The translations under genes and the position numbers were made by a program. This document shows positions 1-46,431 of a stretch of DNA of 46,431 nucleotides, in pieces (position 1 is the stretch's first letter; every line of letters begins with the position of its first letter). Source of the DNA: an uncultured delta proteobacterium (lineage in GTDB: Bacteria > Desulfobacterota > WTBG01 > CAIYCZ01 > CAIRTM01); assembly GCA_903881505.1 (NCBI GenBank), contig CAIRTM010000132.1:1-46431 (forward strand), read 5' to 3'. The notes beneath the pieces are model-generated. The model searched no databases and was not told the origin of the DNA. It saw only the letters and a list, made by a program, of their open reading frames with translations.

Positions 1-94
1 TAAAAAACTGACAGTATTCCATTTTTCCCCCCGTTATGAACGCCATCCCGAAGATCCTGCGGCTGAGGCCAGCGAAGCCTTTCGCATCGGATAA
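1..94 (+). CDS. MBL-fold RNase Z-like hydrolase, C-terminal end only
   Basis: A reading frame open from the left edge (codons from base 2) ends at TAA 92-94 and gives the last 30 residues of a protein cut by the window. The tail contains FHFSPRYE followed by EASEAF. This resembles the closing strand and helix of ribonuclease Z-type metallo-beta-lactamase enzymes, which carry a FHFSPRY element near the C-terminus and mature tRNA 3' ends. The zinc-binding HxHxDH motif would lie outside the window, so the family call rests on this short tail alone. Confidence 0.55.
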   Translation, partial: KKLTVFHFSPRYERHPEDPAAEASEAFRIG

Positions 95-150
95 GCCTTC
101 CCTTTTTCACACCTGGCCTTGGTGTGCCGTGCAGACAGTAATTTTTCCAC

Positions 151-178
151 TTGCATTTTTGATAAAAGCAGGGACAAT
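151..178 (+). promoter_or_regulatory. possible sigma-70 promoter for the HTH gene
   Basis: TTGCAT at 151-156 and GACAAT at 173-178 are 16 bases apart, about 80 bases before the HTH gene start. The -10 match is only 4 of 6, so this is a weak prediction. Confidence 0.25.
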
Positions 179-256
179 GTGCCGTTAAAAAATTACGCCC
201 TGCGCGATGCACGGCATCACTCCGGCATCACATACACTTCTGGAGAAGCACAACAC

Positions 257-463
257 ATGCGTACCCCGGCAACCGATCTGCTCTCAGCCCGCCAGGTTTC
301 ACAGCTTCTCAATATATCTGAAAACGAGCTCGAAAAATGGCGCAGTGCGGGCCATGGCCCTGAATATATCCGCACGGCCCCGCATCACCGCTCGGTAAAG
401 TACAGCCTTGAAGCGGTCATGTGTTACCTGAGGGAAAAGAAAAATGAGGAAAAACTCTTCTGA
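257..463 (+). CDS. small helix-turn-helix (MerR/excisionase-type) protein, 68 aa
   Basis: I place the start at ATG 257 because GGAG lies just upstream (242-245); the longer upstream reading has no protein-like character. The product is almost entirely one winged-helix DNA-binding domain. It has LSARQVSQLLNIS (turn and recognition helix), then EKWRSAGHGPEYIR and a KYSLEAVMCYL wing/helix, as in the HTH_17/excisionase family. Such proteins bind DNA, either as excisionase-like directionality factors or as small regulators. No integrase, phage gene or attachment site is visible nearby, so a chromosomal regulator is as likely. The target is unknown. The gene points toward the zupT-like gene on the opposite strand. 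Confidence 0.7.
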   Translation: MRTPATDLLSARQVSQLLNISENELEKWRSAGHGPEYIRTAPHHRSVKYSLEAVMCYLREKKNEEKLF

Positions 464-493
464 CAGGCTGCGTCCGCGGTATCCGGAACACGG

Positions 494-1293
494 TCAAAGA
501 AGCAAAAGGCTCAGGGCCATGACGGCCATTCCGCCCACCAGCCCTCCCATTGCCAGATGATGTTCACCGTAGTGCTCTGCGCACGGCAGCAGCTCATCAA
601 GCGCGATGTACACCATGATACCGCCGACGGCCGCGAACAGTACACCGAAAACAAGATCATCAAAAAACAGCAGCAGAAAGAAAAAACCAATCAGCGCCCC
701 GGCGGGCTCAGCCAGCCCGGAGGCGAATGAAAGCGCGAAAGCCCTTTTTCTGCTGCCGGTCGCATAGTAAATGGGAACAGCCACCGCGATGCCTTCCGGG
801 ATATTATGGATGGCGATGGCAGCGGCAATGCTGATGCCCAGGCTCATGTTATCGAGCGCAGCCATGAAGGTTGCAGGACCCTCTGGAAAATTATGCATGG
901 CAATGGTAAGCGCCGAAAAAATCCCCATGCGAAGCAGCCGCACGTCCGTCGGCAGCCGGAACGTCTGCATTTGCTCAACATCGCGTATCTCATGCGGATC
1001 TTCAAAACCGGGCACAAGCCGGTCAATCAGGGCGGCGGCAGCTATGCCGCTGAAAAAGGCTGCAACGGTCGCAGCGTTTCCGGCCCCCTCTCCAGAACAG
1101 CTTGAAGAGCTGCGAGCGATTTTTGAAATATTTCGACAAAGGAGACGTAGAGCATCACGCCCGCGGAAAAACCGAGCGCGGATGCAAGAAATTTCGCGTT
1201 GGTGCGCGTGGTAAAAAAGGCAAGCGCGCTGCCGATGCCGGTTGAAAGACCGGCCAGCATTGTCAGCGCAAAAGCAGGCCAAACATTATGCAT
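494..1293 (-). pseudogene. zupT: ZIP-family divalent metal transporter (ZupT-like) with a -1 frameshift
   Basis: Two overlapping minus-strand frames together make one ZupT-like protein of about 267 residues. The first part (from ATG 1293) has LAGLSTGIGSALAFF and LGFSAGVMLYVSFVEIF, the first membrane helices of ZupT. The second part carries the metal-site helices HNFPEGPATF and HNIPEGIAVA and runs to the normal C-terminus at 494. The frames join at a run of five C on the plus strand (1084-1088). One extra base there would restore an unbroken protein reading VLERGAGNAATVAAF. ZIP proteins import Zn, Fe and Mn across the inner membrane. The second helix has Pro where E. coli ZupT has Ile in HNFPEGIATF. 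The cause may be a sequencing error, a real inactivating deletion or ribosomal slippage on the G run. Confidence 0.85.
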
Positions 1294-1395
1294 TGCGGGC
1301 TGTGTCCCTGATGATTCGATATCAGATACAATAAAGCGATTACAAACTGCTGAAGCGATACCATACTCCAGAGTATCAGCAAAAAACTCCCTGCG

Positions 1396-2004
1396 TTACA
1401 GAAACGCATACGCAATGCGCACGGCCATCACCAGGGCCAGCACCGCAAACATTGCGCCGCTCAGACGATGCAGGACATGAATGGGCAGGCGTTTTAAAAC
1501 TGATTTGCCGGCTATAACCCCGACAAGCGTTGTTGCCGTCAGAGCAAGGGTCGAGCCCAGCCAGACACCGGCCGGCTGCAGCGTGCAGCCCAGTCCGGCG
1601 ACCGCGATCTGGGTTTTATCGCCGAATTCCGAGACGACAGTCATCATGAATGCAGCCGCAAACATGCCCCGCCGGCCGCGCGACTCGATTCGCTCCTGTA
1701 TCTGTTCAGGATGAGAGCGGAAGGCGTGTATGGAAAAAAAGGCAAACAAAAGGGCAACAATGCCCTGCAGCAGCACAGGGGGCAACACGGCATACAGGGC
1801 TGCCCCGGCCGTAACAGCGGCAGCGTTCAGCAGCGCAAATGCGCAGACGGCACCTGCCAGAACAGCCCTGCCGGAACAGCGCGACGCCAGCGTCATGCAC
1901 ACAAGCTGGCTTTTGTCGCCCATCTCCGCCATAAAAATGAGCAGGAATGTGCTGAAGGAGGCGATGCTCCAGTGGCTGAGGCCTTCAACGATTCCGGTAC
2001 CCAT
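1396..2004 (-). CDS. GDT1/UPF0016 family membrane cation exporter, 202 aa
   Basis: The start is ATG 2004, preceded on the minus strand by GAGGGAGA; upstream in-frame sequence is not protein-like. The protein has two homologous halves, each with three membrane helices and the family signature E-x-G-D-K-(S/T)-Q: EMGDKSQ in the first half and EFGDKTQ in the second. Known bacterial members (MneA, MntX) export manganese, and eukaryotic GDT1/TMEM165 moves Ca/Mn. The acidic residues of the two motifs form the cation site. The role here is therefore probably Mn or Ca efflux at the inner membrane. It sits behind the zupT-like importer on the same strand, so the pair may balance divalent metals, but I see no metal regulator. 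Confidence 0.85.
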   Translation of the reverse strand: MGTGIVEGLSHWSIASFSTFLLIFMAEMGDKSQLVCMTLASRCSGRAVLAGAVCAFALLNAAAVTAGAALYAVLPPVLLQGIVALLFAFFSIHAFRSHPEQIQERIESRGRRGMFAAAFMMTVVSEFGDKTQIAVAGLGCTLQPAGVWLGSTLALTATTLVGVIAGKSVLKRLPIHVLHRLSGAMFAVLALVMAVRIAYAFL

Positions 2005-2052
2005 GCGGCTGAAATCTCCCTCTGCAATCCTGCCCCGGTTATGTGATAGCTG

Positions 2053-2082
2053 TTGACCTGTCCGGCAGGTCTCTACTATACT
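2053..2082 (+). promoter_or_regulatory. sigma-70-like promoter for the phospholipase/ATP-grasp/recG genes
   Basis: TTGACC (2053-2058) and TATACT (2077-2082) are separated by 18 bases and lie 51 bases before ATG 2134. The spacer begins with a short inverted repeat, ACCTG...CAGGT (2056-2070), which could bind a regulator. The GDT1 gene diverges from this region. Confidence 0.5.
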
Positions 2083-2133
2083 ATGAACTCCCAACCGGTC
2101 AAGTGATATGCACGCATTCCGGGGAAAAACCGC

Positions 2134-3075
2134 ATGCCCAAGGAAGTGACCCACTGGCTTATAGCGCAGCAGACAGCTGCGGCCCTGCGCGGCACGTGCC
2201 TTGGTGTTGCGGCCGAAGCCTGCCCCAACTGCCTGATGCTGGGTGCGGTGCTGCACGACGCTGCATTTTACGCGCGCCACAATCTCCGTAAAACCGCCAT
2301 GGCCGGCTTTGCCGACGCCATGCACGGCAAAGGGCACGACCCGTTCGCCGTTATCGGCAGTGTCATGAAAGCGGAAACCTCCTCAGGCCATCCCGGACCG
2401 GTGCGCGCGCTGCTCATCGGCATGCTGAGCCACATAGCAGCTGACAGCTGTTTTCACCCGCTGGTGTACCATGTTACCGGAAACTATCATGATCCCGATC
2501 CCGTCAAACGCTCCCTGTGCATTGAGCGGCACCGCGGTTTTGAGACCGCTCTTGATCTGTACCTTGCCGGAACATATGCCGCCGTCAGGACCTTTTCCCT
2601 GAAACACTATATGCGCCGCTGCGAGGTGCCGGTCAAAATGCTGCTGCATGAGGCCTTTCATCAGGCCGCGGCCGATTTCAGCCTGCCAGATCTGCCCGAT
2701 TCGCTGCTGCACTGCCTGACGGTGTTCAGCCGCATGCAGTCGCTGTATGCAGCGCCCGTGTGTACCCGCATGCTGGAGCTGCTCTGGCCTCTGCTGCCTG
2801 CAGGCGGCCGCGAAATCGCCGCTCTGTTTTATCTGCCGAACCAGGTGCGCCAGGCACCCGGCCTGCACGGGATGCGGTCTTTTACTGACTTTGAAGGCCG
2901 TGCCATGAGCTGCAGTATTCTTGATCTCTACCAGAAGGCTATCGCACGCAGCTCTGAGCTGTGCCGCGGACTCGAGCCGTGCCTGAACGGCACACAACCA
3001 TTCAGCCCGCCCCGGATGCAGCTTGTTCCCTGCGATTTCCCGCAGGCATTCCCGGCCTGCGCACCCGGTGCGTGA
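2134..3075 (+). CDS. zinc-dependent phospholipase C-like protein (PF00882-type), 313 aa
   Basis: The N-terminal two thirds match the all-helical zinc-dependent phospholipase C fold. MPKEVTHWLIA supplies the early His (H7), GAVLHDAAFY gives H41-D42, and LSHIAADSCFHPL gives H100, D104 and H108. These are the spaced metal ligands of the family. Well-known members are clostridial alpha-toxin and B. cereus PLC, but those are secreted. This protein has no signal peptide, and it resembles the many cytosolic uncharacterised members in deltaproteobacteria and Firmicutes. The substrate is unknown. It is followed after one base by an ATP-grasp ligase and then recG, so the three are probably one transcription unit. 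The C-terminal 60 residues, rich in Cys and Pro, have no family I recognise. Confidence 0.75.
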   Translation: MPKEVTHWLIAQQTAAALRGTCLGVAAEACPNCLMLGAVLHDAAFYARHNLRKTAMAGFADAMHGKGHDPFAVIGSVMKAETSSGHPGPVRALLIGMLSHIAADSCFHPLVYHVTGNYHDPDPVKRSLCIERHRGFETALDLYLAGTYAAVRTFSLKHYMRRCEVPVKMLLHEAFHQAAADFSLPDLPDSLLHCLTVFSRMQSLYAAPVCTRMLELLWPLLPAGGREIAALFYLPNQVRQAPGLHGMRSFTDFEGRAMSCSILDLYQKAIARSSELCRGLEPCLNGTQPFSPPRMQLVPCDFPQAFPACAPGA

Positions 3076-3076
3076 C

Positions 3077-4057
3077 ATGTCTTCAGCACCCGATCCCATG
3101 CTCAGCCCCTACACCACCACCATAACGGATGAAGCCCGCAGCCGCGGCATCAGCGTTCGCGTCATAGACGCTTCAGTTCCTGTTTTCGAGCTGTGCCACG
3201 GATCAGGCTCGGTGCGCTGCTACCGCTCGCTGACCGACCGTGTCGGGGCTGTCACGTTCCATCTGATGCAGAACAAATACCTGGCCGGCCGATTCCTGCG
3301 CGCGCGCGGATTTCCGGTTCCCGAGCAGGAGCTGTATACGGATTTCGCCGGCGCCCTGCGGTTTCTTGAACAGCACGCCCCGATTGTGGTCAAGCCCTGC
3401 GCCCAATGGGGCGCGCGCGGTGTTTCAACGTCAATCTCAACCCCCGCGGGACTCAAAGCCGCCCTGCGGCTGGCGCGCCGGTTTGAACCGGACATTATGC
3501 TTGAGGCCATGGTTGCCGGTGACGATTTCCGCCTTGTCTACATCGGCTACCGCTTTGTATGCGCCCTGCAGCGCAGGCCCGCCTGCGTGACCGGCAACGG
3601 CCGCGACACGGTGCGCAGCCTTATACGCGCTCAAAACCGGCGCTGCGCCATGGTCGACCCTGTACACAGAATTCCCCTTGACCGCGAAACCGCACGCTGC
3701 CTGGAACTCAACGGCCTTGCCTTTGACAGCGTACCGGCTAACGGACGCTGCGTTACGGTGCGGCGAACCGCAAACTACCATACCGGCGGCACGGTTCATG
3801 ATGTAACCGCACAGGTTGATCCGGATCTCATAGAACTCGGCTCACGCGTAGCTGCCGCGGCCCGCCTTCCGGTTACAGGAATTGATTTCCTGCGAAACCC
3901 GGACGGAAGCCGAACCAGCATCATCGAGCTGGCTCCGGACCTGGCCATTTCTCCGCGCGGCGGCCGCCTTATCGCCCGGTATTTTATCGATTATCTTTTT
4001 CCCGAAACCGCCACCCCGTCAGCACCAGCGGCCGGCGCTGACATTCCTGATGCCTGA
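3077..4057 (+). CDS. ATP-grasp ligase related to cyanophycin/glutathione synthetases, 326 aa
   Basis: ATG 3077 starts one base after the previous stop; ATG 3098 is an alternative. The order of motifs is that of an ATP-grasp ligase. MQNKYLAGRFLRARGFPVP is the lead-in helix, IVVKPCAQWGARGVS has the ATP-binding Lys and glycine loop, EAMVAGDDFRLVYIG follows, and GNGRDTVRSLI resembles the GDG/GNG-x-x-TV segment of cyanophycin synthetase and GshF. TGIDFLRNPDG and ELAPDLAIS supply the Mg-binding acidic end. Such enzymes join a carboxylate to an amine via an acyl phosphate. The Mur-ligase half of cyanophycin synthetase is absent, so the product is probably a small peptide or amide that cannot be named from sequence. 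The 3' end overlaps recG by 8 bases. Confidence 0.75.
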   Translation: MSSAPDPMLSPYTTTITDEARSRGISVRVIDASVPVFELCHGSGSVRCYRSLTDRVGAVTFHLMQNKYLAGRFLRARGFPVPEQELYTDFAGALRFLEQHAPIVVKPCAQWGARGVSTSISTPAGLKAALRLARRFEPDIMLEAMVAGDDFRLVYIGYRFVCALQRRPACVTGNGRDTVRSLIRAQNRRCAMVDPVHRIPLDRETARCLELNGLAFDSVPANGRCVTVRRTANYHTGGTVHDVTAQVDPDLIELGSRVAAAARLPVTGIDFLRNPDGSRTSIIELAPDLAISPRGGRLIARYFIDYLFPETATPSAPAAGADIPDA

Positions 4058-6506
4058 AACCAGCATGAGCGATATCCCTGCCAGCCTTGCCGACATTGCG
4101 TGCGCCATGAGCAAACCGCTCAATTTTGCCGCAAAAAATAATTTCGCGAACCTGGCCGCGGTCAAAGGCCTTGACAGCGTGCTGCCCGATCTTGCCCGCC
4201 GGGCCCTGGCGCTTGACTGTCCCGAACACATCAGGGATGGCATGCGCTCACTTGCCGAGGACTTTGAAGGCTTTCACGGACAGCCCGTTGAAATACAGCA
4301 GGCTTTAATTATAAAATCAATAGAATTAGTAAATAATATCAAAAACTTAAGCAAAATATATGATGTAAAGCATAATACTCCATGCACTGCTTCGATCAGC
4401 CTGAAGCAGCTGGTCCGCCCTGTGTCCGAGCTGCCCGGCGTCGGTCCCAAAACCGCCGCGCTGCTTGAGCGCCTCAATGTCAGGACATTTGAAGACCTGC
4501 TTTTCTTTGTGCCGCGTGCCTACGTCGACCGGCGCACCGTTATGCCGATTGATCGGATCGAACCCGGCGTCCATGCAGTCGTAATCGGCTGCGTGAAGGG
4601 CGCCCCCCTCGTGAAAGCAGCCGGCCGGATGCGGATGCTTGAACTGCTTGTCAGCGACGGCAGCGCCGTCATGACAGCCAGGTGGTTCAAGCTTCCGCAG
4701 CGCTATGCCGCGCTTCTCAAAAACAGGTATGCCGACGGCGACAGGCTTATGCTGACCGGCCAGGTGAAACGGTTCGGCTGCCGCCTCGAAATGCACCATC
4801 CTGAAATCGAACAGCTCGATCCGGGCGAGGACCCGGGCGCACTGTTATCCATAACGCCGCTCTACCCCCTCACAGAGGGCCTGGCCCAGAAAACCGTGCT
4901 GCGCATCACACGGGCGCTCGTCCAGCGCATACCCGGCATGGTGCATGAGTATCTGCCCGCTCAGATTCGCACCCGGTTCAATCTCGCCGGACTGCAGGAA
5001 GCTTTCACGCACGTGCACCTGCCCGCTGCCGCGGACAATCCGCAGCAGCTCAACGCCGGAACCTCACGCTATCACCGCCGCATTGTTTTTGATGAATTTT
5101 TCATGGTGCAGCTTATGCTCGCGCTTAAAAAAAGGGGGGGCGCCCTTGAACAGGGGATCGCGCTCGCGCTGCCGGACAGCGCCCTGAAAGCGCTCGTCGA
5201 TGAACTGCCCTTTGAGCTGACCGCTGCCCAGAAGCGCACGATTGGGGAAATACGCCGTGATATGGCGTCACCCACCCCCATGAACCGCCTGCTGCAGGGT
5301 GATGTTGGCAGCGGTAAAACCGTGGTCAGCATGCTGGCGGCCTGCATCGCCATACACAACGGCTGCCAGGCGGCCATTATGGCCCCGACGGAAATCCTTG
5401 CCGCCCAGCACCATGCAACAATCAGCAGGCTGCCGGCAGGACGCAGCCTGCGCATCACCATGCTGACCGGCAATCAGCCCCGCTCCGGGCGCGCACGGCT
5501 GCTTGAGGACATTCGCAGCGGCAGAACGCAGCTCATCATCGGTACGCATGCGCTTTTACAGGATGCTGTTGAGTTTCACCGACTCGGACTTGTGATCATC
5601 GACGAGCAGCATAAATTCGGCGTTCTGCAGCGCGCCTGCTTCAGAAACAAGGGAACCAGACCCGACATGCTGGTCATGACCGCCACCCCGATTCCGCGCA
5701 CGCTGGGACTGACGGTCTATGGCGATCTGGACATATCGATTATCGATCAGCTGCCGCCCGGACGCCAGCCGGTTACCACCAGGCTCTACGGCGAATCACG
5801 CCGCGCGGATGTCTATGCTCTTGTGCGCACCGCGATTGCCTCAGGCAACCAGGCTTTTATCGTGTATCCCCTTGTAGAATCTTCAGAAAAGCTCGATCTT
5901 CTTGACGCTACCAGAATGGCGGCGCATCTGCAGCAGGATATCTTCCCGGAATACAACATCGCGCTGCTGCACGGCCGCATGGCCCCGGACGAAAAAGAAG
6001 CCGTCATGCGTGATTTCAGCGACGGACGCACCCATGTGCTGGTAGCGACCACGGTGGTCGAAGTCGGCATCGATGTGCCCAATGCAGCGATCATGGTCAT
6101 CGAACATGCCGAGCGCTTCGGGCTGTCGCAGCTGCATCAGCTGCGCGGCCGCGTCGGACGCGGCCGCGGCGAATCTCAGTGCGTGCTGCTGGCGCAGTTT
6201 TCACGCTCCGACGATGCCCGAAAACGGCTGTCGATCATGGAACAGACCAGCGACGGTTTCAGGATTGCCGAGGAGGATTTCAATATCCGGGGGCCCGGTG
6301 AACTGCTGGGAACGCGCCAGTCGGGTCTGCCCGATTTCAGGGTTGCCCACCTCGGACGTGATGTCAGGATTCTGCAACAGGCCCGCAGCGCAGCCTTTGA
6401 ACTCATTGCGGAAGACCCGATGCTCGCACGCCCAGATCATCAGGCGCTGAAAAAAATCCTTGCACAGCGCTGGATGGGACGGTTTGAGCTTGCCGGTATC
6501 GGTTAG
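4050..6506 (+). CDS. recG: ATP-dependent DNA helicase RecG, 818 aa
   Basis: RecG remodels stalled replication forks and branched DNA in the cytosol. The N-terminal part (about 130 residues) is an extension of the kind found in deltaproteobacterial RecGs. It is followed by the wedge/OB domain beginning near VSELPGVGPKTAALLERLNV. The helicase core has Walker A GDVGSGKT, DEQH in motif II, TATPIPRTL in motif III and the C-terminal QLRGRVGRG. It ends with the usual TRQSGLPDF and LAQRW elements. I chose ATG 4050, which overlaps the upstream stop, although ATG 4065 (MSDIP) is equally possible. About 80 bases near 4305-4385, in the linker before the wedge domain, are far richer in A+T than the rest of the gene. 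Confidence 0.95.
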   Translation: MPETSMSDIPASLADIACAMSKPLNFAAKNNFANLAAVKGLDSVLPDLARRALALDCPEHIRDGMRSLAEDFEGFHGQPVEIQQALIIKSIELVNNIKNLSKIYDVKHNTPCTASISLKQLVRPVSELPGVGPKTAALLERLNVRTFEDLLFFVPRAYVDRRTVMPIDRIEPGVHAVVIGCVKGAPLVKAAGRMRMLELLVSDGSAVMTARWFKLPQRYAALLKNRYADGDRLMLTGQVKRFGCRLEMHHPEIEQLDPGEDPGALLSITPLYPLTEGLAQKTVLRITRALVQRIPGMVHEYLPAQIRTRFNLAGLQEAFTHVHLPAAADNPQQLNAGTSRYHRRIVFDEFFMVQLMLALKKRGGALEQGIALALPDSALKALVDELPFELTAAQKRTIGEIRRDMASPTPMNRLLQGDVGSGKTVVSMLAACIAIHNGCQAAIMAPTEILAAQHHATISRLPAGRSLRITMLTGNQPRSGRARLLEDIRSGRTQLIIGTHALLQDAVEFHRLGLVIIDEQHKFGVLQRACFRNKGTRPDMLVMTATPIPRTLGLTVYGDLDISIIDQLPPGRQPVTTRLYGESRRADVYALVRTAIASGNQAFIVYPLVESSEKLDLLDATRMAAHLQQDIFPEYNIALLHGRMAPDEKEAVMRDFSDGRTHVLVATTVVEVGIDVPNAAIMVIEHAERFGLSQLHQLRGRVGRGRGESQCVLLAQFSRSDDARKRLSIMEQTSDGFRIAEEDFNIRGPGELLGTRQSGLPDFRVAHLGRDVRILQQARSAAFELIAEDPMLARPDHQALKKILAQRWMGRFELAGIG

Positions 6507-6533
6507 CACGGTTCACCGCAACAGGCACGGGCC

Positions 6534-6902
6534 CTACGCCAGAAGCTGCCTGACTGCCGCACATATGGCATCACTGCGGAAGGGCTTTTGCAGGACTCGC
6601 TGTGCGCCGAAGCATTCGGCCATGTGCAGATAATTATCCGCGGGCAGGGTGCCGCCTCCGGATATGGCGATAATCCTGGCCGCGGGGTCATAGCTTCTCA
6701 GGTCCCGTATGGTTTCGAGACCTTCGCGGTCCGGCATGATCAAATCCGTGATCACCAGATCATACGGATCAGCCGTATACATGGCAAAACCGGCCCTGCC
6801 GTCAGCGGCCTCATCCACACGGTAACCGTCTGATTCAAGCATTTTTCTAAGCAGCTTGCGGATTTGCTGATCGTCGTCGATAACCAGTATGCGCGCCGTC
6901 AT
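6534..6902 (-). CDS. single-domain response regulator (CheY-like receiver), 122 aa
   Basis: This is a complete receiver domain and nothing else. It has the acidic pocket IDDD at residues 8-11, the phospho-acceptor Asp53 in LVITDLIMPD, the switch Ser in AISGGG, and Lys in VLQKPF near the end. Stand-alone receivers act by binding a partner or by passing phosphate in a relay. No histidine kinase is adjacent, so the partner is elsewhere. The gene converges on recG, with 27 bases between the two stops. Confidence 0.9.
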   Translation of the reverse strand: MTARILVIDDDQQIRKLLRKMLESDGYRVDEAADGRAGFAMYTADPYDLVITDLIMPDREGLETIRDLRSYDPAARIIAISGGGTLPADNYLHMAECFGAQRVLQKPFRSDAICAAVRQLLA

Positions 6903-6975
6903 GGCTGTTCTCCCGTGGGCGGTACGCCCGCATGCATGCCATCAGATAGTCCAAAGCACGCTCGATGTCAAGCAT
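6847..6975 (-). CDS. possible 42-aa leader ORF overlapping the receiver gene start
   Basis: A short frame opens at ATG 6975 on the minus strand after GGATGGGG and reads MLDIERALDYLMACMRAY, then runs 56 bases into the receiver gene in another frame before TAG. The start sits 73 bases upstream of the receiver start. It could be a translated leader or chance; only the ribosome-site-like sequence and the helical N-terminus support it. Confidence 0.15.
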   Translation of the reverse strand: MLDIERALDYLMACMRAYRPRENSHDGAHTGYRRRSANPQAA

Positions 6976-7215
6976 AAACACCCCATCCAAAATCCGCACA
7001 CTGCAGGCTTTGAAAGCCGCGTGCGTTCACATCCTTTCAACTGTCATGAACATCCGGCCGCAGTGATTCTGCACATGCCGCTCCAGCCCGTAGCGACATG
7101 ATTTTTTTAAACAAACAGGGAAGAAGTCCCCCGGGTCCGCGTCTATACTCTCACGGCGTTTTCCTGAACGGGAAAACGTCCGCTTCAGCGTGCTAACATA
7201 TCAATATCCGCTATC
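6903..7215. other. 313-base gap between the receiver gene and radC
   Basis: Apart from the possible short leader frame on the minus strand and an inverted repeat close to radC (7157-7178), I see no gene, RNA or repeat here. A TATACT at 7144-7149 could be a -10 element for radC, but no convincing -35 precedes it. Confidence 0.5.
7157..7178. promoter_or_regulatory. perfect 8-bp inverted repeat upstream of radC
   Basis: CGTTTTCC (7157-7164) and GGAAAACG (7171-7178) are exact reverse complements around a 6-base loop. The site ends 37 bases before the radC start and follows the TATACT at 7144-7149. It could be an operator or an RNA hairpin in the leader. There is no T run, so it is not an obvious terminator. 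Confidence 0.4.
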
Positions 7216-7929
7216 ATGGTGCAGACTACCAGGCCGCCGGCCGACCTCACTGCCGGACACCGGCGACGCATCAAGCAAAAGTTCAAACAGCAGGGTCTGG
7301 CGGGTTTGTACGACTATGAAGTTCTGGAACTGCTGCTGACATGGTGCATCGCACGCAAGGACGTCAAACCGGCCGCAAAAAAACTGCTCGAACGCTTCCA
7401 TACATTTCAGGGCGTTGTTGACGCTCCGCTTGAGGATCTGACCGCCGTCAGCGATATCGGCGAGCACAGCGCGTTGCTGATCAAGCTGATCCGGGCATGC
7501 TGCGATTACTACCTTTCGGCCGCTGCTGAAAAACGCAATATCATATCAAGCCCGCAGTCCTTGATCAGCTACCTGCGTTCAAGCATGGCCCATCTGCACG
7601 ACGAGCAGTTCCGGACAGTATACCTCAATGCCAAAAACGAGATACTGCATGATGAGGTCATCCAGGAAGGGACGGTTGACCAGACGGCCGTGTATCCCCG
7701 CAAAATCGTGGAGAGGGCCCTGGCCGCCGGTGCCGTGTCGATTATCGTCGTCCATAACCATCCCAGCGGCGACCCCGCTCCTTCGGCCCATGACAGGCAC
7801 CTCACCGAAGCACTGGTGAGCGCAACAAAAGTCTTGAGCATTCGCGTGCATGATCATATTATAATCGGCAGATACGGCTACTACAGCTTTGCCGAGCATG
7901 GCGCCCTGCAGCATTCGCAGCCCGGCTAG
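7216..7929 (+). CDS. radC: RadC family JAB-domain protein, 237 aa
   Basis: The N-terminal part is the helix-hairpin-helix-like UPF0758 region (GHRRRIKQKF, DYEVLELLLTWCI, AVSDIGEHSA). The C-terminal half is the MPN/JAB fold with the metal motif HNHPSGDP preceded by the AGAVSIIVV strand, as in RadC/YicR proteins. JAMM motifs usually mark metalloproteases or deamidases. RadC was first linked to DNA repair, but its function is unsettled. The length is normal for the family. The start ATG 7216 has no clear Shine-Dalgarno sequence. It lies in tandem with the ppx-like gene, 101 bases away. Confidence 0.9.
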   Translation: MVQTTRPPADLTAGHRRRIKQKFKQQGLAGLYDYEVLELLLTWCIARKDVKPAAKKLLERFHTFQGVVDAPLEDLTAVSDIGEHSALLIKLIRACCDYYLSAAAEKRNIISSPQSLISYLRSSMAHLHDEQFRTVYLNAKNEILHDEVIQEGTVDQTAVYPRKIVERALAAGAVSIIVVHNHPSGDPAPSAHDRHLTEALVSATKVLSIRVHDHIIIGRYGYYSFAEHGALQHSQPG

Positions 7930-8030
7930 ATACAATGCGCAAGCACAGTTGGGCCGGCCTCCGGGCCCCTGTAACGGCACCGGCATGCACATACGCGCCC
8001 GTTTGCACAGGGCCAGCCGCTGGAACCATC

Positions 8031-8981
8031 ATGAAACGGATCGCATCCATCGATATCGGCTCGCAGACCATCCGGCTGCTGATTGCGGACTGTAACGCCC
8101 GGGCGCTCTACCCGCGGGAACGCGACCGCGAAATCGTACGCCTGGGCTCGGGCATGCAGGACGACGGCATGCTGCAGCCCGACAGAATCGAGCAGGCGGC
8201 CGCATGCATGCAGCTTTTTTACGAGCGCGCCCGCCGGCAGGATGCCGGCGAAATACTGGCGGTGGCAACCGCGTGCGTAAGGCAGGCGCGCAACCAGCGG
8301 ACCTTTCTCGAGCGCGTACAGGATGCCTGCGGACATATGCCCGATGTTCTTGACGGGCGGCGTGAGGCATGGCTTGCCTGCTGCGGCGTGCTGGGCTCCA
8401 TCAAATGCCCTGCCCCATCTTCAGTTATTATTGATATCGGAGGCGGAAGCACAGAGCTGGCAGCCGTGGCGTACGGCTCATTTCAACACAGCGTCAGCCT
8501 GCCCATCGGGGTTATTGCAGCGTCAGAGCGTTTTATGCGCAGCGATCCCCCCTCAGAAGAAGATATCGCCGCACTGCGCGAATGGATACAACATAAGCTT
8601 ACTGATCTTGCAGCACACTACAGCCAGACGTTTCGAAACGCAGGATCCGCACTCATTGCAACAGCAGGCACGGCAACCACCCTGGCCGCAATGGATCTCC
8701 GGCTGGGCAGCTACCTGCCTGACCTCATAAACGGCCATGTTCTGACAGGCGCGGCTATCAGCGCGCTTCTTGACGACATGGTCTCAAAACCGCTTGTGCA
8801 GCGCTCCCTGATGCCCGGCCTTGAGCCGGGGCGCGCCGCTGTGATTATTGCCGGCGCCATGATTCTTCAGCAGATTATGCTGTTTTTCAAAAGCGCTGAT
8901 TGCACGGTTAGTGATTCAGGCCTGCTCGAAGGCATCATTCTCGACCACGCATCAATCAAGAGAATTATTGAAAAATCTTGA
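8031..8981 (+). CDS. Ppx/GppA family exopolyphosphatase or pppGpp phosphatase, 316 aa
   Basis: I start at ATG 8031, since the protein-like sequence begins KRIASIDIGSQTIRLLIAD, the phosphate-1 motif of the ASKHA fold. A second phosphate loop appears as VIIDIGGGSTEL, and later TAGTATTLAAMDL and PGLEPGRAAVIIAGAMIL complete the family pattern. About 315 residues is the short form: a catalytic core without the C-terminal HD-like domain of E. coli Ppx. Members remove terminal phosphates from polyphosphate or convert pppGpp to ppGpp; the sequence alone does not separate these. The stop TGA overlaps the -35 element of the following rpmH promoter. Confidence 0.88.
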   Translation: MKRIASIDIGSQTIRLLIADCNARALYPRERDREIVRLGSGMQDDGMLQPDRIEQAAACMQLFYERARRQDAGEILAVATACVRQARNQRTFLERVQDACGHMPDVLDGRREAWLACCGVLGSIKCPAPSSVIIDIGGGSTELAAVAYGSFQHSVSLPIGVIAASERFMRSDPPSEEDIAALREWIQHKLTDLAAHYSQTFRNAGSALIATAGTATTLAAMDLRLGSYLPDLINGHVLTGAAISALLDDMVSKPLVQRSLMPGLEPGRAAVIIAGAMILQQIMLFFKSADCTVSDSGLLEGIILDHASIKRIIEKS

Positions 8982-9009
8982 CAATACATTCAAAATATGG
9001 TTGTATAAT
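8978..9009 (+). promoter_or_regulatory. promoter of the rpmH-rnpA-yidD-yidC block
   Basis: TTGACA (8978-8983) and TATAAT (9004-9009) are both perfect hexamers, but the spacer is 20 bases, longer than ideal. About 115 bases of leader follow before rpmH. In it GCGGGTG (9034-9040) can pair with CACCCGC (9080-9086), a possible leader hairpin. Confidence 0.5.
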
Positions 9010-9126
9010 TAGTTTAAACTTAAAGCCTTCGACGCGGGTGGAGCAGTACATATACGGACGATACATCACAGGACAGGCGCACCCGCTCCGGATGAACCAT
9101 AATCGACATGTGACAGGGAGAACATC

Positions 9127-9261
9127 TTGAAAAGAACATTTCAGCCAGGCAATCTTAAACGCAAGCGCACCCATGGTTTTTTAGAGCGAATGAGCACCAA
9201 AGCCGGTCAGGACGTCATCAAACGGCGCCGTAAAAAAGGCCGCAAGATGCTGAGCGCCTGA
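9127..9261 (+). CDS. rpmH: 50S ribosomal protein L34, 44 aa, TTG start
   Basis: The frame starts at TTG 9127, seven bases after AGGGAG. It reads [18 protein letters not shown] and ends [12 protein letters not shown], the full and highly conserved L34 sequence at its usual 44 residues. L34 is a basic protein of the large ribosomal subunit. It stands directly before rnpA, the universal order in bacteria. The TTG initiation codon is unusual for such a highly expressed gene. Confidence 0.97.
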
Positions 9262-9297
9262 TTCCCGGTCCGCGCACTGCCTGTTGTCGTGCATACC

Positions 9298-9705
9298 ATG
9301 CGAGCCCATACACTCAGACCGCGGGAACGCTTACGGAAACGGCACCAGTTTCTTAATGTGTTCAGGACAGGAGTTAAGAAGGAATCACCGCACTTTAAAT
9401 GCAACCTGCGTGCAAACGGCTTCGGCCTGCGCCGTCTTGGACTCACCGTAGGCAAAAGGACGGGCAACGCAGTCATGCGCAACCGGATCAAAAGGCTGAT
9501 CAGGGAGTTTTTCAGACGCAATAAGGCATTGCTGCCGGAATCGACCGACATAGTGATATGCGCTAAAGCCGGCTCGGGCCGCCTTGAGTATGCGGCCCTG
9601 AACCGGGAGCTCAGTGCAGTATTGCTCAACCTCAGCGGCGGACATTCCCCTGCCCTTCATGAACCTGAACCGGCATCGCAGCAATCTCGGGCACCCCAGA
9701 CATGA
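9298..9705 (+). CDS. rnpA: ribonuclease P protein component, 135 aa
   Basis: RnpA is the protein subunit that helps the RNase P RNA cut 5' leaders from pre-tRNA. The core is seen in [40 protein letters not shown], and the signature [13 protein letters not shown] that contacts the RNA. ATG 9298 is my start; GTG 9289 would add three residues, and neither has a clear Shine-Dalgarno sequence. The C-terminal 25 residues (after LLNLSGG) are a non-conserved tail. The stop overlaps the start of yidD (ATGA), implying translational coupling. Confidence 0.95.
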
Positions 9706-9911
9706 TTAAAACCGTGATCATTGCCTGTGTACGGGGCTATCAAACATGCATATCGCCATTTCTCGGGCCTCGGTGCCGTTTCACGCCGACATGCTCAAGC
9801 TATGCAATCCATGCATTGAATAAATACAGCCTCCCCAAAGCCTTGTATCTGACCGCCAGACGGCTGCTCAAATGCCACCCGTTTCATGCCGGCGGGTATG
9901 ACCCTGCGTAA
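9702..9911 (+). CDS. yidD: membrane protein insertion efficiency factor YidD, 69 aa
   Basis: A small amphipathic protein with the family pattern [20 protein letters not shown], then [11 protein letters not shown] and [12 protein letters not shown]. YidD aids YidC-dependent insertion of inner-membrane proteins and is normally encoded between rnpA and yidC, as here. It overlaps rnpA by 4 bases. The length is typical. Confidence 0.95.
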
Positions 9912-10056
9912 GACGGTAATGCCCGGGGCCTGCATATAACCAGCTGAGCACCGCACCGGACGGCTTCGCCCGTACCGCGCGGCGATACGTACGCGCCCTG
10001 TGCATAGAGGCGCCAACCCGAATCCGAGCATTCGGACGGAAACGAAAGATCAAACC

Positions 10057-11802
10057 ATGAACACCGACAAACGTGTTTTAGTGGCAATACTGCTTTCAAT
10101 CGCAGTCTGGCTTCTGTATGAGTCATTTCTGGCGCCGCCCCGACAGGCACCGCCGCCTGTAGCGGCCACGGAAAAGACAGAGCCCGCATCAGCACCCCTG
10201 CCGCGCCATGTGCCGGATGCCGCAGTTGCGGCAGAAAGCCGGCCGCTGCCGGCTGAACCCGGACAAAGCATAACCGTCCACAACAGCCTGTACCGCATGA
10301 CGCTGACTGAGACTCAAGCCGCCATCAGCAGCGTCAGGCTCTTCAACTACAAGGAAACACTGCCCCCGCCGGCCATCATTGCATGGATACGCAGGACCTT
10401 TAAACTGCGCGGGGATACCGACAGCCGCCGCACTGATAATTACAAGGAAATGATCGGCATCGAGCCTGGTGACCCGCTGCCGGTTAAAACCTCGTTTGTC
10501 TATCCGGACGGCACACTGGCCGCAGTGTCCGGCTGGCGCGCCGAGACAACGCTTCTGGAGCTTAACGCACAAACCAGGCCGGCCGGCATTTCATTCAGCG
10601 GGCTTGATCAGAACCTGCTGCAGTTCAGCAAGCGTTTCGTCTTCAATCCAGGAGATTATAAAATCACATTCGACATGGTCATAACCAATACGTCATCCGA
10701 ACGCATCGAAGGCAACCCGTTTCTGGAATGGACTGCCCAGCGTCCCCAGAAGCGCTCCGGCAGCTTTTTCGGAGGCGGCGACACAACGGCCGCGCCCCGC
10801 TTTGCCTACCTGATCAAGGACAGCGCCGAGAAAAAGGACCTCCATAATATAGAGGAAGAAATCATCATTCAGGGCGACGATGTCGCCTGGACGGCTTTCG
10901 AGGAAAAATATTTCATTTCCGCGCTCATCCCTGAAAAAGAGCGGCCGGCGCAGGTACGCCTTTCAGGCAGCCCGCGTTTGATTTCCTGCAAACAGGTCTA
11001 CCCCTCTATCCGGCTTGAGCCGGGGCAGTCGCAGTCATACCGGTTTTCAATTTACATGGGCCCGCGGGATGTCAACATCCTGCAGCAGCAGGGCGCCCGG
11101 CTCGAGCGCACAATCGATTTCGGCTGGTTCGACATCATTGCCAAGCCGCTGCTGCTCTCATTGAAGTTCTTCAACCGGTTTCTGCACAACTACGGTTTGT
11201 CGATCATTCTGCTGACCATCATCATCAAAATACTGTTCTGGCCCCTGACGAATAAAAGCTTCAAGTCGATGAAGGGCATGCAGAAACTGCAGCCTGAAAT
11301 TAATGCGCTGAAAGAGAAATACAAGGACAACCGCGAGGAATTCGCCCGCCAGCAGATGGAGCTTTTTAAACGCTACAAGGTAAACCCTCTTGGCGGCTGC
11401 CTGCCCATGCTGCTGCAGATCCCGGTTTTTATAGCCCTGTACCGCGCGCTTATGGACTCAATCGAACTGCGTCACGCAAATTTCATATCGTTCTGGATCA
11501 ACGACCTGTCCGCCAAGGACCCGACCTATATTGCCCCGCTCGTCATGGGCGCGTCCATGTTTCTGCAGCAGAAAATGACCCCGAGCACGCTTGATCCGGC
11601 CCAGGCCCGCATCATGATGTTCATGCCGGTCATGTTTACGGTCATGTTTTTGAACTTTCCATCCGGGCTTGTTATCTACTGGCTGATTAACAACATAATT
11701 TCTATCGCCCAACAGGTCTACATCAACAGGAAACACAACGATGCTGGAGGAATACAATGCAGTCCGTCGTCATTGAAGCCAAAACAACCGAAGAAGCGAT
11801 AA
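10057..11802 (+). CDS. yidC: membrane protein insertase YidC, 581 aa
   Basis: The start is ATG 10057: MNTDKRVLVAILLSIAVWL is the first membrane helix. A proline-rich linker and a large periplasmic beta domain follow (residues about 60-340). The conserved C-terminal insertase helices start at LLLSLKFFNRFLHNYGLSII and run through KRYKVNPLGGCLPMLLQIPV and FPSGLVIYWLINNIISIAQQ. The Gram-negative-type periplasmic domain is present. YidC inserts proteins into the inner membrane alone or with SecYEG. Its 3' end overlaps jag by 46 bases, and the tail is rich in Lys and Pro (KPKQPKKR). Confidence 0.96.
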   Translation: MNTDKRVLVAILLSIAVWLLYESFLAPPRQAPPPVAATEKTEPASAPLPRHVPDAAVAAESRPLPAEPGQSITVHNSLYRMTLTETQAAISSVRLFNYKETLPPPAIIAWIRRTFKLRGDTDSRRTDNYKEMIGIEPGDPLPVKTSFVYPDGTLAAVSGWRAETTLLELNAQTRPAGISFSGLDQNLLQFSKRFVFNPGDYKITFDMVITNTSSERIEGNPFLEWTAQRPQKRSGSFFGGGDTTAAPRFAYLIKDSAEKKDLHNIEEEIIIQGDDVAWTAFEEKYFISALIPEKERPAQVRLSGSPRLISCKQVYPSIRLEPGQSQSYRFSIYMGPRDVNILQQQGARLERTIDFGWFDIIAKPLLLSLKFFNRFLHNYGLSIILLTIIIKILFWPLTNKSFKSMKGMQKLQPEINALKEKYKDNREEFARQQMELFKRYKVNPLGGCLPMLLQIPVFIALYRALMDSIELRHANFISFWINDLSAKDPTYIAPLVMGASMFLQQKMTPSTLDPAQARIMMFMPVMFTVMFLNFPSGLVIYWLINNIISIAQQVYINRKHNDAGGIQCSPSSLKPKQPKKR

Positions 11803-12413
11803 CACTGGCCTGCCGTCAGCTTGACGCCACCCCCGAACAGCTGGCCGTAGAGATACTCGAGCAGGCTCCCGGCATGTTGATGTCGTTTTTTTCGGGTAAA
11901 AAAGCCCGCATCCGCGCCACCCGCATGCAGCCGCCGCCTAATACAGAAACTGCCGAAGCCGCACAGCGGCTGCAGGATATCCTTGCGTCAATCGCGGACC
12001 GGATTCAGCCAGGCGCGACCGTGCAGATGGAAACCCGCGACGGAGAAATTTTCTACACCATCAGCAGCGACGGCAGCGGCATTTTTATCGGCAAGCACGG
12101 CCAGACGCTCGAAGCCATCCAGTACCTGCTGAACAAGATCCGCCTGAGCAAATTCCGCGAACTGCCGCATATTCAGGTTGACTGTGAAGCCTACCGTGCG
12201 CGTCATTTTGAATCCATGGTTGAACTTGCCAACCGCATGTGTGAAAAGGCAAAAAAACGGGGCGCGCCTGTTGCCACGAACCCGCTCAGTCCGGGCGACC
12301 GGCGCATCATACACATGACCCTTAAAAAGGACACAGAGCTGACCACATGGAGCAAGGGCTCGGGAGCGCTGAAAAAAGTCATCATCGCACCCCGGCAGTC
12401 AGTCCAGGCCTGA
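11757..12413 (+). CDS. jag: Jag/KhpB RNA-binding protein, 218 aa
   Basis: The three standard parts are visible: a Jag-N domain (VIEAKTTEEAITLACRQL to about residue 50), a KH domain with GIFIGKHGQTLEAIQYLLN (GxxG loop), and an R3H domain ending NPLSPGDRRIIHMTLKKD. Jag (SpoIIIJ-associated/KhpB) binds RNA and in Gram-positives forms a complex with KhpA affecting cell envelope growth. The conserved position after yidC supports the call. ATG 11757 lies inside yidC, preceded by GCTGGAGG, a strong ribosome site in the overlap. Confidence 0.93.
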   Translation: MQSVVIEAKTTEEAITLACRQLDATPEQLAVEILEQAPGMLMSFFSGKKARIRATRMQPPPNTETAEAAQRLQDILASIADRIQPGATVQMETRDGEIFYTISSDGSGIFIGKHGQTLEAIQYLLNKIRLSKFRELPHIQVDCEAYRARHFESMVELANRMCEKAKKRGAPVATNPLSPGDRRIIHMTLKKDTELTTWSKGSGALKKVIIAPRQSVQA

Positions 12414-12471
12414 TGCTGCGTTTGCTCGCAGGCGTATCACGTTATCACTTGTATCAACCCAGGCAACCGGC

Positions 12472-13863
12472 ATGTCTGTCCCAGGTTACAACGACACCAT
12501 CGCGGCTGTTGCAACAGCCGCAGGCAATGCCGCCATCGGCATCATCCGAATCAGCGGCCCGGCCGCCTTTTTGATCGCCCGGAAAATTTTTCAGGCTACA
12601 ACGTTTTCCGCAGACCCGCCGATCCCACGGCATCTTTACTGCGGCCGTATCGTCGACCCGTCCGACAGAGCCCTCCTTGATGAAGTACTGCTCGCCTGCA
12701 TGCCCGCACCGCACTCCTACACCGGTGACGATGTCGTAGAGATCAACTGCCACGGCGGACTGACCGGCATAGGCGCCGTGCTTGAACTTGTCCTTGCCAA
12801 CGGCGCCCGCGCTGCCGGGCCGGGCGAATTCACCCGCCGGGCCTTTATCAACGGCCGGCTTGATCTTGCTCAGGCCGAGGCCGTCATTGACCTAATTGAA
12901 AGCCAAACCTCTGCGGCTCTTAAAATCGCCGCCCGCCAGATGCGAGGCGCGCTTTCCGAGCGCGTCAGTGCGGTTCGAAATTCACTCATTGAACTGCGGG
13001 CGCATCTTGAGGCCTGTATCGATTTTCCCGAAGACGGAATCGATATAATACCCCGGGAGCGCGCAGGGGACGCTCTTCTGGATCAGTGCATGCACATCAG
13101 GGCACTGATTGAAAACGCCCGGCAGTCCGCCTGTTACCGCAGCGGACTTGATACGGTTATTGCCGGCAAACCCAATGTCGGCAAATCAAGCATCATGAAC
13201 GTCCTGCTCGGCGATGATCGCTCCATTGTCACTGCAATCCCGGGCACGACGCGCGACGTCATCCGCGAAACGATTTCCATAGCCGGTGTTCCGGTCCGCC
13301 TGCACGATACCGCCGGTATCCACACCAGCACCAATGAAATTGAGACCATCGGTATGGACCGCGCACTGGACCATTTTGCAAACGCCGACATTACCCTGCT
13401 TGTTTTCGACGGCTCGCGCCCGCTTGATATGCATGACATGCTGCTGCTAGAAAAAAAACAACCTCTCTCCTGTATCGCGGTCATCAACAAGTCAGACCTG
13501 CAGCAGCATAGCGACATGCGCATGCTCATGGATTTTTTCGATCATGACATGATAGTGCCGGTATCCGCAGCCAGCCGCAAGGGTTTTGAAGCACTGCGCG
13601 ATCGTCTTGCCCGGCTTGTGCGGGCAGACTGCGCGCCCGCTGTCGGCGACGTCATCATCACCAGCCTGAGGCATACACAGGCTTTGGCGGGCGCACTCGG
13701 CGCGCTTGAACGCGCATATGAGGCCGCGCATGCCGCACTTCCCTTTGAACTTGTCAGCGCCGATGTGCAGGAGGCCCTGCACAGCCTTGGGGAGATAACC
13801 GGAGAGACGGCCTCAGCCGATATACTTGACGCTATTTTTTCACGCTTCTGCATCGGAAAATAA
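12472..13863 (+). CDS. mnmE: tRNA modification GTPase MnmE, 463 aa
   Basis: MnmE with MnmG makes the 5-carboxymethylaminomethyl group at wobble uridine of certain tRNAs. The N-terminal formyl-THF-binding domain has NDTIAAVATAAGNAAIGIIR and GEFTRRAFINGRLDL. The G domain sits within the helical domain with Walker A GKPNVGKSS near residue 230, DTAGIH (G3) and NKSD (G4). The C-terminus is FCIGK, the conserved C-x-G-K of the family. Length is normal. It is the last gene of the rpmH-type block, 58 bases after jag. Confidence 0.96.
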   Translation: MSVPGYNDTIAAVATAAGNAAIGIIRISGPAAFLIARKIFQATTFSADPPIPRHLYCGRIVDPSDRALLDEVLLACMPAPHSYTGDDVVEINCHGGLTGIGAVLELVLANGARAAGPGEFTRRAFINGRLDLAQAEAVIDLIESQTSAALKIAARQMRGALSERVSAVRNSLIELRAHLEACIDFPEDGIDIIPRERAGDALLDQCMHIRALIENARQSACYRSGLDTVIAGKPNVGKSSIMNVLLGDDRSIVTAIPGTTRDVIRETISIAGVPVRLHDTAGIHTSTNEIETIGMDRALDHFANADITLLVFDGSRPLDMHDMLLLEKKQPLSCIAVINKSDLQQHSDMRMLMDFFDHDMIVPVSAASRKGFEALRDRLARLVRADCAPAVGDVIITSLRHTQALAGALGALERAYEAAHAALPFELVSADVQEALHSLGEITGETASADILDAIFSRFCIGK

Positions 13864-13876
13864 AACGGCGGCGTGC

Positions 13877-13906
13877 TTGACTTGCAGAACTGATTTCGAC
13901 TATGAT
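13877..13906 (+). promoter_or_regulatory. promoter for the glycosyltransferase/oligosaccharyltransferase pair
   Basis: TTGACT (13877-13882) and TATGAT (13901-13906) with an 18-base spacer lie 43 bases before the GT2 start. This suggests the glycosylation pair is transcribed separately from mnmE. Confidence 0.5.
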
Positions 13907-13948
13907 TTCCCGACGACCGCAATCACAGCACAGGCGCGAGGATGAGGA

Positions 13949-14806
13949 ATGAACGTTTCCATCGTTATACCCGTACACAATGAAAACCAGGCGCTGCCCG
14001 CTCTTATCAGCAGTATCCGGCGCCATGTTCCGGACGCAGAAATTATCGTGATCGATGACGGCTCCACAGACGCATCCGCTGATACGGCGCGCAGGTCCGG
14101 CGTGCGCGTCATCAGCCACCCCTATAAAATTGGCAACGGTGCGGCAGTCAAAACCGGGATGCGAAGCGCCACCGGAGATACGATTGTGCTGATGGACGGC
14201 GACGGCCAGCACGACCCGTCCGACATACCTTCCATGCTCAGGCTGGCGGGTTCCTATGACATGATTGTCGGGGCGCGCTCACGCAGATCGCATGCCGGCA
14301 TTTTCAGGCTTGTCGCCAACAGCATCTACAACTTTCTTGCAAGCTATGTTACCAAATTTGCAATAAAGGACCTGACGTCCGGGTTCCGGGTCGTGCGCCG
14401 GGAAACCGCCCTGCGCTACCTGTGCCTGCTGCCCAACACATTTTCATACCCCACAACGATAACGCTCGCATTCCTTCGCAGCGGGCGCTCAATTTTTTAT
14501 ATCCCGATCACTGCCCTCCCGCGGGCCGGTGCGAGCAAAATACGACTGCTGCATGACGGATTCAACTTTCTGCTGATAATCATCAAAATCACGACGCTCT
14601 ATTCACCGCTGCACATCTTTCTGCCCTTGAGTTTCGTGCTGTTCATCCTGGGCCTTACAAACTATATGTACACCTACATCACGGACAACCGATTTACCAA
14701 CATGTCCGCGCTGTGCATTATCTCGGCGCTGATGATATTTCTGATGGGTCTTATCAGCGAACAAATCACCCAGATGCGCTACGATCGCATCGAGAATGGG
14801 GGATGA
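13949..14806 (+). CDS. GT2 glycosyltransferase of the polyprenyl-phosphate (DPM1-like) type, 285 aa
   Basis: The catalytic GT-A domain is clear: SIVIPVHNENQALPALI, IIVIDDGSTDAS and the metal-binding DGDGQHDPSDIP. ARSRRSHAGIFRLVANSIYN, DLTSGFRVVRRE and AGASKIRLLHDG follow, as in dolichyl- or undecaprenyl-phosphate sugar synthases. Two C-terminal membrane helices (about residues 225-280) anchor it. Such enzymes move a sugar from a nucleotide onto a lipid phosphate on the cytosolic side of the inner membrane. The next gene, 12 bases on, encodes an STT3-type oligosaccharyltransferase. The product probably supplies lipid-linked sugar for protein glycosylation; the sugar cannot be told. The start ATG follows GAGGA. 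Confidence 0.85.
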   Translation: MNVSIVIPVHNENQALPALISSIRRHVPDAEIIVIDDGSTDASADTARRSGVRVISHPYKIGNGAAVKTGMRSATGDTIVLMDGDGQHDPSDIPSMLRLAGSYDMIVGARSRRSHAGIFRLVANSIYNFLASYVTKFAIKDLTSGFRVVRRETALRYLCLLPNTFSYPTTITLAFLRSGRSIFYIPITALPRAGASKIRLLHDGFNFLLIIIKITTLYSPLHIFLPLSFVLFILGLTNYMYTYITDNRFTNMSALCIISALMIFLMGLISEQITQMRYDRIENGG

Positions 14807-14818
14807 GGCACACGCCGC

Positions 14819-17035
14819 ATGGGAGGTTCAAAAAAAAAACGAGCGCTCAACACACGGCAGCAGCCTGCCGCTCCGGCAACGGTCGGCGCCGGAACAGGCA
14901 TGTTCATGCGCATGCAGGCTGCATGCGACCGCTGTGCCCACAGGATCGCGCCGTGGCGTATACTGCTTGAAATCATCACGGTAACAGCCATTTTCGCGCT
15001 CGGCATTTTCTGCCGTATGGAGGACCTTTCGCAGTGGCGGAAAATCGAATCCCGTACGTTCTACGACGGCAAACCGATCCATGCCACGTTTGACGCCTGG
15101 TTTTACCTCAGCCTCGCCCAGGACCTGATCGACGGCACCTATGCGCAGCCCGATGAAAAGCGAGGCGTTCCGTACAGCCCGCGGCGTCCCGAGCCGCCTC
15201 CGCTCATCTCGATTCTGGCTGCAGCGACCGCCAAAGCGACCCACGCAAGCCTGTGCTGGGTTGGGGCGGTTATGCCGGCCATACTCGGGCCGCTGCTGGT
15301 TGTGCCCCTCTACCTGACCGGTCGTTTTTACGGCGGGATCATGTGCGGTCTGCTGGCGTCCCTCGTATCCGTTTTATATCCCTTTTATATCGTGCGCAGC
15401 AATATCGGCCGCTTTGACACCGACTGCATGATTCTACCGTTCTCGCTCAGCGCCTCATACCTGCTTATGCGCTTTGCTCTTATACGAACAGCGCGGCGCT
15501 ATGCGTATGCAGGCGCAGCCGTCGCTGTTTCGGCGCTGTTTTTGTGGTGGTGGGACCAGACGCCTGCGGCTGTGTGCGCGCTGACCGGGCTGCCCCTGCT
15601 GGCGGCACTGGCAATCTACTATCGCCCTGCGTTGCGCGAAGGACTTATCTTTTACGGTATTCTTGCCTGCGGCGCGGCAGCAGCGCTATGGTACATCGAC
15701 CCGGCTCTGCCGCTCAGGATTATCGAGCGGCTCTGGCGTGAATTTCTCTATATTACCAAAGACCAGTCAGGGAGTTTCCCGAATGTAGGTAAAACCATCA
15801 GCGAACAGTTCGTGCCTGAGTTTGCAAACATCGTCAATTCCACGACAACGAACAGCCTGTCATTCCTTTTTGCTTCTGCCGGATGCGTGCTTCTTGCCTG
15901 GCGCGAACGCGCCCGCATCCTTTTTCTGCTGCCGTTTGTCATAATGTCGTATCTGGCTTTCACAGCCGCAAACCGCTTTATCCTCTTCATGATTCCCCTT
16001 GCAGCCATCGGGACCGGATACGCAGCGTCTTGCATCTATCGGCTTTTGCACCGCGTCAGGCCGCTCGACGCCGTTGCCTGCACCGGGCTTGCAGCTGTGC
16101 TTGCGGTGCCGCTCTACACACACAATATCAGCAGCACGCGCATGCCGAAGGAGCCCGGTTTCATGGTGCAGGCCATGCACCGCATCCGCGAAATCACACC
16201 GCCGGACGCGGTTATCTGGGCATGGTGGGACCACGGCTATGCGCTGACCTATTATGCCCGACGGGCCACGATCAATGACGGTGCAATTCACGGCGGTGAA
16301 CTGACAGTATTCAACGCCATACCGTACACCACGGAAAACTTCCGCCTCGCGGCAAATTTTATGCGGTTCTATGTGGGCCGCGGCATGCCGGGCATGCAGC
16401 GCGTATACCGTCAGTTTGGTAACGATCCTGCCCGCGGGATTCAATTTGTAAAAAATGTCCTGCAGGCGGGCCCTGAAGCGGCCCGCAGGCTGCTTGAGGC
16501 CGAGCTCAAACCGGAAGGCAACTGCACAACAACTGATGACTGGCTGCGCTTCTTTTTCCCGGGCAGGGCACGCCCCCTCTATCTGGTCTGCGACCACCTT
16601 CTGAACCGCACCGCGTACTGGTGGTACTGGTTCGGCTCATGGGATGCCGCTTCCCGCTCAGGCACGCATCCACAATTCAGGCCGTACGAGCAGATCAGCT
16701 TCGACCGCGCAACCGTACGGGGAGCCGGCAACCTCGCCATCGACCGCGCATCGGGTACCTGCCTGCAGGATAACCGCCGCATTCCGCTTGCCCGCATTGA
16801 TATGCACACGAGCGGCCGCACGAATACCCTTAACGACTACAACCGCAGCGGCCTGATTTTTGAATTTAACCGCGAACACCGCAACGGAGCCCTTATGGAC
16901 GCCGGCATTGCGGATTCGGTTTTCAGCCGATTATTTATCCGCATGCTGCCCGACACGCGCTATTTCAGGCCCGTCATCAACACTCCGCCTTTTTTTCAGC
17001 TCTGGGAAGTCCTCGGCGACACCTGTGAACCGTAA
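14819..17035 (+). CDS. STT3/PglB-type oligosaccharyltransferase, 738 aa
   Basis: This is a multi-pass membrane enzyme that transfers a lipid-linked glycan to Asn of secreted proteins. About 13 membrane segments are followed by a soluble periplasmic domain from about residue 440. All main active-site elements of the family can be seen. An early Asp stands in ATFDAWFY (Asp92). The D-x-D motif is RSNIGRFDTD (200-202). The TIxE loop motif is GKTISEQF (326-329), and Arg386 falls in TAANRFILFMIP. The catalytic-domain signature is WWDHGY (469-474), where Campylobacter PglB has WWDYGY. The last 40 residues (ALMDAG...FRLFIRML-like pattern, ending QLWEVLGD) align with the PglB tail. The N-terminal 40 residues are basic and cytosolic. 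It follows the GT2 gene in one operon. Confidence 0.88.
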   Translation: MGGSKKKRALNTRQQPAAPATVGAGTGMFMRMQAACDRCAHRIAPWRILLEIITVTAIFALGIFCRMEDLSQWRKIESRTFYDGKPIHATFDAWFYLSLAQDLIDGTYAQPDEKRGVPYSPRRPEPPPLISILAAATAKATHASLCWVGAVMPAILGPLLVVPLYLTGRFYGGIMCGLLASLVSVLYPFYIVRSNIGRFDTDCMILPFSLSASYLLMRFALIRTARRYAYAGAAVAVSALFLWWWDQTPAAVCALTGLPLLAALAIYYRPALREGLIFYGILACGAAAALWYIDPALPLRIIERLWREFLYITKDQSGSFPNVGKTISEQFVPEFANIVNSTTTNSLSFLFASAGCVLLAWRERARILFLLPFVIMSYLAFTAANRFILFMIPLAAIGTGYAASCIYRLLHRVRPLDAVACTGLAAVLAVPLYTHNISSTRMPKEPGFMVQAMHRIREITPPDAVIWAWWDHGYALTYYARRATINDGAIHGGELTVFNAIPYTTENFRLAANFMRFYVGRGMPGMQRVYRQFGNDPARGIQFVKNVLQAGPEAARRLLEAELKPEGNCTTTDDWLRFFFPGRARPLYLVCDHLLNRTAYWWYWFGSWDAASRSGTHPQFRPYEQISFDRATVRGAGNLAIDRASGTCLQDNRRIPLARIDMHTSGRTNTLNDYNRSGLIFEFNREHRNGALMDAGIADSVFSRLFIRMLPDTRYFRPVINTPPFFQLWEVLGDTCEP

Positions 17036-17044
17036 AAATCCATT

Positions 17045-17060
17045 GCGGTTCACGAACCGC
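17045..17060. repeat. inverted repeat after the oligosaccharyltransferase gene
   Basis: GCGGTTC and GAACCGC flank a 2-base centre just 9 bases after the stop codon. It could fold as a hairpin ending the transcript, but no T run follows, so factor-independent termination is doubtful. Confidence 0.3.
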
Positions 17061-17225
17061 TACCAGTAAATTGCGGCAGTATTTCAAACCGCCGAACCCT
17101 GCACGGATTTTAGGGAATGCCGGGGGTACCCAGCAGGAACAGCACCCGCTCATGCCGTACGCCGGCAGCACGGACAATATGCCTGCTATGATACTATAAA
17201 ATACGTAATCGCCAGACCAGGCGGC

Positions 17226-17756
17226 TCAGCCGCCGGATACAATCAAACGCCCAGGATCATACCCCTGTAGTCTGAGCCGGTCGAGAATGCGGGCATACAG
17301 TTCAGGATCCATCCGGGGTGTACGGCTTAAAATCCACAGATAGGTCCTGTCAGGATGCCCTACGACAGCGTACTCGTAGCGTTCTCCAAGCTGTATAATC
17401 CAGTAATCGCCTGAAAAAGGCCAAAAAAACTGAACTTTGATGCGGGCGTTGGTCGCAGGATCAACAACCCATGCCTTACCGCTGGCGACTTTTTCAGCGC
17501 CGTCGGGCGAACCCTTGCGGCAACGGTTTATCACACTGATCTTTCCGTTATCAAGCAGTTCATACGTTGCGGTTGTGGCAAAGCAGTCCTTCTGGAAACT
17601 GTTGGGGTAACGGGCAATTTCATACCAGGTGCCGAGATAGCGATCAAGTTCAACCCGCGGCACGACTTCCAGTGTACTCACCTTTGCACTGCTGCGGCAG
17701 GCATACAGCATCGCTGCAGCGCAGCCAAGGCACATCGCGATAACTATATAGCGCAT
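17226..17756 (-). CDS. blc: bacterial lipocalin, outer-membrane lipoprotein Blc, 176 aa
   Basis: ATG 17756 is preferred over ATG 17768: the upstream ATG itself sits in GGGAGGATAT, a strong ribosome site for the inner start. A signal peptide ends with the lipobox LYAC, so the protein is lipid-anchored. The lipocalin signature is YLGTWYEIARYPNSFQKDC, with later NRCRKG and AVVGHPDRTYLWILSRTP typical of Blc. Blc binds fatty acids or lysophospholipids at the outer membrane and is often stress-induced. A 6-bp stem, GGCGGC/GCCGCC, straddles the stop codon (17220-17234). The upstream DNA is A+T-rich. It converges on the oligosaccharyltransferase gene. Confidence 0.93.
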   Translation of the reverse strand: MRYIVIAMCLGCAAAMLYACRSSAKVSTLEVVPRVELDRYLGTWYEIARYPNSFQKDCFATTATYELLDNGKISVINRCRKGSPDGAEKVASGKAWVVDPATNARIKVQFFWPFSGDYWIIQLGERYEYAVVGHPDRTYLWILSRTPRMDPELYARILDRLRLQGYDPGRLIVSGG

Positions 17757-17968
17757 ATATCCTCCCATGATGTTGAATAGGCTGCCATACCATCGGTCAG
17801 ACTAGCGAAAATTATTCAAAAAGTAAAGCAATTGTCTCTGGTATTATTACCCCGTTCCGCCGTTCACCAAGGTTGGCCGGTATCAGGTAAAGGCGCGGTT
17901 TTGCAATGACACTGCAAACGATGGTCAGCGGGGAGTCATGGCCAAAAACAAAAAAAGTTCAAGGAAAA

Positions 17969-18508
17969 CTATGGCCGCATAAAACGGCTCGGCAGGCGAG
18001 TGAGGCAACGGAATGCGGCAAGAACAGATGCGCGCGCCCGCGGCGCTGCAACGCAGGCCAGCCTGCGCCCGCAGGCGCTCAAGGCACGCATGAACGCAAA
18101 CAGAGCCTGCCAGTACAGGCCAGCCAGGCGTCCGGCAAGGCGATGCCTCAGATGTGTCAAATCACGGACATGCCCGTTGTGTTCAATGTGTATCACGCGA
18201 CCGATTAACGAGGATGCCGGAAACATGCCGGGGAACAACATGTTATCTCCTTTTTCACGGAACCACAGGCAGCCGTCCTGGTAAAAACTGCCGACAACAC
18301 GGTGGGCCACGAGGATGCCGGGGCGTTCAAACAGGGCTATATCCCCTGCTTTCAGCGACCGGTCTGCGGTAGCCGGCAGAAACGTCAGTGTGCTCCCATC
18401 GCATATCAACGGATACATACTCACCCCGGCTGTTTCAATTTTTCGCGGACGGCTGCCTGAACGGCACAGTTCTATGCATTGTTCTCTGAGCAGCCGGCCT
18501 GAATTCAT
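17969..18508 (-). CDS. S24/S26 signal-peptidase-like serine protease (Ser/His type), about 179 aa
   Basis: The core reads ETAGVSMYPLICDGSTL, with nucleophile Ser30 in the S-M-x-P box. KAGDIALF, LVAHRVVG (His69 where E. coli-type signal peptidases have Lys) and REKGDNML follow. This is the Ser/His arrangement of SipW and ER-type signal peptidases. There is no obvious N-terminal membrane anchor. The C-terminal 60 residues are helical and very basic. ATG 18508 is my start, but ATG 18634 would add 42 residues; neither has a good ribosome site. It is the last gene of the minus-strand run with the C25 protease, the kinase-like protein, the peptide and the PqqD-like protein. It may therefore cut the peptide or a protein made by this locus; that is inference. 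Confidence 0.65.
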   Translation of the reverse strand: MNSGRLLREQCIELCRSGSRPRKIETAGVSMYPLICDGSTLTFLPATADRSLKAGDIALFERPGILVAHRVVGSFYQDGCLWFREKGDNMLFPGMFPASSLIGRVIHIEHNGHVRDLTHLRHRLAGRLAGLYWQALFAFMRALSACGRRLACVAAPRARASVLAAFRCLTRLPSRFMRP

Positions 18509-18698
18509 GAGCTTTTTATCCGGGATGCGTTCACAACTGGCCTTTGGGTCCGCACTTCGAATGTCTGCAGGATCAAACGCCGGGCCGGGCCGGGCAGCAC
18601 ACCCCAGCCAGCGCGCAGCATTGATGCATGTCAAAACTATTGGCTATTGCCCCATTCCCGCATGCCCGGTTCCTGATCGGACATCCGCAAAGATCCGG

Positions 18699-21600
18699 CT
18701 ATTGAATCTGAATCACTCCTTGGCAGTCGCCAACGCTGATCCGGTATGTGCCGGGGGCGGTGCCGGCAGGCACAAGGACCTTGGCCTTTACAAATCCTTT
18801 TTTGACATTGACTTTGGGCTCAATCACCTGCACGAATGGCGATGTATCGACAGCTTTCAAGGGATCAAAACCCTGGCCGCCTGAGATACGCAGGCTGAGT
18901 TTTTTGTCCTTCTTAAGCCTGGCGGAAACCGGGGGCTTATATTTTATAGACAGAGCACACTGTGGAACACATACATAATCTGTACACGTATATGCCCCCC
19001 CGCAGTCTATGTCATTCATGCATTCGACGCACCGGTCAAGTGCCTCATTGCACACCGGTGTACCGCCGCTGCAGGGATCTCCGGTCTGCGCGCACACGCC
19101 GTTCGTGCACTGGGGATCACCGGTGCAGAACAGAGCGTCGTCAGCGCACTCATTGTCTGTCGCGCATTCAGGATCAGTGCCTTCAATTTTAAGCTCAAGC
19201 GCGGGATCACCGAACAGTATAAACGTTTCCAGAAGATCACGCGAGTTCGTCTGCTGATAGGCCTCAATTTTTGCCGCCGTAAGCAGCGCGCCGGAAGCCG
19301 TAATACGTTTATTGAAAAGGGCTTCATACATCTGCGTGCCCAGCACCTTGTGATGCGAGGGCAGCCCTGAAGCGCTCGGAGCCACACAAACTACGGCGCC
19401 CCTGTCCGGTTGACGAACAAATTCCTCAGCCGTGGCATAGTCGTCGACAACTTCGGAAAACGTACCGCTCAGGCAGTTAAGAATTAGGGCAAAGGTATAC
19501 CTGTCCGTATTGGTCAGCAGTGCAACATCATCGCGGGTTGTGCCGGTATTCTGATTCGGTGTCTGAAACCATTTTCGGTTCGACCATGTATCAGTAGAAC
19601 CATGGCCAATGTAAGTAGTTATCAAAGCACCATTGCTGATTTCATCAATCAGGTCTGCCGTAGCATCAGGGACTGTAGCGTAGGTACTCAAATACATGTT
19701 GCGTATAGTAAAATCAGAGGGCAGTTTCGTACTCAGCGATTGCGCCATGTCTTCAAAAACATTCTGATCATCGGAATCGACTGCAAAAATTGCCCGCTTA
19801 TGCCACGGCTCATACTCGACTCCCTCATAAGCACTGATTTTATCAATGATGTTGTGCAGATCATCGTTTGTTTTAACACACAAACGGCCGATTACCATGT
19901 CAGGCAATGGATCATCACCGTCAACACACACAAACCAGTTGTCAGAAGACGTGGCTCCGACACTCGGGCCGAGGCTGCCGCGATAGCCCAAATATGTCGG
20001 TATCAGATCGGCTTTGCCTTCAGATGCTCGGCCCAGATTATCGCGGTAATCGTAGGTGGCGTCTCCGACAAGCACGACATAGGTTGGGTGATCCGCTGCA
20101 TTCCAATGTTGGTAGGCATAGCTCAAAAAATCCTTAATGGCAGTTACATCCTTGATACCGTACGAAAATTCATCATATATGTCCTGGATATCAACAATCT
20201 CAACACCGAGGCCGGCCTGCTCACGTAATGTTTTAAGCTGCGCAAGCGTTGCGGCAAACTGCGCATGCGTAATAATGATGTAATCAATATCAGTGCGCGG
20301 CTGCTTTAGGTTTGAGGGTGTGTCAACAGAAAACGAAACCGGCGCACGTGATGATCCAGGGTTCACTGCGAAAAATTCAGAGCTCTGCGTAACAATGTAT
20401 TCGAAACGGGCTTGTGAAACCCCAGCGTCAGCAGTAATCTCGAGACCGCTCAGCAGCACCGGTGCTTCCGGCTGGCTGACATCAAAAACCATGATGTCGG
20501 AACCGGTAAAGCCATCCAACTCAAACGTCGTACCGCCGGCGCTGTCTGAGCCGAATGCAAGCCGGTTATTGTCGGCAGTATAGCGCTGAGCATAGGTCAA
20601 CTCAGCCCAATTGACATAATACTGATCGGGCGAAGATGGCGGATTATCAGCCGTCACGGCCTGAACGGTCAGGGTATTCATGCCGTTATTGAACAGGGCT
20701 GGTGAAAGACCGCTGATCGCTCTTCGCTCAATAGCCGTGCCTGCCCATGCAAAATCTGCAATCTGCGTACCGTTCAGCAACACCCGGGAGCGGTGGTTGA
20801 AAATGCTCACCCCCCGCAGACACAGCTCGATGTCAAAGGAACCGGCATCAGAGGCAAAATCATTGAGTGTAAAGGTCATTGCATGGGTTGTAACACCGAA
20901 AATATTGAGCAGCTGCCAGAACCATTGATCCTCTCCATCCGCATAGTCGGGAAGATTGCGCCGCCAGACCAAATCGTGCTCAATGCGCATTGATGTCGTA
21001 AACGAAGAAGGCTTTGGAAACCCGCTGACCGGCGCACTTTCAACAGTCCGCATCGCTAATCCGTCGCTGCTTCCCTGATACAGCCAATAGGCATTGGTTG
21101 CACTGTACTCACTCTGGAAATCCTCAGCATAAAAAAGAATGTAGTCACCTTCTGCAAACGGACCTGTGCCGCTGCGGTACACCGCGATTTCCCGGCCGAG
21201 GTTTTCAATTTTAATATTGCTGTTCGTCAGGCCGGCCATGTCCACGCCAAGGCTGTTAATATCATCATACGTTAAGCGGTGAACACCCGGACCTGATGTT
21301 AGAATCCGTATTGCGAAAGGACTGTCCACCATCTCGCCTGAAACCCGGAATTGCGCCGGGGCGAGCCCGTGAGCGGACGGCACACGCGCAAAACGGGAAG
21401 CTGGATTAATAACGGTTCCGGTACGAATGGTGTCAAACACCCGGGCAGCTCCGTCAACCGGTTCCTGGGCAGGCGGTTCGTTTACAACACTGCCCCCGTC
21501 TGAAGTCTGAAACTGAAGCGTCAGGGTCATGCTGCTCGCAACGCGCAGCATGCGCTGTACAGGGTTATACTGTGCGGGCGTTATCAGTATCTCCGCATAC

Positions 21601-22073
21601 TGCATGCCGCGCAGAATACCGGTAGCCGTGATTTCCGCAGGTCGTTCCGGGAGGTAGGCATCACGTTTATAGACGTTCCGATCATGTACGAACTGACTGT
21701 CTGAAAACCCTTCGCTCATAGTGCTGTCCGACGCGGGCTCAGCAACTGGCGCAAGATTCACGGAACGGTACTCCCGGACGGCGTGCACATCAATCGTGAG
21801 TGCAACCCGGGCGCCGGGGGGAATTGCAACCATCACAGTCCGGGCAACTACAGCCGGCATGCCTGACTCATGGCAGGCGCTGAAACCGTCAAGCGAGCAG
21901 GCAACCGAGCCACCATCTCCGGCGGGGATAAAAACAGGCTCAGGAACATCAACGGCAATCACCACAGAACTGGGAGTTTCAGCAATGAAACTGATCCCCT
22001 GAACAGCGATTGCCGAGCCCGGCAACGCAAGCAGGCACAGCACCATGAAAAGCAAGCAAGGACTTTTTTTCAT
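18699..22073 (-). CDS. secreted C25 (gingipain-type) cysteine protease with Cys-rich tail, 1124 aa
   Basis: A signal peptide (residues 1-23, ending GSAIA) leads into an N-terminal beta-rich propeptide-like region to about 590. The peptidase C25 domain spans about 596-965. It has DYIIITHAQF, YVVLVGDATYDYRD, the catalytic His824 in YIGHGSTDTW and Cys867 in LILNCLSGTF, then ILFGDPALEL. Residues 969-1040 hold about 15 Cys in CxxDxxC-type repeats (CATDNEC, CMNDIDC), probably disulfide-bonded and therefore extracytoplasmic. A C-terminal beta domain of about 80 residues ends the protein. Gingipains cut after Arg or Lys, but specificity cannot be read here. No type IX or LPXTG sorting signal is clear. 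It lies between the HPr-kinase-like and signal-peptidase-like genes on the same strand. Confidence 0.88.
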   Translation of the reverse strand: MKKSPCLLFMVLCLLALPGSAIAVQGISFIAETPSSVVIAVDVPEPVFIPAGDGGSVACSLDGFSACHESGMPAVVARTVMVAIPPGARVALTIDVHAVREYRSVNLAPVAEPASDSTMSEGFSDSQFVHDRNVYKRDAYLPERPAEITATGILRGMQYAEILITPAQYNPVQRMLRVASSMTLTLQFQTSDGGSVVNEPPAQEPVDGAARVFDTIRTGTVINPASRFARVPSAHGLAPAQFRVSGEMVDSPFAIRILTSGPGVHRLTYDDINSLGVDMAGLTNSNIKIENLGREIAVYRSGTGPFAEGDYILFYAEDFQSEYSATNAYWLYQGSSDGLAMRTVESAPVSGFPKPSSFTTSMRIEHDLVWRRNLPDYADGEDQWFWQLLNIFGVTTHAMTFTLNDFASDAGSFDIELCLRGVSIFNHRSRVLLNGTQIADFAWAGTAIERRAISGLSPALFNNGMNTLTVQAVTADNPPSSPDQYYVNWAELTYAQRYTADNNRLAFGSDSAGGTTFELDGFTGSDIMVFDVSQPEAPVLLSGLEITADAGVSQARFEYIVTQSSEFFAVNPGSSRAPVSFSVDTPSNLKQPRTDIDYIIITHAQFAATLAQLKTLREQAGLGVEIVDIQDIYDEFSYGIKDVTAIKDFLSYAYQHWNAADHPTYVVLVGDATYDYRDNLGRASEGKADLIPTYLGYRGSLGPSVGATSSDNWFVCVDGDDPLPDMVIGRLCVKTNDDLHNIIDKISAYEGVEYEPWHKRAIFAVDSDDQNVFEDMAQSLSTKLPSDFTIRNMYLSTYATVPDATADLIDEISNGALITTYIGHGSTDTWSNRKWFQTPNQNTGTTRDDVALLTNTDRYTFALILNCLSGTFSEVVDDYATAEEFVRQPDRGAVVCVAPSASGLPSHHKVLGTQMYEALFNKRITASGALLTAAKIEAYQQTNSRDLLETFILFGDPALELKIEGTDPECATDNECADDALFCTGDPQCTNGVCAQTGDPCSGGTPVCNEALDRCVECMNDIDCGGAYTCTDYVCVPQCALSIKYKPPVSARLKKDKKLSLRISGGQGFDPLKAVDTSPFVQVIEPKVNVKKGFVKAKVLVPAGTAPGTYRISVGDCQGVIQIQ

Positions 22074-22080
22074 GTCAAAT

Positions 22081-22111
22081 CCTTCAGACTTGACAAACCT
22101 TCAGACCTGAC
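22081..22111 (-). repeat. tandem 14-base direct repeat at the ribosome site of the C25 protease
   Basis: CCTTCAGACTTGAC (22081-22094) and CCTTCAGACCTGAC (22098-22111) differ at one base. Read on the minus strand, each copy ends in CTGAAGG, so the Shine-Dalgarno sequence is duplicated just upstream of ATG 22073. In the nearer copy GTCAA and TTGAC could pair across the ribosome site. Confidence 0.6.
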
Positions 22112-22165
22112 TCTTATATGTAGCATTATTTTGTTTATCACTCAGTACTTTAAAAAAGCGGGTAT

Positions 22166-22183
22166 AAAAAATAATTATTTTTT
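22166..22183. promoter_or_regulatory. 18-bp perfect A+T palindrome upstream of the C25 protease gene
   Basis: AAAAAATAATTATTTTTT is an exact palindrome in the 125-base gap between the kinase-like gene and the protease gene, just after the kinase stop. The stem of A and T could act as a weak terminator or a protein-binding site. A separate promoter for the protease is plausible here but I cannot fix its hexamers. Confidence 0.35.
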
Positions 22184-22198
22184 AATAAATAACAACCA

Positions 22199-23359
22199 TT
22201 ACCATCTAATAGTATCAACCATTTCTACCATCATGTCAAGGTTGCCAGGATTCAACTTGTAGCAGGGAATGTTTGCAAGCAAACGGCCAAGCAGCATTGC
22301 CAATGAAGCATTTTTGCCGCCTAAAGACGCAAGCAGACTTCCTGCCGGAGAACGATTAACAATATTTGCCATCACCGATGAAACAGCATCAAACCTAGTG
22401 ATCGGCCGCATCACCGGGTTGCGTTCAAAGGTATCTATCTCTCCCCTGTAAGGGAACACGGCAAAAATCTCATGATTGTATTGTTTCCAAATGCTGTTAA
22501 ACCGTTTTACAAAAGCTGTACGGTCAGCAGCAGCAACCCTAAATACAGGATAGCGTCCCCTCATGACCGGTCCGCTCAGTGTTACATCTGGCAGATGCCT
22601 GAGAGCATCGGGAACGCCGCTCTCCTCAGTACACAGGTAAATATCCAGAACCACCCCGCGGGGCGGACAGACACTGGCATCAACCGTACCGCAGATTTCA
22701 ATACATGCGCCAATCGGACAAGGCTGGGCCGAACGCGCCGGATCGGCGGCAGCGCAGTCAAAAAAATCCTTATCAAGGGAGCTGTGCACAAGCGCCCTTT
22801 CTGAATGAATACGACGGTACAGCGGGCTTGTCCTTCGTATGCTCACCAGGCGTTCAAACGGCTCAACCATAAAATCCGACAACCTCACCGGGCAGAATTC
22901 ATCCGACATAAAGCCATAACCCCGGCCCACAAGCTCAAGTGTAAGCGTTGTCTTGCCGAATCCCGACTGACCATAAAAAACAACGGCCCTGCCCCGCCGT
23001 ACCACAACCCCGGCATGCAGCACAATATAGTCATCGATCAGCTCAGACAGGTGGCGAAACAGGATTAGCTCGGCATGATCGAGAAAACGCTCAGTGTCAG
23101 GAAGCGGATAGAAAGACTCGCCCACAAAAAGTGCAGGGCCCTGACAGCCGGTATATGAACGCAGAACACAGCATTCAATATCTAATACATCAGGCGGAGG
23201 TACAACGAAATGCTTATAAACAAGCGCCAACGTATTAACTGTATCACGATCATCGGAATGCAGCCTAACATGCCGTCCCCAGAATCGAAGCACACAGCTA
23301 TAGGGGCACTCATTAATCACCCGGTGCAAATGCAAATCTGGCACAATCAAAGATGGCAT
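22199..23359 (-). CDS. HPr-kinase/SerK-like P-loop protein, 386 aa
   Basis: The central region has the pattern of HprK-related kinases found in peptide-modification loci. DYIVLHAGVVV is followed by the P-loop YGQSGFGKTTLTLEL (about residues 129-143), and then YGFMSDEFCPV carries the acidic pair that in HprK lies after the P-loop. It lacks the N-terminal domain and long catalytic loop of true HPr kinase. Relatives are often annotated 'HprK-related kinase' beside PqqD-family proteins. One known relative phosphorylates a Ser of a lasso peptide precursor. I start at ATG 23359 because the longer frame from 23413 would run through an intrinsic terminator; no strong ribosome site is seen. Expression probably depends on read-through. 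Confidence 0.7.
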   Translation of the reverse strand: MPSLIVPDLHLHRVINECPYSCVLRFWGRHVRLHSDDRDTVNTLALVYKHFVVPPPDVLDIECCVLRSYTGCQGPALFVGESFYPLPDTERFLDHAELILFRHLSELIDDYIVLHAGVVVRRGRAVVFYGQSGFGKTTLTLELVGRGYGFMSDEFCPVRLSDFMVEPFERLVSIRRTSPLYRRIHSERALVHSSLDKDFFDCAAADPARSAQPCPIGACIEICGTVDASVCPPRGVVLDIYLCTEESGVPDALRHLPDVTLSGPVMRGRYPVFRVAAADRTAFVKRFNSIWKQYNHEIFAVFPYRGEIDTFERNPVMRPITRFDAVSSVMANIVNRSPAGSLLASLGGKNASLAMLLGRLLANIPCYKLNPGNLDMMVEMVDTIRW

Positions 23360-23367
23360 AGTCTTAC

Positions 23368-23402
23368 AAAAAAAAAGGGTTATACATGCAGCTGTATAAC
23401 CC
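23368..23402 (-). terminator. intrinsic terminator between the small peptide gene and the kinase-like gene
   Basis: On the minus strand GGGTTATACA pairs perfectly with TGTATAACCC (10 bp, 6-base loop) and is followed by nine T. It starts 27 bases after the peptide stop codon and 9 bases separate the T run from the start of the kinase-like gene. This would make the peptide transcript short and abundant, with downstream genes reached by read-through. Confidence 0.9.
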
Positions 23403-23429
23403 GGAAAAGACATGGTGCAACAACAGAAA

Positions 23430-23537
23430 TTAACCCAGCTCGTCTTCCATGAAACTATTGTACGTCTGAGCAGGGCCGATTATCGCCGCTATCTCTTCTT
23501 CAGTATAGGTTGTAATTTTCGGTTTTTCGTACTTCAT
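23430..23537 (-). CDS. 35-aa precursor-like peptide of a candidate RiPP system
   Basis: ATG 23537 follows AGAGGTG at six bases, a strong ribosome site. The peptide begins MKYEKPKITTYTEEEIAAII, continues GPAQTYNSFMEDELG and stops at TAA 23430. The N-terminal Y3-x-x-P6-x-I8 resembles the leader motif that PqqD-like recognition domains bind in lasso-type precursors. The glutamate-rich middle could form a helix. After Gly21 the last 15 residues hold Thr25, Tyr26 and Ser28, possible targets for the adjacent kinase-like protein. It has two candidate promoters and its own terminator, and lies between the PqqD-like and HprK-like genes. I infer a leader plus core peptide; the leader/core border at or near Gly21 is a guess. 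Confidence 0.75.
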   Translation of the reverse strand: MKYEKPKITTYTEEEIAAIIGPAQTYNSFMEDELG

Positions 23538-23591
23538 GTTAAACACCTCTGTGCTGGATTGTCATAGGCTATTATTTCAGCCTTCATCTAG

Positions 23592-23620
23592 TATATAATG
23601 CACACAATAATCATTGTCAA
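23592..23620 (-). promoter_or_regulatory. strong sigma-70 promoter of the small peptide gene
   Basis: On the minus strand TTGACA (23620-23615) and TATATA (23597-23592) are exactly 17 bases apart, about 55 bases before the peptide ATG. The -35 is a perfect match and the -10 matches 4 of 6, or better in the overlapping register. Confidence 0.65.
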
Positions 23621-23633
23621 GTTGCGATTTCAT

Positions 23634-23662
23634 ATTATAGCAAAAAGTGCTCTGGTTCTTAA
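23634..23662 (-). promoter_or_regulatory. second candidate promoter upstream of the small peptide gene
   Basis: TTAAGA (23662-23657) and a perfect TATAAT (23639-23634) are 17 bases apart on the minus strand, just upstream of the nearer promoter. Together they would form a tandem pair in an A+T-rich 174-base gap. Confidence 0.45.
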
Positions 23663-23711
23663 TATTAGAGTTTATATCGTCATTATTACCAATATAAATT
23701 AGAAAAATTTA

Positions 23712-23984
23712 TTAAATCAAAAGTCCTTTCCGTTTAAACTCCGTCAAGGCAAGAGAAATATCGTCAGTGAGCCCAGACTCTGAATCCGGGTACTGAAGTG
23801 CCATTTCTCGCCTGATATCCTCCAAAGTATTCCTGCCATTGCACAATTTCCATATGGCATGTGCACTGTGGTTCAACACATGTATTTTTTCGCCATCGCT
23901 GTCATAGAGCATAACCTCATCGCCGATTGCCTGTGCGCTGATATCGCCCCGGGCTTCAGGCCGCGCATATGTGTCATTGGACAT
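23712..23984 (-). CDS. PqqD-family peptide-binding protein (RRE), 90 aa
   Basis: The protein has the PqqD/RRE winged-helix pattern. An N-terminal strand region ARPEARGDISAQAIGDEVML is followed by DSDGEKIHVLNHSAHAIWKL and helices with TLEDIRREMALQYP and LTEFKRKGLLI. PqqD-type domains bind the leader of a ribosomally made peptide and present it to modifying enzymes. The length is right for a stand-alone member. ATG 23984 follows GGAGCACAG. It is the first gene of the minus-strand run and is followed by the 35-residue peptide. No PQQ synthesis gene is nearby, so a PQQ role is unlikely. Confidence 0.85.
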   Translation of the reverse strand: MSNDTYARPEARGDISAQAIGDEVMLYDSDGEKIHVLNHSAHAIWKLCNGRNTLEDIRREMALQYPDSESGLTDDISLALTEFKRKGLLI

Positions 23985-24109
23985 ACCTGTGCTCCGAAAT
24001 TTATTTTTTCATCTCTTCGCGCTGGCGCCTTCCATCCCGATATGACGCCATCCGGCTACAGAATCATCATCTGCCGGCGGATAAAACACCAGCCAGCAGA
24101 AAAATATAC

Positions 24110-24138
24110 TTGAATTTAACAATACAGATAAGTATAAT
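24110..24138 (+). promoter_or_regulatory. promoter of tRNA-Met
   Basis: TTGAAT (24110-24115) and a perfect TATAAT (24133-24138) have an ideal 17-base spacer and end 16 bases before the tRNA. Confidence 0.75.
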
Positions 24139-24154
24139 GGAGAACTCTAGTGAC

Positions 24155-24228
24155 GGCGGTGTAGCTCAGGTGGTTAGAGCATGCGGCTCATATCCGCAGT
24201 GTCCGGGGTTCAAGTCCCTGCACCGCCA
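24155..24228 (+). tRNA. tRNA-Met (anticodon CAT), elongator type
   Basis: GGCGGTG (24155-24161) pairs with CACCGCC (24221-24227), with discriminator A. The D-arm is GCTC...GAGC, the anticodon stem TGCGG/CCGCA has loop CTCATAT (anticodon CAT), and the T-arm is CGGGG-TTCAAGT-CCCTG. The first acceptor pair is G-C, which rules out an initiator. CAT is also used by tRNA-Ile2, but the acceptor and D-arm sequence resemble elongator tRNA-Met. The 3' CCA is not encoded. Confidence 0.95.
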
Positions 24229-24309
24229 CTTTATCCCCCTTTTCTTCAAACACATCCCTGCACGCACCAATCCGTGTTTATTCTACCATATCATGGAAAG
24301 CCCCCATGG

Positions 24310-24329
24310 CCGCAGGCGTAAAGCTGCGG
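24310..24329. repeat. GC hairpin downstream of the radical SAM gene
   Basis: CCGCAG (24310-24315) pairs with CTGCGG (24324-24329) in the gap between tRNA-Met and the stop of the radical SAM gene. It could help end either transcript, but no T run is present. Confidence 0.25.
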
Positions 24330-24368
24330 GGCCTGTCAGGCATAGGAGCTTATAGGTAGCAACCGGAC

Positions 24369-25826
24369 CTAACCGTGCCGTACAGTTTTGAGTTTGTGCT
24401 TAACATATCCCGTCATACTGTATTTTAGCACATCCCAGCCTGCGCGCAGGATGTTGAGCATGATACAGGGCTTTCGAATCACTTTTAAAACATAGCGCGC
24501 AATCACTGCGGGCCGCAGGTAGAATTTCCTGAACATGCGGCGATGGCCGGCGATAAGCTCTTCCCGGGTCATCCCGTGCGGAATGAAAACAGGGTCCCAG
24601 AAACCGAGCTTGCGCCAGTCGCAGTCGAATGCGCCCCATTTCCGCCAGCTATCAAACAGCTCAGCACCGGGCATGGGCGTGCAAAACGTCACATGAAATT
24701 CCTTCAGCTTGCTGTCGCGCATGAAATCAATCGTTTTTTCGATGGTTGCAGGTGTCTCGCCGGGGCAGCCGATCATAAAATAGCCGCGTGTCGTAATGCC
24801 GGCATTGTTGGCCTGCTGTATCATTTGAACAACGCGGTCGATCTTAACATGCTTTTTCATGTTGTTTAGAATTTCCTGATCGCCGCTCTCGATGCCATAG
24901 GCAATCTGCCAGCACCCGGCCCGGTGTATGGTTTCGTAAAAATCCTTAGGCGTCAGGTCGGTCCGCGCAAGGCAGGACCAGGAAATGCGGTAATCGCGGC
25001 TGAGCAGCGCATCGCATATCTTCAGCACACGCCCCCGGTCCAGCAGAAAATTATCATCATAAAACATAATGTCCCGAATACCGTACTGGCGCACAAGATG
25101 ATCGACCATGGCCAGGGTGTATTCAGGGCTGTTGCTGCGATAGCGCTCGCCCATAAAGGGGCGCGCGCAGAACGTGCATGTTCCATTGCAGCCGCGAGAT
25201 GTCATCAAAGATGAAGACGGCAGCTGAAAATAGCTGTGCGGAGCGGGTTTATAATGCTTCGCAAGATCAGGTATCAGATCCCAGGCGGGAAACGGCAGCT
25301 CATCAAGATTCTCAATTAACGCCCGCGCGGGCGTCATAGTGATGTCATCCCGGTCGCGAAAAACCACGCCGCGGATATCATGATAGGAACTGCCGCTTTT
25401 ATTAGCCTCGATCACCTCAACGATGGTGTGTTCACCCTCGTTAATGACCCCGAGATCGAATTCAGGAAACTCACGCAGGGTCTGTTCCGGCAGAGCGGAA
25501 ACATGGGCGCCGCCGATAACAATAGGCGAACGCACACCGCCTGCCCGTAACCCCTGCGCAAGTTCAGCAGCACGGATAATCGATGCGGTTGTCGCGGTGA
25601 TACCGATCAGCGCTGCCCTTGTGCCCCCGACTTCGCGCACGGTCGCAGGCAGATCAAGGTTCAAGGCCGGAGCATCCAGTATGCCGGCACGGTGGCCGGC
25701 CTTCCTGACCGCAGCGGCAAGATAGCAGAGCCCCAGCGGCGGCGCCTGGCTGCCCACGGATGCAAATGCACCGTAGCGTTCTGCAAGTGTCAGGGGGGGA
25801 TTAACCAACAGGATATCAAGGCTCAT
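24369..25826 (-). CDS. B12-binding-domain radical SAM protein, about 485 aa
   Basis: I start at ATG 25826 (MSLDILLVNPPLTLAERYG), where the family sequence begins; upstream starts at 25859 and 25877 are also open. The N-terminal domain is cobalamin-binding-like: PPLGLCYLAAAVRKAGH, then IVIGGAHVSALPEQTL and FDLGVINEGEHTIVEVI. The radical SAM domain has the cluster motif in SRGCNGTCTFCARP (CxxxCxxC). It continues with FYDDNFLLDRGRV and YGIESGDQEILNNMKK and GYFMIGCPGETPATIEKTI. Members methylate or rearrange lipids, antibiotics and cofactors (HpnP, BchE and others); the substrate here is unknown. It is separated from the peptide locus by the tRNA. Confidence 0.88.
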   Translation of the reverse strand: MSLDILLVNPPLTLAERYGAFASVGSQAPPLGLCYLAAAVRKAGHRAGILDAPALNLDLPATVREVGGTRAALIGITATTASIIRAAELAQGLRAGGVRSPIVIGGAHVSALPEQTLREFPEFDLGVINEGEHTIVEVIEANKSGSSYHDIRGVVFRDRDDITMTPARALIENLDELPFPAWDLIPDLAKHYKPAPHSYFQLPSSSLMTSRGCNGTCTFCARPFMGERYRSNSPEYTLAMVDHLVRQYGIRDIMFYDDNFLLDRGRVLKICDALLSRDYRISWSCLARTDLTPKDFYETIHRAGCWQIAYGIESGDQEILNNMKKHVKIDRVVQMIQQANNAGITTRGYFMIGCPGETPATIEKTIDFMRDSKLKEFHVTFCTPMPGAELFDSWRKWGAFDCDWRKLGFWDPVFIPHGMTREELIAGHRRMFRKFYLRPAVIARYVLKVIRKPCIMLNILRAGWDVLKYSMTGYVKHKLKTVRHG

Positions 25827-25861
25827 ACAGAAACGCGCCACACAGATGATACCGGGCATTA

Positions 25862-25883
25862 CCGCGCGTGTATACACACGCGG
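25862..25883. promoter_or_regulatory. 22-bp near-perfect palindrome upstream of the radical SAM gene
   Basis: CCGCGCGTGTA and TACACACGCGG are reverse complements with one mismatch, centred 47 bases upstream of the chosen start. The alternating purine-pyrimidine core and position suggest an operator, or a structure around the alternative starts. Confidence 0.35.
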
Positions 25884-25983
25884 CGCGTCTTTACCGAACG
25901 CGCATACCCGAAAATATTAAACAGCTCTTGTCTTGCAACAGTGCCAGTATAGTGGCGCTGGTACGTAATTGCAAATGGTTTAT

Positions 25984-26011
25984 AAAAAAAGGGCCGCATG
26001 ACATGCGGCCC
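25984..26011 (-). terminator. intrinsic terminator of the etf operon
   Basis: On the minus strand GGGCCGCA and TGCGGCCC pair around TGTCA, followed by seven T. It lies 29 bases after the stop of the Fe-S oxidoreductase gene. Confidence 0.9.
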
Positions 26012-26040
26012 CTGTCGGGCACATTTCTGCAACGTTCAAA

Positions 26041-28035
26041 CTAGCTAATGGAAGAAGCTACGATCTCCGCAATGTCCTTAACCTTGACACGATCTGCGGC
26101 CTTCTCATCCTTGACGCCGTCCTCATACATGGTCAAACAGTAGGGGCAGGCGACCGCGATTGTGTCAGGGGCGGCCCGGAGGGCCTCCTGCGTGCGCTCA
26201 AGATAAATACGCTTGCCGTCGAGCTCCTCCATCCACATGCGTCCGCCGCCGGCGCCGCAGCAGAAACTCTTCTCGCGGCAGCGCTCCATCTCGGCCGGGG
26301 CCCTGCCGCCGCTGCAGGCTTTGATAACATCCCGCGGCTGATCATACAGGTTATTATAGCGTCCCAGGTAGCAGGAATCATGGATAACAACACGTCCTGC
26401 GCTGTCGCTGGAGGGGTTGATTTTGCCGGCAGCAATCAGGCTGCTGATCAGTTCGCTGTGATGAATAACCTCAAAATCGGCACCGAACTGTTTATAATCG
26501 TTCTTCAGCGTTGTATAGCAGTGCGGGCAGTAGGTAATGATCTTCTTAATCCCGTATTTTTTAAGCTGCTCGATATTGGCCTGGGCCATTTTATCAAACA
26601 CATATTCATTGCCGAGGCGCCGCATCGAATCACCGCAGCATTTCTCCTCATTGCCAAGTATGCCCCAGGATACTCCGGCAGCGTTGAGTATCTTTGTCAG
26701 GGCCGTTGTAACCTGGCGCGCGCGCGAGTCAAACGCGCCGGCACAGCCGACGTAGAACAGGTATTCAGCCTGAACTCCCTGGGTAACCAAGGGAACGTTT
26801 AAATCAGCAGCCCACTTGGCGCGATCCGACGGCGCAATGCCCCACGGGTTGGAACGCTGCTCAGAGTTCTCAAACAGCGCAATCAGTTCTTCCGGGAATT
26901 CGGCTTTTTCCATGACAAGATGCTGGCGCATCTGCACGATCTTGGGCGCATGCTCAATAAATACCGGACAGACCTGCATGCAGGCGCCGCAGGTCGTGCA
27001 GTCCCAGATTGCTTTTTTTGAAACGCTCTTATCACTGCCGTTAATCAGCGGCACGTTCATGGCGGCATCTTTGGGGGCAGGTGCGAGCATGTCGGCCGGA
27101 CGGTTTGCAAAAACGGACTTGCTGTTCGTGAACAGATTCACCTTACCCTGATGTACCATTTTTTTCGGGTTCAGCGTCTTCTGGGTATTGCTGGCCGGAC
27201 ATACCTCCTGGCAGCGTCCGCACTCCGTGCAGGACATAAAATCCAGCAGATCTTTCCACCGGAACTGCACAACTTTCGAAATACCGAATTCCTCGCCCTT
27301 TTTAAACTGCAGGCGCGGCACGGTTGCAACCATATGCTTGCTGCGGAAAAAGCAGTTGGGTATCGCCGTCAGCACGTGCAAATGCTTGCTGTAAGGCAGG
27401 TAATTCATGAAAAACAGAAGCACAATCGCATGGATCCACCAGAAAACACGCATGCTTGCATGCAGAGATTCTGTGTCGGATCCGCGGAGAAACAAGGCCA
27501 CACCACGCGTCACCAGCATGTACGTGCCCGCAGCCAGTTCATCCAGACGATATTCACAGGCTGACATACCGAAAAAGGCTATCATCAGCGATCCGACCAG
27601 GCACAGGATCAAAAAGGCGTCCGCGGTCTGATCAATAAAATAGGGCCGGAAAAACAGACGGCGCGCGATAGCGAGGACGACGCATCCAAGCACTACCAGC
27701 GACATAATATCAGCTGCAAACATGAGGATATAATACAGAGGCCCCATGAACGCCAGACTAAAGGCCGGGAATATGCCTTTTAACAGAAACTCAAAGTTCA
27801 CCAGCACCAGGGTCATAAAACCCCAGAAAAGCAGGTAGTGGTTGTAGCCGAACTTCTTCTGGATGACGCGCAGCTGCCCGAATCCATAGGCGAACATGCC
27901 TGCGCAGCGCGACCACAGGTTGTCGAACCGGTTTTCCGCGCGGCCCAGGCAGATCGTTGCCACGAGCCTGAAAATATTTTTGAAGAAGAAGGCGAATGCG
28001 CCCAGACATACAATAAGGAATATTAAACGTTCCAA
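26041..28035 (-). CDS. Etf:quinone oxidoreductase-type membrane Fe-S protein with CCG domains, 664 aa, TTG start
   Basis: The start is TTG 28035, eight bases after AAAGGAG; no ATG fits as well. About six membrane helices in residues 1-225 form a NarI-like part. His in WWIHAIVLLFF and SKHLHVL may bind haem. Two 4Fe-4S clusters follow (CTECGRCQEVCP at 269-280, then CTTCGACMQVCP). Two CCG (heterodisulfide reductase-like) domains end the protein: EKCCGDSMRR, CPHCYTTLKNDY, HDSCYLGRYN, SFCCGAGGGRMW and ACPYCLTMYEDG. Such proteins take electrons from electron-transfer flavoprotein and pass them to menaquinone. They are linked to acyl-CoA oxidation in anaerobes such as Geobacter and syntrophs. It closes an operon with etfA and etfB. 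Confidence 0.88.
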   Translation of the reverse strand: MERLIFLIVCLGAFAFFFKNIFRLVATICLGRAENRFDNLWSRCAGMFAYGFGQLRVIQKKFGYNHYLLFWGFMTLVLVNFEFLLKGIFPAFSLAFMGPLYYILMFAADIMSLVVLGCVVLAIARRLFFRPYFIDQTADAFLILCLVGSLMIAFFGMSACEYRLDELAAGTYMLVTRGVALFLRGSDTESLHASMRVFWWIHAIVLLFFMNYLPYSKHLHVLTAIPNCFFRSKHMVATVPRLQFKKGEEFGISKVVQFRWKDLLDFMSCTECGRCQEVCPASNTQKTLNPKKMVHQGKVNLFTNSKSVFANRPADMLAPAPKDAAMNVPLINGSDKSVSKKAIWDCTTCGACMQVCPVFIEHAPKIVQMRQHLVMEKAEFPEELIALFENSEQRSNPWGIAPSDRAKWAADLNVPLVTQGVQAEYLFYVGCAGAFDSRARQVTTALTKILNAAGVSWGILGNEEKCCGDSMRRLGNEYVFDKMAQANIEQLKKYGIKKIITYCPHCYTTLKNDYKQFGADFEVIHHSELISSLIAAGKINPSSDSAGRVVIHDSCYLGRYNNLYDQPRDVIKACSGGRAPAEMERCREKSFCCGAGGGRMWMEELDGKRIYLERTQEALRAAPDTIAVACPYCLTMYEDGVKDEKAADRVKVKDIAEIVASSIS

Positions 28036-28070
28036 GGCAAAACTCCTTTCATGACTGAATGTAACTCATG

Positions 28071-29411
28071 TTATTCAACTATTTTCGCGCCGGACTGTTT
28101 AATTTTCTCGATCAGATCGGGAATAATTTCAAACACGTCACCGACGATACCCAGGTGGGCAACCTCGAAAATCGGAGCGTTCTTGTCCTTGTTGATCGCA
28201 ATGATGTATTCGGAATCCTGCATGCCGACCAGGTGCTGAATGGCGCCAGAGATGGCGCAGGCTATATAGAGTTTCGGATGCACGGTTTTGCCGGTCTGGC
28301 CTACCTGGCGCGCATGCTCGATCCAGCCTTCGTCAAAAGCGCAGCGCGATCCTGAAACAACGCCGCCGATCAGGTCCGCCAATTCCTGGAGCTTTGCAAA
28401 ATTCTCTTTGCTGAGCATGCCGCGGCCGCCTGAAACAAGAATCTTGGCCGCGTTGATATTAACCGATTTTCCTTCGGACGACTTGATAATCTCAATAATC
28501 TTGGCGGCTATATCGTCTTCCTGCAGTGCGAACGGTTCTTCGATCAGAACGCCGGTTCGGCCCTGCTGAAACAGGGGTTTGGGCATCACATGCGGCCGGA
28601 CCGAGGCCATCTGCGGCCGTCGCGTTTCCGTCAGAATGGTCGCCATGATATTGCCGCCGAACGCGGGACGGGTCTGTTCAAGAATGCGCATTTTTTTATC
28701 AATATCCAGCTGCGTACAGTCCGCGGTCAGGCCGGTCTTCAGATCGGTTGCCACGGCGCCTGCCAGGTCACGGCCAAGGCCGGTCGCGCCCATCAGCAGG
28801 ATTTCGGGCTTGTATTTATTGACAAGCTCAACAGTCCCGCGCAGATAACTCTCCGTGCGGTAATGCTTCAGAACCGGGCTTTCCATGCTGTATGCCTTGT
28901 CAGCGCCGTAGCCGAACGCCTCCTGAGCAAGATGCCTGACATTGTCACCCAAGACAAAGGCCGCCAGCTCCACGCCGAGGTCATCGGCCAGCACTCGTCC
29001 CTTGCCGAGCAGTTCCCAGGAAACATCGTGGGCATGCCCTTCAAACTGTTCGATAAACACCCAGACGCCCTTCCACAGGGCGATGTTCGATTCCGACCCT
29101 CCCGCGGGCTGCTTGCTTTCAGCTTCCGGCTCATCAGGCTCCGCAGCGGCGCCCTGCGATTCGAGCTCCTTTAAAAGGGCCTGCTCCTCGGGCGTAAAAA
29201 ACATCTCAAGGGCATCAGCCGGACAGGCCTTGACGCATTTGGTGCACCCGATACACTTGGCGGTATCAACGACCGGCTCTTCCTTGGCGTTCATCTCAAT
29301 GGCGTCAACAGGGCATGACATCTGGCAGCGCGCCCCGCAGGCAATGCACTTGCCTTCAATGAGCCGCGCTTTGCCGCGCGGTTTCTTTATTTTTTTTGGT
29401 TTCTGCTCCAT
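28071..29411 (-). CDS. etfA: electron-transfer flavoprotein alpha subunit with N-terminal ferredoxin domain, 446 aa
   Basis: The first 75 residues are a two-cluster ferredoxin. CIGCTKCVKACP is a classic 4Fe-4S motif, while the first reads CIACGARCQMSCP, with one extra residue between the second and third Cys. An acidic linker (about 75-115) leads to the Etf alpha N-terminal domain (WVFIEQFEGHAHDVSWELL). The C-terminal FAD-binding domain follows, with ILVSGGRGMLSKENF, GSRCAFDEGWIEHARQVGQTG and LYIACAISGAIQHLVGM. The protein carries FAD and, with EtfB, collects electrons from acyl-CoA dehydrogenases. The fused ferredoxin suggests direct transfer to the Fe-S partner next door. ATG 29411 follows GGAGG. 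Confidence 0.95.
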   Translation of the reverse strand: MEQKPKKIKKPRGKARLIEGKCIACGARCQMSCPVDAIEMNAKEEPVVDTAKCIGCTKCVKACPADALEMFFTPEEQALLKELESQGAAAEPDEPEAESKQPAGGSESNIALWKGVWVFIEQFEGHAHDVSWELLGKGRVLADDLGVELAAFVLGDNVRHLAQEAFGYGADKAYSMESPVLKHYRTESYLRGTVELVNKYKPEILLMGATGLGRDLAGAVATDLKTGLTADCTQLDIDKKMRILEQTRPAFGGNIMATILTETRRPQMASVRPHVMPKPLFQQGRTGVLIEEPFALQEDDIAAKIIEIIKSSEGKSVNINAAKILVSGGRGMLSKENFAKLQELADLIGGVVSGSRCAFDEGWIEHARQVGQTGKTVHPKLYIACAISGAIQHLVGMQDSEYIIAINKDKNAPIFEVAHLGIVGDVFEIIPDLIEKIKQSGAKIVE

Positions 29412-29467
29412 GTATCCTCCAGCCGTTTCAGGTTTATCAAAAATATATTTTCATAACCGGTCGCGCT

Positions 29468-30280
29468 CTACACGTGCACGATATCCCGGTCAAGCAGTTT
29501 CGCAAAGCAAGCCTCAACCGCCTTGGTGCGGTCCGGGCCCTCGCCCATCATGATTTCACCCTTTTCGCGCTCCGGCGCGAAAATACGGCGAACCTGCGTG
29601 GGAGATCCGGGCAGGCCGATCGTGGCGGGATCGAGTTTCAGCTGGGCATTGGACCAGATCTCGACCCTGACATCATCAGCATGCAGCCGGCCGGGGACCG
29701 TGGGATAGCGCGGTGTGTTGATCTCGCGCTCCACCGTCATCATCACCGGCAATTTTACCTCGATAATCTCGTGATAATTTTCAAGTTTGCGCCGGATCCG
29801 GATGGTCTTCTTTTCGGTGTTGACCGAAACGACCTCGTCAACGAGGGTAAGCTGCGTAATGTTCATGCGGCGCGCTATGCCCGGGCCAACCTGCGCAGTG
29901 TCGCCGTCAATGGTCTGCTTGCCGCACAGCACGATATCAACCGGCTGCTCTTCGTTGAGCTTCTTGATGGCCAGGCCCAGAACGGTGCTGGTGGCCAGGG
30001 TGTCGGCGCCGCCGAACGCACGGTCGCTGAGCAGAATCGCGCGGTCGGTCCCGATCGAAACGGCCTTGCGCAGCACGCTCTCGGCATTGGGCGGTCCCAT
30101 GGAAACCGCAGTCACAAATGCCCCGTATTTGTCCTTGAACCGGATCGCTTCTTCAACGGCGTTGGTGTCATACGGATTGGTGATGAACGGAACACCATCT
30201 CGTATCAGCGTATTGGTGACCGGATCAATACTCACCTGCGTTGTATCAGGCACCATCTTTACGCAAACCACAATATGCAT
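29468..30280 (-). CDS. etfB: electron-transfer flavoprotein beta subunit, 270 aa
   Basis: This is the AMP/FAD-binding partner of EtfA. It begins MHIVVCVKMVPDTTQVSIDP and has NPYDTNAVEEAIRFKD, SMGPPNAESVLRKAVSIGTD, CGKQTIDGDTAQVGPGIA (loop near the nucleotide) and RKLENYHEIIEVKLPVMMTV. All are characteristic of EtfB. The length is normal. ATG 30280 has AAAAGGAG four bases away after GCGTT. It is the first gene of the three-gene etf operon; the upstream 280 bases are A+T-rich and carry a short hexamer repeat but no promoter I can fix. Confidence 0.96.
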   Translation of the reverse strand: MHIVVCVKMVPDTTQVSIDPVTNTLIRDGVPFITNPYDTNAVEEAIRFKDKYGAFVTAVSMGPPNAESVLRKAVSIGTDRAILLSDRAFGGADTLATSTVLGLAIKKLNEEQPVDIVLCGKQTIDGDTAQVGPGIARRMNITQLTLVDEVVSVNTEKKTIRIRRKLENYHEIIEVKLPVMMTVEREINTPRYPTVPGRLHADDVRVEIWSNAQLKLDPATIGLPGSPTQVRRIFAPEREKGEIMMGEGPDRTKAVEACFAKLLDRDIVHV

Positions 30281-30441
30281 AGAACGCTCCTTTTGAATTA
30301 TTTTAGTTTATTAAATATTATCTATTCTGCATCCTGCATACAAAGTTTATATAAATATCATATAGCGCCATCGCATGCAAGGTTAATCGTATGCAGGGCA
30401 ACCGTTTGTATGGAATAAATATCTCGCAATAATATATCCAT

Positions 30442-30465
30442 ATCGAAATCGGTATCGGGATCGGA
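30442..30465. repeat. four tandem ATCGRN hexamers upstream of etfB
   Basis: ATCGAA, ATCGGT, ATCGGG and ATCGGA stand head to tail in the gap between mtnA and etfB. The period of six with a fixed ATCG core is not explained by coding. It may be a variable simple repeat or a binding array. Confidence 0.6.
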
Positions 30466-30562
30466 TTATTAAAAAAGCCGTTAGCGATAACGACGGATAT
30501 AACACGAAGAAAAATGTGTCACCGTCACGCAATACTGTTTGGACAAGTAAACAAATGCGAGG

Positions 30563-31612
30563 CTACTTCCGTCTAAAAACAGCAGCGATGTTCTCTGTAT
30601 ACGGCGCAGGGATCACGCCCTTTTCTGTGATCAGACCGGTAATGAGCTCTGCCGGAACGACGTCAAAGGCGGGATTCCACACACGTGTTCCGGCAGGGGC
30701 AACAGGCCGGCCGGCAATCGTTGTGATCTCCTCCGGTGAGCGCTCCTCGATCGGGATAGCATGCCCGGATGCTGTCGTACGATCGATGGTTGACAGGGGC
30801 GCGGCGATATAAAAAGGTATGCCGTGCGCGCGGGCAAGCACTGCAAGCGCATAGGTGCCGATTTTGTTGGCCGCATCACCGTTAGCCGCCACCCGGTCTG
30901 CGCCGGCGAGCACGGCGTCAACACGTTTGGTTTTCATATACACAGCGGCCATGCTGTCGGTAATAAGCTCAAACGGGATACCATCATGCAGCAGCTCCCA
31001 GGCAGTAAGGCGCGCTCCCTGCAGCAGGGGGCGGGTCTCACAGGCTGCGACAAACACTTTTTTCCCGTTTTCTACCGCGCTGCGAACAACTCCCAGTGCC
31101 GTGCCGTGTCCGCCGGTTGCAAGCGATCCGGTATTGCACACCGTCAGCACAACTGCATCATCCGGCAGCAGCGCCTGACCATGACGGCCCATACTGCGGT
31201 TAATTTCAATATCCTCGGCATGTATGCGCAGGGCCTCCTGTTTCAAAAGCTCCTGCAGTTCCGGCACCGAGGCGCCCTGAAACCGGTGCATGACCTGTGC
31301 CATGCGCTCCAGTGCCCAGCGCAGGTTGACCGCCGTCGGCCGGGTGGCAAGCAGGTGTGCGCTGATCGATGCGGCCTGTGCGGCAAATTCCCCACGGTTC
31401 CCGGTGCTGATCCGCCCTGCCAGAAACGCAAGCCCCATTGCGGCGGCAATGCCGATAGCGGGTGCCCCCCGGATTGAAAGACGCTTGATCGCGCCTGCTA
31501 TGTCGTCAATCGTTCGGCATTCAAGATAAACCTCCTCGGCTGGCAGCCGGGTCTGATCAAGGATCCGCACATACTCATCATTCCAGGCAATCGCTTCGAT
31601 CATCGCACGCAT
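30563..31612 (-). CDS. mtnA: S-methyl-5-thioribose-1-phosphate isomerase MtnA, 349 aa
   Basis: MtnA turns methylthioribose-1-phosphate into methylthioribulose-1-phosphate in methionine salvage. Key segments are RTIDDIAGAIKRLSIRGAPAIG (substrate site), LTVCNTGSLATGGHGTALGV with the catalytic Cys, ETRPLLQGARLTAWEL, and AGADRVAANGDAANKIGTY with the catalytic Asp. IPIEERSPEEI and RVWNPAFDVVPAELI complete the pattern. The length is normal. ATG 31612 lies nine bases after AAGGAG. No other salvage genes are present in the window. Confidence 0.95.
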   Translation of the reverse strand: MRAMIEAIAWNDEYVRILDQTRLPAEEVYLECRTIDDIAGAIKRLSIRGAPAIGIAAAMGLAFLAGRISTGNRGEFAAQAASISAHLLATRPTAVNLRWALERMAQVMHRFQGASVPELQELLKQEALRIHAEDIEINRSMGRHGQALLPDDAVVLTVCNTGSLATGGHGTALGVVRSAVENGKKVFVAACETRPLLQGARLTAWELLHDGIPFELITDSMAAVYMKTKRVDAVLAGADRVAANGDAANKIGTYALAVLARAHGIPFYIAAPLSTIDRTTASGHAIPIEERSPEEITTIAGRPVAPAGTRVWNPAFDVVPAELITGLITEKGVIPAPYTENIAAVFRRK

Positions 31613-32187
31613 TCAATTAATTCTCCTTACATTGTTTGTTCACACGACCTGCAGACGCGTTGTTCCCAGCTTTGAAGAGGCCGGCATCCAAACGCACCGG
31701 AATAAAATTTTTATAAAAATATTGAAAGATAAATCAATTATTTAAGTATAATAATATAACAATTTAATTCATAAAAAAATTGCGCCTTTCATCACGATCC
31801 AACATGCCACGCCGATGCCTGCAACGGGCCTGACTCCAGCCGTGCGTGCATGGCCTTTCAATTACAAAAGGCAGTGCATCTGCCGCATGCGATACGCCCA
31901 GACTCTATACCACAGCTTTTCATGAAATACATCCGCAAAAACCCCGCAACCCGTGGCATTGCAAATTTCAATACCTACGGCATAGACTATCTGTTTTTTC
32001 TATTTGACCGGTGGACTCTTTGCAGGTACTTTTTCCCGCACGCAAAGGCCCGTGCGCATGAGCGTCCTGCGCGAGCGTACCCGAACACAGGGGAACGACA
32101 TGCCCGGGATCCCCGTGTGCTTCAAAATATAATCGTTTACTGGTGCTGTCGCAGGCACCCTGCTCACACTGCAGCCGGAGAGATCGC
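31613..32187. other. 575-base gap between mtnA and yedE
   Basis: The half near mtnA (about 31690-31785) is very rich in A+T and may contain the mtnA promoter. The half near yedE has a TATAAT at 32128-32133 without a clear -35. Just before it is a possible hairpin, ACACAGGGG (32085-32093) with CCCCGTGT (32111-32118), one bulge. Open frames across this gap have no protein-like sequence. I see no gene or known RNA motif. Confidence 0.4.
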
Positions 32188-33315
32188 ATGGACACAAAGC
32201 AGCAGCAACCATCAAAGCAGACGCCATTCCGCTTTTTCGCTACCCGCACGGGCATCATCACCGCCGGTGCACTGATAGGGCTGATCGCATGCTTTCTTGC
32301 ACTGGCCGGCAATCCGGTCAACATGGGCATATGCGTTGCCTGCTTTATCAGGGATATCGCAGGCTCACTTGGCCTGCACCGTGCCGCACCCGTGCAATAC
32401 CTGCGGCCTGAAATCCCGGCCTTTGTGCTGGGATCGTTTCTGGCGGCACTCACGTTCGGCGAATTCAAGGCCCGAGGCGGCTCATCTCCTGTTATCCGCT
32501 TTGTGCTGGGCGCATTCGCCATGATCGGCGCTCTGGTGTTTCTGGGCTGCCCGTGGCGGGCGATCCTGCGCCTTGCGGGCGGTGATCTCAATGCCATTGC
32601 GGGTATCGCGGGCCTTGCTGCCGGCATCGGCATCGGCGTGCTGTTTCTTAAAAACGGCTACAGCCTCGGACGCTCGCACGCTTTCAAAAAACCGGTCGGC
32701 CTTGCGGCCCCTGTCATCATGGCAGGCCTGCTCGTAGCGGCCATTGCCAAGCCAGCGTTTCTTTTTACAAGCACACAGGGGCCCGGCAGCATGCGCGCGG
32801 CTTTGCTGATATCGATCGGAGCCGGGCTGGTGATCGGTTGGGTTGCCCAGCGCAGCCGCTATTGTACCATGGGCGCCTTCCGTGACCTGTTCCTGATGCG
32901 TGACTGGCACCTCATGAGCGGCGTAATGGCCTTTTTTGCTGTCGTCCTTGTATTCAATATCTTCAGGGGAGCCTTCACCGGTGCCTTTGCGGCTCAAAGC
33001 ATTGCCCACAGCCAGCACCTTTGGAACGTGCTCGGCATGGTGCTGGCAGGCCTTGCCTTCGCTCTTGGCGGCGGATGTCCCGGACGCCAGGTATTCCTGA
33101 GCGGTGAAGGCGACAGCGATGCCTTCATTTTTTTCGCGGGCATGCTGACTGGGGCTGCGCTGGCGCATAATTTCGGTCTGACCTCAACCTCTGATGCGCT
33201 GAAGGAAGGCATCCTGACGGTTGGCGGACCGGCCACAAACGGCATGATCGCTGTCGGCATCGGGCTGGTTATATGCCTTATCATCGGATTCAGCATGCGC
33301 GAGCGCTGGAAATAA
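32188..33315 (+). CDS. yedE: YedE-family putative selenium transporter, 375 aa
   Basis: ATG 32188 follows GGAGAGATC; the family sequence starts after it. The protein is nearly all membrane helix, about ten segments. It shows the YeeE/YedE repeats: NMGICVACFIRDIAGSLGL and FLGCPWRAILRLAGGD in the first half, QRSRYCTMGAFRDLFLMRD and LGGGCPGRQVFLSGEGD in the second. Conserved Cys residues in these repeats line the path in the thiosulfate carrier YeeE. YedE relatives that sit beside YedF and DUF3343 genes, as here, are predicted to import a selenium compound. That substrate is inferred from context, not proven. Confidence 0.85.
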   Translation: MDTKQQQPSKQTPFRFFATRTGIITAGALIGLIACFLALAGNPVNMGICVACFIRDIAGSLGLHRAAPVQYLRPEIPAFVLGSFLAALTFGEFKARGGSSPVIRFVLGAFAMIGALVFLGCPWRAILRLAGGDLNAIAGIAGLAAGIGIGVLFLKNGYSLGRSHAFKKPVGLAAPVIMAGLLVAAIAKPAFLFTSTQGPGSMRAALLISIGAGLVIGWVAQRSRYCTMGAFRDLFLMRDWHLMSGVMAFFAVVLVFNIFRGAFTGAFAAQSIAHSQHLWNVLGMVLAGLAFALGGGCPGRQVFLSGEGDSDAFIFFAGMLTGAALAHNFGLTSTSDALKEGILTVGGPATNGMIAVGIGLVICLIIGFSMRERWK

Positions 33316-33342
33316 TACTTTCAATAAAACGAGGTACCTGCT

Positions 33343-33558
33343 ATGAAACACATTGACACACGGGGCCTCTCCTGCCCCGAACCCGCAGTCAAGGCCCGCC
33401 GCGCTGCAAGCGAGTTGAGTACCGGCGATCATTTGGAAATTCTCGTGGATACCGGGGCTGCACGCGACAACGTTCTCAGGACTGTCAACAGTCTCGGCTT
33501 CGAGGCCGAAGCCACAGAATATGAAGGCGGTTTCAGGCTCATAGTTACAAAAAAATAA
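33343..33558 (+). CDS. TusA/YedF-like sulfur or selenium carrier, 71 aa
   Basis: The small two-layer TusA fold is shown by MKHIDTRGLSCPEPAVKARR, with the carrier Cys11 in the CPEP box, and by GDHLEILVDTGAARDNVLR. It ends with a strand EGGFRLIVTKK. TusA passes sulfur as persulfide. The YedF relatives next to YedE lack a second Cys and are associated with selenium metabolism. It lacks the long C-terminal DsrE-like domain of the full YedF selenium protein, so it could be simple TusA. It lies 27 bases after yedE and 5 before the aminotransferase. Confidence 0.85.
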   Translation: MKHIDTRGLSCPEPAVKARRAASELSTGDHLEILVDTGAARDNVLRTVNSLGFEAEATEYEGGFRLIVTKK

Positions 33559-33563
33559 CGCCG

Positions 33564-34724
33564 ATGATTTATCTTGACAATGCTGCCACATCCTGGCCCA
33601 AAGCCCCGGGTGTTGCAGAAGCCATAACCCGTTTCCTGACTGATGTGGGGGCCAATCCGGGGCGATCCGGCCACCGCCTCTCGATCGAGGCAGCACGCAT
33701 GGTGTCAACCGTGCGTGAACTGACGGCCGGTCTTTTCGGCGCACCCGACCCTCTGCGTGTAGTCTTTACGCTTAATGTCACGCACGCGATCAATGTCGCC
33801 CTGCATGGCTTACTGCGACCCGGCGACCACGTCGTCACATCGTCGGTTGAACACAACTCCATGATCAGGCCCCTGAACACGCTGGGTCAAGCCGGCATTT
33901 CGTTTACAGCAGTTCCATGCGCATCGGACGGCAGCCTTGATCCGGCCGATATCGAGGCGGCAATCACACCTGCCACGGTCATGATCGCGCTTACCCATGC
34001 CTCCAATGTGCTGGGAACCCTGCTGCCGTCTGCAGACATTGGAGCAATCGCCCGCAAACGCGGCTTACTGTTTCTGCTGGACGCAGCATCGACTGCCGGC
34101 TGTGTACCGATTGACATGCCGGCCGACAAAATCGATCTACTTGCCTTTACCGGCCACAAAGCCCTGCTGGGGCCGACCGGCACGGGCGGACTCGTCATCG
34201 GCGAGCGAGTTGATCCTGCACGCATCATGCCTGTTTTTCAGGGGGGCACGGGCAGCCGCTCCGCCACTGAAACCCAGCCGCCGTTTCTGCCCGACCTGCT
34301 CGAATGCGGAACCCTCAACACGACCGGTCTTGCCGGCCTTGGCGCAGCGCTGGCATGGATTACAGCAGCCGGTATCAATCGTATTCAGACCACCTGCCGC
34401 GCTCATACACGCCTGTTGCTTGAGAGGCTTCATGCTGTTCCCGGTGTCGGAGTATACGGGCCGCGTAACCCGCGCCTCCAAACCGCTACAGTTTCATTCA
34501 ACATCAAGGGCATGAGTCCCTCGCAGGCCGGACAGCTTCTGGACGAGCGCTTCGGCATTCTCTGCCGCGTCGGCCTGCACTGTGCGCCGCGCGCACACGT
34601 GACCGCCGGCAGCTTTCCACAGGGAACCATCCGTTTTTCCCCCGGCATTTTCACTACACATGACGACATCACCACCGCCGTTGATGCAGTTGCATGCCTG
34701 AGCCGGGAGGCCTGCTGTGAGTGA
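33564..34724 (+). CDS. class V aminotransferase, cysteine desulfurase/selenocysteine lyase-like, 386 aa
   Basis: A PLP enzyme with the NifS/SufS fold. MIYLDNAATSWPKAPGVA is the start, SSVEHNSMIRPLN follows, LLDAASTAGCVPIDM gives the PLP-ring Asp, and LAFTGHKALLGPTGTGG carries the Lys that binds PLP. Near the end FGILCRVGLHCAPRAH has two Cys, one in the position that accepts sulfur or selenium. Proteins of this subfamily (TIGR01977-like) occur in selenium loci and probably release S or Se from cysteine or selenocysteine to the neighbouring carrier. Which element is used cannot be read. The 3' end overlaps the DUF3343 gene by 8 bases. Confidence 0.85.
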   Translation: MIYLDNAATSWPKAPGVAEAITRFLTDVGANPGRSGHRLSIEAARMVSTVRELTAGLFGAPDPLRVVFTLNVTHAINVALHGLLRPGDHVVTSSVEHNSMIRPLNTLGQAGISFTAVPCASDGSLDPADIEAAITPATVMIALTHASNVLGTLLPSADIGAIARKRGLLFLLDAASTAGCVPIDMPADKIDLLAFTGHKALLGPTGTGGLVIGERVDPARIMPVFQGGTGSRSATETQPPFLPDLLECGTLNTTGLAGLGAALAWITAAGINRIQTTCRAHTRLLLERLHAVPGVGVYGPRNPRLQTATVSFNIKGMSPSQAGQLLDERFGILCRVGLHCAPRAHVTAGSFPQGTIRFSPGIFTTHDDITTAVDAVACLSREACCE

Positions 34725-34947
34725 GCAGTTCGTAATCCTGTTTCCGACAAGCGCGCATGTCATGCGCGCTGAAAAGCTGCTCAAAGACGCCGGACTTTCC
34801 TGCAGGCTCATACCGGTTCCGCGTCAGCTGAGCTCCGACTGCGGCATCTGCCTTATTGTCCTTCAGGAAGAAGCCGAAACTGCCTGCGCACTTCTCAAAG
34901 ACAGGCGGGTTGACTTTGATACAGTAGCTGCAATACCGGCACAGTAA
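34717..34947 (+). CDS. DUF3343 protein, putative Se/S carrier, 76 aa
   Basis: This is a small soluble protein. It reads FVILFPTSAHVMRAEKLLKD, then LSCRLIPVPRQLSSDCGICL with a Cys pair, and a final helix LLKDRRVDF. This is the DUF3343 pattern, commonly found after YedE/YedF-type genes and proposed to handle selenium or sulfur as a carrier. No function has been shown that I know of. It overlaps the aminotransferase and ends the operon. Confidence 0.85.
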   Translation: MSEQFVILFPTSAHVMRAEKLLKDAGLSCRLIPVPRQLSSDCGICLIVLQEEAETACALLKDRRVDFDTVAAIPAQ

Positions 34948-35014
34948 CGCTGGTTGAAGTTGCCTCATGCAGCGCCCCCTGATATCTCCTGCTGCAGAAT
35001 CCACGAAAAAAATA

Positions 35015-35046
35015 TTGACATTTTATATTACAAATGTAATATAAAA
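35015..35046 (+). promoter_or_regulatory. lexA promoter with overlapping palindromic LexA operator
   Basis: TTGACA (35015-35020) and TAATAT (35037-35042) form a sigma-70 promoter. Between and over them lies a perfect inverted repeat of 11-base arms around AAAT (35021-35046). Its core is TTAC-N4-GTAA. A site here would block the promoter of lexA itself, the usual autoregulation. It differs from the E. coli, Bacillus and Geobacter LexA boxes and resembles the TTAC-N3-GTAA reported for Bdellovibrio. Confidence 0.75.
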
Positions 35047-35079
35047 AGAAAAAACAAGTTATACAGCCAGGAGGCTCTC

Positions 35080-35703
35080 ATGGGATCGAAACTCACACCG
35101 AAGCAGCAGCGGGTATTAATTTTTTTGCAAAGCTACATTGATGAGAACGGATTTCCCCCTACCATGCGGGAAATCGCAACAGGGCTTGACCTTGCCGGGC
35201 CTGACAGCGCAAAAAAATATCTCGATATACTTGAACGAAAAGGCTGTATCCGCAAAACAGCCCGCTCATCGCGTGCCATTGAACTGCTCAAGCGCGAAGG
35301 CTCATCATCGACCGGGACCGGTCGCGCAATTCCGCTTATCGGCCGCATTGCGGCTGGTCAACCCCTGCTGGCCGTAGAAAACATCGAACGGCATATCAAT
35401 ATCGACCCGTCGATCGCACGCACGGACGGCATGATTTTCCTTCGCGTACCGGGCGACAGCATGATCGACGCCCATATCAAGCCCGGCGACCTCGCGCTTA
35501 TCCGGCCGCAGCAGCAGGTTGAACAGGGAGACGTCGCTGTCATCCGCGTTGGAGATGAAGCGACCCTCAAATACTTTTTCAGGGAAGATAACCGTATCCG
35601 GCTGCAGCCGGCCAACCGCGCCTACGACCCGATATATCTTTACGAGGATGATGACATGGAGGTGATCGGTAAGGTCGCCGGCATCCTGCGGGAATATCAC
35701 TGA
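35080..35703 (+). CDS. lexA: LexA repressor, 207 aa
   Basis: ATG 35080 follows CAGGAGG. The N-terminal winged helix has TMREIATGLDLAGPDSAKKY as recognition region. The self-cleavage site is Ala92-Gly93 (RIAAGQPL), the nucleophile Ser127 lies in VPGDSMID and the general base Lys164 in ATLKYFF. LexA represses DNA-damage genes and cuts itself when RecA filaments form. The recognition helix differs from that of E. coli, in keeping with the different operator. The gene follows the selenium operon by 132 bases and has its own promoter. Confidence 0.95.
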   Translation: MGSKLTPKQQRVLIFLQSYIDENGFPPTMREIATGLDLAGPDSAKKYLDILERKGCIRKTARSSRAIELLKREGSSSTGTGRAIPLIGRIAAGQPLLAVENIERHINIDPSIARTDGMIFLRVPGDSMIDAHIKPGDLALIRPQQQVEQGDVAVIRVGDEATLKYFFREDNRIRLQPANRAYDPIYLYEDDDMEVIGKVAGILREYH

Positions 35704-35762
35704 GGATTTTACGTTTTCCACTGCTTCCCCGGCACACACACGATACAACAGGCAAAAATTCC

Positions 35763-35790
35763 TTGCAAAAAAATAATTTTTTGCTATAAT
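35763..35790 (+). promoter_or_regulatory. promoter of tRNA-Glu
   Basis: TTGCAA (35763-35768) and a perfect TATAAT (35785-35790) are 16 bases apart and 20 bases from the tRNA. The spacer is an A/T run that with the flanks forms a near-palindrome (GCAAAAAA...TTTTTTGC). Confidence 0.7.
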
Positions 35791-35810
35791 TTTTTGACTT
35801 GCCTGAGCAC

Positions 35811-35888
35811 GTCCCCATCGTCTAGTCAGGTCTAGGACACCGGCCTTTCACGCCGGCAACAGGGGTTCGAATCCCCTTGGGGACGCCA
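35811..35888 (+). tRNA. tRNA-Glu (anticodon TTC)
   Basis: GTCCCCA (35811-35817) pairs with TGGGGAC; the anticodon arm is CCGGC-CTTTCAC-GCCGG (anticodon TTC) and the T-arm AGGGG-TTCGAAT-CCCCT. Discriminator G and an encoded CCA complete the gene. Confidence 0.97.
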
Positions 35889-35907
35889 CATAGTGAGGGT
35901 AAAAAAA

Positions 35908-35933
35908 CCCGGCCTGACGCCGGGATTTTTTTT
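35908..35933 (+). terminator. intrinsic terminator after tRNA-Glu
   Basis: CCCGGC and GCCGGG pair around CTGAC, then ATTTTTTTT. The stem is preceded by seven A, so it may also work in the reverse direction. Confidence 0.93.
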
Positions 35934-36049
35934 ATCCTGTGCCTTTGAACCTGCATCATTTCCAGCGCACATACGCGTGCGGCATGCCGCACGCAACCAT
36001 CGTTTCCCGTGCCGCAAGCGCTGTATGAAACTTCTAAAACCCTGAATCC

Positions 36050-36066
36050 TGTGTTAATATAACACA
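36050..36066. promoter_or_regulatory. operator-like palindrome in the kefF/kefC promoter region
   Basis: TGTGTTA-ATA-TAACACA is a perfect inverted repeat, 24 bases before the first gene. It overlaps TAATAT (36055-36060), a possible -10. A regulator bound here would block transcription; which one is unknown. Confidence 0.5.
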
Positions 36067-36089
36067 ATTATGTATTCACTGAAGGTGGT

Positions 36090-36704
36090 ATGGAAAACAT
36101 CCTGCTGATGCTTGCGCATCCGCGCTACGAAAAATCACTGTCGAACAAGGCTTTGATCGAGGCTGCCCGGCAACTGCCTTGTGTCATGGTGCACGATCTC
36201 TATGAACTGTACCCTGACTTTAATATCAATGTTGAGCATGAACATGCGCTGCTCCTGCAGCACGGCATTATTATCTGGCAGTATCCGCTTTACATGTACA
36301 GCCCTCCGGCGATCCTCAAACAATGGATGGATCTGGTGCTCGAACACGGCTGGGCCCATGGAGCAGGCGGCAGGAACCTTGAGAATAAACTTCTGCTGAA
36401 CGCCGTAACAACAGGCGGCAGCGGCGATTCATACGGCCCGCAGGGATTCAACCGCTACCGTTTGGAAGTGCTGCTCCGCCCCCTGGAGCAGACCGCGCGG
36501 CTGTGCAGGATGGTCTGGCTGCCGGTGTTCACGGTACAGGGAACCTTTCTGCTGGGACCTGAACAGCTGAACCGTTACGGCCTGCTCTATCGCCGGGCGC
36601 TGCAGCGCCTGAGCATGCGGGACTTCGACCCTGCCGGCATCAGGAACCACGCATTTCTCAACGAGTGGATCGAATCCGGGGAACAGCGGTGCGCACATGA
36701 TTGA
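36090..36704 (+). CDS. KefF/KefG-like NAD(P)H oxidoreductase, ancillary K+ efflux protein, 204 aa
   Basis: A flavodoxin-like fold of the NQO/KefF family: MENILLMLAHPRYEKSLSNK (FMN loop), VHDLYELYPDFNIN, WQYPLYMYSPPAILKQWMD (WP-Y motif), VTTGGSGDSYGPQGFNR and the helix with LEQTARLCRM. These proteins bind the KefC/KefB antiporter and are needed for full activity, and they also reduce quinones. The gene overlaps kefC by 8 bases, which confirms the pairing. ATG 36090 follows GAAGGTGG. Confidence 0.92.
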   Translation: MENILLMLAHPRYEKSLSNKALIEAARQLPCVMVHDLYELYPDFNINVEHEHALLLQHGIIIWQYPLYMYSPPAILKQWMDLVLEHGWAHGAGGRNLENKLLLNAVTTGGSGDSYGPQGFNRYRLEVLLRPLEQTARLCRMVWLPVFTVQGTFLLGPEQLNRYGLLYRRALQRLSMRDFDPAGIRNHAFLNEWIESGEQRCAHD

Positions 36705-38559
36705 TACGTTTCTATATCAGGCTCTCATCTACCTTGCCGCCGCTGTCATTTGCGTGCCGGTTGCCAAACGGCTCGGCATGGGGTCTGTGCTGGGCTATCT
36801 CGCGGCGGGCATCGTAATCGGCCCGTCAGGGCTTGGTTTTATCGGACAGGAAGGCCGCGACATCATGCACTTTGCCGAATTCGGCGTGGTGATGATGCTG
36901 TTTCTTGTAGGCCTTGAACTGGAACCCGCGCATTTCTGGAACATGCGGCGCCGCATCGTAGGGCTCGGGGGGCTGCAGCTCGCCGCAACCTCATGTGTGC
37001 TCGGCTCGGGCCTGTACGCAATCGGCTTTAACTGGCAGGCGGCTGTTGCCGCTGGTATAGCGCTTTCCATGTCGTCGACGGCCATGGTGCTGCAGAACCT
37101 GAAAGAAAAGGGCCTCAGCACCACTGCGGCCGGCAGAAGCGCCTTCGGCGTGCTGCTGTTCCAGGACATCGCGGTCATTCCCCTGCTGGCGCTCCTGCCA
37201 TTTCTTGCCTTGAACCGGGCGAGTGTACCGACCGCCAACCACGGCGGCATGTCGGCCGGACTGCCTGGATGGCTGCAGGCATGCACGGTACTGTGCGCCA
37301 TCACAGCGGTCGTCGCTATGGGTCGCTACGTCATTGTTCCACTGCTGCGTATTGTCGCCCGCGCAGGCCTTCGCGAGCTGTGTGTTGCCGGCTCGCTGCT
37401 GATCGTTATAGCAACGGCCTGCCTCATGAAACTGGTCGGCCTGTCGCCTGCCCTGGGCGCTTTTCTCGCCGGGGTTGTGCTGGCAAACTCGGAATTCCGG
37501 CATGAGCTCGAAAGCGATATTGAGCCGTTCAAGGGACTGCTCCTGGGTCTTTTTTTTATCGCCGTCGGCGCCTCGATCAACTCCAGCCTTATCGCCGAAC
37601 GGCCTCTGCTTGAATTCGGACTCGTTGCCGCGATCATTGCCGCAAAGGCCCTGGTACTGGCTGTGGCCGGCCGCATATTCAAACTATCCTTTGATCAGAA
37701 CAGCATCTTTGCCGTGTCCCTTTCGCAGGTCGGTGAATTCGCCTTTGTCCTGTTTGCCTTCATGGGCACGCTGGGAATTCTGCCGGGGGAGTGGATTGAT
37801 ATCCTGATGGCGGCAACGGCCCTGAGCATGGCCGTAACACCGGTGCTGCTGCTGGCCCAGGAATGCTTGATTCTTCCGCGCTTCGGCACCCGACAGACGG
37901 ATGAACGGCCTGGGGACCGCGTCGACGTCACCAACGCGGTGATCATTGCAGGATTCAGCGCTTTCGGCAGCACCGTCGGCAGATTTCTACGGGCAAACGG
38001 CGTCGAAGCGACAATCCTTGACAACGATTCCGACCAGGTCGAACTGCTCAGGAAAATGGGCTTTCGCGTGTATTACGGCGATGCGACCCGGCTCGACATG
38101 CTGCACTCCGCTGGGGCCGCCGATGCCGCTATTCTGATTATCGCCATTGACGATCCTGCGACCAACTGCACGCTGGCTGAAATCGCCCGCAAACATTTCC
38201 CGCATCTTACGGTCATGTCGCGGGCACGCAATAATTTCGGCGCCTATGCCCTGATGGAAAACGGTGTAGACCTCGTCTACCGGGAATGCCTGGACGCATC
38301 CGTACGTCTCGGCATTGATGCGCTGGTAAAACTGGGTTTCAGACGATACAGCGCAACCCGTGCGGGCCAAAAATTTATTATCTACGATGAAGCGGCCCTG
38401 CACAAGCTCGCCCGGCACCGCCACGACGAAAAGGCCTATATTTACACCACGCGCCAGGAAATACAGTTGCAGGAAGAACTGCTTTCCAATGACCGCACAG
38501 CCGCCCACGGCATCAATGACCATGCCTGGGAATCGGATTGCTGTCCAAGAGATCAATAG
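36697..38559 (+). CDS. kefC: glutathione-regulated potassium/proton antiporter KefC/KefB-like, 620 aa
   Basis: About 12-13 membrane helices of the CPA2 exchanger type span residues 1-390: VPVAKRLGMGSVLGYLAAGI, GVVMMLFLVGLELEP, ALSMSSTAMVLQNLKEKG, LLFQDIAVIPLLAL and LGAFLAGVVLANSEFRHELE. The acidic VGLELEP/FLAGV region carries the ion site. A Rossmann RCK/TrkA-N domain begins near 405 (AVIIAGFSAFGSTVGRFLRA). It includes DNDSDQVELLRKMGFRVYYG and DATRLDMLHSAGAADA. KefC lets K+ out in exchange for H+ when electrophiles form glutathione adducts. Start ATG 36697 lies in the ATGATTGA overlap. Confidence 0.93.
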   Translation: MIDTFLYQALIYLAAAVICVPVAKRLGMGSVLGYLAAGIVIGPSGLGFIGQEGRDIMHFAEFGVVMMLFLVGLELEPAHFWNMRRRIVGLGGLQLAATSCVLGSGLYAIGFNWQAAVAAGIALSMSSTAMVLQNLKEKGLSTTAAGRSAFGVLLFQDIAVIPLLALLPFLALNRASVPTANHGGMSAGLPGWLQACTVLCAITAVVAMGRYVIVPLLRIVARAGLRELCVAGSLLIVIATACLMKLVGLSPALGAFLAGVVLANSEFRHELESDIEPFKGLLLGLFFIAVGASINSSLIAERPLLEFGLVAAIIAAKALVLAVAGRIFKLSFDQNSIFAVSLSQVGEFAFVLFAFMGTLGILPGEWIDILMAATALSMAVTPVLLLAQECLILPRFGTRQTDERPGDRVDVTNAVIIAGFSAFGSTVGRFLRANGVEATILDNDSDQVELLRKMGFRVYYGDATRLDMLHSAGAADAAILIIAIDDPATNCTLAEIARKHFPHLTVMSRARNNFGAYALMENGVDLVYRECLDASVRLGIDALVKLGFRRYSATRAGQKFIIYDEAALHKLARHRHDEKAYIYTTRQEIQLQEELLSNDRTAAHGINDHAWESDCCPRDQ

Positions 38560-38574
38560 AAAAAAGCAGCTGCG

Positions 38575-39216
38575 CTACACGCCGCAGCCGATATCTGGCC
38601 AGATATAGCGGTGCAGCTGGGGCGTGCAGCGCACATCCAGGCCGTCTGCAAGAATCCACGAAGCAAGCTCGGAGGCGGACAAGTTTGTCATGACAGGCGA
38701 AAAATGCACCGCCGCTATGCTGATGCTGCTGAAACGGTTTAGAAAATCGCGCGCGAAATCATAATCGTTTCTATCCGACAGCACGAATTTCAACTCATCA
38801 TGCGGGCTCAGGCTCTGAAGAACCGCGGGATTAAAACTGTGCGCCTCTCCGCTTGCAGGGCATTTCACGTCAACGATCTTCACGCAGCGCCTGTCAAGAG
38901 CATCAAGCGCAACAGTGCCGTTTGTCTCAAGCAGCACAGTGAAGCCCCTGTTTAAAAGCTCTGCGGCAAGCTGCGGGGTCTGCTCCTGGATAAGCGGTTC
39001 TCCGCCGGTGATTTCCACCAGGCGGCAGGGATAGGCGCATGCCGCTGCGATAATATCATCGACAAAGCGCTCCTCGCCCCCTGTGAGCGCGTACTGCGTA
39101 TCGCAATAAGAACAGCGCAGATTGCAGCCGGCAAGACGGATGAAAACGCAGGGGCAGCCTGCGCGCGTTGACTCTCCCTGAATGCTGTAAAAAATCTCGC
39201 AGATTTTCAGACTCAT
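38575..39216 (-). CDS. queE: 7-carboxy-7-deazaguanine synthase QueE, 213 aa
   Basis: This radical SAM enzyme makes the 7-deazaguanine core of queuosine. ICEIFYSIQGESTRAGCPCVF is the family N-terminus. The cluster Cys are 31, 35 and 38 in GCNLRCSYC, typical CxxxCxxC. LVEITGGEPLIQEQTPQLA, LLETNGT and KIVDVKCPASGE complete the fold. Length is normal. No queC, queD or folE is nearby. It is translationally coupled to the DUF362 gene upstream (4-base overlap) and converges on kefC. Confidence 0.94.
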   Translation of the reverse strand: MSLKICEIFYSIQGESTRAGCPCVFIRLAGCNLRCSYCDTQYALTGGEERFVDDIIAAACAYPCRLVEITGGEPLIQEQTPQLAAELLNRGFTVLLETNGTVALDALDRRCVKIVDVKCPASGEAHSFNPAVLQSLSPHDELKFVLSDRNDYDFARDFLNRFSSISIAAVHFSPVMTNLSASELASWILADGLDVRCTPQLHRYIWPDIGCGV

Positions 39217-40484
39217 TGGTGCGATCGCCTGCGGCGTCGGGCCGCAACCTCGGGCGCCTCGACAATCGTATGACCAAGTACGCGCATGCCCATGCGCAGC
39301 AGTTCAGCCGTGCTGCGGGCAAACACCGATGGTCCGCTGCCGACGTCGGGCCATCCGTTTTCATCTGGCGCTACGCTCTCCCAGTTTTTGAACAGCCGGC
39401 CCCATTCGCTGTTCAGGCACTCCAGCATGTGCTCGCGGCTGTTGCGCGGATACCAGTACAGGTCATGGTAGATAACCGAGGCGATATAGGCCCAGGGCGC
39501 CATCCAGGTCTTCAGCGACCATTCAACCGCGTTTTTCAGCCAGCCCCAGTAAATAAGATGCTGCATGCGGGCCGCAAAGGTAATGTCCTTCATGGGACCG
39601 TCAAAGTTCCAGCTCTCCTGAGCGGCGTCGACATCGCCTACGATCTCTATTTCGCCCGGATCTCCGCAGCCAAGGCCCATTTCATGAGCGATGCGGATGA
39701 ATTTTAATTCAAGCGGATTCATGCCCATCAGTCTGGCGGCAACCGCGTCGATGGCTACCTGGTCGGAGGATGCAAGCAGCACATTCTTTACATGCGGCCG
39801 CATGCAGCGCGGGCCCGGCCCGTCACCGGCGAATGTTCCGTCCATAACCGCGAACACGCCCCGGTGTATCTTTTTCTGAATCATCAGCAGGTCAACCAGC
39901 GTTTCATGAATCACGGGGTGCGTCCAGTGGCGGTGCTCATTGAGAAGCCCCCCGAAGGCGTTTTTCATGGCCCCGGTCGTAGTCGTAAACACATGCGTTT
40001 TTATCGTCGGCAGGTGGATGATATTTTCACCGATAAAGCGCTTCGGGATCGAAAAGCCGTCCGGATATACTTCATTCAAACAAATGAATTTATCCGCCAG
40101 ATCGCCGACTGCGTCGCGAATATGTATCCACTCCTCGCCTTCATACAGATGGACATTGCGCAAGCCGTGCGCCTGGATAACGTTCAGCTGCTTGTTTTCG
40201 CGCTCACCGAGATGCGCGTCGATCACGACCGTGCGGTTATGGCAGCCGTGTATCAGCTCGGAACTGTATCCGTCCTGCTTCATGGCGCGTATGACGCCCT
40301 CGAGCTGCCAGGGCGTGGTTGATGACCCGGGAAAGAAAAAATGCCATGAAATATTGATCTTAAGCGCTGTATCGGCGTCGCGGGCGATGACGTCCCGATA
40401 GCCTGCCAGGTTCATCACCCGGTGATAATCGCTTATTACGGTAGCCGGTTTTGTGCGTACAATCGCAACCTTTGATTTAGCCAT
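39213..40484 (-). CDS. DUF362 domain protein, 423 aa
   Basis: The central part matches DUF362, a family without an established reaction. It includes KINISWHFFFPGSSTTPWQ, the helix LEGVIRAMKQDGYSSELIHG, IIHLPTIKTHVFTTTTGAMKN and AVMDGTFAGDGPGPRCM. It continues with SSDQVAIDAVAARLMGMNPL and a C-terminal W-rich region (WGWLKNAVEWSLKTWMAPW). Many DUF362 proteins carry a ferredoxin domain; no Cys cluster is visible here. The overlap with queE suggests joint expression. The first residues MAKSKVAIVRTKP set the start at ATG 40484. No signal peptide is seen. Confidence 0.8.
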   Translation of the reverse strand: MAKSKVAIVRTKPATVISDYHRVMNLAGYRDVIARDADTALKINISWHFFFPGSSTTPWQLEGVIRAMKQDGYSSELIHGCHNRTVVIDAHLGERENKQLNVIQAHGLRNVHLYEGEEWIHIRDAVGDLADKFICLNEVYPDGFSIPKRFIGENIIHLPTIKTHVFTTTTGAMKNAFGGLLNEHRHWTHPVIHETLVDLLMIQKKIHRGVFAVMDGTFAGDGPGPRCMRPHVKNVLLASSDQVAIDAVAARLMGMNPLELKFIRIAHEMGLGCGDPGEIEIVGDVDAAQESWNFDGPMKDITFAARMQHLIYWGWLKNAVEWSLKTWMAPWAYIASVIYHDLYWYPRNSREHMLECLNSEWGRLFKNWESVAPDENGWPDVGSGPSVFARSTAELLRMGMRVLGHTIVEAPEVAARRRRRSHQ

Positions 40485-40615
40485 ACGTAGAGACCCTTAT
40501 AAAAATATATGTGCCACGCGGAGTATATGATGCATTGGGCGAAAAATAAATATAAAATAATTATGCCGTACGTAGTGTGCGCCCATGGCACCTGCGTTGA
40601 TCCGGGCAAAGGACA

Positions 40616-40644
40616 TTGCGGCGGCATGCATTTTATTGTATACA
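40616..40644 (+). promoter_or_regulatory. promoter of the cyclophilin gene
   Basis: TTGCGG (40616-40621) and TATACA (40639-40644) with a 17-base spacer lie 46 bases before ATG 40691. The DUF362 gene diverges from the same 206-base gap. Confidence 0.45.
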
Positions 40645-40690
40645 ATCTGTACGGAAAACACGATCACACTGCACATGCGGAGATAAGCCC

Positions 40691-41275
40691 ATGCACAAAA
40701 AATTTTTCGCACCCGTTGTCCTTGCAGCGCTGCTGGCCGGCATGCCGGCCCGTCCTGCAGCAGAAAGCCTCATGCAGGCCCCGCCCAACCCGGTCTTCAT
40801 CATCACGACAACCATGGGAATCATTACCGTCGAGCTTGACCGGACAAAAGCACCTGTAGCGGTTGAAAACTTTATCAGCTACGCTGAGGCAGGTTTTTAC
40901 ACCGGCACGGTCTTTCACCGGGTCATACCCGGTTTCATGATACAGGGCGGAGGATTAACGCGCGAGATGCAGCAGAAGCCGACACAGCCATCCATTAAAA
41001 ACGAAGCTCAAAACGGGCTCAGCAACAAACGTGGAACAATCGCCATGGCGCGCACGTCGGTGGTTGACAGCGCCACCTCGCAGTTCTTTATCAACCTCGG
41101 CGATAATGTCGCTCTGGACCACGGCGTCCGCGATTACGGCTATGCCGTATTCGGAAAAGTCATTGCCGGCATGGAGGTTGTCGACGCAATCGCCCGCGTC
41201 AAAACCGGTTCACGTTCAGGCTATCAAAACGTCCCGATCGAGCCTGTCGTTATAACCGGCATTACCAGAAAATAA
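40691..41275 (+). CDS. periplasmic peptidyl-prolyl cis-trans isomerase (cyclophilin), 194 aa
   Basis: ATG 40691 gives a signal peptide, [19 protein letters not shown] with cleavage near AAES. The cyclophilin core reads [40 protein letters not shown] (active-site Arg and Phe) and [20 protein letters not shown]. It ends with [18 protein letters not shown]. This matches PpiA-type periplasmic enzymes that speed proline isomerisation in exported proteins. The short loop lacks the eukaryotic insert. Start 40616 would add 25 residues without support. Confidence 0.95.
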
Positions 41276-41679
41276 AACCCTGCAAAGATTCTAGAGTTTA
41301 TGTCTAAGAGGCTGTTGAAAAGGTCTTTTTAAACAGGCTGTTCAATTTTTCGCGGGAAGTCTGGCCTGAACGCAGCCGGAGGGGTTGAGTTGATACCGCA
41401 GCGATGGAGTTAAAAAACATTTTCATGCGCTGCCCCCTGAAAGCATGCTGTTTGGAACAATTTTTTAATGCATTGCAACAGAAGTTCGCGCTGCTCAAAG
41501 CCCGTCAAACAACAACAGGCCGGGTAACCGGCCATGGCAGGTGGCGGTTGCGCACGCGTCTGCAACCCCAATTTCCTTGCGCAATGCACGCCGACTCCGA
41601 CAGACAGCGACCCTGCGGGCCAGAAATCCGCACACGACAAAATCCGGTTTTAGCCTGATGGCGCCGTTGCCCCTCAGGG
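41276..41679. other. 404-base non-coding stretch with IS-end-like and repeat-like sequence
   Basis: AGGCTGTTGAAAAGGTC near 41310 resembles the terminal inverted repeat of several insertion sequences, and a second GGCTGTT lies about 25 bases further on. The following bases (to about 41640) have open frames on both strands without convincing protein features. I read it as a decayed mobile or interspersed repeat; the matching end was not found. Confidence 0.35.
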
Positions 41680-43383
41680 CTATAGCTGCTCCAGCAGATC
41701 AAAATCCTTCAGCTTTCGGTAGAATGTCCGGCGACTTATGCCCAGAATCCGGGCAGCCTTTGTGCGGTTCCATTTGGTTTTTTCTAGCGCGTCAAGAATC
41801 TGCTCCCTGCTTGCGGAGCACTCCATCGCTTCGGCAGCTTCATCAACTGCAACGGCATCCTTGATCTGCAACGAAATATGGTCTGTCGTGATGGTGTCCG
41901 CGTTGCAGAGGATGAACCCGCGCTCAAGCACATTCTCAAGTTCACGCACATTGCCCGGCCATGTATAGTTCACGAAAAGCCGCATCACCTGGTCTGAAAC
42001 GCCCTGCACATTCCGGTTAAACTTGGTATTGAATTTCTGGCAGAAATGGCCCACCAGAAGCGGAATATCTTCGATGCGCTGCGAAAGCGGCGGCAGATTC
42101 ATTTCCATGACATTGAGACGATAGTAGAGATCTTCGCGAAACAGACCCCGGCGCATTTTCTCAGAGAGATCTGCGTTGGTTGCGGCTATTACCCGCACGT
42201 CAATTTTGACCGGTCTTGTGTCACCGACGCGCTCGAATTCGCGCTCCTGAAGGACACGTAAAAACTTCAACTGTAGGGCCGGGGAAAGATCGCCGATTTC
42301 ATCAAGAAAAATGGTCCCCCCGTTGGCAAGCTCAAACCGGCCGGTCTTAGCCTTGACCGCTCCGGTAAAGGCGCCGGCGATGTGGCCGAACAGTTCGCTT
42401 TCCAGCAGATTTTCAGACAGTGCGGCGCAGTTCACCTTTACAAACGGCTTCAGCGCCCGCGTACCGCTGTAATGGATAGCATCTGCGACCAATTCCTTGC
42501 CGGTGCCGGACTCGCCGGTAATCAACACCGTAGTGTCGGTTTCGGCCAGCGCCTCAATGCGCGTGTATATTTCCTGCATGGCGGCGCTTTTGCCGACTAT
42601 TTTTCGAAACTGCCGGCGATCATTCAGCGTCCGCTCCAGGTCCGTGATCCGGCTGATATCACGCATCACCAGCACAGCTCCCATAAAAACCGCATCGCGT
42701 CCCAGCAGCGGAGAACAATTAATAATGACAATTTGCGGTCGACCGTCAGGGCCGGCTATTTCCGTTCGGAACTCACGAATGGGCTGCCTGGTTTCAATTG
42801 TTTTTTTGAGCACGTCCAACGAGGAGGCCAGGCGCGGCAATGTGACCTCCAGTATGCTGCGCCCAAGCAATCCTGCCGGCGGCGTTAGAAAAAACTGCTC
42901 GATCGCATCATTGGTATGGGTGATACACATCTGCGTATCGACCGAGATGATACCGTCCTGAACACTGGCAAAAATAGCTTCAAGGTTGCGCAGGTAAAGC
43001 TCCTTTTGATCATCAATAGTCTTCAATCGCAGGGCCAGATCAACAACACGCAGCAGCACCTGCTGCGTAACCGGTTTCGGGATATAATCATACGCCCCGA
43101 GCCGCACCGCGGCCGCGGCTGTTTCAATATCAGGCGCACCGGTTATCATAATCACCGGTGCGCGAAGGCCCCGATCCTTGATCTCACGCAGCAGGTCAAC
43201 ACCGGTCTGTTGGCCCATAATGATATCGGTTATCACCAGATCGACAGGACCGGCCATCAACGACCGGATCGCCGAGACATAATCCTCTGCGCACAGCACC
43301 TCATAGCCGGCCTCCTCCAGAAACTCCCGGAAGGCGAACCGGACATGTTCTTCATCGTCAACTACGAGAATGCGGCTTTTCAT
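41680..43383 (-). CDS. NtrC-type sigma-54 response regulator with PAS domain, 567 aa
   Basis: Receiver 1-120 has Asp53 (LVITDIIM) and Lys in YDYIPKPV. A PAS domain follows (about 130-250: IFASVQDGIISVDTQMCITH). The AAA+ domain has FRKIVGKSAAMQEI, Walker A GESGTGKELVA, ELFGHIAGAFTGAV (sigma-54 contact GAFTGA) and GGTIFLDEIGDLSP (Walker B). The C-terminal Fis-type HTH is MECSASREQILDALEKTKWN and RTKAARILGISRRTFYRKL. It opens sigma-54 promoters when phosphorylated. The kinase gene lies 79 bases upstream on the same strand. Targets are unknown. Confidence 0.95.
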   Translation of the reverse strand: MKSRILVVDDEEHVRFAFREFLEEAGYEVLCAEDYVSAIRSLMAGPVDLVITDIIMGQQTGVDLLREIKDRGLRAPVIMITGAPDIETAAAAVRLGAYDYIPKPVTQQVLLRVVDLALRLKTIDDQKELYLRNLEAIFASVQDGIISVDTQMCITHTNDAIEQFFLTPPAGLLGRSILEVTLPRLASSLDVLKKTIETRQPIREFRTEIAGPDGRPQIVIINCSPLLGRDAVFMGAVLVMRDISRITDLERTLNDRRQFRKIVGKSAAMQEIYTRIEALAETDTTVLITGESGTGKELVADAIHYSGTRALKPFVKVNCAALSENLLESELFGHIAGAFTGAVKAKTGRFELANGGTIFLDEIGDLSPALQLKFLRVLQEREFERVGDTRPVKIDVRVIAATNADLSEKMRRGLFREDLYYRLNVMEMNLPPLSQRIEDIPLLVGHFCQKFNTKFNRNVQGVSDQVMRLFVNYTWPGNVRELENVLERGFILCNADTITTDHISLQIKDAVAVDEAAEAMECSASREQILDALEKTKWNRTKAARILGISRRTFYRKLKDFDLLEQL

Positions 43384-43462
43384 GGTGCGACCCTAATAAG
43401 TTTGGAGTTCGGAGTGAAAAACGATAAAAGACATAGGATTTCTTCGAACTCATTCCTCCACA

Positions 43463-46431
43463 CTAACCCTGTTCCGCCGGCAGGTCAACCATAACCTGCG
43501 TATACTGCCCGGACTCACTTTCAAACAGCAGCCTCCCGCCATGTTCCTTGACGATTGTGTGACTTATGCTCAGTCCCAGACCGGTACCCTGCCCTGTCGG
43601 CTTTGTCGTGAAAAAAGGGTTGCATATACGGGCAAGATGCTCGGGGGCGATGCCGCAGCCGTGATCGAGGAAAACAACCCGCACAAAAGAACCCGATGAA
43701 TCTTTCAGCTCTTCCGACCAAATTTCAATTTTCTTATCAGCATGCGACTCCGGAAAACGCAGATTCAGCGCATACAGTGCATTGCTGAGCAGATTTATAA
43801 ATACCTGCTGCATCTTTTGTGCACGCACAAGCACACAGGGCAGACCATCGTCCAGACGGATATCAACCTTGACCTCGGCCTTCTGAAAAAGTTTCTGTAC
43901 AAGCTGGAACGAAGGATCAAAAACAGCTCGAACCGTAACTGCACTCATATTTTCGGCTGCTGACCGTGAAAAATTAAGCAGATTCGATACAATGCCCGCT
44001 ATGCGCGTTCCTTCCTTGATAATTTTCTCCGGTATGTCAGTCTCTCCGCCCTGTTTGCTGAGTTTATTGAGCAGAATCTGAGCATAATTGATAACACCCA
44101 TGATAGGGTTATTGATCTCATGGGCAACACCGGCCGCAAGTTCGCCGATTGAAACCAGCTGGGCGGTTCGCAGGGCCTCCTGTTCGATAAGTTTGCGCTC
44201 GGTAATATCGCGCACGATGGCCGTTATAAGACGGGTATCCTTATGCACGACAACGCCAAAGGCAATTTCAGCCGGGAACTCTCTGCCGTCTTTTTTGAGA
44301 CCTACAACCTCACTGACGTTCAAAGGAGACGGCAGCACGCCGCTCTCAATCGCCTTCAAAATGCCGATGATATGCTGATCCTGTATATCCTCAGGCAGCA
44401 GTACGGCAAATGACCCGCCGATGATTTCATCGTATTCGTAGCCGAACACCTGCGTTGCCGCGCGGTTCCAAACGACTATTTTACCATTGATATCAACCGT
44501 AATGATGGCATCGGTTGCCGTCTCAACCACAGAACGGAAGCGCTCCTCGCTTTCATGCAGCAGCGCATCATGGACCAGGCGGTCATCCTCCATGATACTC
44601 AGCAGCACCTTGCGGGAGCGCTGCGCTTCAGCAAACAGCCTGAGCACCTCCTGCTCACGGGCAATCAGTTTTTTTTGTGTCATGAGCCGCGCGGTTACGT
44701 CGTGCAGCGTCACGAAAACGGCATCGGGCGCGCCGCCGCCATCATAAAAGAGCGGGATCGCATCCACGATCATCCACACAAGCTCGCGTGACGTTTCCCG
44801 GTACACTCCTATCAAGCGATCATGCACGGGCTGAGCTGTTTTCAGCGCCAGCATCGATGGATGCCGGTCAGGGGGAATAGGGACTTCATTCTCATCGACT
44901 ACCTTCCAGCCTGCTGAATAAGAAGTACGCTGCAGGAATTCCTGCATGCTCAGGCCAAGCATATTCAGGCCGGCCTGGTTGATGTCGGTAAGAGTGCCGT
45001 CGGAGCTCTGATAAAAAACGCCCTGCATCATATGCTCAAAAAGCGCATGGAACTTGGTCTCGCTTTGCTGGATATGTTGAACGGTCTGTTTCTGTTCGGT
45101 AATGTCGGTTAATGTAGCTAAGAAACCGCCAAACGAACCGTCCGCATGCATGATCGGCATTGCGGACACCAGCGCCCAGAGCACAGAGCCGTCCCGGCGC
45201 GCAAAACGACGCTCATACAGACCCGCTTGTCTGCCCATGAAATTTGCAGCGCCGTCGGCATTCGCCGCCGCCACATCTTCCTTCGTCATAAAAGAATCAA
45301 GACGGCGGCCGAGCATCTCATCTGGTACATAGCCCAGCATATCGCACAGACGGCGGTTGACAAACGTCGTGCAAAAATCACTGTCGACTGACCAGATGCC
45401 CTCATTGACCGTCTCGACAATACGGCGGTACTCTTCTTCACTCCGTGCAAACTCCTGCTCGGCCTGCCATCTGCGGGTAACATCGTTGCCGACAGACAAT
45501 ATTTCATATCCGCCATCGGGCAAGCCGATACGTTTATTCGACCAGCTCACCCGCAGAGGGGTTCCATCGCTGCGTATGCACTCGCACTCATTTTCCATAA
45601 ACGCATTCGGATCGTCTGCGACGTCTGCCAGCATCGCGGCAAGATCACTGCCTTTAGAATCACGATCCGCAAGAATCGTACCCAGTATTTTCCCGCCGAT
45701 CAGGTCTTTGCGGGGATAACCGAAAAATTTTACTGCGTATTCATTAATAAACGTGATAGTAAAGTCAGGCTTCCATCGCAAAATTATACTGCCAGCGAGC
45801 TCGACAAGATCACGGTAATTACGTTCACTTATCTCGAGCGCGATCTCGGCAGAGCGTCGGCTGTCAAGTTGAATGAATATCTTGACGAGCAGCACGACAC
45901 CGACAGGATACAGCAGCAGCACAGGCGTGCTGATGCCGCGGATGACGTCATATCTGATACCTCCCGGCATGCCGAGCATTAAAACAATCATAACAGCATG
46001 CACCAGCAGACCGAAAACGTATAAGGGCAGATATCCATTCAAACGCGGATTATGCATCCGCCAGTAATAATATATCGATCCGAATAGTGCCGATTCGGCA
46101 ATAACGCTCACGCCCACCAGTGCTCCGGCACCCCCCAGCCAAAGCCGATACAGCGCGCATATGATAGCTGCAACAGCAGCCGCAAGCGGGCCGAACATGG
46201 CACCGGCAACGCACAACAAAACGGAACGGGTATCGAATATAACCCCAGACGCGAACTGCAGTGCATGGGACATGACAAGCATGCCCATGCAGCCGAACAG
46301 CAGCCCGGAAAACAACCGAAAGCGAAAAGGTTTTTCATACATCAAACCGCTTAAACGCTGATGCGGTATCAGCGCATATATAACGCTGAAGGCTACCAGC
46401 AGCAAAATGTTGTAGACAAAATCAAGGAACA
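43463..46431 (-). CDS. multi-PAS membrane histidine kinase, N-terminus beyond the window
   Basis: The frame stays open to the right edge (codons upstream of 46405 read FLDFVYNI), so the start is missing by probably a few residues. Six membrane helices with the 5TMR-LYT pattern (FDTRSVLLCVAGAMFGPLAA) come first. Four PAS domains follow (starting near NYRDLVELAG, EYRRIVETVN, KFHALFEHMM and RFRSVVETAT). The HisKA box has the phospho-His in AAGVAHEINNPIMG. The ATPase domain has DHGCGIAPEHL and GTGLGLSISH. It senses a signal in the membrane or a PAS ligand and phosphorylates the sigma-54 regulator downstream. The signal is unknown. Confidence 0.93.
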   Translation of the reverse strand, partial: FLDFVYNILLLVAFSVIYALIPHQRLSGLMYEKPFRFRLFSGLLFGCMGMLVMSHALQFASGVIFDTRSVLLCVAGAMFGPLAAAVAAIICALYRLWLGGAGALVGVSVIAESALFGSIYYYWRMHNPRLNGYLPLYVFGLLVHAVMIVLMLGMPGGIRYDVIRGISTPVLLLYPVGVVLLVKIFIQLDSRRSAEIALEISERNYRDLVELAGSIILRWKPDFTITFINEYAVKFFGYPRKDLIGGKILGTILADRDSKGSDLAAMLADVADDPNAFMENECECIRSDGTPLRVSWSNKRIGLPDGGYEILSVGNDVTRRWQAEQEFARSEEEYRRIVETVNEGIWSVDSDFCTTFVNRRLCDMLGYVPDEMLGRRLDSFMTKEDVAAANADGAANFMGRQAGLYERRFARRDGSVLWALVSAMPIMHADGSFGGFLATLTDITEQKQTVQHIQQSETKFHALFEHMMQGVFYQSSDGTLTDINQAGLNMLGLSMQEFLQRTSYSAGWKVVDENEVPIPPDRHPSMLALKTAQPVHDRLIGVYRETSRELVWMIVDAIPLFYDGGGAPDAVFVTLHDVTARLMTQKKLIAREQEVLRLFAEAQRSRKVLLSIMEDDRLVHDALLHESEERFRSVVETATDAIITVDINGKIVVWNRAATQVFGYEYDEIIGGSFAVLLPEDIQDQHIIGILKAIESGVLPSPLNVSEVVGLKKDGREFPAEIAFGVVVHKDTRLITAIVRDITERKLIEQEALRTAQLVSIGELAAGVAHEINNPIMGVINYAQILLNKLSKQGGETDIPEKIIKEGTRIAGIVSNLLNFSRSAAENMSAVTVRAVFDPSFQLVQKLFQKAEVKVDIRLDDGLPCVLVRAQKMQQVFINLLSNALYALNLRFPESHADKKIEIWSEELKDSSGSFVRVVFLDHGCGIAPEHLARICNPFFTTKPTGQGTGLGLSISHTIVKEHGGRLLFESESGQYTQVMVDLPAEQG

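Follow-up and report, generated by a model that had tools for sequence, protein, structure and literature searches.

The locus described here probably makes a short phosphopeptide of the RiPP type by the route of the linear polyphosphorylated peptides (LPPs), with a product that serves exported proteins. It consists of five minus-strand genes within a window of 46,431 nucleotides from an uncultured delta proteobacterium (genome G000). The gene order, the peptide family, the motif spacing, and the pairing with exported proteins were read from sequence, and we infer binding, phosphorylation, and cleavage from the LPP system. All five ORFs that the first-pass annotation had named across 17969-23984 were confirmed, and its family assignments were upheld: a PqqD-like protein, an HprK-related P-loop protein, a C25 protease with a propeptide and a signal peptide, and an archaeal-type S26 homologue, together with a 35-aa peptide (Table 1). 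Orthologue alignments suggested that the real starts of the kinase and S26 genes are probably near 23359 and 18508, respectively, downstream of the listed start codons. On the opposite strand (window positions 13949-17035), genes for a glycosyltransferase and a PglB/STT3-like oligosaccharyltransferase end approximately 1 kb from the S26 gene.

Table 1. Features of the locus, in window coordinates
Feature	Position	Strand	Evidence
PqqD-like discrete RiPP recognition element (RRE), 90 aa	23712..23984	-	PF05402, 47.4 bits (cut-off 23.4); orthologues adjoin the peptide in G003, G004, G006, G010, and G013
Promoter-like site TTAAGA-17-TATAAT, TG ahead, upstream of peptide	23634..23662	-	Consensus scan only
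Precursor-like peptide gene, 35 aa counted from the ATG, MKYEKPKITTYTEEEIAAIIGPAQTYNSFMEDELG	23430..23537 (including stop)	-	Family alignment A1; matches in relatives; mostly synonymous change versus G001
Predicted leader, YEKPKI (RRE-binding motif) to GPAQT	23463..23537	-	YxxPx[IVL]-GPA distance of 18; YxxP role from PMC13381572 and PMC12710340
Predicted core YNSFMEDELG; Ser28 is position 3 after Thr25	23433..23462	-	Inferred from LPP cleavage after Thr-1 and phospho-Ser3 (PMC13381572)
Terminator-like hairpin, GGGTTATACA-GCTGCA-TGTATAACCC then nine T, in peptide/kinase gap	23377..23402	-	Arm GGGTTATAC invariant in five genomes
HprK-like P-loop kinase	22199..23359 (listed ORF to 23413)	-	TIGR04352, 66 bits; invariant residues; PEPCK/HprK fold match
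Secreted C25 protease, PorU/gingipain-like, signal peptide, catalytic His824 and Cys867	18699..22073	-	PF01364, 299 bits; closest solved relative PorU 6za2
C-terminal domain of C25 protein	18702..18959	-	Common to 11 other proteins in the window genome
S26 archaeal-type (Ser72/His111) signal-peptidase-like protein	17969..18508 (listed ORF to 18634)	-	TIGR02228, 38.2 bits; orthologue alignment; no clear TM segment (hydropathy)

Judged by its conservation, the 35-aa ORF is a genuine gene rather than a chance ORF, given that relatives match it at E values of 1e-5 to 1e-8 and that it differs from its counterpart in the congener G001 by mostly synonymous change. When it was used as a query against 147 relatives, the congener matched at 78% identity and the peptide was present in most genomes from its family and order, at up to nine copies per genome; a profile search of 395 genomes of the phylum added one distant carrier, G337. 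The conservation of the peptide in related genomes, named in the first-pass annotation as a check of its proposal of a RiPP-like locus, was found in the congener, the family, the order, and G337. The peptide family has nine operon-borne members and some twenty dispersed copies, all built as YxxPx[I/V/L], then GPA[Q/H/N][T/A], then a short variable tail, with P6 and GPA invariant in alignment A1. The distance from YxxPx[IVL] to GPA was 18 in each of the 13 peptides tabulated. Between the window genome and G001, 11 of the 24 aligned codons carry synonymous differences only and four amino acids are changed, and the codon comparison indicates purifying selection on the leader. The two tails are completely different, which suggests that the core may be weakly constrained in this genus. 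Within one genome, tails hardly vary. In G001 (locus L042, contig C198), the peptide gene (752-880) and the next gene (867-2117, 416 aa, before the kinase) share an identical 21-bp end, GGCGTTGAATTCGACTGATGC, which gives both proteins the ending GVEFD; recombination or an assembly artefact could account for this. We considered GVEFD as a sorting motif and discarded it because the 21 bp are identical as DNA.

Several families of uncultured Thermodesulfobacteriota share this gene order, which runs PqqD, peptide, in most relatives a radical SAM gene, HprK-like kinase, C25/PorU-like protease, and S26 protein, in agreement with the earlier expectation that the order would be conserved. G006 has exactly the window order; G004, G010, and G003 (over two contigs) have this order with a protein of 460-480 aa between peptide and kinase; and G013, G091, and G337 carry related clusters. 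In G337, which belongs to a distant family, one cluster holds the peptide, radical SAM, kinase, and C25 genes, a gene for a protein with the shared C-terminal domain (CTD) discussed below, and the S26 gene, with the CTD protein encoded between C25 and S26. The C25 gene of G337 (L110, 12665-17385) is in two ORFs, possibly through a frameshift or as two genes. Parts of the operon are absent from G005 and G009, perhaps through missing sequence. The C25 protease was present in 8 of 10 peptide-bearing genomes versus 2 of 137 others, a co-occurrence (Fisher p about 4e-10) that ignores phylogeny and is confounded by shared ancestry. The statement in the first-pass annotation that the protease is linked to the peptide by position only can be revised on this basis. 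C25 paralogues in genomes lacking the peptide occur in G027 and G099. In G099 (C16, 22058-25240), a single ORF apparently fuses the FN3-like domain of alignment A2 with a C25 protease.

The protein of 460-480 aa is a PqqD-radical SAM-SPASM protein whose nearest known proteins are peptide and sulfatase maturases, with all scores below the cut-offs. A Cys directly follows GPA[QHN][TA] in all six operons with the radical SAM gene versus none of the three without it (one-sided Fisher p of 0.012, ancestry ignored). These three operons, in the window, G001, and G006, encode Tyr, Val, or Met in the Cys position, and all three peptides have Ser at +3 (YNS, MTS, and VTS). A second peptide of the window genome (G000:C95, 6787-6894, L041, GPAQACGGFSGSVM) carries the Cys and is a counterexample to the pairing, unless the 3.4-kb run of N bordering it conceals partner genes. 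We found no radical SAM maturase matching the enzyme of the relatives elsewhere in G000. A B12-radical SAM gene at 24369-25877 of the window was rejected as the missing maturase, given its HpnJ/BchE type, its position on the far side of a tRNA gene, and its lack of a match to the enzyme of the relatives. The second PqqD gene of the genome (G000:C131, approximately 20313-20507) overlaps an ATP-grasp-like gene and belongs to a separate PqqD system; it was rejected as a partner of the peptide, given this neighbor and the lack of a GPAQ peptide there.

The remaining enzymes retain their catalytic residues in orthologue alignments (for the C25 and S26 proteins, those in Table 1). In the kinase, His133, Gly153-Lys-Thr-Thr, and Asp171 are invariant among six orthologues. 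The kinase-like ORF matched TIGR04352 (HprK_rel_A) with an E value of 3e-18, below the model's cut-off of 200 bits, and its predicted fold, of moderate model confidence (pLDDT 75.7), matched the PEPCK/HprK superfamily. The C25 protein scored 262 bits against the PorU-type sortase model NF033707, below the cut-off of 420, and is nearest to PorU among solved structures. The S26-like protein fell below the cut-off of the archaeal type I signal peptidase model (51.85 bits), and its G006 orthologue was above it at 57 bits.

The hairpin in the gap between peptide and kinase is an addition to the first-pass observation. In each of the five genomes in which its arm is invariant, it occurs in one place, always 3' of the operon peptide, and two outer base pairs show compensatory change. 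Terminator-like hairpins follow most peptide genes, and no Rfam family matched this one. Such a hairpin could let the cell produce more of the peptide than of the enzymes.

The evidence for a link to exported proteins comes largely from relatives. In G005 and G010, all 17 precursor genes outside the operon adjoin, on the same strand, a gene for an exported CTD protein, and most of them sit 48-130 bp after it. These exported proteins have unrelated N-termini and a common C-terminal domain of about 100 aa (alignment A2), which had no Pfam or NCBIfam match and for which AlphaFold2 predicted an FN3/Ig-like fold (pLDDT 91.6). Seven peptide-bearing genomes have from 9 to at least 33 copies of this FN3-type domain, and the others have at most 3. 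The pairing of precursor and exported protein is known from relatives and not from the window, given that the window genome has only one FN3-type CTD protein; its exported proteins carry a different C-terminal domain. This second domain (about 85 aa, with two conserved Cys) ends the window C25 protein and 11 other G000 proteins, encoded on contigs C11, C87, C77, C120, C26, C57, C85, and C10. It has 12 copies in G000 and 9 in G001, is nearly absent elsewhere, and is unknown to Pfam. Neither shared domain matched a Pfam or NCBIfam tail family, including the C-terminal sorting domain of type IX secretion.

Among characterized systems, the LPPs of Bacillota, published in 2026 (PMC13381572), come nearest. 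LPP loci combine an RRE, a YxxP precursor, an HprK-like kinase, and an archaeal-type signal peptidase that acts as leader peptidase, cutting after Thr-1; Ser3 is the residue that the kinase phosphorylates (PMC13381572). The locus shares with them the discrete RRE, the YxxPx[V/I] leader, the kinase, the archaeal-type signal peptidase, a variable core, and Thr|xxSer at the border of leader and core, a spacing that GPAQT|YNS keeps. Given that the window has all LPP core parts and Thr25-Tyr-Asn-Ser28, and that Ser is at +3 in the other peptides lacking a radical SAM partner, we predict the same chemistry. The maturation model of the first-pass annotation, in which the peptide is bound by the PqqD-like protein, phosphorylated in its tail, and trimmed by the signal-peptidase-like protein, matches these steps, including the Thr|xxSer spacing, and is well supported by analogy with LPP. 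The description of the locus as undescribed was too strong for the core of RRE, kinase, and signal peptidase because LPP has been published. LPP precursors have the motif YxxPxVLxHQxIxFETxxS, and LPP loci include an NTP transferase and an MsbA-like transporter (PMC13381572). The window peptide has YxxPxI and TxxS but not HQxIxFE, and neither an NTP transferase nor an MsbA-type exporter was found among the window ORFs scanned with Pfam, and for these reasons we do not class the locus as LPP. It instead adds a PorU-like C25 protease and a conserved hairpin and, in relatives, mostly a radical SAM enzyme and precursors paired with exported proteins, in another phylum.

The locus is not a member of the lasso peptides either, in agreement with the first-pass annotation. 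It resembles paeninodin-type lasso clusters with an HprK-like kinase (PMC9266682) in its PqqD-like B1 protein, its YxxP-type leader, and a kinase targeting a precursor Ser, but it differs in that no asparagine-synthetase-like macrolactam synthetase was found among the ORFs scanned and the leader-peptidase candidate is S26-like rather than a transglutaminase-type B2 protease. Like type IX secretion with PorU and CTD cargo (PMC4560394, PMC4804311), it combines a C25 protein nearest to PorU with many exported proteins sharing one C-terminal beta-sandwich domain; unlike it, the locus has RiPP genes and a tail domain outside the known tail models. SprA had no matches in 24 genomes, in a search run without a positive control. 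The SynChlorMet cassette and the HPr-rel-A system (NCBIfam TIGR04248-04251, TIGR04352-04353) likewise combine a PqqD family protein with an HprK-related kinase, and SynChlorMet has radical SAM/SPASM proteins as well. All scores against these models were, however, far below the curated cut-offs. To our knowledge, neither has C25, S26, or GPAQ peptide members. Literature searches returned nothing on HprK with PqqD and RiPP, nor on PorU with radical SAM.

We therefore favor a mechanism in which the PqqD-like protein would bind YEKPKI of the precursor and present it to the HprK-like kinase, which would phosphorylate Ser28. The apparently soluble S26 protein would then cut at about GPAQT|Y to remove the leader, which would leave a free peptide of some 10 residues. 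The PqqD-radical SAM-SPASM enzyme of most relatives may modify the Cys after GPAQT, a step predicted to be missing from the window lineage, which has neither enzyme nor Cys. The shared C-terminal beta-sandwich, the PorU-like enzyme, and the precursor genes beside cargo genes suggest that the modified peptide has a part in how exported proteins are handled, perhaps as a tag. The C25 protease would most likely process exported proteins and might attach the peptide to them. In Bacteroidota, PorU removes the cargo C-terminal domain and attaches the remaining protein to A-LPS (PMC4560394, PMC8545088). It is doubtful, though conceivable, that the PorU-like transpeptidase uses the modified peptide as nucleophile or adapter and attaches it to the cut end of exported proteins, where it would replace the lipopolysaccharide of Bacteroidota as a covalent surface tag.

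The same genes could instead encode the precursor of a secreted phosphopeptide, a signal or antimicrobial with no tie to exported proteins beyond common transcripts, and the C25 protease would trim the exported peptide or unrelated proteins. We think this unlikely. Lasso peptides are secreted products, a terminator-like hairpin follows most peptide genes, and the near-identical copies fit a need for dosage, but we recognized no dedicated exporter, a free signal would not need precursor copies beside shared-CTD genes, and the tails scarcely vary within a genome. It is very improbable that the five genes are chance neighbors, with PqqD, kinase, and peptide forming one pathway and the C25 and S26 proteins acting in protein export. 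The generic roles of the latter two and the C25 paralogues in genomes lacking the peptide would fit this, but the order is shared by several families, including distant G337 with a CTD protein inside the cluster, and the co-occurrence of C25 and peptide, ancestry ignored, also argues against it.

For the window genus, the peptide might be an unmodified regulator or chaperone in a pathway that has been decaying since the radical SAM gene was lost, with the leader kept for binding only. The joint absence of that gene and the Cys, the different tails in G000 and G001, and the duplicated 21-bp end in G001 are consistent with decay. We regard it as quite improbable, given that the kinase, C25, and S26 proteins retain their catalytic residues, Ser +3 is kept in all three peptides without a radical SAM partner, and the leader is under purifying selection.

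A phosphopeptide serving exported proteins, if true, would make ribosomal peptides parts of protein export or surface anchoring rather than free metabolites, and the arrangement hints at a novel means by which secreted proteins are tagged or sorted. No function is known for LPP products, and the LPP-like pathway seen here, in a different phylum, suggests one. New relative to LPP are the PqqD-radical SAM enzyme of most relatives, which tracks with the Cys after GPAQT, the conserved hairpin found once per genome, and the extra precursor genes beside exported proteins with a shared FN3-like end. These gene pairs are direct test cases, and the fixed leader spacing and operon-specific hairpin make the peptide family easy to locate. 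Peptide matches were absent from PHROGs and from PLSDB plasmids, a planctomycete match (L079) was a segment of an integrase-like protein and was rejected as a false positive, and weak matches in G053, G267, G270, and G273 (18-21 bits only) were left out of the counts. The relatives come from lake samples; those with names are uncultured Deltaproteobacteria/Thermodesulfobacteriota, and every one that could be named is a MAG.

Follow-up and report, generated by a model that had tools for sequence, protein, structure and literature searches.

A conserved short peptide gene in a PqqD/HprK/C25 operon of Thermodesulfobacteriota, and its pairing with genes for FnIII-tailed secreted proteins

The window analysed here, a stretch of 46,431 nucleotides forming one contig of an uncultured delta proteobacterium, carries a short ORF between genes for PqqD-like and HprK-like proteins, and the question that it raises is whether so short a frame encodes a peptide and what such a peptide would be for. 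A sequence-only reading of the window had proposed an overlooked gene for a 35-residue peptide with a strong ribosome site, a leader motif Y3-x-x-P6-x-I8 and, beyond a Glu-rich stretch, a GPAQT-type C-terminal segment. The ORF was found at that place on the minus strand, with AGAGGTG 6 bases 5' of its ATG, and its product, MKYEKPKITTYTEEEIAAIIGPAQTYNSFMEDELG, contains the YxxPxI residues, an EEE stretch and a GPAQTYNS segment (Table 1). Since a GTG upstream, at 23546, overlaps the AGAGGTG site, the ATG at 23537 is the likely start (stop codon 23430–23432); a promoter-like site upstream of the gene (23662–23634) is a consensus match only. Homologous short ORFs occur in relatives of the same family, order and class (98 relatives searched) and in 11 of 395 genomes of the phylum, with E values down to 1e-22, and an iterated profile gathered 29 members of the family from the fetched loci. 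Among 24 aligned sequences the consensus reads YxxPx[VI]ITYsEdEIxxxIGPAQ, with Gly21-Pro22-Ala23 invariant and Tyr3, Glu4, Pro6, Thr10 and Tyr11 at least 90% conserved, which recovers the predicted logo of conserved YxxP and GPAQT. Substitutions are biased to synonymous (pN/pS 0.07 among the copies of genome G010, 0.23 among those of G005, 0.32 between genomes, and 0.25–0.33 for the window versus relatives), and in relatives the small ORFs adjoin homologous PqqD-like and HprK-like genes, so that neither observation that would have refuted the proposal, a lack of such neighbours or of coding constraint, was made. The peptide gene is real, under purifying selection and far beyond chance. The window peptide has no matching model in Pfam or NCBIfam, and scanning 84,980 species genomes for the pattern turned up members only in Deltaproteobacteria/Thermodesulfobacteriota-type MAGs, apart from one isolate whose title says Proteobacteria only.

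Table 1. Features of the peptide operon, with positions in the window
Feature	Position	Strand	Size	Basis
Precursor peptide gene	23430..23537	(-)	35 aa	Homologues, conserved columns, purifying selection, Shine-Dalgarno
Peptide parts: leader MKYEKPKITTYTEEEIAAII, predicted core GPAQTYNSFMEDELG				
Discrete PqqD-like RRE (leader-binding) protein	23712..23984	(-)	90 aa	Pfam PqqD 2.5e-12, above cut-off
HprK-like peptide kinase	22199..23359	(-)	386 aa	TIGR04352 2.4e-18, below cut-off; PDB HprK matches
Exported C25 peptidase, PorU/gingipain-like	18699..22073	(-)	1124 aa	Pfam C25 6e-89, Propeptide_C25
SpI-like (archaeal-type signal peptidase I) protease	17969..18508	(-)	179 aa	TIGR02228 8.7e-10, below cut-off
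Terminator/attenuator-like hairpin GGGTTATACAGCTGCATGTATAACCC, then T9	23377..23402	(-)		Between peptide and kinase genes

The five genes of the window operon lie on one strand in the order PqqD-type RRE, peptide, HprK-like kinase, C25 peptidase and SpI-like peptidase, and where the contig covers it this order recurs in G004 (L027), G006 (L022), G010 (L032), G013 (L040), G091 (L038) and G337 (L117). The PqqD-like gene adjoins the peptide gene in six relatives, and the SpI-like gene is kept as the final gene. The kinase has His115, a P-loop at 130–138 (GQSGFGKTT) and SDE at 152–154; its relatives are only ~25–32% identical to it, His, GKTT and SD are invariant across seven of them in an alignment, and a search for related loci with the window kinase as query found none. 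The C25 protein has catalytic His824 and Cys867, both invariant in the C25 alignment, and its best solved relative is PorU (6za2, 1.6e-27), with 4ief and 5mun also matching; an AlphaFold model from five sequences was poor (pLDDT 40.6), and the relationships of this protein rest on sequence. In the SpI-like protein the triad is Ser30-His69-Asp88 (Ser is replaced by Cys in G013), and we consider it the probable leader peptidase, an activity that is inferred. No peptide exporter, transporter or immunity gene was recognized in the operon, and no NTP transferase or MsbA-like transporter among the mapped operon ORFs, one locus (L040) having an unidentified ORF that starts after the SpI gene. Two genomes with the peptide, G005 and G009, have neither kinase nor C25 in their assemblies, which are fragmented, so that gene loss cannot be told from an assembly gap. 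Membership of the HprK-related kinase A, SynChlorMet or GeoRSP cassettes was rejected, PqqD, HprK and radical SAM scores being well below the curated NCBIfam cut-offs. Around the operon, an STT3/PglB-like oligosaccharyltransferase gene lies nearby on the opposite strand of the window (14819–17035), the operons of relatives having other neighbours, and a tRNA-Met (cat) gene (24155–24229) separates the operon from a B12-binding radical SAM gene (24369–25826). By eye only, genes resembling those for EF-P and its modification (GenX/EpmA-like) and the two genes of an ABC importer were recognized immediately upstream of the PqqD gene at L022 and L028.

Between the peptide and kinase genes is a hairpin with arms GGGTTATACA...TGTATAACCC followed by a T-run. 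The stem GGGTTATAC is found in this position in five genomes (G000, the window genome, and G003, G004, G006 and G010), although the flanking proteins are only ~30% identical, and G000, G003 and G004 each have a single match to the perfect-stem pattern, always at the peptide–kinase junction. This suggests an attenuator yielding more peptide than enzyme, and perhaps the hairpin has a sequence-specific role.

The relatives differ from the window in one enzyme. An RRE-radical SAM-SPASM protein of 459–494 aa, with N-terminal PqqD, radical SAM and SPASM domains, is encoded between peptide and kinase in G003, G004, G010, G013, G091 and G337; it is missing from the operon in the window genome, G001 and G006, and no close radical SAM protein was found in the window genome. 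Operon peptides lack Cys in exactly these three (GPAQTY, GPAHTV and GPAQTM), and read GPA[QH][TA]C in the six operons with the enzyme (Fisher p 0.012 for the association). The best NCBIfam match of the maturase is the StsB family, far below curated cut-offs, and a mycofactocin maturase is among the best matches. The architecture is that of StsB-type sactipeptide and PapB ranthipeptide maturases, from which the window genome differs in having no maturase and a Cys-less operon core; the domains and Cys core expected of those classes are thus present in relatives only, and the product is inferred. A second peptide copy in the window genome, at 6781–6894 of another contig (G000:C95, L036/L118), reads MEEKKPEKPEVITFSEHEVLEIIGPAQACGGFSGSVM and retains Cys, yet no close maturase was found; the letters that follow this copy, and with them its neighbour, are masked as N. 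At L040 in G013 a second, short radical SAM protein (4998–5903, Pfam 5e-10) is encoded between the SPASM maturase and the kinase.

Among known systems the closest match is the family of linear polyphosphorylated peptides (LPPs) of Bacillota, made by the lpp cluster and described in 2026 (PMC13381572), and not the lasso peptides. The LPP pathway comprises a discrete RRE, a YxxPxV leader, an HprK kinase and an SpI-like leader peptidase, with no cyclase (PMC13381572). The window operon likewise has a discrete RRE beside a precursor with a YxxPx[V/I/L] leader, an HprK-like kinase meeting the pattern of His, GxxGxGK[S/T] and Asp motif, an SpI triad (S30/H69/D88) comparable to that of LppS (S29/H68/D93; PMC13381572) and no cyclase. 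The differences are also clear. The LPP motif is YxxPxVLxHQxIxFETxxS, whereas the window family has neither HQ nor FET; phosphate is carried on LPP core Ser3, whereas position 3 of the window core is Ala if that core begins at Gly21; the NTP transferase and MsbA-type transporter of LPP clusters were not recognized in the operons mapped here; and the present system, in the phylum Thermodesulfobacteriota rather than Bacillota, adds a core of the form GPAQ[TA][C/Y/M/V], an optional radical SAM maturase, a C25 peptidase and FnIII-tailed cargo. Every core of the family has Ser or Thr somewhere in positions 5 to 10, and no single column is hydroxylated in all members. The interpretation of the sequence-only reading, which had taken hydroxyl residues near the C-terminus as possible phosphorylation sites, is supported overall, with phosphorylation itself no more than inferred; it did not take in the C25 and SpI-like peptidases, the maturase of relatives or the FnIII-tailed secreted partners.

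What sets the system apart is where the remaining peptide copies lie. Outside the operon there are eight extra copies in each of G005 and G010, three in G013 and one in G009, and 18 of the 20 non-operon copies that could be evaluated are co-oriented with, and within 100 bp of, a gene whose secreted product carries a shared C-terminal domain; of the two exceptions, one copy in G013 is 1.4 kb off on the same strand and the other has no FnIII-tailed neighbour. By position alone the chance of such placement is ~5e-4 for one copy, but the copies within a genome are related and not independent, so that the product of the per-copy chances is no probability. The cargo domain has 15 invariant columns (alignment A1) and ends in HGPVSATPRxIxG, at or a few residues from the C-terminus. 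It gave no significant Pfam or NCBIfam match for the proteins tried, and its predicted fold is FnIII (AlphaFold pLDDT 92.7, with many FnIII matches). Such tails number 48 in G003, 34 in G013, 31 in G005 and 27 in G010, and many of the genes have no adjacent peptide (in G005, 31 against nine peptides). Three genomes of the same family without the peptide (G002, G007 and G008) gave one to three weak matches, and f3 and f4 genomes gave none. The window genus has a pared-down system: the operon genes are still open, but there is no radical SAM enzyme, the operon peptide lacks Cys, and the one FnIII-tailed protein of the window genome is a weak match and ends differently (HGPCGPVSAWEDCSYEP); in G001 two weak tail matches both fall in one such protein.

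Several observations on secreted proteins stand beside this pattern. A secreted FnIII-domain protein with the altered end HGPCGPVSAWEDCSY[EA]P is encoded at L059 (G000:C53) and L060 (G001:C46). In G091, which belongs to a distant family among the relatives, FnIII domains at L056, L069 and L083 are followed by a tail of 41–42 aa that ends in a transmembrane stretch plus Arg and is CTERM-like. The same-genus operon at L021 (G001) has a 392-aa secreted ORF (939–2117) between peptide (752–880) and kinase; a GVEFD end common to the G001 peptide and its neighbour was considered as a tag and rejected, being due to a 21-bp DNA repeat, GGCGTTGAATTCGACTGATGC.

Across the phylum the parts keep company. 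The kinase subfamily is found in nine of 395 genomes and FnIII tails at E<1e-40 in seven, in every case together with the peptide (Fisher p 9e-17 and 1e-12, respectively). C25 is present in nine of the 11 peptide genomes and, among five non-peptide relatives searched, in G015 only, where it is weaker. Co-occurrence is confounded by phylogeny, nine of the 11 peptide genomes belonging to one class.

Our current working hypothesis is that the peptide is an LPP-like phospho-RiPP precursor that serves the C25 protein, acting as a 'sortase', and a set of secreted cargo proteins. That it is a RiPP precursor is well supported; for the hypothesis as a whole we find the balance even. From the families of the enzymes it would follow that the PqqD protein binds and presents the YExPxI leader, a step that is itself well supported, that the kinase phosphorylates Ser/Thr of the short core and that, in relatives, the core is altered further by the RRE-radical SAM/SPASM enzyme, probably at Cys (GPAQTC). 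The SpI-like Ser-His-Asp peptidase would then cut off the leader at Gly21 or immediately ahead of it, leaving a core that begins Gly-Pro-Ala, this start being inferred. Finally the exported C25 protein may act with the core on secreted proteins whose FnIII domain ends in the HGPVSATPR tail, and peptide genes beside cargo genes would provide, along with the cargo, the peptide that is spent on it. The gene pairing is understandable if each cargo molecule consumes one peptide. Attachment of peptide to cargo nevertheless remains tentative, as no chemistry has been demonstrated, and a little more doubtful again is the full sorting scheme, in which the C25 sortase swaps the ends of FnIII-tailed proteins for a phosphorylated (in relatives, Cys-modified) GPAQ peptide encoded by a gene paired with that of the cargo.

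The model for such an exchange is PorU, which cleaves a C-terminal beta-sandwich domain off its cargo and which, without A-LPS, joins peptides from the medium that start (G/S)(V/L/I) to cargo C-termini, mirroring the cleavage site (PMC4560394). The window protein is likewise an exported C25 peptidase with catalytic His and Cys and has PorU as its best solved match, and the cargo here likewise share a C-terminal beta-sandwich domain. By analogy, PorU-type transpeptidation appears the most likely chemistry, with the Gly-Pro N-terminus of the core mimicking a leaving Gly-Pro segment; alternatively, C25 might cut the FnIII tail after the conserved Arg before the core is joined. Gly-Pro is common at the ends of ordinary FnIII domains, so that the resemblance of GPAQT to GPVSATPR is weak evidence and may be coincidence. 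The differences from PorU are that its natural acceptor is A-LPS and not a RiPP, that the window C25 scores 261.6 bits against a cut-off of 420 for NF033707, and that here the cargo domain is FnIII at the very C-terminus and C25 has an N-terminal gingipain propeptide domain. Membership of the T9SS as such was rejected, the PorU model being below its cut-off; a search for the translocon protein SprA gave no match in 11 genomes, yet control genomes gave none either, and it is uninformative.

The strongest competitor is that the peptide is a free-standing LPP-like phospho-RiPP, whether a signal, a matrix component or an antimicrobial, with C25 trimming peptide or cargo outside the cell and the genes sharing regulation without covalent union. 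The RRE, YxxPxI leader, HprK and SpI alone make a complete LPP-like pathway (PMC13381572), and the hairpin would let precursor outnumber the enzymes, as happens with free RiPPs. The extra copies, however, lie almost exclusively beside FnIII-tailed genes, the operon has no recognized transporter or immunity gene, and so constant a short core within one genome (pN/pS 0.07 in G010) is unusual for an antimicrobial. We judge this reading unlikely but still to be reckoned with. One-to-one pairing with cargo would also be expected of a non-covalent escort or inhibitor, either a propeptide-like regulator of C25 or a co-translocated chaperone for the FnIII-tailed proteins, and pro-domains do control C25 enzymes (the 4ief and 5mun matches); that is improbable for a peptide without a signal sequence but with a classic RRE leader and RRE, kinase, radical SAM and leader peptidase partners, the more so as the C25 protein already has its own propeptide domain. 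PqqD together with radical SAM/SPASM is the combination that marks PQQ and mycofactocin systems, and the mycofactocin maturase match could point to the precursor of a redox cofactor or electron carrier; but the radical SAM enzyme is missing in the window and two relatives, no dehydrogenase partner occurs in the mapped loci, and the actual partners are a kinase, C25 and exported FnIII-tailed proteins, which leaves this reading with very little room.

A lasso precursor, with whose leader motif the sequence-only reading had compared the peptide, is harder still to maintain. The leader, RRE and kinase assignments stand, since they fit both the Bsf and the LPP systems (PMC10368454, PMC13381572): Bsf-type lasso peptides have a YxxPxL leader, a core starting at Gly1 and an HprK kinase (PMC10368454), and in the phosphorylated examples (BsfA/BsfK of Bradymonas, paeninodin) the leader motif is at nearly the same distance from Gly1 and the kinase has the same His, P-loop and Asp, with Asp-Asp in BsfK where the window has Asp-Glu. 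A lasso assignment does not stand, because cyclase and B2 are absent from the operon, PF13471 matches are partial and in ~500-aa proteins on other contigs, and core positions 7–9 have no ring-forming Asp or Glu (GPAQTYNSF, GPAQTCTTG, GPAQTCSPS). A chance ORF, for which only its extreme shortness and the absence of Pfam and NCBIfam matches speak, is contradicted by the homologue family, the synteny and the synonymous bias, and we discount it almost entirely.

In the working hypothesis of a peptide that serves C25 and FnIII-tailed cargo, the novelty appears to be the wiring, that is, the coupling of a phospho-RiPP pathway to a C25 protein and secreted proteins. The literature that we searched, which left most subscription papers and preprints outside its scope, held no account of a C25/PqqD/HprK combination. 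Most RiPPs described so far are secreted small molecules or cofactors, and the sortase acceptors known to us are the cell wall, lipid, pilin or sugar. The case shows that the key part of a system of several genes can escape gene callers. The role of LPPs is unknown according to their discoverers (PMC13381572), and the hypothesis, if true, would give LPP-like phosphopeptides a first testable function. If the peptide does tag exported proteins, it would link two fields, the sorting of surface proteins and the study of peptide natural products, and the C25 protein could be a natural enzyme that joins peptides to protein C-termini.
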